A stretch of 62,618 bases of DNA. Origin: Bacillota bacterium (GTDB taxonomy: Bacteria > Bacillota > Clostridia > Caldicoprobacterales > DTU083). This document shows, piece by piece, positions 1 through 62,618 of the stretch (the first letter of the stretch is position 1; every line of letters starts with the position of its first letter). Location: the NCBI GenBank assembly GCA_029549985.1, contig JAKPIB010000032.1, positions 1 through 62,618 on the forward strand, written 5' to 3'. The notes beneath the pieces were generated by a model, which was not told where the DNA came from, made no database searches, and saw nothing but the letters and a program-made list of their open reading frames with translations. The position numbers were made by a program, and so were the translations under genes.

Positions 1-744
1 CAGGAAATTATTCTTCACGTAGTCCACCAGGCGCTCTACTTTCCCTTTTGTCTGGGGTCTCCTTGCACGGCATACTTTAGGTACAAAACCCATGTCTGCT
101 GCAAAGTCCTCAAACCTGCTGTTCCATATCGGTTTCCCTGCCTCAATGCCATTTATTACAGTCTTCATCCTGTCACTAAGAACTACCTCCGGAACTCCGC
201 CATAATACTCAAAGGCATTTACCATACATCTTAAGAGACTGTATATATCACAACGCTTGGTAAACTCAACATACTTGCTTCTTGAATTACCAAGTATCAT
301 CACGAAAACCGGAGTCTTATGAATTTTCCCCTTCTCATCTATGTAGTGCGCAATACCCCAGTCCATCTGCGCCTGTTCTCCAGGCTCTGTTTCATACCTT
401 CGCACTGCCGGAGCGCTTCTTGCAGGCCTGAATGGCTTTACATAGTCCTTGATTATGGTTATGCCGCCGGTATAGCCCATTCCCTGCAGCCTTTCCAATA
501 TCACTACACAGTTAAATATCCCTTTCGCCATCATCTCATTTATTGCAGGTTTGTATGGATCAAGCTTTGATGGCCTTTTCCTCCCTTTAAGACCATGCTC
601 AACTCTTGGCTGGTTAATATATTTTTTTACTGTGTTTTTTGATATGCCAAGTTCCTTTCCTATAGCATATGGACTCTTCCCTTTTTGTGCTTTTTCGCGT
701 ATCATATTAATTAGCCCACTCCTTATCATACGGTCAACCCCCAT
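1..744 (-). CDS. istA: IS21-family transposase IstA, 3' truncated by window edge
   Basis: The minus-strand reading frame is open from 744 to base 1 (248 codons, no stop). Seen: an N-terminal helix-turn-helix near residues 22-42 (AIGKELGISKNTVKKY), then an integrase-type DDE core. D128 lies in QMDWG, D191 in LSDRMKT and E237 in KGKVERLV, so the full catalytic triad is present in the visible part. In IS21 elements IstA cuts and joins the ends with help from the IstB ATPase. The start is uncertain: ATG 744 has no strong ribosome binding site, and ATGs at residues 6 and 14 are possible. Nothing suggests inactivation within the visible portion. Confidence 0.9.
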   Translation of the reverse strand, partial: MGVDRMIRSGLINMIREKAQKGKSPYAIGKELGISKNTVKKYINQPRVEHGLKGRKRPSKLDPYKPAINEMMAKGIFNCVVILERLQGMGYTGGITIIKDYVKPFRPARSAPAVRRYETEPGEQAQMDWGIAHYIDEKGKIHKTPVFVMILGNSRSKYVEFTKRCDIYSLLRCMVNAFEYYGGVPEVVLSDRMKTVINGIEAGKPIWNSRFEDFAADMGFVPKVCRARRPQTKGKVERLVDYVKNNFL

Positions 745-788
745 AAAAGTTTTCTTCTCACTTTTATGGTAACCGTTGGTTTGGTGTG

Positions 789-837
789 GGTCAATTTCTT
801 CCCGGCGTTATAGGTCAATTATATCCCGGCGTTTACA
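789..837 (-). repeat. IS21 terminal tandem repeats (two copies)
   Basis: Two near-identical units lie head to tail, 789-812 and 813-837. Each begins GGTCAATT and contains TCCCGGCGTT. On the minus strand the outer copy gives the element tip TGTAAACGCC. Multiple terminal repeats at IS21 ends are known IstA binding sites; that role here is inferred from position. Confidence 0.85.
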
Positions 838-1771
838 CCTGATATCATCGATACGAATAGGCTTGACTGAAAAGCATATAACAGACGTCATAAACAAGGC
901 AGACCTTAGTGAGCTGCACTTGAGAGAGACCGGGCAGATCCTGATAGCATCAAGTGCCCACAGCATGGTGTTCTCAACTCCCAAACCGGCAGCCGGCAAC
1001 TCCCTGGCAGACATGATATACAGCATCATCGATGAAGAAACACGCAATGAGTACAATATAACCAGACAAAGCATCGCGCAGGTTTTGGAGCATCCAAAGA
1101 TAAAAGACTTTCTGGCGAGAAAAACGGCAGGCTATCTGACAGACCTGATCAACGGCAGAACAGACGCATCGATCGCCAGGAGTGAGATCATAGACCTGCT
1201 CGTAGAAAATCCGGATATATTAACAGAAGCATTGGGCGGTGAACCCACAGAGGCGGATTATGAGATGATAATCAGATATATACCGGAATCAGTGACATTG
1301 AGCAGCATTATTGACGGCCTGGCTGAGAGCCTGGGCGGCGATCCGACAAATGGTTCTGATAGTGCAAACAGCGAAGCCAATCGGTTGCTTGGTATTGTTT
1401 CAACTGTACAGGCAGTTTTATCTGTCAGGTCAATGGTATTGATGACGATCCTGTTGGCATTGGTTCTGTCAGCATTGGTGTTGATGAACAAGGACAACCG
1501 GCTGATATCTCTGGTATACACAGGTGCATCATTTGCTGCCGCCGGAGCTGTGTACTTTGCCTTATGGCTGCTGATCAAGCCTATCATTACTGCAGTGAGC
1601 TCCAGCATAAATATAAAGCCCGATCTGCAGTTGCTGCTGCTGGCCAGGGCAAAGATCGCAGTATTGTGCTTTGGTCTTTCAGCTTTGTTGATAGGCGCTG
1701 CGATGGTTGCCGGATACTTTGTTCTCAAGAGGTTCAACATAAAGTTGTTCAAGAAGGCACAGCCTGTATAA
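838..1771 (+). pseudogene. Membrane protein remnant, 5' end removed by IS21 insertion
   Basis: The open frame runs to a stop at 1771, but its apparent N-terminus (776-837) is IS21 terminal DNA, so the native start has been lost. The surviving part codes for about 310 residues. The first two thirds are soluble and helical. Three hydrophobic segments follow, at about ORF residues 222-240, 247-270 and 291-320, ending in a Lys-rich tail (FKKAQPV). I do not recognise the family. Re-initiation from an internal ATG is possible but no good ribosome binding site was seen, so a non-functional fragment is likelier. Confidence 0.7.
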
Positions 1772-1787
1772 AGATTTAAAAAACAAG

Positions 1788-1816
1788 TTGACAAATGAGT
1801 AGATGCTGCGTATAAT
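1788..1816 (+). promoter_or_regulatory. Promoter of the T-box-controlled ABC transporter operon
   Basis: TTGACA at 1788-1793 and TATAAT at 1811-1816 are separated by 17 bp, a perfect sigma-A consensus. Transcription would start just before the T-box stem I. Confidence 0.9.
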
Positions 1817-1821
1817 ATCAA

Positions 1822-2123
1822 ACTAAATAGTCTGAATAATCTGATTGATCAAAGACAATGACCGGGAAGTAGTAACGGCAAGCCTGGTCCGACAGAGAGC
1901 TTTCGGCAGGTGAGATGAAAGCAGGATACAGATGCCGCGAATTCATCCCGAGAGTCGCACACTCAAAGGCGGCTTATTTGAGCCTGCCGAGTAGGCTGTG
2001 TCGGAGTCCAACCGTTACAGTGGAGGAGCAATGTTGGTTGCTCGCTGAGGTTGCATTTTTGCAACGAAGACAAGGTGGTACCGCGATATATTCGCCCCTG
2101 TTATATTTAACAGGGGCGTTTTT
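1822..2123 (+). promoter_or_regulatory. T-box leader, specifier UUC (tRNA-Phe)
   Basis: T-box RNAs bind uncharged tRNA and switch between a terminator and an antiterminator. Seen: the conserved T-box sequence GGTGGTACCGCG near 2074-2085 and a terminator hairpin at 2093-2123. Stem I carries the AGTA element near 1871-1874, AGAGAG, and the GGTGAGA loop. Pairing CGGC (1876-1879) with GCCG (1934-1937), and GGGA (1864-1867) with TCCC (1946-1949), places the specifier-loop 3' strand as CGAA-UUC-A. The specifier is therefore UUC at 1942-1944. This predicts that the downstream transporter is made when charged tRNA-Phe is scarce. Confidence 0.92.
2093..2123 (+). terminator. T-box intrinsic terminator
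   Basis: The 11-bp stem CGCCCCTGTTA (2093-2103) pairs with TAACAGGGGCG (2108-2118) and is followed by TTTTT. It is the off-state structure of the leader and competes with the T-box antiterminator. Confidence 0.92.
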
Positions 2124-2188
2124 AATACCAATGTTTAATATTTAACTATATAAATCCATTATATCAAATGTATCAGGGAGGAATGGAA

Positions 2189-3169
2189 ATGAATAGGACG
2201 ATTAGGATTCTGATTGCTTTGCCTGTTGTATTGATCTTGATCTTAACTGCAGCCGCATGTACAGCGGGTGACCAAAAAACGACCATCGGAATAATCCAAT
2301 ATGGCGAACACCCTGCTCTGGACGCGGCCCGACAAGGCTTTATCGATTCACTTAAGGACGAAGGGTATGTTGATGGAGATAACATTAAGATCGATTATCA
2401 GAACGCCCAGTTCGATCAAAGCAACTTGTCTACTATCAGCGACCGCTTTGTAAGCAACAAGGTGGACCTGGTCCTGGCTATTGCCACTGACGCGGCCCAG
2501 GCCATAGCCGGCAAGACAAAGGATATCCCGATATTGGGCACAGCGATCACAGACTACGTAACTGCAGGCCTGGTCAAATCCAATGAAGCCCCTGGGGGCA
2601 ATGTAAGCGGGACGACAGACATGAATCCCATCAAGGAACAGATAGACTTGCTGCTGAAGCTTGTGCCTGATGCCGGTACTATCGGAGTGTTGTATACCTC
2701 TAGCGAGGACAATTCGGTCCTTCAAGCCAAGATCGCCAAGGAGATAATCGAAGCTAAGGGCCTTAAGTATGTTGAGGTCACCATCACCAATTCAAATGAG
2801 GTCCAGCAGGCCACACAGTCTATAGTGAGCATGTGCGATGCTATATATATACCGACTGACAATGTCTTTGCATCTGCTATGCCCCTCGTATACGGTGTGA
2901 CCAAAGAGTCAAAAACCCCGGTCATATGCGGTGAGGCCAATATGGTCAAAAACGGCGGACTGGCCACCCTTGGCATAGATTACTACAACCTGGGCTACCA
3001 GACGGGCAAGATGGCAGTAAAGGTGCTGAAGGGTGAGGCAAAGCCGGCTGATATGCCCATAGAGAGGCAGGAGAAGTTCGACTATGCTATCAATGGAGAA
3101 GTGGCCGAGGAAATAGGCGTAGAAATCCCTGATGACCTAAAGGAATATATCCTGAAAAACGATAACTGA
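2189..3169 (+). CDS. ABC transporter substrate-binding lipoprotein (TrpX/PF04392 type)
   Basis: Membrane-anchored binding protein, 326 aa. A lipoprotein signal peptide ends at C24 (TAAAC). The mature protein has the two-lobed periplasmic-binding-protein pattern of the ABC_sub_bind (PF04392) family, with TIGIIQYGEHPALD at the start of lobe 1. Start ATG 2189 was chosen because GGGAGG at 2176-2181 is 7 nt away; ATG 2168 lies upstream of this site and ATG 2183 is too close. First gene of a three-gene importer of the trpXYZ type. The Phe T-box implies phenylalanine or a related aromatic amino acid as ligand; that is inference, since the family as a whole has varied ligands. Confidence 0.88.
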   Translation: MNRTIRILIALPVVLILILTAAACTAGDQKTTIGIIQYGEHPALDAARQGFIDSLKDEGYVDGDNIKIDYQNAQFDQSNLSTISDRFVSNKVDLVLAIATDAAQAIAGKTKDIPILGTAITDYVTAGLVKSNEAPGGNVSGTTDMNPIKEQIDLLLKLVPDAGTIGVLYTSSEDNSVLQAKIAKEIIEAKGLKYVEVTITNSNEVQQATQSIVSMCDAIYIPTDNVFASAMPLVYGVTKESKTPVICGEANMVKNGGLATLGIDYYNLGYQTGKMAVKVLKGEAKPADMPIERQEKFDYAINGEVAEEIGVEIPDDLKEYILKNDN

Positions 3170-3190
3170 AGATTGGAATAGGTGGATGCA

Positions 3191-4102
3191 ATGGTGCAGA
3201 TCTTATCCGGAGCCGTTTCCCTTGGCCTCCTTTGGGCTGTTATGACAATTGGCGTATATATAACCTACCGCATACTCAATATAGCGGATCTGACGGTTGA
3301 AGGCAGCATCACCATGGGGGCGTCGATAGCGGCTATAACCATGTTAAATGGCACAGATCCATATGTTTCACTGTTTCTTGCGTTGCTGGGGGGCATGGCT
3401 GCCGGTCTGGCTACAGGGCTGCTGATCACCAGGTTCAAGATACCTCCGCTTTTGTCGGGCATTCTTACCATGATCGCCCTGTATTCCATAAATTTGAGGA
3501 TAATGGGGACATCGAACCTGTCATTGTTGAAGAAAAAGGACTTTTCTGAAATGAACACTGTGTATACACCCTTTGAGTCCCTGGGACTGGATAGGAATGA
3601 AGCAGCCATAGTTGTCGGCCTTCTGGTCGTAGCCACCCTGGTCGCGATCCTCTACTGGTTCTTCGGCACTGAAATAGGCTGCGCCATACGGGCGACCGGC
3701 AACAATCCGAATATGGTGCGGGCTCAGGGTATAAATACGGATACGACGGTCATCCTGGGCCTAGTCCTGAGCAACGGCCTGGTAGCTATAAGCGGGGGCT
3801 TGATTGCTCAAAGCCAGAGGTTTGCGGATATACAAATGGGCACAGGCTCAATAGTGATAGGGCTGGCTTCAGTGATCATAGGAGAAGTACTTTTTGGCAA
3901 GAACGGGTTTTTAAGAAGGCTAATATCGCTGGCGCTAGGTGCTGTGACCTACCGTGTGATCATTGCCCTGGTGCTTAAAATGGGCATGCCCGCCAATGAC
4001 CTTAAGCTCTTTACGGCGATAACCGTAGCTGCAGCTTTGGCGCTGCCTGTATTCAAAGAGTATCTGATCACACTTAAAAAATCCGCCAGGGCAGGTGAGT
4101 GA
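3191..4102 (+). CDS. ABC transporter permease (LIV-type, PF02653)
   Basis: Integral membrane permease, 303 aa, with about eight to nine hydrophobic segments and the BPD_transp_2 loop region around GTEIGCAIRATGNNPNMVRAQG. That loop normally contacts the ATPase. It partners the binding protein 21 bp upstream and the ATPase whose start follows its stop. ATG 3191 is preferred over GTG 3182 because AGGTGG (3180-3185) lies 5 nt before it. It likely imports the aromatic amino acid bound by the upstream lipoprotein. Confidence 0.88.
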   Translation: MVQILSGAVSLGLLWAVMTIGVYITYRILNIADLTVEGSITMGASIAAITMLNGTDPYVSLFLALLGGMAAGLATGLLITRFKIPPLLSGILTMIALYSINLRIMGTSNLSLLKKKDFSEMNTVYTPFESLGLDRNEAAIVVGLLVVATLVAILYWFFGTEIGCAIRATGNNPNMVRAQGINTDTTVILGLVLSNGLVAISGGLIAQSQRFADIQMGTGSIVIGLASVIIGEVLFGKNGFLRRLISLALGAVTYRVIIALVLKMGMPANDLKLFTAITVAAALALPVFKEYLITLKKSARAGE

Positions 4103-4104
4103 AC

Positions 4105-4899
4105 ATGCTGATAGTAAGCGGCTTGTACAAAACATTCAATGCAGGTACGGTAAACCAGAAGGAAGCCTTGAAAAATCTGAGCCTTCATGTTGAGAAGGGG
4201 GATTTCGTTACGGTCATAGGGGGCAATGGAGCAGGCAAGTCAACGCTCTTGAACTGCATTGCCGGTGTATATCCCCCTGACCAGGGCTGTATAATCATAG
4301 ACGGGACAAATGTGACCAGGCTGCCTGAGCACAAGCGCGCCCCAGTCATGGGCAGGGTTTTTCAGGACCCGATGATGGGTACCGCTTCAGACATGGGCAT
4401 AGAGGAAAACCTTGCCCTGGCATACCGCCGCGGGCAGCGCAGGGGTCTTAAGTGGGGTATCACGTCCAGGGAACGGGAGCTGTACAGAACCCTGCTCAAA
4501 ACACTTGACCTTGGGCTTGAGGACCGACTGAGCACCAAGGTAGGCCTGCTCTCCGGAGGCCAGCGGCAGGCCCTTACTCTCCTTATGGCTGTGCTCAAAA
4601 AGCCAAAGCTCCTGCTGCTTGACGAGCATACTGCTGCCCTTGACCCAAAAACTGCTGAAAAGGTGCTGGTCCTGACTGATCATCTGGTAAAGGAATATGA
4701 TTTGACCACACTTATGGTGACCCACAATATGCGGGATGCGATAAGGCACGGCAACCGCCTGATCATGATGCATGACGGGAGGATAATATTGGACATAAAG
4801 GGCGAGGAAAAGAAAAAGCTTACAGTAGAAGCCCTGATAAACAGGTTTGGAAGGGCCAGTGGTGAAGATTTCGCCTTTGACCGGGCCTTGCTTTCATAA
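4105..4899 (+). CDS. ABC transporter ATP-binding protein
   Basis: Cytoplasmic ATPase, 264 aa. Walker A GGNGAGKST is at residues 39-47, signature LSGGQRQ at 149-155, Walker B LLLLDEH near 169-175, and a switch histidine lies in VTHNM. The residue after the catalytic Glu is His (DEH) instead of the usual Pro (DEP); the catalytic Asp-Glu pair is intact. ATG 4105 follows AGGTGAG at good spacing; a GTG at 4099 overlaps the permease stop and is the alternative. Third gene of the T-box operon, drives uptake by the upstream permease. Confidence 0.9.
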   Translation: MLIVSGLYKTFNAGTVNQKEALKNLSLHVEKGDFVTVIGGNGAGKSTLLNCIAGVYPPDQGCIIIDGTNVTRLPEHKRAPVMGRVFQDPMMGTASDMGIEENLALAYRRGQRRGLKWGITSRERELYRTLLKTLDLGLEDRLSTKVGLLSGGQRQALTLLMAVLKKPKLLLLDEHTAALDPKTAEKVLVLTDHLVKEYDLTTLMVTHNMRDAIRHGNRLIMMHDGRIILDIKGEEKKKLTVEALINRFGRASGEDFAFDRALLS

Positions 4900-4913
4900 A
4901 CTTCTATGAATAT

Positions 4914-4942
4914 TTGACCTTATCATAAATTTGTACTATAAT
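4914..4942 (+). promoter_or_regulatory. Promoter of the c-di-AMP riboswitch transcript
   Basis: TTGACC at 4914-4919 and TATAAT at 4937-4942 with a 17-bp spacer. It lies 15 bp after the stop of the ABC ATPase, giving the next gene its own transcription unit. Confidence 0.88.
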
Positions 4943-4965
4943 AAATAAACATAAATTTAACAGAA

Positions 4966-5092
4966 AGCTGAATTTCTGCAAGCCACTCTGCGGCAGGATA
5001 CGGGGGAACCAATCATTTGGGGTGAATCCGGAGCGATCCGGTAGGGCTAATTACTTTCGGTCCGAATCCGTCAGCTAACCTCGGAAGCTTTG
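4966..5092 (+). promoter_or_regulatory. c-di-AMP riboswitch (ydaO-yuaA class)
   Basis: The conserved blocks of this RNA class appear in order: GGGGGAACCA near 5003, GGGGTGAATCC near 5019, GTAGGG near 5041, and GTCCGAATCCG followed by TCAGCTAACCTCGG near 5060-5084. They match my recollection of the Bacillus ydaO leader almost block for block. The class senses cyclic di-AMP and normally turns genes off when ligand is high. A terminator follows at 5123-5166 and the controlled gene starts at 5203. The exact 5' boundary is approximate. Confidence 0.92.
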
Positions 5093-5122
5093 AAGGTATA
5101 TCGAAAGGTATTTATGCCTTTG

Positions 5123-5166
5123 AAGCGATTTTCACGCAGACAGCGTGGCGATCGCTTTTATTTTTA
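5123..5166 (+). terminator. Riboswitch expression-platform terminator
   Basis: AAGCGAT (5123-5129) pairs with ATCGCTT (5151-5157), with an inner CACGC/GCGTG stem (5133-5137 and 5143-5147). A U-rich tail TTTTATTTTT follows. It lies between the c-di-AMP aptamer and the ribosome binding site, as expected for a transcription-attenuating off switch. Confidence 0.88.
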
Positions 5167-5202
5167 CTTACACATCTGAGTATAATCAAGGGAGGTATGC
5201 AT

Positions 5203-6588
5203 ATGAATGTAAAGTTCAACAAGAAAACCAAAATGATGGAGATCGAGTATCAGTTCAGGGAAGTGGACGAACCCAATCTGTTCAGAAACATTTATCCGTA
5301 CAATGAGGTGCCCAGGATAGTCTTCAACCACCGGGTAGTGCCCTTGAATATACCTGAGAAGCTGTATATAACCGACACCACTTTTCGTGACGGCCAGCAG
5401 GCCAGGTCTCCCTACACCGTTGATGAGATATGCGCCCTATTCGACTTGCTGCATAAGCTGGACAATGGCAGCGGGATCATCAGGCAGACGGAGTTTTTCC
5501 TGTATACGAAGGTGGACAGGGAGGCGGTGACCAAATGCATGGAAAAGGGTTATGACTATCCCGAGGTCACTGCATGGATAAGGGCCAAAAAGGAGGATTT
5601 CCAGCTTGTAAAGGATATGGGCATAAAAGAGACAGGCATCCTTGTATCCTGTTCTGACTACCATATATTCAAGAAGCTGAAAATGAACAGGTCCCAGGCA
5701 ATGAACACATATCTTGAAATAGTATCTGCCGCCCTTGAGGCCGGCATAATCCCAAGGTGCCATTTTGAAGATATAACCCGGGCTGATTTCTATGGCTTTG
5801 TGCTTCCCTTTGTGAACAAGCTGATGGAATTATCCTCGCAGGCCAAGATTCCGGTCAAGATCCGGGCATGTGATACCCTTGGCCTGGGAGTCAGCATACC
5901 TGGCGTTGCCCTGCCCCGAAGCGTGCCCCAGATCATCTACGGCCTGGTCAACTACGGCGATGTCCCCTCGGAGTGGCTTGAGTGGCATGGGCACAATGAC
6001 TTCTATAAAGCGGTATCCAATTCTACAGCAGCGTGGCTCTACGGAGCCTCTTCAGTAAACACATCCCTGCTTGGCATAGGCGAGAGGACCGGAAATACCC
6101 CCCTTGAAGCCATGGTTATCGAATACACCCAGCTCAGGGGCAGTGACGGCGGCATGAACCTAAAGGTGATAACCGAAATAGCCGAGTATTTTGAAAACGA
6201 GCTCAACTATGAGATACCGCCGAGGACACCCTTTACAGGACGGGCTTTCAATGCGACCAGGGCGGGCATACATGCTGACGGCCTCCTGAAGGACGAGGAG
6301 ATATACAATATATTCGATACCACCAAGCTGCTTGGCAGGCCGCCGGTAGTTGTGATAGACGCTCATTCGGGCTTAAGCGGGATCGCAGCCTGGCTCAACA
6401 GCTATTTTATGCTCAAGGGGGACAGGGCTATCGATAAGAGGGACGAAAGGATCGTAGAGATCAAGAAATGGATAGACGACGAATACGCCAACGGCAGGAC
6501 GACCGTCATCGGCGACTCCGAGATGGAGTGGCTTGCCAAAAGGTATTTCCCAGAGCTGCTATCATTAAGGCAGAGCAGGGTAGAGTAG
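5203..6588 (+). CDS. Re-citrate synthase / homocitrate-isopropylmalate synthase-like enzyme
   Basis: HMGL-like (PF00682) TIM-barrel aldolase of 461 aa. Seen: the N-terminal catalytic motif TDTTFRDGQQ (about residues 57-66), the metal-binding HGHND (about 262-266), and GIGERTGNTPLEAMV. Members of this clostridial subfamily are often annotated as isopropylmalate or homocitrate synthase, but the best-studied relatives are the Re-face citrate synthases of anaerobes such as Clostridium kluyveri. These condense acetyl-CoA with oxaloacetate to start citrate, 2-oxoglutarate and glutamate synthesis. No leuBCD genes are nearby, which favours this reading. ATG 5203 lies 7 nt after GGGAGG (5190-5195); ATG 5197 is too close. 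It is a single-gene unit behind a c-di-AMP riboswitch. Confidence 0.72.
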   Translation: MNVKFNKKTKMMEIEYQFREVDEPNLFRNIYPYNEVPRIVFNHRVVPLNIPEKLYITDTTFRDGQQARSPYTVDEICALFDLLHKLDNGSGIIRQTEFFLYTKVDREAVTKCMEKGYDYPEVTAWIRAKKEDFQLVKDMGIKETGILVSCSDYHIFKKLKMNRSQAMNTYLEIVSAALEAGIIPRCHFEDITRADFYGFVLPFVNKLMELSSQAKIPVKIRACDTLGLGVSIPGVALPRSVPQIIYGLVNYGDVPSEWLEWHGHNDFYKAVSNSTAAWLYGASSVNTSLLGIGERTGNTPLEAMVIEYTQLRGSDGGMNLKVITEIAEYFENELNYEIPPRTPFTGRAFNATRAGIHADGLLKDEEIYNIFDTTKLLGRPPVVVIDAHSGLSGIAAWLNSYFMLKGDRAIDKRDERIVEIKKWIDDEYANGRTTVIGDSEMEWLAKRYFPELLSLRQSRVE

Positions 6589-6598
6589 CAGATCATCT

Positions 6599-6630
6599 CG
6601 GCTTTGGACCGGATCCAAAGCCGTTTTTTT
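6599..6630 (+). terminator. Terminator after the citrate-synthase-like gene
   Basis: CGGCTTTGGA (6599-6608), loop CCGGA, TCCAAAGCCG (6614-6623), then seven T. A strong intrinsic terminator 10 bp after the stop codon. Confidence 0.95.
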
Positions 6631-6715
6631 ATGTGAACGCTTCATTATTTTATAAGGTATGCATAGTATATATTCAAATAAACTAAAATTTTAATAATTT
6701 ATCTTACTAAAGTAC

Positions 6716-6744
6716 TTGACTGACATGTATATGTATAGTAATAT
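6716..6744 (+). promoter_or_regulatory. Promoter of the liv operon
   Basis: TTGACT at 6716-6721 and TAATAT at 6739-6744 with 17-bp spacing, 28 bp before the livJ start codon. Confidence 0.75.
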
Positions 6745-6771
6745 TGGTATTAAAAAATTTGGAGGGATACG

Positions 6772-7923
6772 ATGAAAAGGATTTGTCTGGTACTAGCATT
6801 CTTATTCGCAGCCATAGCTTTAGCAAGTTGTGGTTCGGGATCTGACAGTGATGTGATCAAGATCGGTGTCAACTATGAGCTTTCAAAAGATGTTGCAACC
6901 TATGGACAAAGCTCGGTAGAGGGTATAGAGCTGGCCATTGAGCAGATAAATGAAGCAGGTGGCGTAAATGGTAAGAAGATCAAGCTGATCAAGTATGATA
7001 ACGAATCCAACCCATCCATAGCTCTGACACTTACGACCCGGCTTATGACCCAGGACAAGGTCGTTGCCGTACTAGGGCCTGCTACATCAGGCGCATTCGG
7101 TTCAACCATACCTTTGGCGATGCAGCATAAGATACCGATAGCATCAGGCTCTGCTACAGCTGACGGGCTGCTGGTAGATGAGAATGGCAATGTCAAGGAA
7201 TATGCGTTTCGTATTTGCTTCAATGATTCCTATCAGGGTAGAGCAATGGCGAATTTTGCCCTGAACAACCTGAAAAAGACCAAGGCGGTCATAATCAAGG
7301 ATAACTCCAGCGATTACGGAAAAGGACTGGCTGAAAACTTTAAAAAGACATTTACAGACAACGGTGGTACAATAGTTGCTGAAGAGGCTTATGTGAAGAA
7401 TGAGGTCGACTTCAACGCTATCCTGACTGGTATAAAAGGCAAGGATTTTGATGTCATATTCATACCGGGATACTACAACGAAGCAGGACTGATAATCAAG
7501 CAGGCCCGTGCGATGGGCATAGATGTACCCATCCTCGGCGCCGATGGCTTTGATTCACCGGAGCTTGTCAACCTGGCCGGCGAAGATGCATTGAATGATG
7601 TATACTTCTCCAACCATTACTCACCCTTGGATGAGAGCCCTGTAGTGGTCGACTTCATAGAAAGCTTCAAGAAAAAGTACAATAAAGAACCTGACGCGTT
7701 CAACGCACTGGGTTATGACCTGGCCAACTTTGTGGTGGATGGTATAAAGAGGGCTGAAAGCCTTACCGGTAAGGCAGTCAAGGATGCGCTGGAAGCTACC
7801 AAGGACTTCGAAGGCGTGACCGGTTCCTTCAGCATCGATGAGAACCATGACCCTGTAAAAGCCCTGATAATAATCGAGCTTCAGAATGGCAAACAGGTGT
7901 CCACAATCAGAGCAGGGAACTAA
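6772..7923 (+). CDS. livJ: Branched-chain amino acid ABC transporter substrate-binding lipoprotein
   Basis: Lipoprotein, 383 aa, with a signal peptide ending at C20 (LASC). The mature part is a Peripla_BP_6 (LivJ-type) binding protein beginning IKIGVNYELS and containing the typical AVLGPATSGA segment of lobe 1. It captures leucine/isoleucine/valine or a related amino acid outside the membrane and hands it to LivH/LivM. ATG 6772 follows GGAGGG. It is first in the operon and is separated from livH by a perfect hairpin that may raise its mRNA level relative to the permease genes. Confidence 0.92.
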   Translation: MKRICLVLAFLFAAIALASCGSGSDSDVIKIGVNYELSKDVATYGQSSVEGIELAIEQINEAGGVNGKKIKLIKYDNESNPSIALTLTTRLMTQDKVVAVLGPATSGAFGSTIPLAMQHKIPIASGSATADGLLVDENGNVKEYAFRICFNDSYQGRAMANFALNNLKKTKAVIIKDNSSDYGKGLAENFKKTFTDNGGTIVAEEAYVKNEVDFNAILTGIKGKDFDVIFIPGYYNEAGLIIKQARAMGIDVPILGADGFDSPELVNLAGEDALNDVYFSNHYSPLDESPVVVDFIESFKKKYNKEPDAFNALGYDLANFVVDGIKRAESLTGKAVKDALEATKDFEGVTGSFSIDENHDPVKALIIIELQNGKQVSTIRAGN

Positions 7924-7978
7924 ATCATAGGTATAAATCCTAATCCATGCAAAATATTGAATCAAAAGCTTGTATTTG

Positions 7979-8007
7979 CATATAAGTGGGTTATACCCAC
8001 TTATATG
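7979..8007 (+). promoter_or_regulatory. Perfect intercistronic hairpin between livJ and livH
   Basis: CATATAAGTGGG (7979-7990) and CCCACTTATATG (7996-8007) form a 12-bp perfect stem with a TTATA loop. No clear U-tract follows, so it is better read as an mRNA stabiliser, processing site or partial attenuator than as a full terminator. Confidence 0.7.
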
Positions 8008-8082
8008 TATTTTGATATAAGATTTTGGACCGGAAAGTGAACTTATCTGGCATTAACAGGTGATTGAAGGAAGGGATGTTCC

Positions 8083-8970
8083 ATGGATCAGTTTGTTCAG
8101 CAGATCATAAACGGCATATCGCTGGGAAGCATATATGCGCTGATAGCTTTGGGCTATACGATGGTATACGGCATCATTAAGCTTATAAACTTTGCGCATT
8201 GCGATGTATACATGCTGGGGGCGTATATAGGTTATTTTTGCATGACCATTCTCCACCTGGACGTTATTCCTTCCCTGTTGATTGCCATGATGCTTTGCAC
8301 AGTTGTAGGTGTGCTTATAGAAAAAATAGCCTATAAACCCTTGAGGAACGCAACGAGGATAGCAGTGCTCATCACAGCGATCGGTGTATCATTGTTCCTG
8401 GAGTACGGAACCATGTATTTTGTGTCGGCACAGGTCAGGACCTTTCCTCCCCGGATTGTCAAGTCGATGTCTGCAGGGATAAAGCTTGGCAATATAAACG
8501 TAACCTACATGCAGCTTATGATAGTCGGAGTAACCGTACTGTTGATGGTCTTGCTGCAGTTCACGGTCAAGAAAACCAGGATAGGAAAGGCTATGAGGGC
8601 AGTATCACTGGATGTGGATGCTGCGGAGCTCATGGGTATAAATGTCGACACCACGATATCCTTCACCTTTGCCCTGGGCTCAGCCCTCGCCGGGGCAGCG
8701 GGAGTCCTGGTCGGATTATATTACAACTCGATCAACCCGCTTATGGGTATGCTGCCCGGGCTGAAGGCCTTTGTCGCTGCGGTCTTTGGCGGCATAGGCA
8801 TAATACCCGGTGCCATGATCGGTGGATATTTCATAGGGATGGTAGAAACCTTTGTTTCAGGCTATGGTTATTCGATGTACAGGGATGCTGTCGTATTTGC
8901 CATCCTGATCCTGATACTGATTATCAAGCCAGCCGGCTTGCTGGGCAGAAATGTTAGAGAGAAGGTGTGA
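8083..8970 (+). CDS. livH: Branched-chain amino acid ABC transporter permease LivH
   Basis: Integral membrane permease of the BPD_transp_2 family, 295 aa, about eight membrane segments. It opens with the characteristic LivH pattern QQIINGISLGSIYALIALGY. The cytoplasmic coupling loop around KTRIGKAMRAVSLD and the conserved GAAGVLVG helix are visible. It forms the channel with LivM. The gene follows livJ after a 159-bp gap holding a hairpin, and ends 3 bp before livM. Confidence 0.93.
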   Translation: MDQFVQQIINGISLGSIYALIALGYTMVYGIIKLINFAHCDVYMLGAYIGYFCMTILHLDVIPSLLIAMMLCTVVGVLIEKIAYKPLRNATRIAVLITAIGVSLFLEYGTMYFVSAQVRTFPPRIVKSMSAGIKLGNINVTYMQLMIVGVTVLLMVLLQFTVKKTRIGKAMRAVSLDVDAAELMGINVDTTISFTFALGSALAGAAGVLVGLYYNSINPLMGMLPGLKAFVAAVFGGIGIIPGAMIGGYFIGMVETFVSGYGYSMYRDAVVFAILILILIIKPAGLLGRNVREKV

Positions 8971-8973
8971 GCG

Positions 8974-10035
8974 ATGTCCAAGGGATTCAACAAAAAAGCC
9001 TTTATAAAAACCCTGGCCCTTTTGCTTGCCTTCTCTGTTGTCCAGCTACTGATCCGGTTCAATATAATCAGCTATTATTATCAGGATATCCTGGCAAGGG
9101 TCTGTATCAACATCATACTGGCTGTCAGCCTGAACCTGATCACGGGCTTCACTGGCCAGTTCTCACTGGGTCATGCAGGCTTTATGTCGATAGGCGCTTA
9201 TACCTGCGCCCTGATCATTGAGAGGGTGCCTACGGTCTATGGGTTCATCGCCGGAGTCATATTGGGCGCCCTGCTGGCAGCCTTTGCAGGTTTCCTGGTA
9301 GGCCTGCCCACTCTAAGGCTGAAGGGCGATTACCTGGCTATTGCGACACTGGGCTTGTCTGAAATAATCCGTATCTTATTTATAAACCTTGATTCCATAA
9401 CAAACGGTGCTGCCGGCCTTTATCTGCAGCGTCGATTTGTCAACTGGTTTTGGCTGTATCTGTTTACAGTCAGTACAGTCGTGCTTATATCCAACTTCGT
9501 AAGGTCTTCCCACGGCAGAGCCTGCATATCGATCCGGGAGGATGAGATAGCCGCGGAGGCGGTTGGGATCAATACTACAAAGTACAAGGTCATCGCCTTC
9601 ATGATAGGGTCCTTCTTCGCCGGGGTCGCAGGAGCGGTCTATGCATCGTACAACTATTTCATAGAGCCTAATCTGTTCAATTTCTCAAAGTCTATAGACA
9701 TACTTGTAGTAGTTGTCCTCGGAGGACTGGGCAGCATAAGCGGTTCTATCATGGCTGCAACGGTGCTTGAGTTGATATCGTCATTCCTCCAATCCGTTGC
9801 GGCAATACGTATGGTACTCTATGCAGTACTGCTTATACTGATCATGCTGTTCCGCCCCGGCGGCCTGATGGGGTCCAGGGAGCTTTCCGTGGCCATGCTT
9901 ACGGAGCTTCGCAAAAAGGCCATCGCTTGGCTTAAGGCGATGCCTGCCAGGGCTGTACATGCTGTCAGGTCTATTGCCAAAGGATCCGGAAAGCCCGGGG
10001 ACAAATCTGCCGGTAAGGGGAGGGTTGATGGATGA
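8974..10035 (+). CDS. livM: Branched-chain amino acid ABC transporter permease LivM
   Basis: Second permease subunit, 353 aa. The LivM signature stretch NLITGFTGQFSLGHAGF is seen near residues 53-69, and the coupling loop GRACISIREDEIAAEAVGIN near 184. A Lys/Arg/Ala-rich cytoplasmic tail (about residues 305-353) extends past the usual end of the family. It overlaps livG by 4 bp (ATGA-type arrangement), indicating translational coupling. Confidence 0.93.
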   Translation: MSKGFNKKAFIKTLALLLAFSVVQLLIRFNIISYYYQDILARVCINIILAVSLNLITGFTGQFSLGHAGFMSIGAYTCALIIERVPTVYGFIAGVILGALLAAFAGFLVGLPTLRLKGDYLAIATLGLSEIIRILFINLDSITNGAAGLYLQRRFVNWFWLYLFTVSTVVLISNFVRSSHGRACISIREDEIAAEAVGINTTKYKVIAFMIGSFFAGVAGAVYASYNYFIEPNLFNFSKSIDILVVVVLGGLGSISGSIMAATVLELISSFLQSVAAIRMVLYAVLLILIMLFRPGGLMGSRELSVAMLTELRKKAIAWLKAMPARAVHAVRSIAKGSGKPGDKSAGKGRVDG

Positions 10036-10817
10036 AGCTGCTGGAAGTAAAGAAACTTACAAAATCATTTGGTGGGTTGATGGCGGTATCCAATGTAAGC
10101 ATGGTGATAGACAAGGGAGAGCTTGTAGGCCTGATCGGCCCAAACGGTGCGGGTAAGACAACTGTGTTCAACCTGATAACCGGCATGTATTCGCCTTCGT
10201 CCGGGACCATAACCCTCTTTGACGGAGAACAGGGGAAGCCGATACAAGGCCAGAAACCAAATAAGATCTGTAATGCAGGTGTTGCCAGGACATTTCAGAA
10301 TATACGGTTATTCAGGGACCTGACAGTCCTGGATAATGTCCGCATCGCCATGCACAGGAGCGTAAAATACAGGCTGCTCTCATGCTTTGTGCATTCGCCC
10401 GGGTACCGGAGCGAGGAGCAAAGGATCATAGATGAAAGCATAGAGCTGTTGAAAATATTCAACCTGGATGGGAAGAAGGATGAACTGGCCAGGAATCTCC
10501 CCTATGGCGAGCAGCGTCATCTGGAGATCGCCAGGGCTCTTGCTTCCAGGCCTAAGCTGCTTCTGCTTGACGAGCCCGCTGCGGGCATGAATCCGGCTGA
10601 AACGGCCCAGTTGTCCGAGATCATCCGTAAGGTCCGCAAGCTGTTCAACCTGACTATCCTGCTTATAGAGCATGATATGTCCCTTGTTATGAAGATCTGT
10701 GAGCGCATATATGTGCTGGATTTTGGCTCTGTTATTGCCAACGGGTCGCCGGATGAGATCAAGTCCAATGAGCGGGTAATAACGGCCTATCTCGGGGAGG
10801 ATGCTATCGATGCTTGA
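10032..10817 (+). CDS. livG: Branched-chain amino acid ABC transporter ATP-binding protein LivG
   Basis: ATPase of 261 aa. Walker A GPNGAGKTT lies at about residues 36-44, a degenerate signature LPYGEQRHLEIARAL precedes Walker B LLLLDEPAAGMNP, and the switch His is in IEHDM. The LPYGEQ signature and AAGMNP after Walker B are typical of LivG. The start overlaps the livM stop; the purine-rich AAGGGGAGG lies just upstream. Confidence 0.93.
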   Translation: MKLLEVKKLTKSFGGLMAVSNVSMVIDKGELVGLIGPNGAGKTTVFNLITGMYSPSSGTITLFDGEQGKPIQGQKPNKICNAGVARTFQNIRLFRDLTVLDNVRIAMHRSVKYRLLSCFVHSPGYRSEEQRIIDESIELLKIFNLDGKKDELARNLPYGEQRHLEIARALASRPKLLLLDEPAAGMNPAETAQLSEIIRKVRKLFNLTILLIEHDMSLVMKICERIYVLDFGSVIANGSPDEIKSNERVITAYLGEDAIDA

Positions 10818-11514
10818 GATCAGGGAGCTTAATGTATATTTCGGGGTCATACATGCGTTAAAGGGCATATCGCTTACTGTCAACGATGGAGAGATCGTAA
10901 CACTGATAGGGGCCAACGGCGCTGGTAAAACAACGACTCTTAGAACGATATCCGGTTTGATAAAACCAAAATCCGGTACCATTTCATTGGATGGCGTTGA
11001 CATAACCAACCTGTCGGCAAAGGAAAGGGTAAAGCTCGGGATCTCCCATGTCCCTGAAGGAAGGCGGGTTTTCCCGGCTATGACGGTGCTGGAAAACCTG
11101 GAGCTGGGGGCATATCTTCGCAAGGATAAGCAGGGTATCGCAAGCGACCTGAAAAAAGTGTATGAGCACTTTCCTATATTATATGACAGGCGCAGGCAAT
11201 CCGCAGGTACCCTGTCCGGGGGAGAGCAGCAGATGCTCGCGATAGGCCGGGCCTTAATGAGCAGGCCCAGGATCCTTTTCCTCGATGAGCCTTCTATGGG
11301 TCTTGCACCGTTGCTGGTGCAGGAAATTTTTAATATAATAAAATCGATCAATGAATCCGGGACCACCATACTGCTCGTTGAACAGAATGCCAGCATGGCG
11401 CTGAAGACCGCAGACCGTGCCTATGTACTGGAGACCGGATCCATAGTCATATCCGGAAGCGGTGAAGAACTGGCTCAAAGCGAAGAAATCAAGAAAGCGT
11501 ACTTAGGGGGTTGA
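10810..11514 (+). CDS. livF: Branched-chain amino acid ABC transporter ATP-binding protein LivF
   Basis: ATPase of 234 aa. Walker A GANGAGKTT is at about residues 34-42, signature LSGGEQQ, and Walker B ILFLDEPSMGLAP, the last being typical of LivF. Start ATG 10810 is preferred because GGGGAGG (10794-10800) directly abuts ATG 10801 and is 9 nt from 10810. The gene overlaps livG by 8 bp. It pairs with LivG to power uptake. Confidence 0.93.
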   Translation: MLEIRELNVYFGVIHALKGISLTVNDGEIVTLIGANGAGKTTTLRTISGLIKPKSGTISLDGVDITNLSAKERVKLGISHVPEGRRVFPAMTVLENLELGAYLRKDKQGIASDLKKVYEHFPILYDRRRQSAGTLSGGEQQMLAIGRALMSRPRILFLDEPSMGLAPLLVQEIFNIIKSINESGTTILLVEQNASMALKTADRAYVLETGSIVISGSGEELAQSEEIKKAYLGG

Positions 11515-11519
11515 GATCG

Positions 11520-12161
11520 ATGTTTGTCAGAAACAAAATGAAGGCCAATCCGTTTACCATTTCGCCTGACCAGACCATTCCTGAAGCCCACGAGATCATG
11601 GTCCAGCACGGTGTTAGGCGCCTGCCGGTCATGAAAAACGGCAAGCTCGTGGGGATCGTATCCAGGGAGGACATCCAGTCGGCTTCGCCTTCTAAAGCCA
11701 CATCACTCAGCGTAGGAGAAATCACGTATTTGCTGGCCAAAACCAAGATCAAGCAGATCATGTCTAAAAACATAGTTACGATATCACCTGATGCACTCTT
11801 GGAGGAGGCTGCGACCCTGATGAGGGATCAAAAGGTGGGCTTCCTGCCAGTGGTGGAGGATGGCAGACTGGTAGGCATAATCACCGAGAGTGATATATTT
11901 GACGCTTTCATCGAGCTTCTGGGCTTTAGAGAAAAAGGGACACGGCTCACCATAGAAGCGGTTGACGAGCCGGGCATCATGTCAAACCTAACGAGCATAA
12001 TAAGCAAGCACGGGGCAAACATAACAAGGGTGGCAGTATACAGGGGGCTTAACGGGAAAAGCGCAATAGTAGTCGGGATAAACCTGCTGGATACTGAGGA
12101 GATAGAAAAGTCCATCACTGAAAACGGCTTTATCATACTGAACAAGCTTCAGAACAAGTGA
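11520..12161 (+). CDS. CBS-pair and ACT domain protein (AcuB-like)
   Basis: Cytoplasmic protein of 213 aa. Two CBS repeats (about residues 1-60 and 75-130, the second containing GFLPVVEDGRLVGIITESD) form one Bateman module for adenine nucleotides. A C-terminal ACT domain (about 140-210, LTIEAVDEPGIMSNL) would bind an amino acid. ATG 11520 follows GGGGG (11506-11510) by 9 nt. It sits at the end of the liv operon, downstream of livF with only a short gap. A role in sensing energy charge and branched-chain amino acids is inferred from the domains and context. Confidence 0.85.
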   Translation: MFVRNKMKANPFTISPDQTIPEAHEIMVQHGVRRLPVMKNGKLVGIVSREDIQSASPSKATSLSVGEITYLLAKTKIKQIMSKNIVTISPDALLEEAATLMRDQKVGFLPVVEDGRLVGIITESDIFDAFIELLGFREKGTRLTIEAVDEPGIMSNLTSIISKHGANITRVAVYRGLNGKSAIVVGINLLDTEEIEKSITENGFIILNKLQNK

Positions 12162-12194
12162 TAGAGCATTTGAATGTAAAGGGGTATAGACAAA

Positions 12195-13202
12195 ATGACA
12201 GTATTGGTAACAGGTGGTGCCGGGTATATCGGCAGCCATACATGTGTGCAGCTTTTAAATGCCGGCTATGACGTGATCGTTGCTGACGACCTAAGCAACA
12301 GCAAAGAAGAGGCCCTTAGAAGAGTACGGCAGATCACCGGAAAAGAACTGAAGTTTTACAAGATCGACGTATGCGACAGCACGGCAGTCGATCAGATATT
12401 TAGTGATAATAAAATAGATGCGGTGATCCATTTTGCCGGATTCAAGGCAGTAGGGGAATCAGTGGCAAAGCCTTTGGCCTATTATAGGAACAACCTGCTT
12501 TCGGCAATAACCGTGATCGAAGCGATGATCAAAAATGGCGTGAGAAATTTTGTGTTCAGTTCATCGGCTACGGTTTACGGAAAGCCTGAGACCGTGCCGA
12601 TAAGAGAGGATGCCAGGCTGTCCGCGACCAATCCATACGGGCGGACCAAGCTGATGATCGAACAGATGCTGGGCGACATCTACAATGCACATCCTTCGAT
12701 GAACATAGCGATACTGAGATACTTCAATCCTGTAGGTGCTCATGAAAGCGGCCTGATAGGAGAGGACCCCAACGATATACCCAACAACCTTATGCCGTAT
12801 ATTTCCCAGGTTGCTGTAGGCAGGCTGGATGAGCTAAGGGTGTTCGGCAATGACTACGACACAAAGGACGGGACCGGTGTAAGGGACTATATCCATGTAG
12901 TAGACCTGGCCGACGGGCATATCGCAGCACTAAGAAAGCTGGATGAAAATTGCGGGCTCGTTGTTTATAACCTGGGGACCGGAAAGGGCTATTCCGTCCT
13001 TGACATGGTACGTGCCTTTGAGGCTGCCTCAGGCAGGCAAATACCATACAGGATAACGGACAGGCGCCCAGGCGATATAGATATTTGTTATGCAGACCCT
13101 GGCAAGGCAAAAAGGGAGTTGGGCTGGGAGGCCAGATATGACCTTCATAAAATGTGTGAAGATACATGGAGATGGCAGCGGCAGAACCCAAACGGTTACT
13201 AG
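12195..13202 (+). CDS. galE: UDP-glucose 4-epimerase
   Basis: NAD-dependent short-chain dehydrogenase/reductase of 335 aa that interconverts UDP-glucose and UDP-galactose. Seen: NAD-binding GGAGYIGSH at residues 7-15, SSSATVYG with the catalytic Ser/Thr, YGRTK with the Tyr-x-x-x-Lys pair, and ILRYFNPVGAH. Length and motifs are standard for GalE. It lies 33 bp after the CBS-ACT gene with no terminator between, so it may be read through from the liv operon. It could support galactose use together with the GH2 enzyme at 52641, or supply sugars for cell-wall polymers. Confidence 0.95.
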   Translation: MTVLVTGGAGYIGSHTCVQLLNAGYDVIVADDLSNSKEEALRRVRQITGKELKFYKIDVCDSTAVDQIFSDNKIDAVIHFAGFKAVGESVAKPLAYYRNNLLSAITVIEAMIKNGVRNFVFSSSATVYGKPETVPIREDARLSATNPYGRTKLMIEQMLGDIYNAHPSMNIAILRYFNPVGAHESGLIGEDPNDIPNNLMPYISQVAVGRLDELRVFGNDYDTKDGTGVRDYIHVVDLADGHIAALRKLDENCGLVVYNLGTGKGYSVLDMVRAFEAASGRQIPYRITDRRPGDIDICYADPGKAKRELGWEARYDLHKMCEDTWRWQRQNPNGY

Positions 13203-13208
13203 GGATGA

Positions 13209-13244
13209 AAAGCAGCCCTAGACTGAGCGGGCTGTTGCTTTTTC
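13209..13244. terminator. Convergent terminator between galE and the activase-partner gene
   Basis: CAGCCC (13213-13218) pairs with GGGCTG (13229-13234), extended by AAAG/CTTT with a bulge, and followed by TTTTT on the plus strand. It overlaps the last codons of the minus-strand gene. Confidence 0.7.
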
Positions 13245-14507
13245 CATATTGAGCCTGGCTACTGACAGCATAAGCTTGATCCGGTTTTCCTGATTGATCC
13301 TTGTGGCACCTGAATCGTAATCTATGGCGACGATGTTGGCATTATTATGATTTTCTCTGATCTTTCTGATCATTCCCTTGCCGACTATATGGTTGGGAAG
13401 ACAGCCGAAGGGCTGGGTACAAATTATGTTTTCCACCCCGGAGTCTATGAGTTCCAGCATTTCAGCGGTAAGCAGCCAGCCTTCGCCCATTTTGTTGCCG
13501 CTGCCGACATAGCCCTTGATAAGGCTCTTTACATGTTCAAATGGGGAAGGCGCTATGAAAGAGGCTTCCTTTTTTACTGAGCTTATCAGCATGTCCTGAA
13601 GCCTTTCAAGGTATTTCTTCAGAGGCATGGCAAGGAATCCCTTCAGTCTGTTCATGCCGTACATTTTAGTATCAGTTATGGCATTGTCCACACAATACAG
13701 GACGAAATCCATCAGCCCGGGCACAACGACTTCTACGCCTTCACTCAGAAGGAAGCTTTCCAGGTTGTTGTTGCCCAGGGGCGAATACTTCATATATATT
13801 TCACCGACAACGCCAACCCTGATCTTATGAGTCTTTTTCACCGGTATCCGGGCAAAATCCGATACTATCGCGTCAAAATCCTTTCTGACACTTCTGTTAT
13901 TAAGTATAGTGCTGCCTCTAAGCTTTTGGCCGATCCTGTCAGTCCAATCAGCCACCAGCCTGTCGGTGTCCCCCTTGCTTATCTCATAAGGGCGGATCTG
14001 GTTGGCCAGGAGCATGAGCAGGTCACCGTAGAGGATCGCATATACTATCTGTATGATAAGTCCTATCGATAGCTTGAAACCCGGATTCTTCTCCATCCCG
14101 CCCACATTGAATGAGATCACCGGTATATGGCCCAATCCGTTCCGTTTAAGCGCTTTTCTCAGCAGATGTATATAGTTGGATGCCCGGCACCCGCCACCTG
14201 TCTGGGTAATTATGAGCGCAGTCCTGTTGATGTCATAGTCGCCTGATTTCAGTGCGTCCAGCAATTGGCCGATCACAAGGAGGGCCGGATAGCAGGTGTC
14301 ATTGTGCACACTTTGCAGCCCCTCGTCTACGATGCGGGGATGCTCTGTTTCAAGCAGGACTGCCTTGTAGCCGTGACGCAGAAGGATGTTTTTGAATAGC
14401 CTGAAGTGAATGGGCAGCATCATGGGCATCAGTATCGTATATTCCTTTTTCATCTCTTTGGTGAAGAGGATCCTGCCGTCCTTATCATACTGCAAATTTC
14501 TTTTCAT
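13218..14507 (-). CDS. Acyl-CoA dehydratase activase-related protein (HgdB/DUF2229-like partner)
   Basis: 429 aa, related to the 2-hydroxyglutaryl-CoA dehydratase D-component fold. Cysteine-bearing segments are visible: NDTCYPALL, TGGGCRASNY and CTQPFGCLPNH, compatible with Fe-S cluster binding. ATG 14507 is chosen because GGGAGG lies 8 nt upstream. The first 23 bp overlap the end of the 984-aa activase gene in another frame. In many clostridia these two parts are one long protein of about 1400 residues; here they are separate. The substrate is unknown for this branch; the family catalyses or activates radical dehydration of 2-hydroxyacyl-CoA. Confidence 0.82.
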   Translation of the reverse strand: MKRNLQYDKDGRILFTKEMKKEYTILMPMMLPIHFRLFKNILLRHGYKAVLLETEHPRIVDEGLQSVHNDTCYPALLVIGQLLDALKSGDYDINRTALIITQTGGGCRASNYIHLLRKALKRNGLGHIPVISFNVGGMEKNPGFKLSIGLIIQIVYAILYGDLLMLLANQIRPYEISKGDTDRLVADWTDRIGQKLRGSTILNNRSVRKDFDAIVSDFARIPVKKTHKIRVGVVGEIYMKYSPLGNNNLESFLLSEGVEVVVPGLMDFVLYCVDNAITDTKMYGMNRLKGFLAMPLKKYLERLQDMLISSVKKEASFIAPSPFEHVKSLIKGYVGSGNKMGEGWLLTAEMLELIDSGVENIICTQPFGCLPNHIVGKGMIRKIRENHNNANIVAIDYDSGATRINQENRIKLMLSVARLNMEKATARSV

Positions 14508-17439
14508 GCCTGGTACCTCCCGAGAGCTCGACTGCGGCCATAAGGCTCCTGAGTCTGATCTTTGCAGCTCCCAGATTGCTGATCTCATCGATTTTTATCT
14601 GTGTATACAGTTTGGATCCGCTCTCAAGTATGTATCTCATTTCATCGGACGTGATGGCATCCAGCCCGCATCCGAAGGATACCAGTTGGACCGGATATAC
14701 GTTGTCCTGCAATGTTGCGAACTTGGCAGCGGCATACAGCCTGCTGTGGAAAGCCCATTGGTTGAGTACGTTGGTCCTGAACTTGTTTATATAATGGCTT
14801 ACACAATCCTCTGAAAGGACCACAAGGCCGAGGGAGTTGGCCAGCTTGTCTATTCCATGGTTGATCTCAGGGTCGATATGGTAAGGTCTGCCGGACAGGA
14901 GTATCACCAGGCGGCCGTTGGCTTTGGCAAACTCAAGGGCTTTACGGCCGTATTCCTCGATATCGGCACGGTAGGCCCTATAAGCCTGATAGGCCTTGTC
15001 TACGGCATGCTCTACCGTTTTTCTGGACACGTTGAACCGGTCTCCAAAAAAGTCACACAGGCTGTGGGTGAAGTTTTTCCTGTTGCCGGGGTTGAAGTAG
15101 GGATACATGAACCTGATGCCATCCAAAGCCTTGATGTTGGCCTTGAGCAGCTCCGGATAGTATGACACGACCGGACAATTGTAATGGTTGTCTCCAAGAT
15201 GTTCATCAAAATTGTATGGCATGCAGGGATAAAAGATCGTATCGATCCCCATTTCCAGCAGCTTCAGTATATGGCCGTGCATAAGCTTGGCTGGATAGCA
15301 GATCGTATCCGAAGGGATCGTATGCTGACCTAGTGAATATATTTCCCTTGTGGATATACCGGAAACAACCACTTCAAACCCCATATGGGTCAGCAGGGCA
15401 TGCCAGAAGGGCAGGTTTTCATACATGTTTAGCCCCAGAGGGATGCCGATCCTGCCCAGGGGGCCGGGCACGGCCTCAAGCTGCTGCAGCTTTTCGAGCT
15501 TGTATCCATATGCATTGGGCAGCGAGCTCATGCTGCCTTTGCCAAGCGGCCTTTCGCACCGGTTTCCTGAGATGAACCTGCCGCTGCCACCAAATGTATT
15601 GATGGTCAGCTTGCATTTGTTGGTGCAGCCTTCGCAGACAGCAGCCCTTGAGGTGTGGGTGAAGTAGTTCAGCTCTTCATAAGAGAGCATGCCGGACCTT
15701 TCTGTGTTAAGGGTGGCGGCATATAGGGCTGCCCCGAAAGCTCCCATGAGTCCGGCTATGTCGGGCCTTGTGACATGCTTTCCTGTTTCCAGCTCAAAGC
15801 TGCGGAGTATGGCATCGTTCATAAAAGTCCCGCCCTGGACGACGATATGGCTGCCCAGCTCGGCCGGGTTGTTTATGCGGATGACCTTGTACAGGGCGTT
15901 TTTCACTACGCTGATTGCCAGCCCGGCTGCTATGTCGTCAATGCCTGAACCGTCCTTTTGTGCCTGCTTGATAGAAGAATTCATGAAGACCGTGCAGCGG
16001 GAACCCAGGTTGACAGGGTGCCTGGCAAACAGGGCCATATCAGCAAACTCCTCGATACTGTAACCAAGCGTATGGGCACAGGTTTCCATAAAGGAGCCGC
16101 AGCCTGATGAGCAGGCTTCATTCAACATGATGGAATCAATGGCGTTGTTTCTGACACGGAAGCATTTTATGTCCTGGCCTCCGATATCAAGTATAAAATC
16201 CACCAGAGGGTCAAAATAACGCGCGGCAAAATAGTGGGCGACAGTCTCCACAAGGCTGCTGTCAAGGCGGAAGGCATTCTTAATAAGCTCCTCGCCATAG
16301 CCCGTGGAAGCAGCGGCCCTGATTTTTATCCTCCTGCCGCACATTTCATATATCTTTTTAAGCTGGTCCTTTACCAGTTGCACCGGCTCGCCCAGGTTGG
16401 ATTTATAATAGGAATAAAGTATCCCGCCGTCAGGCGATGCCAATACCAGCTTCAGGGTAGTGGAACCGGCGTCTATGCCCAGGTATGCATCGCCTTCATA
16501 TGTACCGATATCTATCGCTTTTGCGCTGTGGACCCTGTGTCTTTCAAGGAACTCTGCATATTCAGCCCTGGAGGAGAACAGCGGGGGAAGGGAGAGGACC
16601 GTGTTTTTTGCCAAAGCTGCCTTGTTTATACACGACATGATATCGGTATATCCCATCGGCTTTAAGCTGCCGCTGTAAAGCGCAGCGCCCAAAGCCACAT
16701 AAAATTCGGAATTGTCGGGGAATATGGCATCTTCATCGCCAAGTCCGAGGGTTGCCCTAAAGCGCTGGCCAAGCCCTTTCTGAAAGGTCAGGGGACCGCC
16801 CAGGAATACGACGCGGCCTTTTATCTCCCTGCCCTGGGCAAGGCCGGTCACTGTCTGGTCGACTACAGCCTGATATATGCTGGCTGCTATATCAGCCTTA
16901 TTGGCTCCCTGATTCAAAAGGGGTTGGATGTCGGACTTGGCAAAGACACCGCACCTTGAGGCTATGCTGTAGATAGTGGCATGCTCGAGGCTGAGCTTGT
17001 CAAGCTCGGCCAGGGAAACGCCAAGCAAGGCAGCCATCTGGTCTATGAATGCTCCTGTACCGCCGGCGCAGCTGCCGTTCATCCTTTCCTCGGCCCCGCC
17101 GGTGAGAAACAGTATTTTTGCATCTTCTCCGCCAAGCTCTATTACGGCATCTATATCATCATGGTAATACTCAACGGCGATCTTTGTCGCAAAGACTTCC
17201 TGGACAAATTCAAGGCCTGCTGATTTTGCCAAGCCCAGGCCTGCAGATCCGGTGACGGCTATATTTGTACTGCTGCCGGCCAGCAGGTCCTCAAGCTCAG
17301 CCAGCAGCTTTGCCGCACGCTCCCTTACTTTGGCATAGTGCCTGTCGTAGTATTTATATACTATATTATTATCATCATCCAGTACTGCTATCTTTATAGT
17401 GGTCGACCCCACGTCTATCCCAAGACGGTAATGCTGCAT
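14485..17439 (-). CDS. 2-hydroxyacyl-CoA dehydratase activase, tandem BadF/BadG domains plus DUF2229
   Basis: 984 aa. Two ASKHA-type activase domains (about residues 3-260 and 318-575) each start with a phosphate-binding LGID(V/A)GSTT motif. Each carries the Cys loops of HgdC-type activases, NGSCAGGTGAF with SRCGVF, and NEACSSGCGSF with SRCTVF, which normally hold a [4Fe-4S] cluster between subunits. A CEGCTNKC motif near residue 602 starts the DUF2229 part. ATP hydrolysis would drive one-electron transfer to a dehydratase. ATG 17439 is preferred since AGGAG lies 8 nt upstream; ATG 17460 has no ribosome binding site. It forms an operon with the overlapping downstream gene. Confidence 0.9.
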   Translation of the reverse strand: MQHYRLGIDVGSTTIKIAVLDDDNNIVYKYYDRHYAKVRERAAKLLAELEDLLAGSSTNIAVTGSAGLGLAKSAGLEFVQEVFATKIAVEYYHDDIDAVIELGGEDAKILFLTGGAEERMNGSCAGGTGAFIDQMAALLGVSLAELDKLSLEHATIYSIASRCGVFAKSDIQPLLNQGANKADIAASIYQAVVDQTVTGLAQGREIKGRVVFLGGPLTFQKGLGQRFRATLGLGDEDAIFPDNSEFYVALGAALYSGSLKPMGYTDIMSCINKAALAKNTVLSLPPLFSSRAEYAEFLERHRVHSAKAIDIGTYEGDAYLGIDAGSTTLKLVLASPDGGILYSYYKSNLGEPVQLVKDQLKKIYEMCGRRIKIRAAASTGYGEELIKNAFRLDSSLVETVAHYFAARYFDPLVDFILDIGGQDIKCFRVRNNAIDSIMLNEACSSGCGSFMETCAHTLGYSIEEFADMALFARHPVNLGSRCTVFMNSSIKQAQKDGSGIDDIAAGLAISVVKNALYKVIRINNPAELGSHIVVQGGTFMNDAILRSFELETGKHVTRPDIAGLMGAFGAALYAATLNTERSGMLSYEELNYFTHTSRAAVCEGCTNKCKLTINTFGGSGRFISGNRCERPLGKGSMSSLPNAYGYKLEKLQQLEAVPGPLGRIGIPLGLNMYENLPFWHALLTHMGFEVVVSGISTREIYSLGQHTIPSDTICYPAKLMHGHILKLLEMGIDTIFYPCMPYNFDEHLGDNHYNCPVVSYYPELLKANIKALDGIRFMYPYFNPGNRKNFTHSLCDFFGDRFNVSRKTVEHAVDKAYQAYRAYRADIEEYGRKALEFAKANGRLVILLSGRPYHIDPEINHGIDKLANSLGLVVLSEDCVSHYINKFRTNVLNQWAFHSRLYAAAKFATLQDNVYPVQLVSFGCGLDAITSDEMRYILESGSKLYTQIKIDEISNLGAAKIRLRSLMAAVELSGGTRHEKKFAV

Positions 17440-17608
17440 AGGTATATCTCCTATATGCATATATTTGTCCTATTGATTATATAATACATATACTTCATAT
17501 TCAACTTATGGTACTATATACTGTAGACCTGCAATGTTATATACACAGCAGTTAGACGATCATATATACTAGGATTTTAAGCTATCATATATAAAGGAGG
17601 CTTGCGGT

Positions 17609-18460
17609 ATGAACGACTTTATGCTTTCTGCATTTGCTGACGAGATCGACCCGGACCTGAAGATACAGATGGATGTTCTTAGGCAGCATGGGATCGATCA
17701 TATCGAAATGAGGGGAGTGTACGGGAAAAGCATAGTATCGTACAGCCTGGAAGAAGTCAAAAGTATCAAGCAGGAGCTTGATGCCAACGGCTTTAAAATC
17801 TCAGCCCTGGGCTCACCGATTGGGAAAATCGGCATCCTGGATGACTTCAGGCCACATCTGGACTTATTCAGGCATGCCCTGGATATCGCAGCTATACTGG
17901 AAACCAAATATATACGGATGTTCAGCTTTTATATGCCGGAGGGGGAAAGCGCCGATAAATACAGGGATGAGGTCCTGGAAAGATGGAACAGCTTTCTTGA
18001 AGCGGCCCGGGATTATGACATAGTGCTGCTCCATGAGAACGAAAAGGGCATTTACGGGGACACCCCGGAGCGCTGTCTGGACCTGCTTGAATCTCTGGGC
18101 AGCGACAGAACAGGCCTTACCTTTGATCCGGCCAATTTTGTGCAATGCAATGTTGAAACCTATCCGAAAGCCTTCAAAATGCTGAAAAACCATATCAGGT
18201 ACATGCATATAAAGGATGCCCTTTATGCCAATCACCAGGTAGTGCCCGCGGGTCACGGCGACGGACGCCTTGGAGAGATCCTGTCGGGGCTTAAGGACCA
18301 TGGCTTCAAGGGATTTTTGTCAATAGAACCCCACCTTGGGGATTTCATCGGGTTTGCCGACCTGGAAAAGGAAGCCAATGTAGAAGACCTGCCTGAAGGG
18401 GGACCGAAGCAGTTTGCCATTGCTGCAAACGCCTTTAAGAAGCTGATCGAAGTTTTTTGA
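17609..18460 (+). CDS. Sugar phosphate isomerase/epimerase (AP endonuclease 2-like TIM barrel)
   Basis: Cytoplasmic protein of 283 aa of the xylose-isomerase-like TIM-barrel superfamily (PF01261). Metal-ligand type residues are visible in LLHENEKGIYGD, GLTFDPANFVQ, YMHIKDA, GHGDGRLGEI and FLSIEPH. Members isomerise or epimerise sugars, inositols or hydroxypyruvate, so the substrate cannot be assigned. ATG 17609 follows AAAGGAGG. The gene is divergent from the activase operon and stands alone. Confidence 0.85.
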   Translation: MNDFMLSAFADEIDPDLKIQMDVLRQHGIDHIEMRGVYGKSIVSYSLEEVKSIKQELDANGFKISALGSPIGKIGILDDFRPHLDLFRHALDIAAILETKYIRMFSFYMPEGESADKYRDEVLERWNSFLEAARDYDIVLLHENEKGIYGDTPERCLDLLESLGSDRTGLTFDPANFVQCNVETYPKAFKMLKNHIRYMHIKDALYANHQVVPAGHGDGRLGEILSGLKDHGFKGFLSIEPHLGDFIGFADLEKEANVEDLPEGGPKQFAIAANAFKKLIEVF

Positions 18461-18852
18461 TGTATCAGTATAAAGTGCTAAATAAAGTGAAAGAACGACA
18501 GTCCTTTTATGCAGGTGATGAATAAAATTGGAATTTGTGACCTGCATATATATCCAATATACATTTATAAATACAATCATAAATGCGATGTGATAAGGAA
18601 TATGCAAATAGAGTATTTATAAATATACATCAAACGAAATTTTATATATTTGTTAAAAATGCAACTTTTAAATTTTTCATAGTTAAAATTATAAAAAATG
18701 TATTGTAGTATGATCAAATAGATGATATAATACACCTTAATAGTTCAACAAGCCCTTTTATTGCCCCATAGCATTTGGATAAGTACACATCTACATATAT
18801 AAAGTACTACCAAATGTTATGGATCAAAATAAGGAATGAAGGAGGAGAATCA
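18461..18852 (+). promoter_or_regulatory. AT-rich intergenic region with the promoter of the peptide ABC operon
   Basis: The 392-bp gap contains TTGTAG (18703-18708) and TATAAT (18726-18731) spaced 17 bp, about 120 bp before the binding-protein gene. The resulting leader has no riboswitch or terminator that I recognise. The region is strongly AT-rich and I see no convincing small gene in it. Confidence 0.65.
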
Positions 18853-21285
18853 ATGAAAACCAAGGTAATCAAAGGGACGCTGGCGCTGTTACTGGTACTT
18901 ATCTTGGCCATTACAGCGGTTGGCTGCAAAAAGTCCACTGTCAGCCCTACACCGACTCCATCACAGAGCGCTGGTCAGGATGATGTGGCTGATGTTCCAG
19001 CGAACAGATACGATGCCACCAAGACACCCAGGACTGGCAACAATGCCACCATGCCGCTCGTATTGAGCACTGGTACGCTGGATGGCAAGTTCAGCCCGTT
19101 CTTCGCGACATCTGCTTATGATGTGGACGTTGTGGGTATGACACAGATCGGCCTTCTTTACTACAATAAAGATGGCGCTCCGGAAGCCGGCATCAACGTA
19201 CCCAGCCTGGCACTGGAGTATAAGCAGGAAGTCAGCGCAGACAAATCAAAAACCACCTACACCTTTGTACTGAAGAAGGGTATAACCTTCAGCGACGGTA
19301 AACCCGTCACAGCCAAGGATGTGCTCTTCTCAATGTATGTACTGAGCGATCCGATGTATGACGGCTCATCTACCTTCTACACCATGAAGATCCAGGGCAT
19401 TAACGAGTATCGTCTGCAGACCAGTGCAGATGTCCTGAAAATGGTTGATGCTATCCTGGAAGCCGGCATCACAACCGGAGACGACGGCTCAATGGTAATC
19501 AACCCTGCTAATGGCGCAACAAAGGAGCAGCAGGAGAAATTCTGGAGCTACCTCGATGCAGCAGGCCAGAAGTTTGCCCAGGAGATCGTCGACTACTGCC
19601 TGGCTAACTATTCAGAATATATAGGTTCGGATTACTTCCCTGGCTTCACAGCAGACCAGGTCAATGCCGATACCGACCTGCAGGTTGCTTTTGGTATGTG
19701 CCTCTGGGGCTTCGGCGAAGTCGCTGATGGCGTCCTGACAGACAACATGGGCAACACATATGACCTGAGCAAGGACACTGTTGATGCCAAGGTTTACTGG
19801 GACAACATCCTCGATGCATATGGTTATGACCTGAGCGACAGCGGTATAAACACAGAGAAAGCCGGCGACCTGACCATTCAGGACTATATCAAGTCAGAAT
19901 ATATCACCAATGAGGGTCAGGTAGAAGGCGGCGTTAAGAGCATCAGCGGTATAACCACCGGCACCGTAAAAGGTGATGACGGTGTTGAAAGAGAGTATGT
20001 CCAGGTAGTCATCGATGGCGTAGATCCCACAGCTATATTCAAGCTGGGTGTATCAGTCGTTCCCATGCACTATTACACCGAGGGCTACACCGGCACACTC
20101 AATGATTTCGGAGTAGATACAGGCAAAAAGGAGTTCATGGATCACCTCAAGACCAAGAACAACAAGCCTGTAGGCGCAGGCCCTTATATCTTCCAGGAAT
20201 ACAAGGACAATGTTGTTACCTATACAGCGTTTGACAACTTCATGCTCGGCTCACCCAAGATCAAGACCTTACGTTATCAGGAGATCACTCTGGGTGCAGA
20301 GCTTGACTCGGTACTGACCGGTACTGTACACTTCACTGATCCTTCAGCCTCGATGACAATCATCAATGACATCACCAAGGGTGAAGGAGACTATGCGAAG
20401 CTCGCATATACCCTGGTCGACAATGACGGCTATGGCTACATTGGTATCCAGGCACAAGCTATACCTGAGTTCGAAGTGAGAAAAGCTCTCGCTCATGCCA
20501 TGAACGTTGACCTGGCTGTAACCGACTACTACGGTGAACTGGCAAGCGTCAACTATCGTACCATGACAAAGGTACTCTGGGCTTATCCCGACAATCCGGA
20601 AGACTTCTTCCCCTATGACGGGACCGGCGAGAAATCCAAGGAGCTGTTCCTCGCAGCAGGCTACAAGTACGACGAAGCCAAGAACATAATGTACTATCCG
20701 GATGGCCATGCTAAAGCCGGACAGCAGGTAACCTTCAAGTTCACACTGCCTGTAGAGGCCAAGGACCATCCTGCAGGCACCATCTTCATCGATACTCAGA
20801 AAGTACTGGCCAAGATCGGCGTCAAGGTTGAGATCGAGACAGACCAGTACCTGCTGAGCAAGCTGAATACCGCATATGAATCCGGTATCCAGGTTTGGGC
20901 TGCAGCATGGGGCGGCGGCGGTGTTGACCCCGATATGTTCCAGATTTGGTACTCAGATCCCAAGGTAAATCAGGGCCCGCCGAGAGCCGGCTTGTACTAC
21001 CTGTATGAGAACGGTTCAGAAGAAGAGAAGGCAATGCTCAGAGAGCTGAATGACCTGATCATGGCAGGACGTTCAACCCTCGATATCGAAGAGCGCAAAG
21101 AGATCTACAAGAGGGCACTGGAGCTGTCAACAAGCATAGCTGTAGAGATCCCGACCTATCAGAGAAAGAATATGTTCGTATACAACAAGAACGTCATCAA
21201 GTCAGATTCTCTCTTCAGCGGCGAAGATGTAACTCCGTTCCAGTCTCCCATAGCCTTTATCTGGAATGTTGAGCTGAACGACTAA
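18853..21285 (+). CDS. Peptide-type ABC transporter substrate-binding lipoprotein, oversized
   Basis: SBP_bac_5 family lipoprotein, 810 aa. The signal peptide ends at C25 (AVGC) and is followed by a Thr/Pro/Ser linker. Family motifs include ITFSDGKPVTAKDV near residue 155 and RKALAHAMNVD in the second half. It is clearly longer than the usual 500-600 aa. The extra length falls mainly at about residues 170-400, a helical insertion with YLDAAGQKFAQEIVDY and repeated acidic segments. ATG 18853 follows GGAGGAG; the upstream ATG at 18775 lacks a ribosome binding site. The ligand could be an oligopeptide or an oligosaccharide. Confidence 0.88.
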   Translation: MKTKVIKGTLALLLVLILAITAVGCKKSTVSPTPTPSQSAGQDDVADVPANRYDATKTPRTGNNATMPLVLSTGTLDGKFSPFFATSAYDVDVVGMTQIGLLYYNKDGAPEAGINVPSLALEYKQEVSADKSKTTYTFVLKKGITFSDGKPVTAKDVLFSMYVLSDPMYDGSSTFYTMKIQGINEYRLQTSADVLKMVDAILEAGITTGDDGSMVINPANGATKEQQEKFWSYLDAAGQKFAQEIVDYCLANYSEYIGSDYFPGFTADQVNADTDLQVAFGMCLWGFGEVADGVLTDNMGNTYDLSKDTVDAKVYWDNILDAYGYDLSDSGINTEKAGDLTIQDYIKSEYITNEGQVEGGVKSISGITTGTVKGDDGVEREYVQVVIDGVDPTAIFKLGVSVVPMHYYTEGYTGTLNDFGVDTGKKEFMDHLKTKNNKPVGAGPYIFQEYKDNVVTYTAFDNFMLGSPKIKTLRYQEITLGAELDSVLTGTVHFTDPSASMTIINDITKGEGDYAKLAYTLVDNDGYGYIGIQAQAIPEFEVRKALAHAMNVDLAVTDYYGELASVNYRTMTKVLWAYPDNPEDFFPYDGTGEKSKELFLAAGYKYDEAKNIMYYPDGHAKAGQQVTFKFTLPVEAKDHPAGTIFIDTQKVLAKIGVKVEIETDQYLLSKLNTAYESGIQVWAAAWGGGGVDPDMFQIWYSDPKVNQGPPRAGLYYLYENGSEEEKAMLRELNDLIMAGRSTLDIEERKEIYKRALELSTSIAVEIPTYQRKNMFVYNKNVIKSDSLFSGEDVTPFQSPIAFIWNVELND

Positions 21286-21314
21286 GAGCAGTAGATGAAA
21301 ACTGTATAAATAAG

Positions 21315-21351
21315 GGTGCAAGGCTTGAATGTCATATTTAAGCCTTGCACC
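21315..21351 (+). promoter_or_regulatory. Intercistronic hairpin after the binding-protein gene
   Basis: GTGCAAGGCTT and AAGCCTTGCAC form an 11-bp stem around 21316-21350 with a 13-nt loop. It lacks a run of T, so partial termination or mRNA protection is more likely than full termination. A stem in this position would allow more binding protein than permease to be made. Confidence 0.65.
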
Positions 21352-21376
21352 ACTTCTTAAGGGATTGAGGGTATAT

Positions 21377-22375
21377 ATGTGGAATTATTTGCTTAAGAGA
21401 GTGGCATTAGCTTTAGTAATCCTGTTTGGCGTTTCAGCACTTATTTATCTGCTTTCCATGCTGATGCCTGCGGACTATATTGACAATCAAACAGCAGCTG
21501 CTGTGCAGATGGGGGCAATGACTCTGGAAGATGTGCAGCGCTTGAAGGAGCTTTATGGCCTTGCTGACAAAAGCTTACCGGGGATAGCGAAAAGCTACCT
21601 TTCATGGCTGACAAGCGCACTATCAGGCGATCTGGGATATTCGTTCCTGTACGGCCGGCCGGTTTCAGATGTTCTGTCCCAGTATATCTGGATATCTTTC
21701 ATGATTGCCTTTATCTCATACCTGCTTGAAATCGCCATCGGGATCCCGATGGGCATCAAGGCTTCTGTCAACCAGTACAGTGCGTATGACTATACGGTAT
21801 CAGTGTTTGCAATGATGGGGACGGCATTGCCATCCTTCTTCCTTTCAGCGCTGCTGATGAACGTTTTTGCAATCAGGCTGGGAATTTTGCCCTTGCAGGG
21901 TCTGACGACAGCTACAAAGGTATTCCCGCCCAATGCTCATTTCCAGATCCTGCTGGATAAGGCATGGCATCTGGTGCTGCCCATCACAGTCCTAACGCTG
22001 TTAGGTGTGGGAGGCTTGATGAAGTTTACAAGGACCAACATGCTGGAAGTATTGAACTCAGACTATATCAGGACAGCGCGGGCAAAGGGCTTGTCTGAGA
22101 ATGTCGTAACTTACAAGCATGCATTCCGAAACACCCTGATCCCGCTGGTAACTTCTCTGTCTGGTATGCTGCCCGGTCTTTTTGGTGGCGCTATGATCAC
22201 CGAGACAGTGTTTGCCATACCGGGAATAGGCTATATGGCATTACGTGCAACACAGCAAGGGGACATACCCTTTATCATGGGATACAACATGTTCTTGGCG
22301 ATACTTACCGTACTTGGTATGTTGATATCTGACATAATGTACATGGTGGTTGATCCCCGTGTCAAACTGTCATAA
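21377..22375 (+). CDS. Peptide-type ABC transporter permease (DppB/OppB type)
   Basis: Membrane permease of 332 aa, BPD_transp_1 family. The N-terminal segment LLKRVALALVILFGVSALIY matches the DppB/OppB first helix. The coupling loop LNSDYIRTARAKGLSENVV (EAA motif) and the C-terminal GAMITETVFAIPGIG are seen. ATG 21377 follows GATTGAGGG; an upstream ATG at 21329 lies in the intercistronic hairpin and is rejected. It pairs with the OppC-type protein 15 bp downstream. Confidence 0.92.
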   Translation: MWNYLLKRVALALVILFGVSALIYLLSMLMPADYIDNQTAAAVQMGAMTLEDVQRLKELYGLADKSLPGIAKSYLSWLTSALSGDLGYSFLYGRPVSDVLSQYIWISFMIAFISYLLEIAIGIPMGIKASVNQYSAYDYTVSVFAMMGTALPSFFLSALLMNVFAIRLGILPLQGLTTATKVFPPNAHFQILLDKAWHLVLPITVLTLLGVGGLMKFTRTNMLEVLNSDYIRTARAKGLSENVVTYKHAFRNTLIPLVTSLSGMLPGLFGGAMITETVFAIPGIGYMALRATQQGDIPFIMGYNMFLAILTVLGMLISDIMYMVVDPRVKLS

Positions 22376-22390
22376 GGGGGTTAATCGGAG

Positions 22391-23458
22391 ATGATCGAAA
22401 AAGAAAAAGCAGCACAACAGACCACAAACAGTTCGAATCAGGAAGTAAAAGACGGCTATGAGCAGCATTTCAAGGTCATTTCACCTGGCCGGATGGTTGC
22501 CAAACGTTTTTTCAGGAGCAAGCTGTCCATAGCAGGCTTATATATGATTGTGTTCGTATTCTTATTTTCTTTCGTAGGGCCTCTGATTGTGGATGCAACC
22601 TGGGGTTATGAGGAGCTGGAGGTCTTTAAGGTCGAGCGTATTGCCGATATGGTGTCCACCGCTGATTTCAAGGGACCTGACGGCAAAACCTATACCTATT
22701 ATGACAAATCCCAGACGTTGGTATACTTCAAGGCTCCACCATCAGCTGAGCACTGGCTTGGTACCGATACGTCCGGTTTTGATATATTGACAAGACTGAT
22801 GTATGGAGGTCGTATCTCGCTTACGATTTCTTTCATCGTTATATTCCTTGAAACGATTATAGGTGTCATCCTCGGAGGACTTGCCGGCTATTTTGGCAAA
22901 TGGGTGGATCAGCTCATCATGCGTATCGTCGACATATTTGCCTGCCTGCCCGGCTTGCCGGTATTGCTGGTGCTTTCTGCCACTATAAGCTCTATTGAGA
23001 GCATACCGGCTGAGCATAGGATCTATTATATGATGGCCTTTTTGACATTGATGGGCTGGACTGGCGTTGCCCGTATAGTGCGGGGACAGATACTTATGCT
23101 GAGAGAACAGGAATATATGCTGGCGGCTGAGACGACCGGCATCAGCCCGATGCACAAGATATTCAGGCATCTGGTGCCCAATACCATGCCTCAATTGATC
23201 GTCAGCGCAACCTTGGGTCTAGGTGGCGTCATACTCTATGAATCCACCCTGTCCTATTTAGGATTGGGCGTTCCGTTTCCAAGAGCAGCATGGGGCTCTA
23301 TGATAGCACTGGCCGACCCATCAAAGGGACAGGAGATACTGGCAAATTATCCTAATATGTGGGTCCCTGCAGGTGTTCTCATAGTAGTTACGGTTCTAGG
23401 CTTTAGCTTTATCGGAGACGGCTTAAGAGATGCATTTGACCCAAGAATGAAAAGGTAG
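22391..23458 (+). CDS. Peptide-type ABC transporter permease (DppC/OppC type)
   Basis: Membrane permease of 355 aa with an N-terminal OppC_N segment and a BPD_transp_1 domain. Seen: HWLGTDTSGFDILTRLMYGG, the EAA loop QEYMLAAETTGISPMHKI and ESTLSYLGLGVPFP, all classical for OppC/DppC. The first external loop between helix 1 and HWLGTD is enlarged (about residues 65-120), with charged residues and KGPDGKTYTYYD-like sequence. This may dock the oversized binding protein; that is inference. It is the second permease subunit of the operon. Confidence 0.92.
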   Translation: MIEKEKAAQQTTNSSNQEVKDGYEQHFKVISPGRMVAKRFFRSKLSIAGLYMIVFVFLFSFVGPLIVDATWGYEELEVFKVERIADMVSTADFKGPDGKTYTYYDKSQTLVYFKAPPSAEHWLGTDTSGFDILTRLMYGGRISLTISFIVIFLETIIGVILGGLAGYFGKWVDQLIMRIVDIFACLPGLPVLLVLSATISSIESIPAEHRIYYMMAFLTLMGWTGVARIVRGQILMLREQEYMLAAETTGISPMHKIFRHLVPNTMPQLIVSATLGLGGVILYESTLSYLGLGVPFPRAAWGSMIALADPSKGQEILANYPNMWVPAGVLIVVTVLGFSFIGDGLRDAFDPRMKR

Positions 23459-23466
23459 GTGTTACT

Positions 23467-24684
23467 GTGGGCTTACTTGATAAATGGAAGAATATAAAAG
23501 AGACTGAAGTAGAGCCGGGCATTGATCATACGATGTACCTCACTTTGAAAGAGGAACGTAGGATAAGCCGGGAAAACAGCCGTATTATAAAGCAGTTTGA
23601 AAGGGAGAAAAACAGGAAGAACGTTCCCGAAGAAGAGTATCTGACTCAGATGAGGGACCCCAACAACGTGGTCGAGTTCGACAATCTCCACACATATTTC
23701 TTTACGGATGTTGGCACTGTGAAATCTGTAAACGGAGTGACCTTTGACATACCTCAGGGGAAGGTCGTAGGCGTTGTCGGGGAGTCCGGCTGTGGCAAAT
23801 CTGTGACCAGCCTATCGCTAATGCAGCTTGTACAGGCCCCTCAGGGACAGATAGTAGCCGGCAGTATCCGTTATCAGAGCAGAGACGGCAAATGCTATGA
23901 AATCACTAAAATGCCCAAGGACAGGATGCTCAAGGTCCGCGGTAAAGAGATCGCAATGATATTCCAGGAGCCTATGACCAGCCTGAACCCTGTGTTCAAA
24001 ATAGGGGAGCAGATGGACGAGGTAGTGCTTCTCCACGAGGAGGGTGCAACACCCAAGGCTGCAAGGGAAAGGTCTCTAGAGATGCTCAACCTTGTAGGCA
24101 TTGCAGATCCGCAGAAGGTTTACAACAATTATCCGCATGAGCTTTCAGGCGGTATGCGCCAGCGTGTCATGATTGCCATGGCTCTTTCCTGCACGCCCAG
24201 GCTCATAATAGCCGACGAGCCCACTACTGCTCTTGATGTCACCATACAGGCACAGATACTGGAGCTCTTGCGTGACGTCAAAAACAAGATCAACGGAAGC
24301 ATAATGCTGATCACACATGACCTGGGAGTAATCGCAGAGATGGCTGATTATGTAGTGGTCATGTATGCAGGCAGGATCATAGAAAAGGGTACAGTAAGAG
24401 AGATCTTCCATAATCCCAAGCATCCTTATACAATTGGGCTGATGCGATCCAAACCAAGCGGAAAGACCAAGGATAATCGTCTGTACAGCATAAAGGGGCA
24501 GGTCCCCAACCCGATCAATATGCCTAACCATTGCTATTTCTACAACAGGTGCGACAGGGCAATAGGGATATGCGCTGAGGAATATCCGGAAATGATCCAG
24601 TTTACCGATACCCATTCCGCAGCTTGCCATCTTTGCAGGAACGGTGGCTTTATGGATACCAATTCAACAAAGGAGCAGAGGTAG
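23467..24684 (+). CDS. Peptide-type ABC transporter ATP-binding protein (DppD/OppD type)
   Basis: ATPase of 405 aa. Walker A GESGCGKS is at about residues 105-112, signature LSGGMRQR, Walker B LIIADEPTTALD, and the C-terminal oligo_HPY region has CYFYNRC and CAEEYPE, cysteines that often bind Fe-S in this family. Family members are usually about 330 aa; the extra comes from an about 65-residue highly charged N-terminal extension (KEERRISRENSRIIKQFER) predicted to be helical. GTG start 23467 follows AGGTAGGTG. It works with the OppF-type ATPase 6 bp downstream. Confidence 0.92.
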   Translation: MGLLDKWKNIKETEVEPGIDHTMYLTLKEERRISRENSRIIKQFEREKNRKNVPEEEYLTQMRDPNNVVEFDNLHTYFFTDVGTVKSVNGVTFDIPQGKVVGVVGESGCGKSVTSLSLMQLVQAPQGQIVAGSIRYQSRDGKCYEITKMPKDRMLKVRGKEIAMIFQEPMTSLNPVFKIGEQMDEVVLLHEEGATPKAARERSLEMLNLVGIADPQKVYNNYPHELSGGMRQRVMIAMALSCTPRLIIADEPTTALDVTIQAQILELLRDVKNKINGSIMLITHDLGVIAEMADYVVVMYAGRIIEKGTVREIFHNPKHPYTIGLMRSKPSGKTKDNRLYSIKGQVPNPINMPNHCYFYNRCDRAIGICAEEYPEMIQFTDTHSAACHLCRNGGFMDTNSTKEQR

Positions 24685-24690
24685 GCAGTT

Positions 24691-25692
24691 ATGGAAAATG
24701 CATATGTAAACAATAATTACAATGATGATATCTTGATAGTACGCAACCTGAAGAAGTACTACCCTCTCTCAAAGATCTCCATAGGCAAGAAGAGAAGCTA
24801 TGTCAAGGCTGTAGACGATGTTTCCTTTTCTATCAAGCGTGGAACCACGATGGGCCTTGTCGGAGAATCGGGCTGCGGAAAAACTACGGTCGGACGTACG
24901 ATATTAAGGCTCCATGATGTTACGGATGGGCAGGTCATATTCGACGGGATGGACCTGGCCAAGATCCCGCCAAGGAAGCTAAGAAAGCTGCGTCCTCAGA
25001 TGCAGATGATCTTCCAGGACCCCTATTCCAGCCTTTCGCCCAGGCTTCCTATAGGCGAGATCATCGGAGAAGCTGTAAAAGAGCATAACATAGTGCCGAA
25101 ATCGGAGTACAGGTCGTATATTTTGAAAGTCATGCATGACTGCGGCCTGCAGCCCCATTATTACTACCGGTATCCCCATGAATTTTCAGGCGGACAGAGA
25201 CAGAGGATAAGCATTGCCAGGGCTGTGGCCCTGAAACCAAAGTTCATTATCTGTGACGAGCCTTTGAGTGCGCTCGATGTTTCCATTCAGGCACAGATAA
25301 TCAACCTCATGAAGGATCTTCAGGAGCAGTATGGGTATACTTATCTGTTCATATCCCATGATCTTTCGGTCGTAGAGTACCTGTCTGATACGATAGGAGT
25401 CATGTATCTTGGCAGTATGGTTGAGATGGGTGAGAAGAAGCAGATTTTCGATAATCCCATGCATCCATATACAAAAGCGCTGCTTTCTGCTGTTCCGGTG
25501 TCAGACCCGGATGTCAAGATGAACCGGATAATCCTGAAGGGCGATATACCAAGCCCTGTAAATCCGCCTTCAGGCTGCAAGTTCCGTACAAGGTGCCCCT
25601 ATGCTACAAAGGTCTGCGCAGAAGTGGCACCAAAGCTAAAAGAGTATGAGAGCGGCCATAAGGTAGCCTGCCACTTATACAGCCAGGATTAG
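24691..25692 (+). CDS. Peptide-type ABC transporter ATP-binding protein (DppF/OppF type)
   Basis: ATPase of 333 aa with Walker [10 protein letters not shown] at about residues 58-66, [14 protein letters not shown], signature FSGGQRQR, Walker [13 protein letters not shown], and a C-terminal oligo_HPY region with [10 protein letters not shown]. These are hallmark OppF motifs. It forms the heterodimeric ATPase with the preceding protein. The following small gene starts 15 bp after its stop, so the operon continues. Confidence 0.93.
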
Positions 25693-25707
25693 GGAAAGGA
25701 TAATATA

Positions 25708-25983
25708 ATGAAGGATAATAGAAAGCGGACGGATGATTTTATTGATGACGGACGGGTCATAGCCGATATGAACGTAGATGGTATGCCCCAGTCCATATTC
25801 AGGCGGTTCTCCCTAAATAATTTCGGGACAAGGAAAGAAAAATCAGATACTATGAAGCTGTCTAAGAAGGAGCGCAGAAGCATCTTTTTAGCAGTCGCCG
25901 CTTCCTATTTAGTCTTTGGAGTTGTTGTATTTGGTGTATACGGGTTGTTCATCCTGTTTTGCACCAATGTATGGTTCAAGTAA
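25708..25983 (+). CDS. Small single-pass membrane protein of the peptide ABC operon
   Basis: 91 aa, no family recognised. The N-terminal 65 residues are charged and probably cytoplasmic (KKERRS before the helix). One hydrophobic segment follows (about residues 64-86, AVAASYLVFGVVVFGVYGLFI) with a very short tail. ATG 25708 follows GGGAAAGGA. Its position between the ATPase gene and the lipoprotein gene, without a terminator, suggests an accessory transporter subunit. Confidence 0.7.
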   Translation: MKDNRKRTDDFIDDGRVIADMNVDGMPQSIFRRFSLNNFGTRKEKSDTMKLSKKERRSIFLAVAASYLVFGVVVFGVYGLFILFCTNVWFK

Positions 25984-26023
25984 AACAGGCACACATATGT
26001 ACCAGGTAGGGGGAAAGTCGGAT

Positions 26024-27469
26024 ATGATAAAAGTTAGAAAACTGCGCTGCATGATTTTAGTCGCATTGATATTGGCGGGCAGTTTGGTTATAAGCTCCTG
26101 TTCCATCAATGACAAAGTAGCCGATCCGGGTTTGTGGGGTTATAACTGCACGGTTATCTACGATGCACTGGGTGGAGTGGTTAATTCACGCGGGGTTCGT
26201 GAAACTTACTATATGAAGAATTCATATGTTTTCAAGCCGTCAGGTACGACCAATATGCTGATCGAACCGGTAAAGGACGGATATATACTGGCCGGCTGGT
26301 ATACGGCAAAGGAAGATATCCTGGATGAGAACGGCAATGTAATCGGGTATAAGTTCAAAGCAGAGGATCGCTGGGATTTTGACGAGGATAGGGTCCAGGA
26401 AGATATGACCCTCTATGCGAGATGGATCCCCCAGGGCAAGGTCGAGTATGTAGATGCCGCTACCGGAGAAGTGAAGTTCTCAAAAAACATTACTGCGGAC
26501 TCACCGGTCCAAAAGCTGTCCAGCGCTGCAGAAAAGCTTATTACTAAGCCAGGCTATACACTCTACGGGTATTTTGCAGACAAGGAATGCACGATACCTT
26601 ATGATTTCACCGAGTATGTCCACCAGAACCTGATACCCACCAACGAAGAGGTCTACGCCAGGCTTTATGAGGAGTTCCCGGAGTACATCCAAAAGGTAGA
26701 GTTCGTACCTCCGACCGAAGAGGAGCTAAACTCACAGCTGGACACATCAGATTTGTTCTTCAATAAGCTGGGTTATGAAATAGTGGATGATCAGGAAGCC
26801 CGGGCCAAGATCCGTGCGCGCAAGGATGAGATATACGAAGAGGCAATCAATTATTATGTAACCAATACCGCTGATAAAGTGGTCTATCTGAAGTATATAG
26901 AAGGCAATTATCTGGTTGTTGACTCACCGGATGATATCAAGCAGGGAGGCAAATACATCTTCTCCGGCCTGGATCGTAACGGAAATCCGGTAGACGGATA
27001 TATCCTGTCCAACGATATAGATTTCAATGGAGCCGTACTGGAGATGGTTGAAAGCTTCAGCGGTAAAATATACGGCAACGGGTACAGCCTGAAGAATATG
27101 AAGCTAAGCGTCACCAGCAAGAAGCTCGACCTTGAAACCAGCAAATCTATTGGATTGTTCAGGAATTTGAAAGGTGCTTACATTGAAAATGTCACATTTG
27201 AGAACCTGAACATAGTACTGAGTGTGAACTCGGGCATAGATGTGACAGTTGGTGCTCTGGCAGTAAATGCTGAAAACAGCGAGCTTAAGAATGTACACTT
27301 TGCAGGCCTGACGATAGATACCGGTAAAGGCGACGATGGAAAGGCAGCCTATAAGATCAATGACCTGTTTGCTTCGCAGAGGAACACAAAGCTTGCAAAT
27401 GTCACCGGAACTGATATTACTATAAATGCTTCTGAGTTTGCACAGGTGAATTCCCAATTAGGCAAATAA
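26024..27469 (+). CDS. Lipoprotein with InlB-type (Listeria-Bacteroides) repeat
   Basis: Surface lipoprotein of 481 aa. The signal peptide ends at C26 (ISSC). An InlB B-repeat/Flg_new-like module lies at about residues 45-125 (DALGGVV, then DGYILAGWYT, ending TLYARW). A second partial copy follows (KPGYTLYGYFADKECTIPYDF). The C-terminal third has a GLUG/right-handed-helix feel (GKIYGNGYSLKNMKL, AYIENVTFENLNI). ATG 26024 follows TAGGGGGAAAG; the upstream ATG at 25916 overlaps the small membrane protein gene and is rejected. As the last gene of the peptide ABC operon it may be a surface partner of the importer, but its function is not known. Confidence 0.82.
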   Translation: MIKVRKLRCMILVALILAGSLVISSCSINDKVADPGLWGYNCTVIYDALGGVVNSRGVRETYYMKNSYVFKPSGTTNMLIEPVKDGYILAGWYTAKEDILDENGNVIGYKFKAEDRWDFDEDRVQEDMTLYARWIPQGKVEYVDAATGEVKFSKNITADSPVQKLSSAAEKLITKPGYTLYGYFADKECTIPYDFTEYVHQNLIPTNEEVYARLYEEFPEYIQKVEFVPPTEEELNSQLDTSDLFFNKLGYEIVDDQEARAKIRARKDEIYEEAINYYVTNTADKVVYLKYIEGNYLVVDSPDDIKQGGKYIFSGLDRNGNPVDGYILSNDIDFNGAVLEMVESFSGKIYGNGYSLKNMKLSVTSKKLDLETSKSIGLFRNLKGAYIENVTFENLNIVLSVNSGIDVTVGALAVNAENSELKNVHFAGLTIDTGKGDDGKAAYKINDLFASQRNTKLANVTGTDITINASEFAQVNSQLGK

Positions 27470-27500
27470 GATCAATCTGAGTCATAGTTGAGCAAATAAC

Positions 27501-27539
27501 CGACGGTATATCCTTGTAGGACATACCGTCGATTTTTTT
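27501..27539 (+). terminator. Terminator of the peptide ABC operon
   Basis: CGACGGTAT (27501-27509) pairs with ATACCGTCG (27523-27531), followed by ATTTTTTT. A strong intrinsic terminator ending the operon from 18853. Confidence 0.95.
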
Positions 27540-27677
27540 GCGCACCTGTTTCACATCCAGGCATATAAGCTGACTTTGAGGACGGCTTTTTCTGGATAAG
27601 CATTATATTGCATAGAATAATATAACATCATTATCAATAGATATATATTGTACAAGTAACAAAAAGGATGGATCCTG

Positions 27678-28061
27678 ATGCCCAGACCGGACTCACTAAG
27701 CTTTGCTTTAAACAAGAAAACAGACAAGCTTATAAAAGCAAATACCCAAAAAAATCTGGACCTTCTCATCATGATCCCTGCGGGGATAATCGCGTTTTTG
27801 CTATGGTGGCATGTTTTCAACAACTTTGACCGCTTCTTAGGCGGATGGATCCCGGACTCCGGGATCGATACAGCCCTGCCTATACTGGACAGGATATGCC
27901 TCATGCTTACATTTTTATCGACAGTGATATTTGTATTCTTCTACTCACTATGGACCAGGCACAGTGAGAAGTTGAAAAAATATAAAAAGGAGATCTGGGA
28001 AATCCTGCAGGTAGAACCCTGCTTTCACAGAACTCCTTGCAATTGCGTAGATGAATACTGA
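27678..28061 (+). CDS. Hypothetical two-helix membrane protein
   Basis: 127 aa, no family recognised. It has a charged N-terminus with KKTDKLIKAN, two hydrophobic segments (about residues 29-47 and 71-93), then a basic KLKKYKKEI stretch and a Cys-containing tail (PCFHRTPCNC). A modest ribosome binding site, AAAAGGATGG, precedes the ATG. It stands alone between two terminated units and converges on the URO-D gene. Confidence 0.6.
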   Translation: MPRPDSLSFALNKKTDKLIKANTQKNLDLLIMIPAGIIAFLLWWHVFNNFDRFLGGWIPDSGIDTALPILDRICLMLTFLSTVIFVFFYSLWTRHSEKLKKYKKEIWEILQVEPCFHRTPCNCVDEY

Positions 28062-28096
28062 AAATGGATAGAAGAAGAACTCGAGATCGACCTGCT

Positions 28097-29209
28097 TTAA
28101 TAGCGGCCGTATTTCTGGATCGCATGCATCACCGCGCGCATGCTGGTTAGCAGGCTGCCGTTGTTTATGGAGCCGGCCGTACTCAGGTTCAAGCCCCGGA
28201 ATTCCTTGGCCATCTCACAATCCCTTCTTACTTCCCTGATAATAGCTTCTTCATCATTGCTCATAAAAGTAAAGGGAGCAAGCTGACCGTCTATTCTCGT
28301 TTTGGGCATATGCTTCCGGATCTCCTCCACGGTTAGGGTAGGGCCGAAATTACAGCCAGTAAGATTGAGCTCACTCAGGATGGGAAGCAGGTGTCCCATT
28401 GCAGAATCAGAGTGCTGGTATCTCTCATCGCCTTCATTGGGACTGCAGTAATCGAAAACCCTCTTCAGTATGGGATAAGCAAAAAACCTGTACATCTCAG
28501 GTGTCAGCAGACAGCAAAAATCATCTGCAAAGCCGAAGCCGCTCGGTTTGTTATCCTCTGTGTATCCCGCTTCTGCGTCCATGGTTTTTATATAGCCGAT
28601 TATAACATCTGCTATCGTGTCGCTGAATCTCTTTGCAAGCTGTGGATTGTCATAGATGAGGTATATGAGATTCTCAACTCCGTAAATGGACATGGCAAGG
28701 GTAACCGGACCGCGGACCCATCTCCAGGTCGAGGGCTTTTTGCCGTAGTACTCGTAAATACGCATTTTTTCTGTCTCCCAGTTGGCAGGCAGTATGAAAT
28801 CCCTTAGGTTCATTCTATCGACCCTGTCCAGGACTGCCTCAAGCTCTTCGGGGGTGGAGCAGGAGCCCTTGAGCCAGGTCGCCTGGCCGTTGAATATATA
28901 CTCTCCGCCGAAAACTTCGCCTATTTCTCTGATAGGGGGGAAACATTCTTCTTCAGGTGGGATGTACTCTGGCAGCAGTCTTTTTCCAACTATCTTTTCT
29001 GCCTTGTCATTATACCGCTTGTTCAATTCCATTCTTCGTTCTCTGGGGGTATAGCCCCAGGGATTGCCTTCCTCGCCCAGCTCCGCAAATACACATTCCT
29101 CACTCATGCGGATCCCAAGGGCGACCTGCGGCGCACGAGGACTGAAGCAATTGTCTTCATGACTGATTTCATCATCTTTCCAGAATTGTTCAAGGTCAAC
29201 GTCTAACAT
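28097..29209 (-). CDS. Uroporphyrinogen decarboxylase family protein
   Basis: 370 aa, URO-D (PF01208) TIM-barrel family. In anaerobes most such proteins are cobalamin-dependent methyltransferases (MtaA-like) and not haem enzymes. Seen: FNGQATWLKGSC, GPVTLAMSIYGVENL, GFADDFCCLLTPEMYR and NFGPTLTVEEIRKHMP. No haem genes and no corrinoid protein are adjacent, so the methyl donor and acceptor are unknown. ATG 29209 follows GGGAGG by 7 nt. It is monocistronic on the minus strand. Confidence 0.82.
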   Translation of the reverse strand: MLDVDLEQFWKDDEISHEDNCFSPRAPQVALGIRMSEECVFAELGEEGNPWGYTPRERRMELNKRYNDKAEKIVGKRLLPEYIPPEEECFPPIREIGEVFGGEYIFNGQATWLKGSCSTPEELEAVLDRVDRMNLRDFILPANWETEKMRIYEYYGKKPSTWRWVRGPVTLAMSIYGVENLIYLIYDNPQLAKRFSDTIADVIIGYIKTMDAEAGYTEDNKPSGFGFADDFCCLLTPEMYRFFAYPILKRVFDYCSPNEGDERYQHSDSAMGHLLPILSELNLTGCNFGPTLTVEEIRKHMPKTRIDGQLAPFTFMSNDEEAIIREVRRDCEMAKEFRGLNLSTAGSINNGSLLTSMRAVMHAIQKYGRY

Positions 29210-29421
29210 CCGGCTTCCTCCCTCAAATTCATAGTCTCTTGTATATTATACCAGAGTTAACAGGGGGGTAACAACTGTCACATTCTCCATAGTATATATA
29301 CAGCCTAAGGCCTGTCCAGAGCGTTTGGCAGGTCACTATGAGTCGATATTTCCACAGAAAATATGATATAATATAATATCTAAACAGGTTTTGCAGACTT
29401 GTCTTAGGACGGGGTGATATA

Positions 29422-30543
29422 ATGCGCCGGCTAAAAAAGAGATACCTTCTTTTGTTGCTGTTTCCATTTGGGTTTTTATTGAACCTTATATCCAGGTCAA
29501 ATAGTGAGCTGACTGAGAAAGTATTTTCAACCTTTATATACAAAGGGGTCTCATGGGTGGTCGGCACTATTTCAGGCCTGCTCCCGGTATCTCTTGCTGA
29601 GATGCTGCTGGCAGCCTCGATCCTGGCGATCATAGTCATTGTCCCCCTTTTCGTCATAAAGCTTGTTAAAGGAAAGGGCAGGAGATGGCATCTGATCAAG
29701 GAGGCTCTGATCAACATATTGCTTGTCTCCAGTGTGATCTACTTTGCTTTCGTGTTCATGTGGGGGATGAACTACAATCGGTTAAGCCTGGCCAGCATCA
29801 TGGGGCTGGATATGAGGCCATCAGCAAAAGAAGAGCTGATAGAGCTGACTGACCATCTTGTGCATACAGCCAATGAGCTCCGCTGCAAGGTCGATGAGAA
29901 CGAGGACGGGGTAATGATTCCATTTGGCGGCGTAAAAGGTGGATTTGAGCGTTACCAACTGGGCTATAGGAATGCGGGCAGGCTATATCCCGAGCTTAGC
30001 GGTGTGATCAGCAGGCCCAAGCCCATCATATCATCAAAAATAATAGCCTATACCAACATTTGGGGCATCTATAGTCCCTTTACCGTTGAGTCGAATGTAA
30101 ACATGCTGATACCGTCTCCTATGCTCCTGTCCACCATGATGCATGAAATGGCCCATCAGCTTGGCTTCGCCAGGGAGGATGAGGCAAATTATATAGCCTA
30201 TCTGACCTGCAGGCTCCATCCGGACGCAGACTATCAGTATTCAGGTGCCTTGCTCGGTTTGACCTATGCATTGAATGCGGTCTACGGTCAGGACAGGGAA
30301 GAGTATAGCAGACTGGTCAATATGCTAAGTGACGGTGTCAAACGAGACCTGAACGAGAACAACAAATACCATGCCAAATATTCCGGGCCGGTGAGCAAGG
30401 CGATCTCTAAAACCAATGATATCTATCTGAAAGCAAACAATCAAAAGGACGGAGAACGCAGCTACGGCCGGATGCTGGACCTGATGCTGGCTGAGTTCAG
30501 AAGCAGCAGAGCAGGGAATTCATATATTGGCTACATGAGGTGA
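29422..30543 (+). CDS. DUF3810 family membrane protein with HExxH-type motif
   Basis: 373 aa. Three N-terminal hydrophobic segments (about residues 8-24, 50-80 and 93-112) are followed by a large domain containing MMHEMAHQLGFAREDEANYIAY. The HEMAH plus downstream Glu is a zinc-metallopeptidase-like signature, so a membrane-bound protease is plausible. The family has no established substrate that I know of. ATG 29422 follows GGGGTG. It overlaps the next gene slightly, suggesting co-expression with the PP-loop protein. Confidence 0.8.
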   Translation: MRRLKKRYLLLLLFPFGFLLNLISRSNSELTEKVFSTFIYKGVSWVVGTISGLLPVSLAEMLLAASILAIIVIVPLFVIKLVKGKGRRWHLIKEALINILLVSSVIYFAFVFMWGMNYNRLSLASIMGLDMRPSAKEELIELTDHLVHTANELRCKVDENEDGVMIPFGGVKGGFERYQLGYRNAGRLYPELSGVISRPKPIISSKIIAYTNIWGIYSPFTVESNVNMLIPSPMLLSTMMHEMAHQLGFAREDEANYIAYLTCRLHPDADYQYSGALLGLTYALNAVYGQDREEYSRLVNMLSDGVKRDLNENNKYHAKYSGPVSKAISKTNDIYLKANNQKDGERSYGRMLDLMLAEFRSSRAGNSYIGYMR

Positions 30544-30548
30544 TTACT

Positions 30549-31433
30549 TTGAACAGAATATCGGGGAGCGGCTGCGAGCTGCTGATACCCTTATCCGAGA
30601 GAAAGCCTCTTAAGGAGATAGAGCGGAGCATTACAAAGACATACAGGAAATATCTCTGGTCCAAGTTCAACAAGGCAGTCAGGGATTACAAGCTTGTCGA
30701 AGAAGGGGACAGGATCGCAGTAGCAGTTTCAGGTGGCAAGGATAGCCTGCTGATGGCCAAGCTCTTTCAGGAGATGCAAAAGCATGGGGTATGCAGCTTT
30801 GAACTGGAATTCATCGCCATGGATCCAGGCTTCCACAAATCCAACAGAGATCTGCTGGAGTCAAATTGCGAGTATCTCAACATACCAATAAAGGTATTCG
30901 AATCAGATATATTCAATATCGTAGACAAAATAGCAAACGAGTATCCGTGCTATATGTGTGCACGAATGAGACGCGGGGCCCTTTACTCCAAAGCAAAGGA
31001 GCTGGGCTGCAACAAGCTGGCTTTGGCCCATCATTTTGATGATGTGATCGAGACGATCCTTATGAACATTTTTTATGCCGGGACGTTCAAAACCATGCTT
31101 CCCAGGCTGAAGTCCAAAAACTTTGAAAACATGGAGCTTATAAGGCCCATGTATTATATTCGCGAAGAGGATATCAAAAGGTTTACTGTCAATGCCGGGA
31201 TCAATGCTATGAACTGCGGGTGTGTGGTGGCAGCAAAAAGAACATCCAGCAAGCGGAGGGAAATGAAGGAACTCATAAGAGAGCTCAAGAAGCTCCATCC
31301 TGATATTGACAGCGCTATATTCAAGGCATCTGAAAACATCAACCTGGATGCAGTGCTGGGTTGGAAGTCAAGGAGAGTCAGGCATTCCTATCTGGAATAC
31401 TATGACAACAGTGATGCTGATATAGAAGAATGA
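30549..31433 (+). CDS. TtcA-like tRNA sulfurtransferase / PP-loop ATPase
   Basis: 294 aa, PP-loop ATP pyrophosphatase. The AVSGGKDSL loop activates a tRNA base by adenylation before sulfur insertion. YPCYMCARMRR (CxxC) and a later MNCGCV supply cysteines like those holding the Fe-S cluster in TtcA/TtuA-type enzymes. TtcA makes 2-thiocytidine at tRNA position 32; TtuA-like relatives modify other bases, so the target is not certain. GAGGTGAT at 30537-30544 points to a TTG start at 30549; GTG 30540 is the alternative. The start overlaps or abuts the end of the DUF3810 gene. Confidence 0.82.
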   Translation: MNRISGSGCELLIPLSERKPLKEIERSITKTYRKYLWSKFNKAVRDYKLVEEGDRIAVAVSGGKDSLLMAKLFQEMQKHGVCSFELEFIAMDPGFHKSNRDLLESNCEYLNIPIKVFESDIFNIVDKIANEYPCYMCARMRRGALYSKAKELGCNKLALAHHFDDVIETILMNIFYAGTFKTMLPRLKSKNFENMELIRPMYYIREEDIKRFTVNAGINAMNCGCVVAAKRTSSKRREMKELIRELKKLHPDIDSAIFKASENINLDAVLGWKSRRVRHSYLEYYDNSDADIEE

Positions 31434-31486
31434 GCAGCAGACAAAGATCCAATGTAAACCTGAGGTCTGACTTAATATGGATTTAG

Positions 31487-31525
31487 TGAAAAAAATAAAG
31501 AGCTTTTCACATGAGTGAAAAGCTC
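31487..31525 (-). terminator. Terminator of the M23 peptidase gene
   Basis: GAGCTTTTCAC (31500-31510), loop ATGA, GTGAAAAGCTC (31515-31525). The A-run at about 31487-31498 is a U-tract when read on the minus strand. It may also act weakly on the plus strand for the PP-loop gene. Confidence 0.85.
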
Positions 31526-31565
31526 ATTCTATTATCTACAACAACCATATACAGTTATTATACAG

Positions 31566-32831
31566 TTACTTGCCTCTCAGATAAGGCCAGGGGCTGGTAT
31601 GGGCACCGTTTATCCTGACCTCGAAATGCAGGTGAGGACCGTTGGAGTTGCCGGTGCTGCCTATCGCAAGCACAGGATCGCCTTTTTTGACCTTCTGCCC
31701 AACACGGACCTTGATAGCTGAGCCATGGGCATACAATGTGGTGATGCCGCTGCCGTGATCGATGATAACGGTATTACCGTAACCGCGGTAGTACTGGGCA
31801 AGAATGACTACACCGTCCGCTGCTGCTATGGCTGACTTGCCATAGATATTGGAGCCTGCTATGTCTATGCCCGTATGCATCTTATATTTTTTGGTTATCG
31901 GATGTATCCTGTAGCCATAATCCGATGATATATGGCTGTAGCCGGGTGCCGGCCAGGCCATTATACCGCCGGCATATATTTCCTTGCTTTTCTCTGTCAG
32001 CTCTTTTATCTTCTTTTCCAGCTCTTTTGAGAGCCGCTCAAGCTCATCGAGCTCCTTGCTTATCCGTGCTTTTTCTTTCTCAAGCTCCTTGAGCAGTCTT
32101 TCTTTTTCCTGCTGATCCGTCTCTATGCTGGCCTTCTGCCTTGAAACAAGGGTCCTTTCGTTGTTTATCTCCCGCTTTTTCTGCTCGAGATATGCCTTTT
32201 TATCTTCTATCTGGGTCTTCCGAAGCTCTATATCCCTGGTCTTGTACTCACAATCCCGCTTTTTCTGCTCGATATCCTCTCTGGTCTTGTTCATGTCCTG
32301 CAGGACCTGATTGTCATACGCGATCATCTGCTTGATCATATCGAGCTTCACAAAGAAATCATTGAGGCTCTTTGACTCGAAGAGTAGCTCGAGGTAGGAA
32401 GTATTCTTGTCCATGTACATGACCCGGAGCCTTTCAGCCATTAGCTCTTCCTGCTCCTTGGCTGCCATCTTGGCATCTTCCAGGTCCTGCTTCACGGCTT
32501 CCAAATCTTCATATGCCTGTTGGAGCTCTTTTTCTGCAATGGCCAGTTCGTCTTCGGTCTGCTTTAAAATCGTCAGGTTTTCCGCAAGCTTGGATTCAAG
32601 CCTTTTTAGCTCCTTCTCCTTGGCCTCCAGATTTCTTTCAAGGACCATGAGCTGATCACTTGCGCTTTTTTGTTGCTTTTTAACCTTGTCAAGCTTTTCA
32701 TTGGCCTGCTTTATCTCCTTATTGACGTCCTTAAGCTCATTTTTGGCATCATCGAGTGAAGCGGCTATGGCTTGTCCGGAAATAGAGAACGCAAGTACTA
32801 AGATGAGCAAAAAAGCGAAGAATCTTTTCAC
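31566..32831 (-). CDS. Murein hydrolase activator / M23 family metallopeptidase with coiled coil
   Basis: 421 aa. The signal peptide ends around residue 23 (SGQAIAAS). Residues 25-290 form a long Lys/Glu-rich coiled coil of EnvC/FtsX-partner type. The C-terminal LytM/M23 domain has MHTGIDIA (zinc His and Asp) and PHLHFEVR (second His pair), so the active site looks complete. Such proteins cut peptidoglycan cross-links or activate amidases during division and growth. Start GTG 32831 follows GGGGTG. It is monocistronic on the minus strand. Confidence 0.92.
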   Translation of the reverse strand: MKRFFAFLLILVLAFSISGQAIAASLDDAKNELKDVNKEIKQANEKLDKVKKQQKSASDQLMVLERNLEAKEKELKRLESKLAENLTILKQTEDELAIAEKELQQAYEDLEAVKQDLEDAKMAAKEQEELMAERLRVMYMDKNTSYLELLFESKSLNDFFVKLDMIKQMIAYDNQVLQDMNKTREDIEQKKRDCEYKTRDIELRKTQIEDKKAYLEQKKREINNERTLVSRQKASIETDQQEKERLLKELEKEKARISKELDELERLSKELEKKIKELTEKSKEIYAGGIMAWPAPGYSHISSDYGYRIHPITKKYKMHTGIDIAGSNIYGKSAIAAADGVVILAQYYRGYGNTVIIDHGSGITTLYAHGSAIKVRVGQKVKKGDPVLAIGSTGNSNGPHLHFEVRINGAHTSPWPYLRGK

Positions 32832-33021
32832 GGTAACACCCCATTAAATGGAAAATATATGACATTTCTATTAAATAATTGTTTCGTTTTTATTATACTA
32901 TATAAATAACAGCCTGTATAGTATAAAATAGTGAAAAAGTGTCGATTTTAAGCCATTGTTGCATATTTCAACAATCAAAGATTGTTATCTCTATGGTGTG
33001 GCTTGGGGAGAATAAGGCAAT

Positions 33022-33405
33022 ATGAGCAGTTATAAAAAGGATTTGGGCGCCTTTGGAGAGGAAAAGGCCTGCGAGTTCCTGCAAGAGAATGGTTATGAGA
33101 TATTGGCCAGAAATTATAGGTCCAGGGCCGGAGAGATCGATATAATCGCAATGAAGGATGATATATTGGTCTTTACTGAGGTCAAAACCAGGACCTCGAC
33201 AGCTTTCGGCATGCCTTCGGAAGCGGTCAGCTATAAAAAGCAGGATAAGTACTTTAGGACTGCTATGCATTACATAACTGAAACAGGCACAAGGGATATT
33301 GCCTATAGATTTGACATAATCGAGGTCGTAGTCGAAAAAGGTGCTGTGAGCATCAATCATATAATGGATGCATACAGGCAAGTGAGGATCAGGTTTTACA
33401 TGTAA
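33022..33405 (+). CDS. YraN family (UPF0102) putative endonuclease
   Basis: 127 aa, small nuclease-fold protein. Seen: GAFGEEKACEFLQENGYEILARNYRS, then AGEIDIIA and VFTEVKTRT. The E, D and ExK residues make a Holliday-junction-resolvase/restriction-endonuclease-like active site. The cellular role is not established. ATG 33022 follows GGGGAGAATAAGG. It is a single gene with its own terminator. Confidence 0.92.
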   Translation: MSSYKKDLGAFGEEKACEFLQENGYEILARNYRSRAGEIDIIAMKDDILVFTEVKTRTSTAFGMPSEAVSYKKQDKYFRTAMHYITETGTRDIAYRFDIIEVVVEKGAVSINHIMDAYRQVRIRFYM

Positions 33406-33416
33406 CCGGGAAAAGG

Positions 33417-33442
33417 AAAAGACCGCTTAAGGCGGTCTTTTT
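33417..33442 (+). terminator. Terminator after the YraN gene
   Basis: AAAAGACCGC (33417-33426), loop TTAAG, GCGGTCTTTTT (33432-33442). A perfect intrinsic terminator, probably effective in both directions because of the flanking A and T runs. Confidence 0.95.
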
Positions 33443-33468
33443 AACTGTTGATGTTCATTGACTTTACA

Positions 33469-33780
33469 TTACACACATGTGAAGAACGCTATGCGCCGCA
33501 GGTCGGCTCCGAAGAATACCCATCTGCGGCCGGTCCATCTCCAGCCCGATACCGAACGGGGACCTACAAACACCAGCCAGGCCCAGAAGCTCTGACCGTT
33601 ATCCATCCAAATGAAGGTAAACCTGAACAGGCAACCGCGAATCGCTCCCGGGTCCACAGCCCTTGGGTTAAGCATTGGATCATAGAAAGGCGTGAATGAG
33701 GGCGGGGGACCGGGTGGGCCGCCTGCGCCAGGAGGGTTGCCCGGCGAGAGTATCGGTCCAAAGCCATCATCAAAGTACAT
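33469..33780 (-). CDS. Small Gly/Pro-rich protein with an aromatic, Arg-rich C-terminal half
   Basis: 103 aa, no function known to me. Residues 1-45 are Gly/Pro-rich and low in complexity (GNPPGAGGPPGPPPSF). The C-terminal half is rich in Trp, Phe and Arg (FTFIWMDNGQSFWAW, WRWTGRRWVFFGADLRRI) and ends FFTCV. Similar small proteins occur in clostridia, from memory. ATG 33780 is chosen since AGGAG lies 8 nt upstream; the longer frame from 33804 has no ribosome binding site. It may lie at the end of the ECF-coaW unit, 75 bp after coaW, or be separate. Confidence 0.72.
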   Translation of the reverse strand: MYFDDGFGPILSPGNPPGAGGPPGPPPSFTPFYDPMLNPRAVDPGAIRGCLFRFTFIWMDNGQSFWAWLVFVGPRSVSGWRWTGRRWVFFGADLRRIAFFTCV

Positions 33781-33855
33781 AGGCCTCAACTCCTTTATAT
33801 ACAATAATATATGTAAATGTATATATTGGAGTTACACTATGTAGGTAAGCAAATA

Positions 33856-34677
33856 TCACATGTCGGCTTTGGTCAAAGCAGCACCTGCAGCGGTTGCAAA
33901 TTCTGCATTTTTCGGTATATGGAAATCAACATTATAAAGCTGATGCAGTCTGTCGAATATGGCATGTGCCTGAGGGACGCTGGTCAGATTGCCTGTCAGG
34001 ACTACATCCCTTGTATTGTGTATCCTGGTTGCAAATACAGCCAGCATGCCTATGGTCTGGAATACCAGATTGATTATGCCCAGGGCTGTATCGGCCTTGG
34101 TGGCCAGATCGCTGATCCTGCCGAAGTTTGAAGCAGTCAGATCAGGAGGCAGGGTTTCCATTATATCTTTGGTGATGTCACCTATATGCAGGTCTATGTT
34201 GGCCAGGTTGCCATCCTTCGCCATCTCGATCAGGTCGTCGAAGTGCCTTATATTAAGCATCTTGCTGGACAAGCCCAACAAGGTGCCGCCACCTACTCCG
34301 GTCCCGCCTATATGCTTGAAGCTGTTGCTTTCTGCCATAACATAGGCTGTGCCTGTCCCCATGCTTACGATAACAGCTCTGCTCAGGCCGCTTAAAAAGA
34401 GCCCGCCCCTGCCTGTGGCCTCAAACTCATTGGCTTTGCCTGTGGGTATGCCATAAAGCTTGCCAGATATATGGGACGAGCCTACACCTGTCACTGTAAT
34501 ATGGTCTATATCATCCAAGGACAGGTTGTTCACGTTCATGAACTTACCAAATGCCCCATATACGGAGGCGATAGGGTCATTTGCCCTGACCAGCAGGGGG
34601 CTGAAAAGCATGCCTTCGCTGTATCCGATTATCTTAGTGGTACTGCCGCCGATGTCGATACCGATTATATACGACAT
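33856..34677 (-). CDS. coaW: Type II pantothenate kinase
   Basis: 273 aa, ASKHA-fold kinase making 4'-phosphopantothenate, the first step of CoA synthesis. Seen: phosphate loop GIDIGGSTTK at residues 5-14, VSMGTGTAYV in the middle, GGTGVGGGTLLGL, and VVLTGNLTSV near the C-terminus. Type II enzymes (CoaW) differ from the CoaA and CoaX types. ATG 34677 follows GAGGAG by 8 nt. The stop of the ECF S-component gene is 32 bp upstream, so pantothenate uptake and phosphorylation are probably one operon. Confidence 0.92.
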   Translation of the reverse strand: MSYIIGIDIGGSTTKIIGYSEGMLFSPLLVRANDPIASVYGAFGKFMNVNNLSLDDIDHITVTGVGSSHISGKLYGIPTGKANEFEATGRGGLFLSGLSRAVIVSMGTGTAYVMAESNSFKHIGGTGVGGGTLLGLSSKMLNIRHFDDLIEMAKDGNLANIDLHIGDITKDIMETLPPDLTASNFGRISDLATKADTALGIINLVFQTIGMLAVFATRIHNTRDVVLTGNLTSVPQAHAIFDRLHQLYNVDFHIPKNAEFATAAGAALTKADM

Positions 34678-34709
34678 TTTACTTGCTCCTCATGTATATT
34701 TTTATATCG

Positions 34710-35279
34710 TCATATCCGGTAGTACTTGTTGTAAACAGCGACCACAACTGTTGTCAACAGGGCTGCGATTACTGCTTCTGCTATGGCATTGGTAGTAAAG
34801 ACAGTGATTATAATAGCGCTGAAAGCCATGCCTACGCTTTCAACTACTTCCTTTGCATATACAAGGTAGAGCATCAGGAAAACCAATCCCGTATTGGTGA
34901 TGCTGCCTGCTATACCTGCAGCAAAGCTGGATAGCGGCTTCAGGCTGGTTTTGCTGAATAATTTGTATACATAGTATGAAGCCACACCTATCATCATCCT
35001 GGGCAGGACTGAAATCAGGGGATTGATAAATAGGGTATCCAGAAATGTATTGGGTCTTGTTAGCGCATGGATCAGGGTCACAAAACCAAACAAGGTCCCC
35101 ATTATAAATCCCGCGACCGGCCCGAGCGCAACGCCTGCTATGATCGTAGGTATATGATTGATGGTTGCGCTTATAGCGCCCAGAGGTACTGCACCCAGAG
35201 GCGTGAGGTCCATAATGATAGTAATAGCAAGCATAAGTGCTAGAAATGTAAGCTTTCTGGTATTGAATCCTGTCTTCAT
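34710..35279 (-). CDS. ECF transporter S component, probably pantothenate
   Basis: 189 aa, five to six hydrophobic segments, ECF-type substrate-binding membrane subunit (PF12822-like). Seen: TIIMDLTPLGAVPLGAISATINHIP, GVALGPVAGFIMGTLFG and the helical small-residue packing typical of S components. The energising EcfA/A'/T subunits are not in the window. Immediate linkage to coaW makes pantothenate (PanT) the best guess for substrate. ATG 35279 is chosen because AGGAG lies 8 nt upstream; longer starts lack a site. Confidence 0.85.
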   Translation of the reverse strand: MKTGFNTRKLTFLALMLAITIIMDLTPLGAVPLGAISATINHIPTIIAGVALGPVAGFIMGTLFGFVTLIHALTRPNTFLDTLFINPLISVLPRMMIGVASYYVYKLFSKTSLKPLSSFAAGIAGSITNTGLVFLMLYLVYAKEVVESVGMAFSAIIITVFTTNAIAEAVIAALLTTVVVAVYNKYYRI

Positions 35280-35413
35280 ATCCATATCTCCTACATTTTT
35301 TATAATGTATAGTACCATAAAAGTCGGTTTGTTGAAATAGGTTTTTGGATAAATCCACCTGTGATCCATATCAACTATATAACCTGAATAAAAGGCTCAT
35401 AACCAAATGCCTA

Positions 35414-35446
35414 TAAAAAAAGGCCATCTACAGACAGGATGGCCTT
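35414..35446 (-). terminator. Terminator of the D-Ala-D-Ala carboxypeptidase gene
   Basis: AAGGCCATC (35420-35428) and GATGGCCTT (35438-35446) form the stem. The A-run at 35414-35420 is the U-tract on the minus strand. Confidence 0.92.
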
Positions 35447-35460
35447 ATCATGGCATAAGA

Positions 35461-36630
35461 TCAGCTTATTTTAAACAGGGACTTGAAAAATTCTATGATG
35501 CTCCTGAACAGCAGTTCGAAGAACCCTGCCTTTTTAACTTCTTCGGCAGTGCTGATTTCTGCAGAGGCCAGCACTTCGTCTGCAAGCTTGACTTCCACTA
35601 TACCGACCCTGGTTCCCGCAGCTATAGGTGCTGTGATTGGGTCATTATCAAGCTTGATATCAAGCGAGATATCATTCTGACTGTTCTTGGGTACAACAGC
35701 ATACAAATCTTTGGCTACCTGAACGGGGACTGTAAGCTTCTTGCCCTTTTTAATGTCGACTTCTCTGAAGGGCTTGTTCGCTTCTATGGCTTTATGCAGT
35801 TCATAGTTCCTGAAACCATAATTGAGCAGCTCAGTGGATGCTGCCAGCCGTTCGGCTTCGTTCTTTGTATTCATCACTACGGAAATCAGGCGCATACCGT
35901 CCTGCTTTGCAGTACCGACCAGACAGTAACCGGCCTCATCTGTCCAGCCTGTCTTGAGTCCATCTGCGCCTGGATAGACGCCCAGCAGGGGATTGCGGTT
36001 GTACTGGGTTATGCCGTCATATGTGAACTCGGTCATCGATTCGATCTCAAGTATCTTGGGGTACTTGTTTATGAAGTATCGGGCGAGCGTCGCTATATCC
36101 CTTGGGCTCATGTAATGTCCTTCGGCTTCAAGTCCGTTCGAATTCTTGAACTGCGTATTTGTAAGGCCCAGTTCCTGGGCCTTTTTGTTCATTTGCTGGA
36201 CAAAGGCCTGTTCGGTCCCATAGAGGTGCTCAGCTATTGCCACACATCCGTCATTTCCGGACACTACAGCTGTCCCTGTTACTATCACACCAAAGGGTAC
36301 CTGAGTGCCTACCTCAAGGAACATAACAGAGCCGCCCACCTTGTAAGCCCAGGCATTTTCGGATATGGTCACAGGGTCATCCCAGCCTACTGTGCCTTGC
36401 TCCAGCGCTTCAAAGGCAAGCAGCAGGGTCATGATCTTTGTGATGCTGGCCGGCGTACGCGGCTCATCGGCATTCTTTTCATACAATACCCTGCCTGTCG
36501 ATGCTTCTATCAGGATAGCAGCAGGCGCAATCGATTCAAACTCAGTGGTCTCGGCATACACCGGACCGGACGACAGAAAAACGATCGACAGAATAATTAT
36601 GGAGACCAATAGCTTTCCGATGCTTTTCAT
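35461..36630 (-). CDS. D-alanyl-D-alanine carboxypeptidase (DacF/DacB type)
   Basis: 389 aa, penicillin-binding protein of the S11 family. The signal peptide ends near residue 26 (VYA). Active-site motifs are complete: S62-x-x-K65 in ASITK, SGN in VVSGNDGC near residue 130, and KTG in DGLKTGWTDEAG. A C-terminal beta domain (about 290-370) and an amphipathic tail (FFELLFRSIIEFFKSLF) would hold it to the membrane. It trims the terminal D-Ala from peptidoglycan stem peptides. ATG 36630 follows GGAGG. No sporulation genes lie nearby. Confidence 0.93.
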   Translation of the reverse strand: MKSIGKLLVSIIILSIVFLSSGPVYAETTEFESIAPAAILIEASTGRVLYEKNADEPRTPASITKIMTLLLAFEALEQGTVGWDDPVTISENAWAYKVGGSVMFLEVGTQVPFGVIVTGTAVVSGNDGCVAIAEHLYGTEQAFVQQMNKKAQELGLTNTQFKNSNGLEAEGHYMSPRDIATLARYFINKYPKILEIESMTEFTYDGITQYNRNPLLGVYPGADGLKTGWTDEAGYCLVGTAKQDGMRLISVVMNTKNEAERLAASTELLNYGFRNYELHKAIEANKPFREVDIKKGKKLTVPVQVAKDLYAVVPKNSQNDISLDIKLDNDPITAPIAAGTRVGIVEVKLADEVLASAEISTAEEVKKAGFFELLFRSIIEFFKSLFKIS

Positions 36631-36913
36631 CTGTTTGGCAACCTCCGTTTGTACAGACTGTCTGTGATGATACCCGGGAGTCAGTGAAATCAGCGTCTTT
36701 TATTATTATCTATATAATAGCACTAATTAAACCCATGGACAACATTAAGCAGGCTTAAATAAGCTGTTTCGTATGAGTATTGAGTGTTTTCAGCACAAAT
36801 GGTATTATTGACCGGTAGAGATGGTTCCATTCAAATAATGATTATGCAAGCCTGGATTTTTGTAGTAAAATAATGAGAATACATAGAAACAGGACAGGGG
36901 GCATATGTAACAG

Positions 36914-37930
36914 ATGACAGCGGAAAGACTCATAGTACCGGTGGACTATAAATCAGTACTAGGCATCAGAGACACTGAGAAAGCCATTAAGCTTATAAAG
37001 GATTATTTTGAAGACAGGCTGGCTGCCGCTCTGAACCTGACCAGGGTATCTGCTCCATTGTTCGTATTTAGACATACGGGACTAAACGATGACCTTAATG
37101 GCTTTGAAAGGCCGGTTTCATTTGATGCCAAGGGGATAAACGGAGAAAGGATCGAGATCGTGCATTCACTGGCCAAATGGAAACGGATGGCCTTGCACAG
37201 GTACGGGTTCAGGCATGGTGAAGGCCTGTATACTGATATGAATGCGATCAGAAGGGACGAGGATCTGGACAATCTGCATTCAATCTACGTAGACCAGTGG
37301 GACTGGGAGAAAATAATCGAAAAAGAGGAAAGAACAGTCGCGACCCTGAAACAGATAGTAAGGTCAATTTTTCAGGTATTCAAGGACTGCGAAGACCTGG
37401 TCGTCAGGACCTATCCTGAACTGACCAGGCAGTTGCCGGATGAGATAAGCTTCATAACCACCCAGGAGCTGGAGGACATGTATCCGGAGCTGACACCCAA
37501 GCAAAGGGAGGATGCCATCGCAAAGGAGAAGAAAGCTGTATTCGTCATGAAGATAGGAGGCCTTTTAAGATCCGGGACCAGGCATGACGGGCGGGCCCCT
37601 GATTATGATGACTGGGAGTTGAACGGAGATATAATATTCTGGTATCCTGTCCTGAACTGTGCCTTTGAAGTATCTTCCATGGGCATCAGAGTAGACGAGG
37701 ATTCATTGGCAAAGCAGCTCGTACTGGCTGGCTGTGAGGAAAGGAGCAACCTTCCGTTCCACAGGGAGGTGCTCCGGGGAAAGCTGCCGTATACAGTCGG
37801 AGGCGGCATAGGCCAGTCCAGGATATGCATGTATTTTCTGCATAAGGCTCATATCGGTGAGGTCCAGGCTTCCGTCTGGCCGGAGGACATGGTCAAGGCC
37901 TGCTGCCGGTCCGGTATCATGCTGCTTTAG
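36914..37930 (+). CDS. asnA: Aspartate--ammonia ligase (asparagine synthetase A)
   Basis: 338 aa, close to the usual 330. It makes asparagine from aspartate, ammonia and ATP and resembles a class II aminoacyl-tRNA synthetase core. Seen: [54 protein letters not shown], and the C-terminal [23 protein letters not shown]. All are characteristic AsnA blocks. The 283-bp gap upstream is AT-rich with a possible TTGACC at 36808 and no recognised RNA element. Terminator downstream; single gene. Confidence 0.96.
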
Positions 37931-37963
37931 TCTATGCTTGATAATGCTGGTTCATATGATGGA

Positions 37964-37999
37964 ACAGGACGCCTTATGGGCGTCCTGTCTTATATTTTC
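37964..37999 (+). terminator. Terminator after asnA
   Basis: ACAGGACGCC (37964-37973), loop, GGCGTCCTGT (37979-37988), then CTTATATTTT. It sits between the convergent asnA and FAD/Rieske genes. Confidence 0.85.
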
Positions 38000-38004
38000 T
38001 GATT

Positions 38005-39561
38005 TTACTCATCGGTCACATTATCTTCGACAAACTCGGGCCTGTTCAAAGGCTTCTGAGCCGGGCCCTCGATTATCTCACCTTCATATGTAAAGCGGGA
38101 ACCGTGGCACGGGCAGTCCCATGAATGCTCTGCTGAATTCCACACAAGCTCACAGCCCAAATGGGTACAGGTGGTATCGACGACATGGAGCCTGCCCTGC
38201 ATATCACGGTATGCGCCGAACTTCTCTCCGCTTATTTCAACATATCCTGCCTGGCCCGGATTTATCTCTTCATTTTTCACCGGAGCCAGCTTTCCCTTTA
38301 TCAGCTCTTTTGCCACATTGACATTTTCGGCCGTAAATTTGCCTGCTGATGCGGCAGGGATAAAGCGAGAGGGATTGTATACCTCAAACCAGGGATTATC
38401 CTTGCCCAGGACCAGATCCTTAAGCACCATTGCCGCCGCAGTGCCGTTTGACATCCCCCATTTTCTGAAGCCGGTCGCCACATAGATGCCGGCGGTTTTC
38501 GATGTCAGGTTGCCGACATAGGGGACCTTGTCCATGGTGGTATAATCCTGGGTCGACCATCGGTAGAGGACCTCCTTGACCCTGAACATGCTTCGGGCTG
38601 TGTCCAGCAATCTTTTATAATGTACCCCGGTATCGCCGCCCTGGCCTGTCTTGTGGTGTTCACCTCCGACTATGACCAGCTCCTGTCCGTTGCCAAGGGG
38701 CTGTGACCGGAAGGACCTGCCGGGGTCTTCAGCAGTGATATACATCCCACCGGGATACTTGTCTTCTATTGTAATCCCCAGGGCATAGGACCTGTCGGGG
38801 TATATCCTGGAGAAATACATCCCGTTTCCGTCATAAAAGGGATAATGGGACGCAATGATCACACTGGATGCCTTGATTGAATGGCCGTTGCCGGTCGTAA
38901 TGCCAAGCCTGTTCTCAGTCTGGATGTCAACAGCCCGTGTATGCTCGAATATATAGCTTCCCTTTGCCGTGATCTCCCTGGCCAGCGCTATGAGATATTT
39001 CAAAGGATGGAACTGATACTGATTGTCGAAGCGCAATGCAGCCTTGACCTTGACGGGCAGAGGTATTTCATCCAGGCATTGGGCATCAAAGCCCAGCTTG
39101 ATAGCTGTTTCCGCCTCATCATAGACCTTTTGGACATAGGTCTCATCCTGGGTATAGACATACGCAGGCTGGGCCATAAGATCACAGTCGATATTCAGCT
39201 TGTTGATCAACTCCAGAACGGTGCTGATCGCTGCCCGGTTTGCTTCGGCATACTGCCGGGCCAGGTCCAGGCTTATCCGGGTCTCGATCGTATTGTAGAT
39301 GAGATCGTGCTGAGCGGTAAGCTTGGCTGTGGTATGGCCTGTTGTTCCGTGCAGGAGCTTGTCGGCTTCGACCAGGGCTACCTTCAAGCCTTCCTGTGAA
39401 AGCAGGAAGGCTGTGGTTATGCCCACTATGCCGCCGCCAATTATGGCAGCGTCCACTTCTATGTCCTTATCCAAAGGCCTATACTCATCAAAAGTTACAG
39501 AAGCCATCCAATAGGATTGGGGCGGAGTATTGAATCCGTATCCCCATTCTGTATTTTCCAT
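38005..39561 (-). CDS. FAD-dependent oxidoreductase with C-terminal Rieske domain (YhfW-like)
   Basis: 518 aa. The N-terminal DAO/DadA-type FAD domain has IIGGGIVGITTAF at about residues 36-50. The C-terminal Rieske [2Fe-2S] domain has both cluster motifs, CTHLGC and CPCHGS. The same architecture is seen in Bacillus YhfW and related amine- or sugar-acid oxidases; the substrate is unknown. ATG 39561 follows GGAGG by 7 nt; the longer frame to 39606 has no site. It is unusual but not unique to find this in a clostridial setting. Confidence 0.88.
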   Translation of the reverse strand: MENTEWGYGFNTPPQSYWMASVTFDEYRPLDKDIEVDAAIIGGGIVGITTAFLLSQEGLKVALVEADKLLHGTTGHTTAKLTAQHDLIYNTIETRISLDLARQYAEANRAAISTVLELINKLNIDCDLMAQPAYVYTQDETYVQKVYDEAETAIKLGFDAQCLDEIPLPVKVKAALRFDNQYQFHPLKYLIALAREITAKGSYIFEHTRAVDIQTENRLGITTGNGHSIKASSVIIASHYPFYDGNGMYFSRIYPDRSYALGITIEDKYPGGMYITAEDPGRSFRSQPLGNGQELVIVGGEHHKTGQGGDTGVHYKRLLDTARSMFRVKEVLYRWSTQDYTTMDKVPYVGNLTSKTAGIYVATGFRKWGMSNGTAAAMVLKDLVLGKDNPWFEVYNPSRFIPAASAGKFTAENVNVAKELIKGKLAPVKNEEINPGQAGYVEISGEKFGAYRDMQGRLHVVDTTCTHLGCELVWNSAEHSWDCPCHGSRFTYEGEIIEGPAQKPLNRPEFVEDNVTDE

Positions 39562-39612
39562 ATCGAAACCTCCATATTGATCTATTGGCGTTCTTCTAAG
39601 GCTCAAGCCATA

Positions 39613-41025
39613 TCATTCAATAATGATGACCGCTCCGTTTTCAGTATCGAACCAGTTGTACAGAAACTCTGCATGGCTGGAGAAGTTGCGCACGCACATA
39701 TGGGAGCGGGGAAAAGTGCCAATGGTATGCAGGTATTCCTGGATCCCCGGGTCGATCCGCTCCCCGTCCTTTTCCTCATAGGCCACCGGTACACCGTGGA
39801 TATATGCACCGCCGCAGAAGCGCAACGCAAAAGGGGCATAGCCTGCTATCTCATCGGAATTGTCCTTTAGGTATTCAAACCGCTCTTTCTTTTCTATAGC
39901 CCTAAAGTATCCAAGAGGGGTCTCGAAGGAGGTTTCACCCTTAAGCCCGGTCGTGGCCAGGGTATAGGATACCATAGTGATGCCCCCGCCGCTTATTTCA
40001 AATACAGCCTGATTTTGCTGGCTTCTGTCCACAACGGCGACATGCTTGAGCTGGGTAAGTGGATTCTCCTTGTCAATATATTTCTTTGGGATGAACAATT
40101 CTCTATCAAAGCTGATGACAAAGGCCCTGTAAAAATCGCCGGTCTCACCGATGAGCTTTAGCAGCATCCCGTCGGGCACATACCTGAAATCCGAACTGGT
40201 ATCAGGCTCATAATATCCAGGAGCGCTTTGATAAATGCGCATTCCGTACTCATCGGTAGCAGCCCCTTTGACCTTTTCAGGCGGAGCTCCGTTCACGTTT
40301 TTGTAGTTGCTTACATGGTACAGCTCTTCATTGGAAAGCTGGTCCAAAAGGGTTTTTATTGAAGCGAGCATTTTATTGAACTGGAATGTCCTCGTTTCGC
40401 CTGACTCAGAATGGATATAGCCGGTCACTATACTGCCGTCGTGTTTGCAGGAGACCTTGTACCAGATATCCGACCCATTCAGGGCTGCTCCGCTTACCTT
40501 CTGATGCAGGGCAAGCTTTTCTCCGTTGTATGCCTTGCAGACCTCTTCCGTATCAGGGTCCGGCCGCCTGTGGATACTGACCTCCTGTTCACTGGTTATC
40601 AGGAAGTAGTCATAAGCAAGATCATACTTGTCATATTTGACTCCGTACCTGATCTCAGCCGGCAGCCTGGTGTCATAGGTCTGGATCACCTCTATGGTGC
40701 CTGCTTCATCGATAGTGGAGTTTATCCTGCTGACTTCAAACTGGTTGACACCTATATTGGACAGGCTGATTTTCTGGGACTCTGCAAAGCTGGTCTCCTT
40801 CAGATCATTTTCCAGCTCAAAGGCGTTGATGTTTTCCTCGACCGCATCCTTGTCCGATTTGTAAAGGTTGTCCTTCTGATGTCCCTGTTCATTTTTGTCC
40901 CGGATCTCTTCCTGTTTGCTTTCTGCTGGTGGCCTTCCTGTTTCATCGGGTACCGAACGGCGATAAGAGCATGATGTTATCAACATTACTATTGTGAGCA
41001 ATAACAGCAAGGATTTCATTTTCAT
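39613..41025 (-). CDS. L,D-transpeptidase-like (YkuD) lipoprotein
   Basis: 470 aa. The lipoprotein signal ends at C19 (ITSC), followed by a Lys/Glu/Asp-rich linker. The middle has an SH3-like segment (SIHRRPDPDTEEVCKAYNGEK). A C-terminal YkuD domain has AYIHGVP and SHMCVR. The catalytic His and Cys of YkuD enzymes are present, but the usual Gly in SHGC is Met here. The enzyme would cross-link or tailor peptidoglycan at the outer face. ATG 41025 follows AGGTGA; GTG 41034 overlaps that site. Confidence 0.82.
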   Translation of the reverse strand: MKMKSLLLLLTIVMLITSCSYRRSVPDETGRPPAESKQEEIRDKNEQGHQKDNLYKSDKDAVEENINAFELENDLKETSFAESQKISLSNIGVNQFEVSRINSTIDEAGTIEVIQTYDTRLPAEIRYGVKYDKYDLAYDYFLITSEQEVSIHRRPDPDTEEVCKAYNGEKLALHQKVSGAALNGSDIWYKVSCKHDGSIVTGYIHSESGETRTFQFNKMLASIKTLLDQLSNEELYHVSNYKNVNGAPPEKVKGAATDEYGMRIYQSAPGYYEPDTSSDFRYVPDGMLLKLIGETGDFYRAFVISFDRELFIPKKYIDKENPLTQLKHVAVVDRSQQNQAVFEISGGGITMVSYTLATTGLKGETSFETPLGYFRAIEKKERFEYLKDNSDEIAGYAPFALRFCGGAYIHGVPVAYEEKDGERIDPGIQEYLHTIGTFPRSHMCVRNFSSHAEFLYNWFDTENGAVIIIE

Positions 41026-41173
41026 GGACTTCACCTATCATTTTCACAAGATATTTTGTATAATCTAGTATAGAATTTACCAAAGGCTGTTTATATTATT
41101 CATTACGTGCTGTGAGCGAAAACTGCAGCTCTTATGAAAGCTCAATGAGGATAAGCCTGAAAGGAGAGTACGA

Positions 41174-41923
41174 ATGGCACCTTTCCCTCCCGTTCAGATC
41201 CACTACCTGTACCACAGCGGCTTTGCCGTTGAAATCTCCGACTATATGCTGATCTTTGATTATTACAGAGGGGATATCGGCCCGGAAAAACCACTTTCAG
41301 CCTATGGAAGGGCTATAATTGACAGGCTGAAGGACTATAAGCAGGTCCTGGTGTTTGCAAGCCACAGCCATTTCGATCACTTCAATCCTGCTATTTTTGA
41401 CTGGCTGGATGCAAAGCCTGACATCAAATATATTCTCAGCTATGATATAGACAGGGCAGAAGCGAAAGGCACCTGCTACTTTGTAAGGCCGTATGAGGAG
41501 CTGGAAGTAGCCGGTGTTAAGATTTCTGTGTTTGGCTCCACTGACATAGGGGTATCCTTTCTGACAGAGGTGGAGGGCATAAAGCTCTTCCACGCAGGCG
41601 ACCTGAACTGGTGGCATTGGCCGGAGGAGTCGACTGAGGCTGAGCTGACGGAGGCGGAGCTGCAATTTAAAAATGAGGTCTCAAGGCTGGCCTGCAGGCA
41701 GATCGACATAATGTTTTTCCCGGTCGATCCAAGGCTAAAGGAGCACTACTACATAGGCGGGGAATATATTATCAGGAATGTCAGGCCGTCTTTATTCGTG
41801 CCGATGCACTTTGCCCACAAGACCGGTATTACAGAAAGGTTCGCAAAGCTCATGGCCGGGTCAGGGACAGAGACAGCCGTGATATCATCAAGAGGCCAGA
41901 CACTAAGCTATATAAAAAAATAA
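41174..41923 (+). CDS. MBL-fold metal-dependent hydrolase
   Basis: 249 aa, metallo-beta-lactamase fold of the UlaG/UPF0173-like type. Seen: HYLYHSGFAVEISDY at the start, SHSHFDHF (HxHxDH metal site) near residue 65, LFHAGDLNWWHW with the later His/Asp, and PMHFAHKTG toward the end. Substrate unknown; relatives include lactonases and general hydrolases. ATG 41174 follows AAAGGAGAG. The VOC gene begins 14 bp after its stop, so they form an operon. Confidence 0.88.
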   Translation: MAPFPPVQIHYLYHSGFAVEISDYMLIFDYYRGDIGPEKPLSAYGRAIIDRLKDYKQVLVFASHSHFDHFNPAIFDWLDAKPDIKYILSYDIDRAEAKGTCYFVRPYEELEVAGVKISVFGSTDIGVSFLTEVEGIKLFHAGDLNWWHWPEESTEAELTEAELQFKNEVSRLACRQIDIMFFPVDPRLKEHYYIGGEYIIRNVRPSLFVPMHFAHKTGITERFAKLMAGSGTETAVISSRGQTLSYIKK

Positions 41924-41937
41924 GAGGAGGATGGGAC

Positions 41938-42309
41938 ATGAAATTCACCTTTGCCCACAACAACATCAACGTTCTGAACCTGGAAAAAAGCGTACAGTTT
42001 TATGAAAAGGCCCTGGGCCTTACCGAGGTCAGGAGAAATACTGCTGAGGAGGGCAGCTTCATCCTGGTTTTCATGGGGGATGGGGTAACATCCCACACTC
42101 TGGAGCTGACATGGCTCAGAGACTGGGAGAGGCCTTATGACCTGGGGGACAACGAGTTCCATCTGGCTTTCACAGTAGATGACTATGAGGCTGCCCACAG
42201 GCTGCATTCCGAGATGGGCTGCATATGCTACGAGAACAAGGCGATGGGTATATACTTCATAGAGGATCCGGATGGATACTGGATAGAGATAATACCAAAA
42301 CGGAACTAA
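41938..42309 (+). CDS. VOC family protein (lactoylglutathione lyase-like)
   Basis: 123 aa, glyoxalase/bleomycin-resistance fold. Seen: NNINVLNLEKSVQFYEKALGL at the N-terminus, ELTWL and HLAFTVDDYEAAH in the middle, and IYFIEDPDGYWIEII at the end with the metal-ligand Glu. A glyoxalase I role in methylglyoxal removal is possible, though many family members have other jobs. RBS GAGGAGG precedes ATG 41938. It follows the MBL-fold hydrolase gene. Confidence 0.88.
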   Translation: MKFTFAHNNINVLNLEKSVQFYEKALGLTEVRRNTAEEGSFILVFMGDGVTSHTLELTWLRDWERPYDLGDNEFHLAFTVDDYEAAHRLHSEMGCICYENKAMGIYFIEDPDGYWIEIIPKRN

Positions 42310-42313
42310 GCAA

Positions 42314-42385
42314 AAAGCCCTGCAGACCAAGCACGAAGCCATATAAGCAAAAGCATCGTGCCAGAGTCACAGGGCTTTATATAAT
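42314..42385. terminator. Bidirectional terminator with nested hairpin
   Basis: AAAGCCCTG (42314-42322) pairs with CAGGGCTTT (42370-42378) and encloses a second GCACGA/TCGTGC stem (42331-42336 and 42356-42361). It lies between the convergent VOC and GH1 genes and has A/T runs on both sides. Confidence 0.8.
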
Positions 42386-42403
42386 TTTGCGTCTAATCCG
42401 CAG

Positions 42404-43693
42404 TCAATCCTTTAAATACATATCTATCATGTCGTCAGTGACTTCAAGCCTTTTGCAGATCTCACCGTAAAACCGGCCGCTTTTTCGGAGGGTCCTGACC
42501 TGGGTATCATAATCGACATGGTACAATCCAAATCTGGCTGATTCTCCTTCGACCCATTCAAAGTTGTCCATGAGGGTCCAGTGATAATAACGTTCTACCG
42601 GTATGCCTTCTTTACACAGCTTTGATATTTCATAAAGATGGTCATATATGAATCTGGAGCGGAACCTATCCTCCCCGTCACATGTCCCGTTTTCCGTGAT
42701 CCAGATAGGGGCTGTAAAGAGCCTGTAGTACTTTTTGCATATCCGGTACAAGCCCCTGGGGTATATCTCCCAGTTGAGGTCATTCCGGGGGGTGCCAGGC
42801 ATTACCTCATTTCTGAAGCCCTTGAATCTTATAGCATCCCTGGTGTAGTAGTTGATACCGATAAAGTCAAAATACCTTCCCCCGCCCTTGGGCGCCCCAA
42901 GGCCGACAGGAGGCCGCAGAAAGCCGGTGGCCATCGATTTGGTCAGTGATCCCTGGAAGAGGTAGTCCATGATTTTGGCCGCCAGTATATCCAGGGGGTT
43001 GTATTTGTTATAGGGATCGAATATTCTTACGTGGTTTGCTACGCCAACCATGGTTTTACCGGGGAAATCATTGTCCTTTCTGATTTTGTGTATCAGCTTA
43101 TAGGCAGTTATATGACATAGAGCCATATTCCTATAGACCTTGAGCAAGCGCTTTATGCTTTTTACACCCGGAGGCCAGACTCCGAAGTAATAGCCCAGGG
43201 TCGCATAAACATTGGGTTCATTGATGGTGATGTATTCGCTGACCAGGTCGCCCAGACGCTCAACAACATACTTCACGTACCTTTCAAAGTACCATACAAC
43301 GCTTTTGTCTTCAAATCCGCCCATCCTCTCCAGCCACAAGGGGTTGGTGAAATGATGCAAAGTAACGAGAGGCTTTATACCTTTTTCGAGAAGAAGGGTG
43401 ATCTCATCCCTGTAATGGGCTATGGCTTCATCATCGAACCTACCTTCCTGAGGTTCTATCCGGCTCCATTCAAGCCCCATGCGATAAACCCTGTGATTGA
43501 GCTTTTCCATCAGGGCTATGTCTTCCTTGTAGCGGTTCCAGTGATCATTTGCCCTTAGACAGGTAGACCTGTCCTTTATGTGGCCTTTTTCACACCAATT
43601 ATACCAGCTGTTGTTTTTATCGCCGCCTTCTATCTGAGTAGCAGCTGTAGCGCTGCCAAGCAGGAAATGATCAGGAAGCTTGAATGCTTTCAT
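42404..43693 (-). CDS. Glycoside hydrolase family 1 beta-glucosidase-type enzyme
   Basis: 429 aa, GH1 TIM barrel with the N-terminal signature FLLGSATAATQIEG. The acid/base Glu is in TINEPN and the nucleophile Glu in ITENGT, so both catalytic residues are present. It hydrolyses beta-glucosides or other beta-glycosides in the cytoplasm; no phosphotransferase genes are adjacent to argue for 6-phospho substrates. ATG 43693 follows GAGGGGG. It is monocistronic and divergent from the AKR gene. Confidence 0.93.
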   Translation of the reverse strand: MKAFKLPDHFLLGSATAATQIEGGDKNNSWYNWCEKGHIKDRSTCLRANDHWNRYKEDIALMEKLNHRVYRMGLEWSRIEPQEGRFDDEAIAHYRDEITLLLEKGIKPLVTLHHFTNPLWLERMGGFEDKSVVWYFERYVKYVVERLGDLVSEYITINEPNVYATLGYYFGVWPPGVKSIKRLLKVYRNMALCHITAYKLIHKIRKDNDFPGKTMVGVANHVRIFDPYNKYNPLDILAAKIMDYLFQGSLTKSMATGFLRPPVGLGAPKGGGRYFDFIGINYYTRDAIRFKGFRNEVMPGTPRNDLNWEIYPRGLYRICKKYYRLFTAPIWITENGTCDGEDRFRSRFIYDHLYEISKLCKEGIPVERYYHWTLMDNFEWVEGESARFGLYHVDYDTQVRTLRKSGRFYGEICKRLEVTDDMIDMYLKD

Positions 43694-43816
43694 TTTCTTT
43701 ACCCCCTCTGGCGTCTTGCCAACCCAGGATTGGGTCTGACTTTATGATTATATCCTATTATAAATACGGGTTTATTTCAACATCGAAGTAAATGTCATCG
43801 CCATAAAAAGGTATGC

Positions 43817-43822
43817 TATAAT
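43817..43822 (+). promoter_or_regulatory. Extended -10 promoter of the aldo/keto reductase gene
   Basis: TGC-TATAAT (TGn extended -10, TATAAT at 43817-43822), 66 bp before the start codon. No good -35 is seen, consistent with an extended -10 type. Confidence 0.6.
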
Positions 43823-43888
43823 TATGTTTGGAAAACTGCAGCTGTGTTTACTATATAAGCAGTTATTACTGGACGGAGGTGCTTGTAA

Positions 43889-44878
43889 ATGACTTATTCA
43901 CCCAACGATAGCAGATATGACACTATGAAATACAACCGCTGCGGCAAAAGCGGACTAAAGCTGCCAGCGGTCTCCCTCGGGCTATGGCACAATTTTGGTG
44001 GCGTTGATGCCTTTGAAAACAGCAGGGCAATGATACATAAGGCATTCGATCTGGGGATCACCCATTTTGACCTGGCCAACAATTACGGCCCACCCCCTGG
44101 CTCAGCAGAGGAGACATTTGGAAAGATACTCAAAAAGGATTTGTCCGCTTATCGCGATGAGCTGATCATATCTACAAAGGCAGGCTATTACATGTGGCCC
44201 GGGCCTTATGGCGATCATGGATCCAGGAAGTATTTGCTGGCGAGCCTGGATCAAAGCCTCAAGCGGCTTGGGGTTGACTATGTGGACATCTTCTACCACC
44301 ACAGGCCGGATCCGGATACTCCGCTCGAAGAGACCATGGGCGCTCTGGCCAGCGCCGTAAAGCAGGGGAAAGCCCTGTATGTCGGCCTGTCGAATTACGG
44401 GCCGCAGCAGACCAGGGAAGCTGCCAGGATACTGAAAGAGCTTGGCACACCCTGCCTGATCCACCAGCCTTCATATTCCATGTTCAACCGCTGGATAGAG
44501 CATGAGCTCCTGGACGTCCTGGAGGAGGAGGGTATAGGCTCGATAGTGTTCTCACCCCTTGCCCAGGGCTTGCTGACCGACAAATACTTAAAGGGCATCC
44601 CGGCAGATTCCAGAGCAGCCAAGTCCCATGGCTTCCTCAAGGAAAAGGATATCACGGAGGAGAAGCTTGACAAGATACGCAGATTGAACGATATAGCCAA
44701 ACAGCGCGGCCAGACTCTGGCTCAGATGGCCGTGGCATGGATACTTAGAGACGGCAGGATAACATCCGTCCTGGTAGGGGCAAGCAAGGTCTCTCAGGTC
44801 GAGGACAATGTGAAAGCCCTGGACAACATCAGCTTTACGAAAGAAGAGCTGGAAAAAATTGATCAGATACTGGGATAA
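43889..44878 (+). CDS. Aldo/keto reductase (YghZ / Kv-beta type)
   Basis: 329 aa, NADPH-dependent TIM-barrel oxidoreductase. Seen: GLWHNFG and GITHFDLANNYGPPPGSAEE (catalytic Asp and Tyr), ISTKAGY (Lys), YHHRPDPDTPLEETM (His), and the C-terminal SVLVGASKVSQVEDNV cofactor region. The tetrad looks complete. YghZ-type members reduce glyceraldehyde 3-phosphate or methylglyoxal; the true substrate is open. ATG 43889 follows GGAGG. Terminator downstream. Confidence 0.93.
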   Translation: MTYSPNDSRYDTMKYNRCGKSGLKLPAVSLGLWHNFGGVDAFENSRAMIHKAFDLGITHFDLANNYGPPPGSAEETFGKILKKDLSAYRDELIISTKAGYYMWPGPYGDHGSRKYLLASLDQSLKRLGVDYVDIFYHHRPDPDTPLEETMGALASAVKQGKALYVGLSNYGPQQTREAARILKELGTPCLIHQPSYSMFNRWIEHELLDVLEEEGIGSIVFSPLAQGLLTDKYLKGIPADSRAAKSHGFLKEKDITEEKLDKIRRLNDIAKQRGQTLAQMAVAWILRDGRITSVLVGASKVSQVEDNVKALDNISFTKEELEKIDQILG

Positions 44879-44892
44879 CATAGATTTAGCAT

Positions 44893-44919
44893 AAGCGGAC
44901 CACAGGTTCCGCTTTTTTC
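44893..44919 (+). terminator. Terminator after the aldo/keto reductase gene
   Basis: AAGCGGA (44893-44899) pairs with TCCGCTT (44908-44914), followed by TTTTCTTT. Confidence 0.9.
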
Positions 44920-45017
44920 TTTAAAATGGCATTAAACAGCACACAGGCGGGGAATCTTAAATGTAAACAGTTGCTGGTCATCACCAGGCATAAAATCCGG
45001 AAAAGGAGATGATGAAT

Positions 45018-45734
45018 ATGATCAGCAGGATGTCTCCGGCAAAGAGGCTCCTTATCTACACCCTTGCTGCAGCTGTTTTCATTGCCTGCTTGTTTTTACC
45101 GCAGGAGAACGCAAAGGCAGCCGGACCTAGAACGGTCACTGTCTTGGGAGAAGGGAAGGTAAGCATCGCTCCGGATACGGCATATACCACATTGGGCATA
45201 GAAACCTCGGGCAGTGATGTGCACAAGGCCCAGAGCAGCAATAAAGCCATCATGAGTGACATCATAAAAGCGCTTAGGGACCTTGGAATAAAGGAAAAGG
45301 ACATACAGACAGTTAACTACAGTATTTATCCGGAGTATAACTGGCAGGGCACTCAAAATGTGCTGATAGGTTACAGAGTGTCGAATCAGATCAGAGTAAA
45401 GATCGAGGGCATGGAGAAGGCAGGGGCGGCCTTGGAGGCAGCTACGGCCAGGGGGGCAAATGTGGTCCATGGCATCCAGTTTACTTACTCTGGCATATCT
45501 GAGACATATAAAACTGCGCTTGAGCAGGCGCTTAAGGATGCGGAGCACAAGGCTAAGCTCCTGACAGGGCACTTTTCCTATAAGAACCTTAAGGTCATCA
45601 GGTTGGAGGAGATATCCAAGGGAAGTTTCCTTCCCGGGACCTATTGCAGGAGTTATGATGCCTGTGATCCTTTGCAGGTAAACTCAGGGGCTATGGATGT
45701 ACAGGCTCTGGTAAAGGTGACCTTTGAGTACTAG
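45018..45734 (+). CDS. SIMPL domain (DUF541) exported protein
   Basis: 238 aa. A signal peptide/anchor lies at about residues 10-30 (LLIYTLAAAVFIACLFL). The SIMPL domain has TVLGEGKVSIAPDTAYTTLGIE, then YSIYPEYNWQG and VSNQIRVKI, all standard. The biochemical role of the family is unclear; some members bind membranes or proteins in stress. ATG 45018 is chosen because AGGAG at 45004-45008 is 9 nt upstream; ATG 45009 and 45012 are too close. Confidence 0.88.
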   Translation: MISRMSPAKRLLIYTLAAAVFIACLFLPQENAKAAGPRTVTVLGEGKVSIAPDTAYTTLGIETSGSDVHKAQSSNKAIMSDIIKALRDLGIKEKDIQTVNYSIYPEYNWQGTQNVLIGYRVSNQIRVKIEGMEKAGAALEAATARGANVVHGIQFTYSGISETYKTALEQALKDAEHKAKLLTGHFSYKNLKVIRLEEISKGSFLPGTYCRSYDACDPLQVNSGAMDVQALVKVTFEY

Positions 45735-45766
45735 ACAGAAGACATGCTCCATGTACTGCCCCTGTA

Positions 45767-45775
45767 TGGTATAAT
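45767..45775 (+). promoter_or_regulatory. Extended -10 promoter of the nitroreductase gene
   Basis: TGG-TATAAT with TATAAT at 45770-45775, 35 bp before the start codon. No strong -35 is visible. Confidence 0.55.
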
Positions 45776-45810
45776 ACTGTGCAGAAAATACATACAGAGG
45801 TGATATTTGC

Positions 45811-46290
45811 ATGGAGTTCAGCGATGTGTTGAGAACGAGGAGGGCAGTGCGGAGCTACAGAAGGGATCCTGTGCCACAGGATAAGCTCGACAGACTGAAG
45901 GAAGCCTTGCAGTTGGCGCCCTCGGGCAACAACCGTGAGCCTTACAGGTTCATCTTCGTCCTTGATCCGGCAAAACGTGAAAGGATAGCCAGAGAGGCCT
46001 GCCATCAGGACTTTATAAAGGATGCCCCGGTGATAATGGCGGCATGCTGTGAGAAGGGCTACTCCTTCGATACAGCCATAGCTGTGGACCATATGGTGCT
46101 TGCGGCAACTAACGAAGGCCTGGGTACATGCTGGATAGGCTGGTTTGAACGGGATGTGGTGAGGAGGATACTTAATGTACCTGATAATATGGAGATACCC
46201 ATTTTGGTCACCATAGGCTATAAAGCCGTTGAGCCGGAAGTAAAACCGAGAAAACCGATAGAAGAGCTTGTAGGTATCGATGCATACTAA
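45811..46290 (+). CDS. Nitroreductase family protein
   Basis: 159 aa, FMN-dependent oxidoreductase of the short type. Seen: VLRTRRAVRSYRRDPVP at the N-terminus (FMN phosphate binding), LAPSGNNREPYRF, and GLGTCWIGWF with IPILVTIGY near the end. Members reduce nitro compounds, quinones or flavins with NAD(P)H; the native substrate is unknown. ATG 45811 follows CAGAGGTGA. Single gene with a terminator. Confidence 0.93.
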   Translation: MEFSDVLRTRRAVRSYRRDPVPQDKLDRLKEALQLAPSGNNREPYRFIFVLDPAKRERIAREACHQDFIKDAPVIMAACCEKGYSFDTAIAVDHMVLAATNEGLGTCWIGWFERDVVRRILNVPDNMEIPILVTIGYKAVEPEVKPRKPIEELVGIDAY

Positions 46291-46318
46291 AAAAGACTGT
46301 CAAAGGACAGTCTTTTTT
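46291..46318. terminator. Bidirectional terminator between the nitroreductase and GH3 genes
   Basis: AAAAGACTGTC (46291-46301), loop AAAG, GACAGTCTTTT (46306-46316). Flanking A and T runs allow use on both strands. Confidence 0.92.
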
Positions 46319-46344
46319 AGTTCATATATGTTTTTTACTGAGTC

Positions 46345-48519
46345 TCAGTATGGCAGCTCTGTGGTTTCACCGACTACGGTGAAGGATGCCTTCAAAACCT
46401 TGGTTCCAGTGAGCTTTTGACTTCTGGCATCAGGCTGGCTACCGCCGGCATATACCTCGAACACTCCGGGCTCGAGCATGCATCTGCCTTCGTTGTCGAT
46501 CAGTGCCATTTGTCGGGCTGTGATGGTAAAGCGTACCTGTGTCTCTTCACCGGGCTTCAGGTGAATACGTTTGAAGCCTGACAGCTGCCACTTTGGCACG
46601 GCCACACTGGCTTCCACATCCTTCAGGTACACCTGTACTACCTCATCGGACTCATAGCTGCCGGCGTTTTTGACCGTCACGCTGACTTCAAGGCTGTCAC
46701 CTGCATTAATAGTGCTCTTGTCAAGACTGAGGTTTGAATATTCAAATTTGGTGTAACTCAGGCCGTATCCAAAGGGGTAGAGGGCCTCCTGCTGCATATA
46801 CCTGTATGTCCTGTTTACCATGGAGTAATCCCTGAAGTCGGGAAGCTCATCTGTGGACCGGTAGAAGGTGACGGGAAGCCTTCCGGAAGGACTGCATTCG
46901 CCGAACAATATCGAGGCTATAGCTCTGCCGCCCTGAGCTCCGGGATACCATCCCTGGATGATGGCAGGCACGTTTTCATCAGCCCAGGTCACCGCCAGCG
47001 CGCTGCCTGACAGGAGTACAAGGACTGTTGGCTTTCCGGTCTTATGGACAGCCTCCAGAAGCTCCTGCTGCAATCCCGGGAGGTTCAGATGCGGCTTGTC
47101 ACCGCTTGCATATTCATTGCCGACGTCACCTTCTTCGCCCTCGATATTGGCATCAAGGCCAAGGCACATAACGACGACATCAGATCTTTCAGCCACAGCC
47201 AGAGCTTCGGCGAACCTGTCATACTTTTCGCCCAGGCCTGAGGCCTTGTCCCGGTACAGGTGGCAACCTTCGGCATAGTATATCCTGATATCATCGCCGG
47301 CTTTTTCTCTGATGCCCTCCAAAACCGTGACATACTCAGAGGCAGTGCCAAAGTAGTTACCAACCAGGGCATCCCTGCTGTCAGCGTTGGGACCGATGAC
47401 AGCAATAGATCTGATCTTGTCCTTATTGAGCGGCAGAAGATCATTTTCATTCTTCAGCAGAACGATGGTCTTTTTAGTAAACTCCAGCGCAAAGTCCCTG
47501 TGTTCCTTGCAATCGTTGAGCTCGAAGGGTATCGAAGCATAGGGGACCTTGTCCTCCGGATCGAACATCCCCAGCTTCATCCGGGTCGTCATTAGCCTTA
47601 TGACGGCCCTGTCAATGTCCTCCTCAGTGATCAGCCCTTCCTGCAGGGCCAAGAGCACATTTAGATACATATGACCGCAGTTCAGGTCACAACCGTTTTT
47701 AAGTGCAAGGGCTACGGATTCCGTTGCTGTGCTTGTGACATGGTGGTTCTCATGGAAATCCTTGATAGCCCAGCAGTCCGATGTCACATGGCCTTTGAAG
47801 CCCCATTCATCCCTCAGGATATCCTGCAGCAGGGTTTTGCTGCCGCAGCAGGGCTCTCCGTTGGTCCTGTTGTAAGCCCCCATGACGGATTCGACGCCGG
47901 CTTCCTTGACCAGATCTTTGAAGGCAGGGAGATAGGTTTCCCTGAGATCCTTCTTACTCACCACAGCATTGAACTCATGCCTTTCGCTTTCAGGGCCGCT
48001 GTGGACAGCATAGTGCTTGGCACAGGCCGCTGCTTTCAGATACTTGGGATGATCGCCCTGTATCCCCTTCACAAAGGCAACACCCAGCCGACCTGTCAGA
48101 TAAGGGTCTTCGCCGTAAGTCTCATGTCCTCTGCCCCATCTTGGATCCCTGAATATATTGATGTTGGGGGACCAGAATGTAAGGCCCTTGTATATGCCGT
48201 GGTCGCCTTTACGTTGAAACTCATGATACCTGGCTCTGCCCTCCGTTGATATGATGTCTGCTGCCTTATGTATGAGGTCCTCGTCAAAGGTCGCGGCCAT
48301 GGCTATGGCCTGGGGGAACATGGTAGCTACACCTGCTCTGGCCACCCCGTGCAGGGCCTCATTCCACCAGTTGTATGCCTGGACGTTGAGCCTGGGGATA
48401 GCAGCAGCGAAGTGCACCATTTGTGATGCCTTCTCCTCCAGAGTCATCCTGGAAACCAAGTCCCTAGCCCTTTCCTCAAAGCTCAGGTTCTCATCCAGAT
48501 ATGCCGGTTTTTCTGCCAT
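46345..48519 (-). CDS. Glycoside hydrolase family 3 enzyme (beta-glucosidase/beta-xylosidase type)
   Basis: 724 aa, with the order GH3 N-domain, GH3 C-domain, FnIII-like domain. Seen: MTLEEKASQM at the start, RDPRWGRGHETYGEDPYLT, AKHYAVHSGPE, and the nucleophile Asp in VTSDCWAI. The C-domain has AVIGPNA and GYSRL-like NLPGLQQELLEAV; the FnIII-like end has VTVKNAGSYESDEVVQVY. No signal peptide is seen, so it acts on imported oligosaccharides. ATG 48519 follows GGGAG by 7 nt. The subgroup resembles beta-xylosidase-like GH3 of plant-fibre degraders. Confidence 0.93.
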   Translation of the reverse strand: MAEKPAYLDENLSFEERARDLVSRMTLEEKASQMVHFAAAIPRLNVQAYNWWNEALHGVARAGVATMFPQAIAMAATFDEDLIHKAADIISTEGRARYHEFQRKGDHGIYKGLTFWSPNINIFRDPRWGRGHETYGEDPYLTGRLGVAFVKGIQGDHPKYLKAAACAKHYAVHSGPESERHEFNAVVSKKDLRETYLPAFKDLVKEAGVESVMGAYNRTNGEPCCGSKTLLQDILRDEWGFKGHVTSDCWAIKDFHENHHVTSTATESVALALKNGCDLNCGHMYLNVLLALQEGLITEEDIDRAVIRLMTTRMKLGMFDPEDKVPYASIPFELNDCKEHRDFALEFTKKTIVLLKNENDLLPLNKDKIRSIAVIGPNADSRDALVGNYFGTASEYVTVLEGIREKAGDDIRIYYAEGCHLYRDKASGLGEKYDRFAEALAVAERSDVVVMCLGLDANIEGEEGDVGNEYASGDKPHLNLPGLQQELLEAVHKTGKPTVLVLLSGSALAVTWADENVPAIIQGWYPGAQGGRAIASILFGECSPSGRLPVTFYRSTDELPDFRDYSMVNRTYRYMQQEALYPFGYGLSYTKFEYSNLSLDKSTINAGDSLEVSVTVKNAGSYESDEVVQVYLKDVEASVAVPKWQLSGFKRIHLKPGEETQVRFTITARQMALIDNEGRCMLEPGVFEVYAGGSQPDARSQKLTGTKVLKASFTVVGETTELPY

Positions 48520-48683
48520 TTTATCACTCCCGTTCTTATATATTGTTTTACAGATAGGGGTAATACATTTTAATTATAACCTATTGTCGAAAAATATCTA
48601 TATCTAAATATGTGCATAGTACACAATTGATCGGTACTATGATAGAATCATCATATGAATATATGATATTGGAGGTCAGGTCA

Positions 48684-49532
48684 ATGAGTAAAAGGTTTCC
48701 CCGCACAGAGGTCGAAGGTATCTCCCTTTCGAGGATGATAATCGGTACGAACTGGATCCTTGGTTACAGCCATACCAGCCCTGCAGCGGATAAGCTGATC
48801 AGGAACAGGCACAGCAGCCCATCTTCCATAACTGATATGCTCAAGGCTTTCCTCAACAGAGGGATCGATACCATCATGGGGCCCTTTACCGACAATGAAG
48901 TATTGCAGCAGGCAGTCAAGGATGCGGAGGATGCCACCGGCACGAGGATGATAATCATCGATACCCCTATAATAAATGTTGATGACAATGCCAGTGCCAG
49001 AAAAGAAGCAGAAGCTACCATAGCCCGCAGCAAGAAGGCAGGCGCTGCCCTGTGCCTTCCTCATCATTCATCTGTTGAGCAGCTCGTAAATAAAAACAAG
49101 GGTACTATAGACAGGCTGCCGGATTATCTGAAAATGATACGGGATCACGGCATGGTACCCGGCTTGTCGGCCCATATGCCTGAACTGGTGGTGTATTCAG
49201 ATGCCAATGGCTATGATGTGCAAACCTATATCCAGATATACAACTGCATGGGATTTTTGATGCAGGTGGAAGTAGAGTATATACACAAGATCATATGGAA
49301 CGCCAAGAAACCTGTAATGACCATCAAACCAATGGCTGCAGGGAGGGTCAGCCCCTTTGTCGGCCTGACCTTCGTATGGCATACGATAAGGCCATGTGAT
49401 ATGGTGACTGTAGGATGCTTCACACCGGAGGAAGCAGCCGAGGACATAGAAATCTCGCTGGCAGCCCTGGAAAACCGGCCGCCGGATCTCGAAGGCCGCA
49501 GCAGCCCTAATAAAACAGCTATAATGAAGTGA
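48684..49532 (+). CDS. Aldo/keto reductase-like TIM-barrel protein of unknown function
   Basis: 282 aa. Barrel strands such as SRMIIGTNWILG, RGIDTIMGPF, IIIDTPI, KPVMTIKPMAAGR and MVTVGCFTPEEAAEDI resemble the AKR fold, especially the C-terminal part. I do not see a clear AKR catalytic Asp-Tyr-Lys-His set, so it may have lost redox activity or have another chemistry. ATG 48684 follows TTGGAGG; the longer frame from 48612 has no site. Single gene, terminator downstream. Confidence 0.65.
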   Translation: MSKRFPRTEVEGISLSRMIIGTNWILGYSHTSPAADKLIRNRHSSPSSITDMLKAFLNRGIDTIMGPFTDNEVLQQAVKDAEDATGTRMIIIDTPIINVDDNASARKEAEATIARSKKAGAALCLPHHSSVEQLVNKNKGTIDRLPDYLKMIRDHGMVPGLSAHMPELVVYSDANGYDVQTYIQIYNCMGFLMQVEVEYIHKIIWNAKKPVMTIKPMAAGRVSPFVGLTFVWHTIRPCDMVTVGCFTPEEAAEDIEISLAALENRPPDLEGRSSPNKTAIMK

Positions 49533-49548
49533 TTTATAATAGGACAAT

Positions 49549-49583
49549 AAGAACTCAGAGTATTTATGCACTGAGTTCTTTTT
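49549..49583 (+). terminator. Terminator after the AKR-like gene
   Basis: AAGAACTCAG (49549-49558) and CTGAGTTCTT (49571-49580) with a 12-nt loop, then TTTTATA. Confidence 0.93.
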
Positions 49584-49605
49584 TATACATTCATCATGTA
49601 TTATG

Positions 49606-49635
49606 TTTACCTGATCATCTATTATATGCTACAAT
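49606..49635 (+). promoter_or_regulatory. Promoter of the NlpC-like lipoprotein gene
   Basis: TTTACC at 49606-49611 and TACAAT at 49630-49635 with an 18-bp spacer, 37 bp before ATG 49673. Confidence 0.6.
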
Positions 49636-49672
49636 AAACATAGACAATCGTACAATACAGGGGTATACATAT

Positions 49673-50773
49673 ATGTCACAGATCAGACCATTTTTTGCAT
49701 GCAAGTCACTTGCATTTCTTATATGCATCATTATTTTCCTAGGAGCCTGTCTACAGGGAACGCCTGCTGCTGATAAGACCTTAGGCGATAGCTTTTCCGA
49801 ACCTACCGATCATTTGCCGGAGGGATCCCCCCAACAGAGCGAGCCTAAGTCGAAAGCCGGTTTGGATGATGACAATAAGGACATCATAACTCCAGAGGAA
49901 CCAGTCACCGTTGAGACAAAGCCTGTCGTCTCAGATAAGGCAGAAACAGAAACGCAGGAGGAAGAAGCTGTGAAGGTCAGCAGCAGGTCAGGTCAGACCA
50001 GGCAGAATGGTCAGGCTGCGGAGCCAGGCAGGTCAAAGGATACACCAAACAGCACAGTTGAGCCTTCCGGCAGTACTGTGGCACTCTCGAGCAACACAGG
50101 CAGACCTTCTGACCATACATCCGTATCAACAGGCAAAGGCAAGAGCGTCGATGTCAAAAGCTTTAATCAGATGGTGCTCAATATTATAAGCACCTACGCC
50201 GGCAAGCGATATCCTTACCTGCTTAACAATGACTATGCCAATTACAACGGGGTGACAGAGAATATATATTACCAGGGCAATCTGCTGCTCAAGGCTCATC
50301 CAAGCGGCAACAAGGCTTCACATTGTGTGGGGATCACCTTTGAGGTCTTCTATAAAGCCATGATCGAATGGAACAAGCTGCACGGAGACAATACCGGGCT
50401 GATCAAGAATATGTCTTACAGCCAGCTGGCTGACATGATGCTGACCTGGTATGTAGCTAACGGGCCCAAGGAGATAAGTAATGTCGCTGTTGCAGTAGAG
50501 AAGTACGGCCTCGGCAGGAGGATATACGATCTGAATGAGGCCAGGGCCGGAGACTTTATGGACTTCAGCCGGGTTAACGGCACAGGCCATACTGTAGTTT
50601 TTATCGGCTGGATCAAGGAAAACGGCAGAATAGTCGGTCTTAAATACTGGTCCAGCCAGTCCGCGACAAAGGGGATAGCATACAACCAGGAGTATTTCAA
50701 TGTAGTGCGCAGCAACGGGAAGCGGGGAAAGGTAGATATAAACAGCTTGTATATTGCCCGGGTAGAGCCATGA
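49673..50773 (+). CDS. Lipoprotein with low-complexity linker and papain-like (NlpC/P60-type) domain
   Basis: 366 aa. The lipoprotein signal ends at C26 (LGAC). Residues 27-155 form a Glu/Ser/Thr/Pro-rich linker likely to cross the wall. The C-terminal domain (about 160-366) has SHCVGITFEVF and GTGHTVVFIGW, which fit the Cys and His of an NlpC/P60 or amidase fold; this is fold inference, not a confident family match. A peptidoglycan- or envelope-acting role is likely. ATG 49673 is chosen for the signal peptide; the frame from 49529 overlaps the upstream gene and terminator. Confidence 0.72.
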   Translation: MSQIRPFFACKSLAFLICIIIFLGACLQGTPAADKTLGDSFSEPTDHLPEGSPQQSEPKSKAGLDDDNKDIITPEEPVTVETKPVVSDKAETETQEEEAVKVSSRSGQTRQNGQAAEPGRSKDTPNSTVEPSGSTVALSSNTGRPSDHTSVSTGKGKSVDVKSFNQMVLNIISTYAGKRYPYLLNNDYANYNGVTENIYYQGNLLLKAHPSGNKASHCVGITFEVFYKAMIEWNKLHGDNTGLIKNMSYSQLADMMLTWYVANGPKEISNVAVAVEKYGLGRRIYDLNEARAGDFMDFSRVNGTGHTVVFIGWIKENGRIVGLKYWSSQSATKGIAYNQEYFNVVRSNGKRGKVDINSLYIARVEP

Positions 50774-50877
50774 ATCTTATTATAAAAACTTCCAAACATG
50801 CTGTAGAAATATAGACGATATTATGTTATATTATTAAAACATAAGCAAATACTTCTATTGAAAGGCAAGGAGTCTGT

Positions 50878-52581
50878 ATGGTAATGAACAATGGCGTAAA
50901 CACGGACGACATCAATATCGATATAAAGAATGAAGACAGCTATACGTCCAACTTTATACGCAAGATCATAATCGATGACCTGGAGTCAGGGAAGCATAAG
51001 GAAATAGTCACCAGATTCCCCCCGGAGCCCAACGGTTACCTGCATTTGGGCCATGCCAAGGCGATCATGCTTGATTTTGAGCTGGCTGATGAGTTCAACG
51101 GCAGGACGAATTTGAGGTTTGATGACACGAACCCATTGAAAGAGGACACAGAGTACGTAGAGTCCATAAAGGAAGATATCAAGTGGCTGGGCTATGAATG
51201 GGACGATTTGCGCTTTGCCTCTGATTACTTTGAAGAGATGTACAATCGTGCAGCGCTGCTCATAAAGAAACAGAAAGCGTATGTATGTGACCTTTCAGCA
51301 GAGCAGATAAGAGAGTACAGAGGCACCCTGACTGAGCCTGGCATCGAAAGCCCGTACAGGAACCGTTCAGTGGAAGAAAACCTGGACCTCTTTGAACGGA
51401 TGCGCAAGGGTGAGTTCAAGGACGGCGAAAAAGTACTGAGGGCCAAGATTGACATGCAGTCTCCCAATATGAACATGCGGGACCCCGTCCTGTATCGTAT
51501 AGCCCATGCTACCCACCATAATACAGGCGATAAGTGGTGTATATACCCTATGTATGACTTCGCCCACCCGCTCGAGGATGCTATCGAGGGCATCACCCAT
51601 TCCATATGCACCCTCGAGTTTGAAGATCACAGGCCACTGTACGACTGGGTAGTCAGGGAATGCGAGATGGAGCACATCCCTCAGCAGATAGAGTTTGCAC
51701 GGCTTAACGTAACTAACACGGTGATGAGCAAGCGTAAGCTGAAAATGCTTGTGGACGAGGGGATAGTAGACGGCTGGGATGATCCTCGAATGCCTACCAT
51801 AGCAGGCTTAAGGAGAAGGGGATTCACGCCTGAGTCAATCAGGAACTTCTGCCGTGCTACCGGGGTATCCAAGACCAACAGCGTTGTGGATTATCAGCTT
51901 CTGGAGCATTTCCTGAGAGAGGACCTTCTGGGCAAAGTGCCAAGGGTTATGGGTGTGCTCAGGCCTTTAAAAGTAGTTATCACCAATTATCCGGAGGATC
52001 AAGAGGAGCAGCTGGAAGCTGTGTACAACCCTGATAACCCCGAGCTGGGTTCGAGAAAGCTGACTTTTTCAAGAGAGATCTATATAGATGCAGAAGATTT
52101 CATGGAGAACCCGCCCAAGAATTATTTCCGCCTGTATCCCGGCAACGAGGTCAGACTCAAGGATGCGTATTTCATCAAGTGCAACGATGTTATAAAAGAC
52201 AAGGACGGCAATATAGTCGAGCTCCATTGCACTTACGATCCCGAGACCAGAAGCGGATCAGGCTTTACAGGCAGAAAGGTCAAGGGTACGATACACTGGG
52301 TAAGTGCAAAGGATGCTATCCCAGTAGAGTTCAGGCTTTATGAGCCCCTGATCCTGGAGGACGATGACGAGGATGACGACAAGCCATTCCTGGAAAAAGT
52401 CAACCCAAGGTCCCTGGAGATTTTGAACGGGCTTGCAGAGCCGAGCATCAAAAACTCTGCACCCCACCAGAAATATCAGTTCATCAGAGTCGGGTACTTC
52501 AATACGGATCCAAAGCTGACAAAAAAAGACAAGCTGGTATTCAACAGAATCACAGCTCTGAAAAGCTCATTCAAGCTTTAA
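50878..52581 (+). CDS. glnS: Glutaminyl-tRNA synthetase
   Basis: 567 aa, class I synthetase that charges tRNA-Gln directly. The HIGH-type motif is in [14 protein letters not shown], the KMSKS-type in [10 protein letters not shown], and DDTNP and [17 protein letters not shown] are standard for GlnRS as opposed to GltX. The anticodon-binding beta-barrel is present, with an acidic insert (EDDDEDDDK) near residue 500. Many Firmicutes lack GlnRS and use GatCAB on Glu-tRNA-Gln, so its presence is notable. ATG 50878 follows AAGGAG. Confidence 0.96.
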
Positions 52582-52590
52582 GAATTAACA

Positions 52591-52624
52591 AGGACCTTCT
52601 GCCAGCCAGAGGGTTCTTTTTTTA
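52591..52624 (+). terminator. Terminator after glnS
   Basis: AGGACCTTCTG pairs (with G-U pairs) with CAGAGGGTTCTT, followed by a long T run ending at 52623. The ribosome binding site of the next gene lies directly after it. Confidence 0.82.
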
Positions 52625-52625
52625 G

Positions 52626-55772
<3,147 letters not shown>

Positions 55773-55787
55773 ACAGCATAAGAAATG

Positions 55788-55830
55788 ATCAAGGCATGAT
55801 GCATATCATGCCTTGATTACTCATTTTCTT
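55788..55830. terminator. Perfect 13-bp hairpin between lacZ and a convergent small gene
   Basis: ATCAAGGCATGAT (55788-55800), loop GCAT, ATCATGCCTTGAT (55805-55817). A T-rich tail follows on the plus strand (CATTTTCTTCTTTT), overlapping the small gene's last codons. It ends lacZ and probably also the minus-strand gene. Confidence 0.85.
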
Positions 55831-55964
55831 CTTTTGTCTCTTTTGTTGTCGTACTCTTCGCCAAAATACTCAGTAGCGTTCTCACCAAGCTGATCGTTAT
55901 AGAAATCAGGATGCTCATCCTGTCCCTGATCTGCTTGCCTTCTTAACTTATCCTTTGATGCCAA
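55821..55964 (-). CDS. Small acidic/basic hydrophilic protein (47 aa)
   Basis: The frame is open from 56033, but AGGAAGGAG lies 9 nt before TTG 55964, giving a 47-aa product. It is hydrophilic, with a basic start (ASKDKLRRQAD), an acidic middle around HPDFYNDQLGENATEYFGEEYD and a KRDKRRK end. No membrane segment. The good ribosome binding site and a convergent terminator support a real gene. Function unknown; a GTG at 56033 is the alternative start. Confidence 0.6.
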   Translation of the reverse strand: MASKDKLRRQADQGQDEHPDFYNDQLGENATEYFGEEYDNKRDKRRK

Positions 55965-56044
55965 TTGTTTGGACTCCTTCCTGTTTGATTTTGTTAATGT
56001 TATTTTGACCGTATGAACGATAATTATGCTCACTTATCCTTTTC

Positions 56045-56095
56045 TTGACAAGGAGAATGGCAGCGTGTAGAATGAAAACGGCTATACGATTAGCC
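56045..56095 (+). promoter_or_regulatory. Promoter and candidate operator of the LacI-type gene
   Basis: TTGACA (56045-56050) and TAGAAT (56068-56073) are spaced 17 bp. Just after the -10 lies the inverted repeat GGCTA-TACGAT-TAGCC (56080-56095), a plausible LacI-family operator placed to block the gene's own transcription. The operator role is inferred. Confidence 0.72.
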
Positions 56096-56109
56096 TGGCA
56101 GGTGAGATT

Positions 56110-57108
56110 ATGAGAAAAAAGCGCGTATCGAGCAAGGATGTTGCGCGTGAAGCCGGTGTTTCCCAGGCAACGGTTTCCTATGTGCTCAACAATACAAAAA
56201 ACGTCAAAATAAAGCCTGAGACACGCCAGGCCGTTTTGGATGCAGTAAAAAAGCTGAACTATCATCCCAGCTATATGGCACGTGGGATGAAGCTGAACAA
56301 ATCGATGGCTGTAGGCGTTATCACCGACCGGAGCGTCACCAACTACAACTTTATGAAAATGCTGGAGGGCATCAAGGATGAGCTCCAGCTGTCCAACTAT
56401 GCCATCACCCTGCTGTTCAACAAATCCGAAGAATCATTCAACAATGAGATATTGGAGTATTACAATACCAACAGATTTGACGGGATAATCTTCGCTTTGG
56501 CCATGGTAAGCGATGATTTCAAAGATGAGCTGAACAAGAGCGGCATACCATATGTAATAATCGACTCCCATGCTTCCGGGAAGGATTCTCACGAGGTAGG
56601 CACTGATCATCTGGAACGTTTGCCTGAGCTGATAGAAGCATTCAAGGCAAAGGGAGCGGTCCGGCTCGCCTATACAGGCCCCCTTTGGATAAATAAGACA
56701 GACCCCAGGCTAAAGGCCTTCGAGGATGCCGTATCGTCAGGAGGCTTGACCAACTGCGGCCTGTTCTTATGCCCCTTCAATGATGAGATGATAAAGGAAA
56801 CCATAGCAGGCCTTTTAAATAGCGACATAAGGCCTCAGGGCATAGTGGCGGGTAGCCCGAGATACGGGTTTTACTGCCTGAAAATAGCGGCAGAGCTTGG
56901 TATCAAGGTGCCCGGTGACCTTTATGTTGCCTCTCTGGGGACCTCGATATTCCATGAATTGAGCAGGCCCAGCATGACAGCCGTTGAGCTGCCCCTATAT
57001 GATATGGGGCGGTGCGGAGCCAAAGCCCTGCTGGACATCATGAACGACAAGGAGGCTTCAAGCCTGACTATACTGCGTTCTGAGATCATCAGGAGAGAAT
57101 CTCTCTGA
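56110..57108 (+). CDS. LacI family transcriptional regulator
   Basis: 332 aa. The N-terminal LacI-type helix-turn-helix SSKDVAREAGVSQATVSYVLN and hinge KLNYHPSYMARGMKL are clear. The effector domain is a periplasmic-binding-protein fold (AVGVITDRS, FDGIIFAL, GIVAGSPRYGF). The effector is probably a sugar. The nearest catabolic gene is lacZ upstream, so regulation of the GH2 or other glycosidase genes is a reasonable guess. ATG 56110 follows GCAGGTGAG. A candidate autoregulatory operator overlaps its promoter. Confidence 0.94.
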   Translation: MRKKRVSSKDVAREAGVSQATVSYVLNNTKNVKIKPETRQAVLDAVKKLNYHPSYMARGMKLNKSMAVGVITDRSVTNYNFMKMLEGIKDELQLSNYAITLLFNKSEESFNNEILEYYNTNRFDGIIFALAMVSDDFKDELNKSGIPYVIIDSHASGKDSHEVGTDHLERLPELIEAFKAKGAVRLAYTGPLWINKTDPRLKAFEDAVSSGGLTNCGLFLCPFNDEMIKETIAGLLNSDIRPQGIVAGSPRYGFYCLKIAAELGIKVPGDLYVASLGTSIFHELSRPSMTAVELPLYDMGRCGAKALLDIMNDKEASSLTILRSEIIRRESL

Positions 57109-57152
57109 TGAAGCCGTGATGTGCCTGGTATATGAAAAATGATGGATTCTAA

Positions 57153-57188
57153 ACACTCAGCATTTTCAGAACGTTGAGTGTATTTTTA
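57153..57188 (+). terminator. Terminator after the LacI-type gene
   Basis: ACACTCA (57153-57159) and TGAGTGT (57175-57181) with a 15-nt loop, then ATTTTTATT. Confidence 0.8.
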
Positions 57189-57218
57189 TTGCCATAAAGG
57201 CCTATGAACAATCCCAAA

Positions 57219-57253
57219 CAAGGGACTGACTCCGATGATGAGTCAGCCCCTTG
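57219..57253 (-). terminator. Terminator of the serC-serA operon
   Basis: CAAGGGACTGACTC (57219-57232) and GAGTCAGCCCCTTG (57240-57253) form a 14-bp stem with one mismatch. It lies 20 bp beyond the serA stop on the minus strand. The following tail is only moderately U-rich. Confidence 0.75.
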
Positions 57254-57272
57254 ACTTTAGTTTCCTGCTTGC

Positions 57273-58439
57273 TTACTTGATCACTCTTACTCTGGTCACG
57301 CCGTCAATTCCATTTATCAAACCGGGCACTTCCCCGGGCAGGCTGCCTTCTATGTCAATAATAGTATAGGCGGCGCTTTTCTTGCTCTTATTCACCATAT
57401 TCATAATATTTATATTGTGCCTGGCTAGGATCGAGGTGATCTGGCCGACCATATTGGGGATGTTCTTGTGGGCTATAGTTATGCGTACATGGCCATTCCT
57501 TGGCATCTCACATGACGGGAAGTTAACAGAGTTCACTATATTGCCGGATTCAAGAAAATCCCGGAGCTGGGCCGATGCCATATAGGCGCAGTTGTCCTCG
57601 GACTCAGGAGTGGATGCGCCCAAATGGGGGATAGGTATGACATTGTCCATATCAAGCAGGCGTTCATTGGGGAAATCCGTTACATAGCAGCTTACTGTCC
57701 CGTCCTTCAGGGCCTCCAGTAAGTCTTCGGTATCGACCAGCTCGCCTCTTGCAAAGTTCAGGATCCTGACACCCTTTTTCATCTTGCTCAGGGTATCTTT
57801 GTTGATGAAGTTCCTGGTATCCTCCTGTAGGGGGATATGGAGGGTCAGGTAATCCGATTCTGCCAGCAGGGCATCCAGGCTTTCCGCCCTGTGCACTTCC
57901 CTTGACAGACCCCAGGCAGCCTGGACAGATATGAAAGGATCATAGCCTGTCACATCCATGCCGATTGCCCTGGCATCATTGGCAACCCGGACCCCTATGG
58001 CACCAAGACCTATAACACCAAGCTTTTTGCCAAGAAGCTCCGGCCCGGTGAAATTGGACTTGCCTTTTTCTATCAGCTTGGGTATATCGTTTCCGTTGCC
58101 TTTAAGGGTCTTTGTCCAGGTAATGCCCTGATAAATTTTTCTCGATGACAGCAGCAGGGCGGCCAGCACCAGCTCCTTGACGGCATTTGCATTAGCACCC
58201 GGGGTGTTGAAAACCACGATGCCGTTCTCAGTGCATTTGTCGACAGGGATATTATTGACCCCGGCGCCGGCCCTTGCAATGGCAAGAAGTGTCTCCGGCA
58301 GCGCTTCCTCATGCATATTAGCGCTTCGGACTATTATTCCATGGACGTTGTCGACCTCATGCCCGACATTGTATTTGTCCCTTGGCAGGTTTTCATATAT
58401 TACATCAGAGATATTGTTTAAAAGCTTTATGTTATACAT
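57273..58439 (-). CDS. serA: D-3-phosphoglycerate dehydrogenase, short form with ACT domain
   Basis: 388 aa, NAD-dependent enzyme making 3-phosphohydroxypyruvate, first step of serine synthesis. Seen: the Rossmann motif GLGAIGVRVANDA, the catalytic Arg in NFARGELVDTEDLLEAL, and PHLGASTPESEDNC with the catalytic His. A C-terminal ACT domain (about 317-388, VRITIAHKNIPNMVGQ) could give serine feedback. ATG 58439 has GGGAG 8 nt upstream; ATG 58445 is too close. It follows serC by 22 bp in one operon. Confidence 0.95.
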   Translation of the reverse strand: MYNIKLLNNISDVIYENLPRDKYNVGHEVDNVHGIIVRSANMHEEALPETLLAIARAGAGVNNIPVDKCTENGIVVFNTPGANANAVKELVLAALLLSSRKIYQGITWTKTLKGNGNDIPKLIEKGKSNFTGPELLGKKLGVIGLGAIGVRVANDARAIGMDVTGYDPFISVQAAWGLSREVHRAESLDALLAESDYLTLHIPLQEDTRNFINKDTLSKMKKGVRILNFARGELVDTEDLLEALKDGTVSCYVTDFPNERLLDMDNVIPIPHLGASTPESEDNCAYMASAQLRDFLESGNIVNSVNFPSCEMPRNGHVRITIAHKNIPNMVGQITSILARHNINIMNMVNKSKKSAAYTIIDIEGSLPGEVPGLINGIDGVTRVRVIK

Positions 58440-58461
58440 ATGCATTACTCCCGTACCACTT

Positions 58462-59544
58462 TTAATTGTTTTCAGTTTCGAACTTTTTCATGAACTCAAC
58501 CAGCGCTAAAACGCCTTCTATTGGCATTGCGTTGTATATGCTCGCCCTCATGCCTCCAACGGAGCGGTGGCCGGCCAGGTTGACGAACCCTGCTGCCTCT
58601 GCTTCCTTGATGAATTTCTTGTTGAGCTCCTCAGTTGGCAGGATAAAGGGCACGTTCATCAAGGATCGGTCTTCCGGGACTACCGTTCCTTTGAACAGGC
58701 TGGAGTTGTCGAGGAAATCATACAGTATCTTCGCCTTTTCGATATTGTACTGTTCAATGGCCGGTATACCGCCAAACTCCTTCAGCCATTCGAATACGAG
58801 CATTGCGATATAGATGGCGAAGGTTGGCGGGGTATTGTACATTGAGCCGTTCTCGGCGTGGGTCTTATAGTTTAGCATGACCGGCGTGAACTCCATGGCA
58901 TTGCCGATGAGATCCTCTCTTATGATGACTACCGTAAGCCCTGCCGGGCCGATATTTTTTTGGGCACCGGCATAGATAAGTCCGAATTTGCTCACATCAT
59001 AGTATTGTGACAGTATACTGGATGACATGTCGGTGACAAGGGGCACATCGCCCGTATCGGGAATGGTAGTATATCTGGTGCCGTATATGGTGTTGTTTAT
59101 TGTAATATGGAAGAAGTCAGCATCCTTTGAGAACTTCTCTTTGTCCAGCCTGGGTATATAGTTGAATGTCTTGTCCTCGGAGGATGCAACGATGTTGACG
59201 GTTCCGTACCGCTTGGCTTCAGCTATCGCTTTCTTGGACCACATCCCGGTATTGACGAAGTCAGCCTTTCTGCTTTTTGAAAAGAGGTTCAGCGGGACCG
59301 TTGAAAACTGAGTGGAAGCTCCTCCCTGAAGGAAAAGGACCTTATAGTTGTCCGGAATCTCCATCAGCTCTCGCAGGAGTCTTTCAGCCTCATCGATTAT
59401 CTCCTGGTATGCCTTGGACCGATGGCTCATCTCCATGACCGACATACCTGTGCCTCTGGCATTGGTCAACTCCTTCTGTGCTTTCTCCAGGACAGGAAGG
59501 GGAAGCATAGAGGGACCTGCTGAGAAATTGTAAACCCTATCCAT
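58462..59544 (-). CDS. serC: Phosphoserine aminotransferase
   Basis: 360 aa, PLP-dependent class V aminotransferase making phosphoserine from phosphohydroxypyruvate and glutamate. Seen: NFSAGPSMLPLPVLEKA at the N-terminus, QGGASTQFSTVP, and YAGAQKNIGPAG with the PLP-binding Lys. HRSVGGMRASIYNAMP closes the active site. ATG 59544 follows GGAGG by 6 nt; the longer frame lacks a site. First gene of the serC-serA operon. Confidence 0.96.
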   Translation of the reverse strand: MDRVYNFSAGPSMLPLPVLEKAQKELTNARGTGMSVMEMSHRSKAYQEIIDEAERLLRELMEIPDNYKVLFLQGGASTQFSTVPLNLFSKSRKADFVNTGMWSKKAIAEAKRYGTVNIVASSEDKTFNYIPRLDKEKFSKDADFFHITINNTIYGTRYTTIPDTGDVPLVTDMSSSILSQYYDVSKFGLIYAGAQKNIGPAGLTVVIIREDLIGNAMEFTPVMLNYKTHAENGSMYNTPPTFAIYIAMLVFEWLKEFGGIPAIEQYNIEKAKILYDFLDNSSLFKGTVVPEDRSLMNVPFILPTEELNKKFIKEAEAAGFVNLAGHRSVGGMRASIYNAMPIEGVLALVEFMKKFETENN

Positions 59545-59702
59545 ACAAATCCTCCTTACCGTGACAACATACATTGTCTATATTTTAACAAACTAAGGAT
59601 AATAAATAAAGAGAAGTATATGATTATTGCTTTTCGTGATATTATACTATAACTCTTTAATAATTTAAATAACAAAAGTGTAAATAATATAAAAACCTTT
59701 TG

Positions 59703-59711
59703 TGTTATAAT
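59703..59711 (+). promoter_or_regulatory. Extended -10 promoter of the Toprim gene
   Basis: TGT-TATAAT with TATAAT at 59706-59711, 33 bp before ATG 59744. No clear -35 is seen. Confidence 0.55.
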
Positions 59712-59743
59712 GTATCAGTGATATCAGAGTAACGAGGGCTGAC

Positions 59744-60331
59744 ATGCTAAGGATAAAGGAAGCAATTATCGTTGAGGGCATATACGACAAAATGAAGCTG
59801 GAGCAGTTCGTAGAGGCTGTGATCCTGCCTACGGACGGCTTTTCCATAATTGGTGATGAGGGAAAGAAAAGGCTCTTGCGGCAACTGGCGGAAAAGCAAG
59901 GGCTTGTGATCCTGACCGACTCGGACCGGGCAGGTTTCATGATCAGAAACCATATCAAATCATTCATCCCTGCAGAATATGTAAAGCATGCATATATACC
60001 TGAAATAAAGGGCAAGGAACGCAGAAAAAGCCAACCGGGCAAAGAGGGCATCCTGGGTGTCGAAGGCATGTCACAAGAGATCATCGCCGATGCCTTGCTG
60101 AAGGCTGGATGCAACCAGGCTGATAACAGTCCTGGGCCCAGGATCACCCGGTTGGACCTATACTCTGACGGGTTCTACGGGACAGACTGCAGCAGCCTGC
60201 GAAGGCAGAAAATGCTTGATCTCCTGGGCCTGCCTTCGAGGATCTCAGTCAACGCCCTGCTGCAGTATCTGAATGCCTTATACTCATATGATGAATACAA
60301 AAGTATCGTCAGGGAGATAAACTCAAACTAA
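59744..60331 (+). CDS. Toprim/DUF4093 protein, ribonuclease M5-like
   Basis: 195 aa. The Toprim domain has IIVEGIYDKMKLEQF with the conserved Glu, and LTDSDRAGFMIRNHI with the DxD metal pair. A C-terminal DUF4093 domain follows. RNase M5 matures 5S rRNA with this architecture. The gene is not next to rsmA or tatD, so it could be a paralogue with another RNA target. ATG 59744 has a modest GAGGGCTG site. Its stop overlaps the end of the convergent DUF1846 gene by 9 bp. Confidence 0.85.
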   Translation: MLRIKEAIIVEGIYDKMKLEQFVEAVILPTDGFSIIGDEGKKRLLRQLAEKQGLVILTDSDRAGFMIRNHIKSFIPAEYVKHAYIPEIKGKERRKSQPGKEGILGVEGMSQEIIADALLKAGCNQADNSPGPRITRLDLYSDGFYGTDCSSLRRQKMLDLLGLPSRISVNALLQYLNALYSYDEYKSIVREINSN

Positions 60332-61828
60332 ATACAGCTCATCAGACGGGAAATTCGGGTCACATGTAACATGGATACCCAGCTTTTGCAGGGCTGACTG
60401 GTCTGATGACGGCAGTATATGGGTAGAATGCAGTTCGCAGCCGCGCAGCTCCTTAAGTCCTGTCATTGCCAGTTGTGCAGTCGGATTCGTTGTCGCACTG
60501 ATGCTGAGGGCAATTAGGGTCTCCTCAAGATTGAGGCTGGCGTGCTTCTCATTTAGTTCCTTTCTCTTCAGGCTCCTTATGGAGTCTATTATATTGGGCG
60601 ACAGCAAGTGTATATTGTCAGGTATCCCTGTCACGACCTTGATCGCATTCAATATCAGGCTTGAGACAGCGTGCATGAGCTGTGAGCTCTTGCCTGTCAC
60701 GAGTTCCTTTGTCTTGAGCTCGATAGCCGCTCCGTGCAAAACGCTGCAGCCATTGCTGTTATGCGTTTTTGCTGTAATCTCCCTGGCCGGGATGACGACT
60801 CTGCGGTCTTCCGGCACGAGCTTGAAATCCTCCATCAGCAGATCCATTTTGGACAAGGCTTCCTTGTCGCAAAAGCCTTTGGCATATTCGCTCCTGTACC
60901 AGAAGTACCGCCTTATTATCTCCTGCTTGGCAGCTTCTCTCACCACATCATCGTTAATTATCCCAAATCCGGCTCTGTTGACTCCCATATCCGTGGGTGA
61001 CTGGTACACCTGCTCACCGGACACCCTTTCGAGAATCCTTTTGAGCACAGGGAATATCTCGACATCCCGGTTGTAATTGACGGCCGTCTCTCCATAAACC
61101 TCCAGGTGGAAGGGATCGATGACATTAAGATCTCTGATATCGGCAGTCGCAGCTTCATATGCAACATTTACAGGATGCTTCAAAGGCAGGTTCCAGATAG
61201 GGAAGGTTTCGAATTTGGCATATCCGCTTTTTATGCCCCTGCGGTTGTCATGGTACATTTGGGATAGGCATGTCGCCAGCTTGCCGCTGCCCGGCCCGGG
61301 GCCTGTGATTATCACAAGGGGCTTGGTGGTTTCGATATACTCATTTGCTCCAAAGCCATCTTCACTGATTATCGCATTAATATCAGTAGGGTAGCCTGGT
61401 GTCGGCCTGTGGACATATGTCCTTATATTCCTTAGCTCCAGCCTGTTTTTAAAAAGAGCAGCTGCCGGCTGGTCCTTGTAGCGGGTGATGATGACCCCAG
61501 CCACATCCAGCCCCCAGGCTCTTAAGTTGTCTATAAGCTTGAGTACGTCCATCTCATATGTAATTCCGAAATCGGCTCGTATCTTGCGTTTTTCTATATC
61601 ACCAGCATGGATGCAAAGGATGATCTCTGCTTCATCCCTTAGCTGATGCAGCAGCCTTATCTTGACATTGGGATCATAGCCGGGCAGTACCCTGGCTGCA
61701 TGATAATCAAAGAACAGCTTGCCTCCGAACTCGAGATAAAGCTTATGGTCGAACTTTTCGACACGTTTCAATATTTCAGTGGTTTGCTCTCTGAGGTATT
61801 TATTGTTATCAAAACCCAGCACCGACAC
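60323..61828 (-). CDS. DUF1846 family protein
   Basis: 501 aa, near the family's usual length of about 500. Seen: GFDNNKYLREQT at the N-terminus, EFGGKLFFDYHAARVLPGYDPN, IITGPGPGSGKLATCLSQMYHD (a P-loop-like segment), and LNLEETLIALSISATTNPTAQLA. The biochemical role is not established. GTG 61828 is chosen because GGAGG lies 9 nt upstream and the family starts at this point; the ATG at 61894 adds a 22-residue stretch without a site. Confidence 0.88.
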   Translation of the reverse strand: MSVLGFDNNKYLREQTTEILKRVEKFDHKLYLEFGGKLFFDYHAARVLPGYDPNVKIRLLHQLRDEAEIILCIHAGDIEKRKIRADFGITYEMDVLKLIDNLRAWGLDVAGVIITRYKDQPAAALFKNRLELRNIRTYVHRPTPGYPTDINAIISEDGFGANEYIETTKPLVIITGPGPGSGKLATCLSQMYHDNRRGIKSGYAKFETFPIWNLPLKHPVNVAYEAATADIRDLNVIDPFHLEVYGETAVNYNRDVEIFPVLKRILERVSGEQVYQSPTDMGVNRAGFGIINDDVVREAAKQEIIRRYFWYRSEYAKGFCDKEALSKMDLLMEDFKLVPEDRRVVIPAREITAKTHNSNGCSVLHGAAIELKTKELVTGKSSQLMHAVSSLILNAIKVVTGIPDNIHLLSPNIIDSIRSLKRKELNEKHASLNLEETLIALSISATTNPTAQLAMTGLKELRGCELHSTHILPSSDQSALQKLGIHVTCDPNFPSDELYLV

Positions 61829-62021
61829 AGTTGTTGACCTCCAATCTGATTTTAACCTCTGATATACAATATCATAAAAAAACACATTTTTCATTCTCTA
61901 TTTTGGTTTTTTTACAGCTTTCAGGCACAAGTATGCTTTAATGTTGAGCGAAAACTTTAACATATTTCTATATACTGCATATGCTGTTATGTGTTTATAT
62001 TTAGCAGTAACGGAGGTCTAT

Positions 62022-62519
62022 ATGAAACTGACTGAACTTGAGGCTGATATCAGGCGCAGGCTTGAGAAATACAAAAATGTACCCTTTGTGCACAACGGCA
62101 GGTCTTTGAAAGGGCTGGACTGTCTTGGCTTTGTGATCATGTTCTACAAGGAATATGGCATCCACCTGCCTAACGATGATGGCAGGGAAATAGAAGAGGA
62201 CTGGTACAAAACCGACCCATTGAGGCTTATACGGAGCATCAGAAAGCTTCCGGCGAGAAGCGTATCCTATTATGAGCTGCAAGCCTTGGATCTGGTCTAT
62301 TTTGCCATAAGCAGGGACATCATCACCCACACTGGTATCATGATAAACAGCAAGGAATTTGCACATATGTCACCCAAGAAGAATTTTTGCATTGACAGGA
62401 TCGACGGCGCCTGGAGACGGAGGAGCAGGGGAGCTGTCAGGCTCGTCGACATCAACAGCCTGACCTTAAGTCATAAAAAGGTTAGTGTAAAATTACTATG
62501 GGAAAAAATTAAGAAATAA
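62022..62519 (+). CDS. Small NlpC/P60-like protein
   Basis: 165 aa. Seen: GLDCLGFVIMFY with the catalytic-type Cys, and IITHTGIMINSKEFAHMSPK with a His in the expected position. This fits an NlpC/P60 or phage-type endopeptidase fold, without a signal peptide. Substrate unknown; the C-terminus is basic. ATG 62022 follows ACGGAGG; the ATG at 61941 has no site. It stands just before the right-end IS. Confidence 0.75.
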   Translation: MKLTELEADIRRRLEKYKNVPFVHNGRSLKGLDCLGFVIMFYKEYGIHLPNDDGREIEEDWYKTDPLRLIRSIRKLPARSVSYYELQALDLVYFAISRDIITHTGIMINSKEFAHMSPKKNFCIDRIDGAWRRRSRGAVRLVDINSLTLSHKKVSVKLLWEKIKK

Positions 62520-62524
62520 AAGAA

Positions 62525-62595
62525 AAGAGTATCTCCCTGTGATATCATGTAATTTGATAAAGAACCACAAGAATCACAGAAAGGAAGATACTCTT
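62525..62595 (+). repeat. Imperfect inverted repeat before the right-end transposase start
   Basis: AAGAGTATCT (62525-62534) is the exact inverse of AGATACTCTT (62586-62595). Inside it CTGTGAT (62537-62543) is the inverse of ATCACAG (62573-62579). The ribosome binding site AAGGAAG (62581-62587) lies partly in this structure and ATG follows directly. It may be the tip of an IS or a leader hairpin. Confidence 0.7.
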
Positions 62596-62618
62596 ATGGA
62601 ATTCATTATACAGGAAAT
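62596..62618 (+). CDS. Start of a probable transposase gene, cut by the window end
   Basis: ATG 62596, 8 nt after AAGGAAG, opens a frame of seven complete codons (MEFIIQE). The short start and the repeat upstream resemble some clostridial IS transposases, possibly the ISLre2/UPF0236 type, but seven residues cannot prove it. Confidence 0.4.

Follow-up and report, generated by a model that had tools for sequence, protein, structure and literature searches.

In Listeria, c-di-AMP inhibits pyruvate carboxylase, acting on the protein at the step that supplies oxaloacetate and so limiting flow into citrate, 2-oxoglutarate and glutamate. At the level of RNA, control of ablA by c-di-AMP and of eam by Na+ is already published: in Dehalobacter sp. 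CF the ablA gene, which encodes lysine 2,3-aminomutase, lies behind a c-di-AMP riboswitch (ydaO/yuaA class, RF00379) in tandem with a Na+ riboswitch, and the Na+-I riboswitch is known on eam, the gene for glutamate 2,3-aminomutase (PMC9337991). Beta-glutamate is a compatible solute (PMC1224877). The clostridial Re-citrate synthases, of the C. kluyveri type, are exemplified by that of C. thermocellum, which shares 61% identity with the verified enzyme of C. kluyveri and the gene for which adjoins aconitase (PMC6115520).

The locus described here, by computation alone, lies in a window of 62,618 nucleotides, the whole stretch of DNA that was analysed, from an uncultured, anaerobic member of the clostridial order Caldicoprobacterales, and consists of a c-di-AMP riboswitch ahead of a gene of the Re-citrate synthase family. 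With a second such riboswitch on eam in the same genome, it resembles the Dehalobacter case in placing an aminomutase gene for a beta-amino-acid osmolyte under what would be an OFF switch for c-di-AMP, and differs from it in that the osmolyte there is beta-lysine and the switch stands in tandem with a Na+ riboswitch, whereas here the product would be beta-glutamate and the citrate synthase feeding its synthesis would also be controlled. As with the Na+-I riboswitch on eam, beta-glutamate synthesis would be placed under an osmotic signal, although by another ligand and another RNA, and the Na+-I unit is without a reported citrate synthase. The encoded enzyme belongs to the same family as the known clostridial Re-citrate synthases, but unlike their operons the gene is uncoupled from aconitase and isocitrate dehydrogenase and stands under c-di-AMP riboswitches alone or together with eam. 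The flow that c-di-AMP limits in Listeria would be limited here as well, at transcription rather than on a protein. The literature searched describes no citrate synthase under a c-di-AMP riboswitch; as far as that search reached, the original impression that the pairing had not previously been described stands.

The leader RNA and its transcription unit

The leader begins with a sigma-70-type promoter on the forward strand (TTGACC-17-TATAAT, 4914-4942) that agrees with the consensus at 11 of 12 positions and was the top of six candidates across the region, where shuffled sequences yield 3.1 of any quality. Downstream of it, at 4956-5104 on the same strand, is a match to the c-di-AMP riboswitch aptamer RF00379 that spans the whole model (1-134 of 134). 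It scores 93.2 bits (E = 1.1e-20), the gathering threshold being 38, and is one of just two above-threshold Rfam matches in the 62.6-kb window. Helix P1 of the aptamer has its 3' strand at about 5086-5091, and an antiterminator hairpin of 14 bp (5087-5126, -15.4 kcal/mol, arms GCTTTGAAGGTATA and TATGCCTTTGAAGC) begins inside this strand, so that it competes with P1. The far arm of the antiterminator in turn overlaps the 5' arm of an intrinsic terminator hairpin (5122-5158, -20.0 kcal/mol), the U-rich tail of which runs to about 5169, and the two folds are mutually exclusive. A generic terminator scan of the region detected the terminator at the end of the gene and not the hairpin at 5122-5158, because the stem of the latter is interrupted. 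Promoter, riboswitch and expression-platform terminator had all been predicted from inspection of the letters, and each is borne out.

Comparison of homologous leaders showed that both antiterminator arms are retained in most of them, that most fold alike, and that related leaders have terminators equivalent to 5122-5158. In the leader of genome G047 the tenth antiterminator pair is A-U in place of G-C, both sides having changed. As judged from the predicted folds, the layout is that of an OFF switch, and control in the cell would be expected to run in that direction. The genome has a single PF02457 match (G000:C50:80779, 164 bits), which establishes domain presence only, and given this putative DAC-domain protein the organism could make c-di-AMP itself.

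The gene that follows occupies 5197-6588 on the forward strand as an open reading frame of 463 aa, and its predicted membership of PF00682 was confirmed at 114 bits. Translation more likely starts at the ATG at 5203, giving 461 aa, than at 5197, because a Shine-Dalgarno sequence, GGGAGG (5190-5195), stands 7 nt ahead of the former and because orthologues begin MNVKFN. A forward-strand intrinsic terminator with a 10-bp stem and a T7 tail lies just past the gene at 6599-6623, which makes this a one-gene transcription unit.

The surroundings of the unit include several genes of transport. At 1849-4899 a T-box leader (RF00230, 106 bits) stands ahead of genes for an ABC transporter composed of a PF04392 binding protein, a permease and an ATPase; such an arrangement is known for amino-acid uptake genes, for example trpXYZ, and it is retained in genomes G014 and G015. 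Immediately after the Re-citrate synthase unit, at 6772-11514, is a branched-chain-amino-acid-type ABC transporter with a binding protein, two permeases and two ATPases, apparently a separate unit. Further on, two adjacent reverse-strand open reading frames (13218-17460; 456 and 991 aa) resemble, by sequence only, 2-hydroxyacyl-CoA dehydratase activase or CoA-enzyme-activase type proteins.

Family and relatives of the encoded enzyme

The best curated models for the protein are homocitrate and isopropylmalate synthases, and Re-citrate synthases are often annotated under those names (PMC12016533), both of which would fit an enzyme that is a homocitrate, citramalate or isopropylmalate synthase and a riboswitch that tunes an amino-acid pathway. 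Against this reading, which we consider improbable, all of the scores fall far under their cut-offs, at 157 bits against 463, and the same is true of every NCBIfam equivalog for the LeuA, NifV and CimA families (for LeuA, TIGR00973, 100.6 bits against 598.7). The Pfam search found no LeuA C-terminal regulatory domain in the window protein, which has 463 aa compared with about 510 aa for LeuA. LeuA proteins from the same order share only about 29% identity with the window protein and form a separate branch of the tree, and their scores with the LeuA model exceed 730 bits. Members of the window protein's own family adjoin the genes expected of a citrate pathway, aconitase being found near 41 of 129 family loci and isocitrate dehydrogenase near 31 of them, always downstream and on the same strand, counts that describe the family loci and not the window gene itself. 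Curated cut-offs, tree and gene neighbourhood together speak against LeuA, homocitrate synthase and citramalate synthase as assignments, which were rejected, and they uphold Re-citrate synthase as the best fit, as originally proposed.

Orthologues of the window protein (E below 1e-90) are carried by 83 of the 391 genomes of the class, and it is 60-67% identical to many members of the family found in operons of Re-citrate synthase, aconitase and isocitrate dehydrogenase. Among the matches listed it is 63% identical to a protein of the Clostridium ragsdalei group, and it is through C. ragsdalei, by tree position and published context, that the link to the verified C. kluyveri enzyme runs; for the present enzyme the Re-face, oxygen-sensitive activity of that type is a prediction. 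A maximum-likelihood tree places the proteins linked to the riboswitch in a supported clade. Its sister is the Clostridium group that includes C. ragsdalei rather than the other members of the window genome's order, among them Caldicoprobacter oshimai, whose protein is identical to that of G002:C2. The gene tree thus disagrees with the taxonomy, which points to horizontal transfer of the Re-citrate synthase gene.

A second citrate synthase, eam and the distribution of the riboswitch

On other contigs the genome carries a gene for a Si-type citrate synthase, along with single genes for aconitase and isocitrate dehydrogenase. The original view, in which the riboswitch would restrain the committed step of citrate synthesis, is therefore not supported in that form: the Re-type enzyme is ruled out as the sole citrate synthase of the cell, and with the Si-type enzyme present the riboswitch governs a second, additional one. 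A gene resembling Si-type citrate synthase was also seen in G047, at L221:372-2121 (G047:C61), where it ends about 280 nt before a c-di-AMP riboswitch that precedes a gene for an SH3-domain-like secreted protein.

Across the whole genome, which is 97% complete, there are exactly two RF00379 matches, one before the Re-citrate synthase gene and the other on contig C29 upstream of a gene for a radical-SAM enzyme, eam, so that the two genes share one class of control. For the C29 enzyme the best curated model by far is that of glutamate 2,3-aminomutase (NCBIfam TIGR04368), with a score of 628 bits where the cut-off is 650; the three eam proteins scored gave 620-631 bits, just short of this value. 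At the two positions held by Asp293 and Asp330 in lysine 2,3-aminomutase, which we take to bind the side-chain amine, the window genome's protein has Lys342 and Asn379. Lysine and asparagine occupy both positions in 30 of 30 eam-type proteins examined, and the AblA-type proteins L059 and L075, themselves behind c-di-AMP riboswitches, keep aspartate at both; the residues at these positions fit a glutamate enzyme. Those two riboswitches, in G295 and G333 respectively, are ahead of lysine 2,3-aminomutase-type genes as in the published Dehalobacter case. In the window genome a gene for a 549-aa membrane protein (L087:8797-10446, G000:C29) starts 17 nt past eam; the protein resembles two fused ABC sugar permease domains and has no Pfam match, and its gene is not beside eam in G034, G169 or G064.

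In several relatives the two genes are joined. The order riboswitch, eam, Re-citrate synthase is intact in G072, G099, G149 and G415 (family f9) and in G040 (f15), with 18-123 nt between eam and the synthase gene, and in G370 the same arrangement is split across two contigs; with G370 included, the riboswitch-led operon occurs in six genomes of two families other than that of the window genome. In G014, G015 and G047 the riboswitch precedes Re-citrate synthase alone. The survey of riboswitch-preceded family genes that had been proposed with the prediction thus returned the association in ten genomes and four families, and since the carriers comprise one subgroup plus G040, they do not amount to ten independent events. 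Among eam orthologues of at least 65% identity in the survey of the 391 genomes of the class, 15 of 21 have the riboswitch upstream and 6 of 21 are without it.

A different purpose for the switch has some claim to consideration. Glutamate is the main counter-ion of potassium, and the riboswitch on Re-citrate synthase may set the glutamate pool itself, with beta-glutamate incidental, in what would be an RNA-level parallel of the inhibition of pyruvate carboxylase by c-di-AMP. The window genome, G014, G015 and G047 do have the synthase gene by itself downstream of the riboswitch; G014, the closest genome (assembly 91% complete), has no clear eam, its best match being 46%, and G015 and G047 have solely distant eam genes (52-56%) without a riboswitch. 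We nevertheless regard this possibility as rather unlikely, because eam carries the one further c-di-AMP riboswitch in the window genome and because the two genes lie together in a single riboswitch-led operon in two other families. The same two observations place the pairing within the c-di-AMP and osmolyte theme, and it is beta-glutamate synthesis that we favour as the purpose of the switch.

The pairing is confined to one subgroup, and the idea that it is general to Re-citrate synthase was ruled out. Six relatives at 69-78% identity among the matches listed (L110-L115) have no riboswitch in the DNA examined, the other Re-citrate synthase genes that could be checked in the surveyed genomes have none nearby, and among the matches listed none of 80 named loci has one, the riboswitch model as applied to these loci having been verified to recover known members. 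Two of the six relatives, L110 and L111, come from MAGs labelled Actinomycetota and encode synthases 77-78% identical to that of the window, a placement that reflects either horizontal transfer or misbinned contigs. The close relatives that lack the RNA might be taken to mean that the riboswitch of the window is degenerate or an accidental neighbour with no control over the gene, but a full-length 93-bit match, an intact promoter and competing hairpins, in an arrangement common to ten genomes and four families, leave this with hardly any probability.

A proposed route from citrate to beta-glutamate under c-di-AMP

The reading that we consider well favoured, on the strength of the genes and leaders compared, is that a c-di-AMP OFF switch controls a second, dedicated Re-type citrate synthase that feeds beta-glutamate synthesis. 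When turgor and potassium are sufficient and c-di-AMP is high, the ligand would bind the aptamer and stabilise helix P1, the 3' strand of which would then be unavailable to the antiterminator, so that the terminator would fold and the synthase gene would be off; osmotic stress would lower c-di-AMP, allowing the antiterminator to form and the gene to be transcribed. The enzyme, acting as a Re-citrate synthase, would provide the citrate from which 2-oxoglutarate and glutamate are made, and glutamate 2,3-aminomutase, encoded behind the other c-di-AMP riboswitch, would convert glutamate to beta-glutamate, which would be expected to accumulate. The route would thus lead from citrate through 2-oxoglutarate and glutamate to beta-glutamate, and the two genes would make up one c-di-AMP regulon that draws an osmolyte from central carbon. 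With somewhat less assurance, we think it probable that Re-citrate synthase was recruited together with eam as a mobile riboswitch-led cassette, which would explain the presence of two citrate synthases in some clostridia, and that in the window genome the regulon under c-di-AMP riboswitches consists of this pathway alone.

If this reading is true, riboswitch control by c-di-AMP would extend beyond transporters and single osmolyte enzymes to a supplying step within central carbon metabolism, and two genes scattered in the genome would be united through the same RNA switch. One citrate synthase would serve growth and the other the supply of an osmolyte, and central metabolism in these bacteria would be tied to osmotic control.
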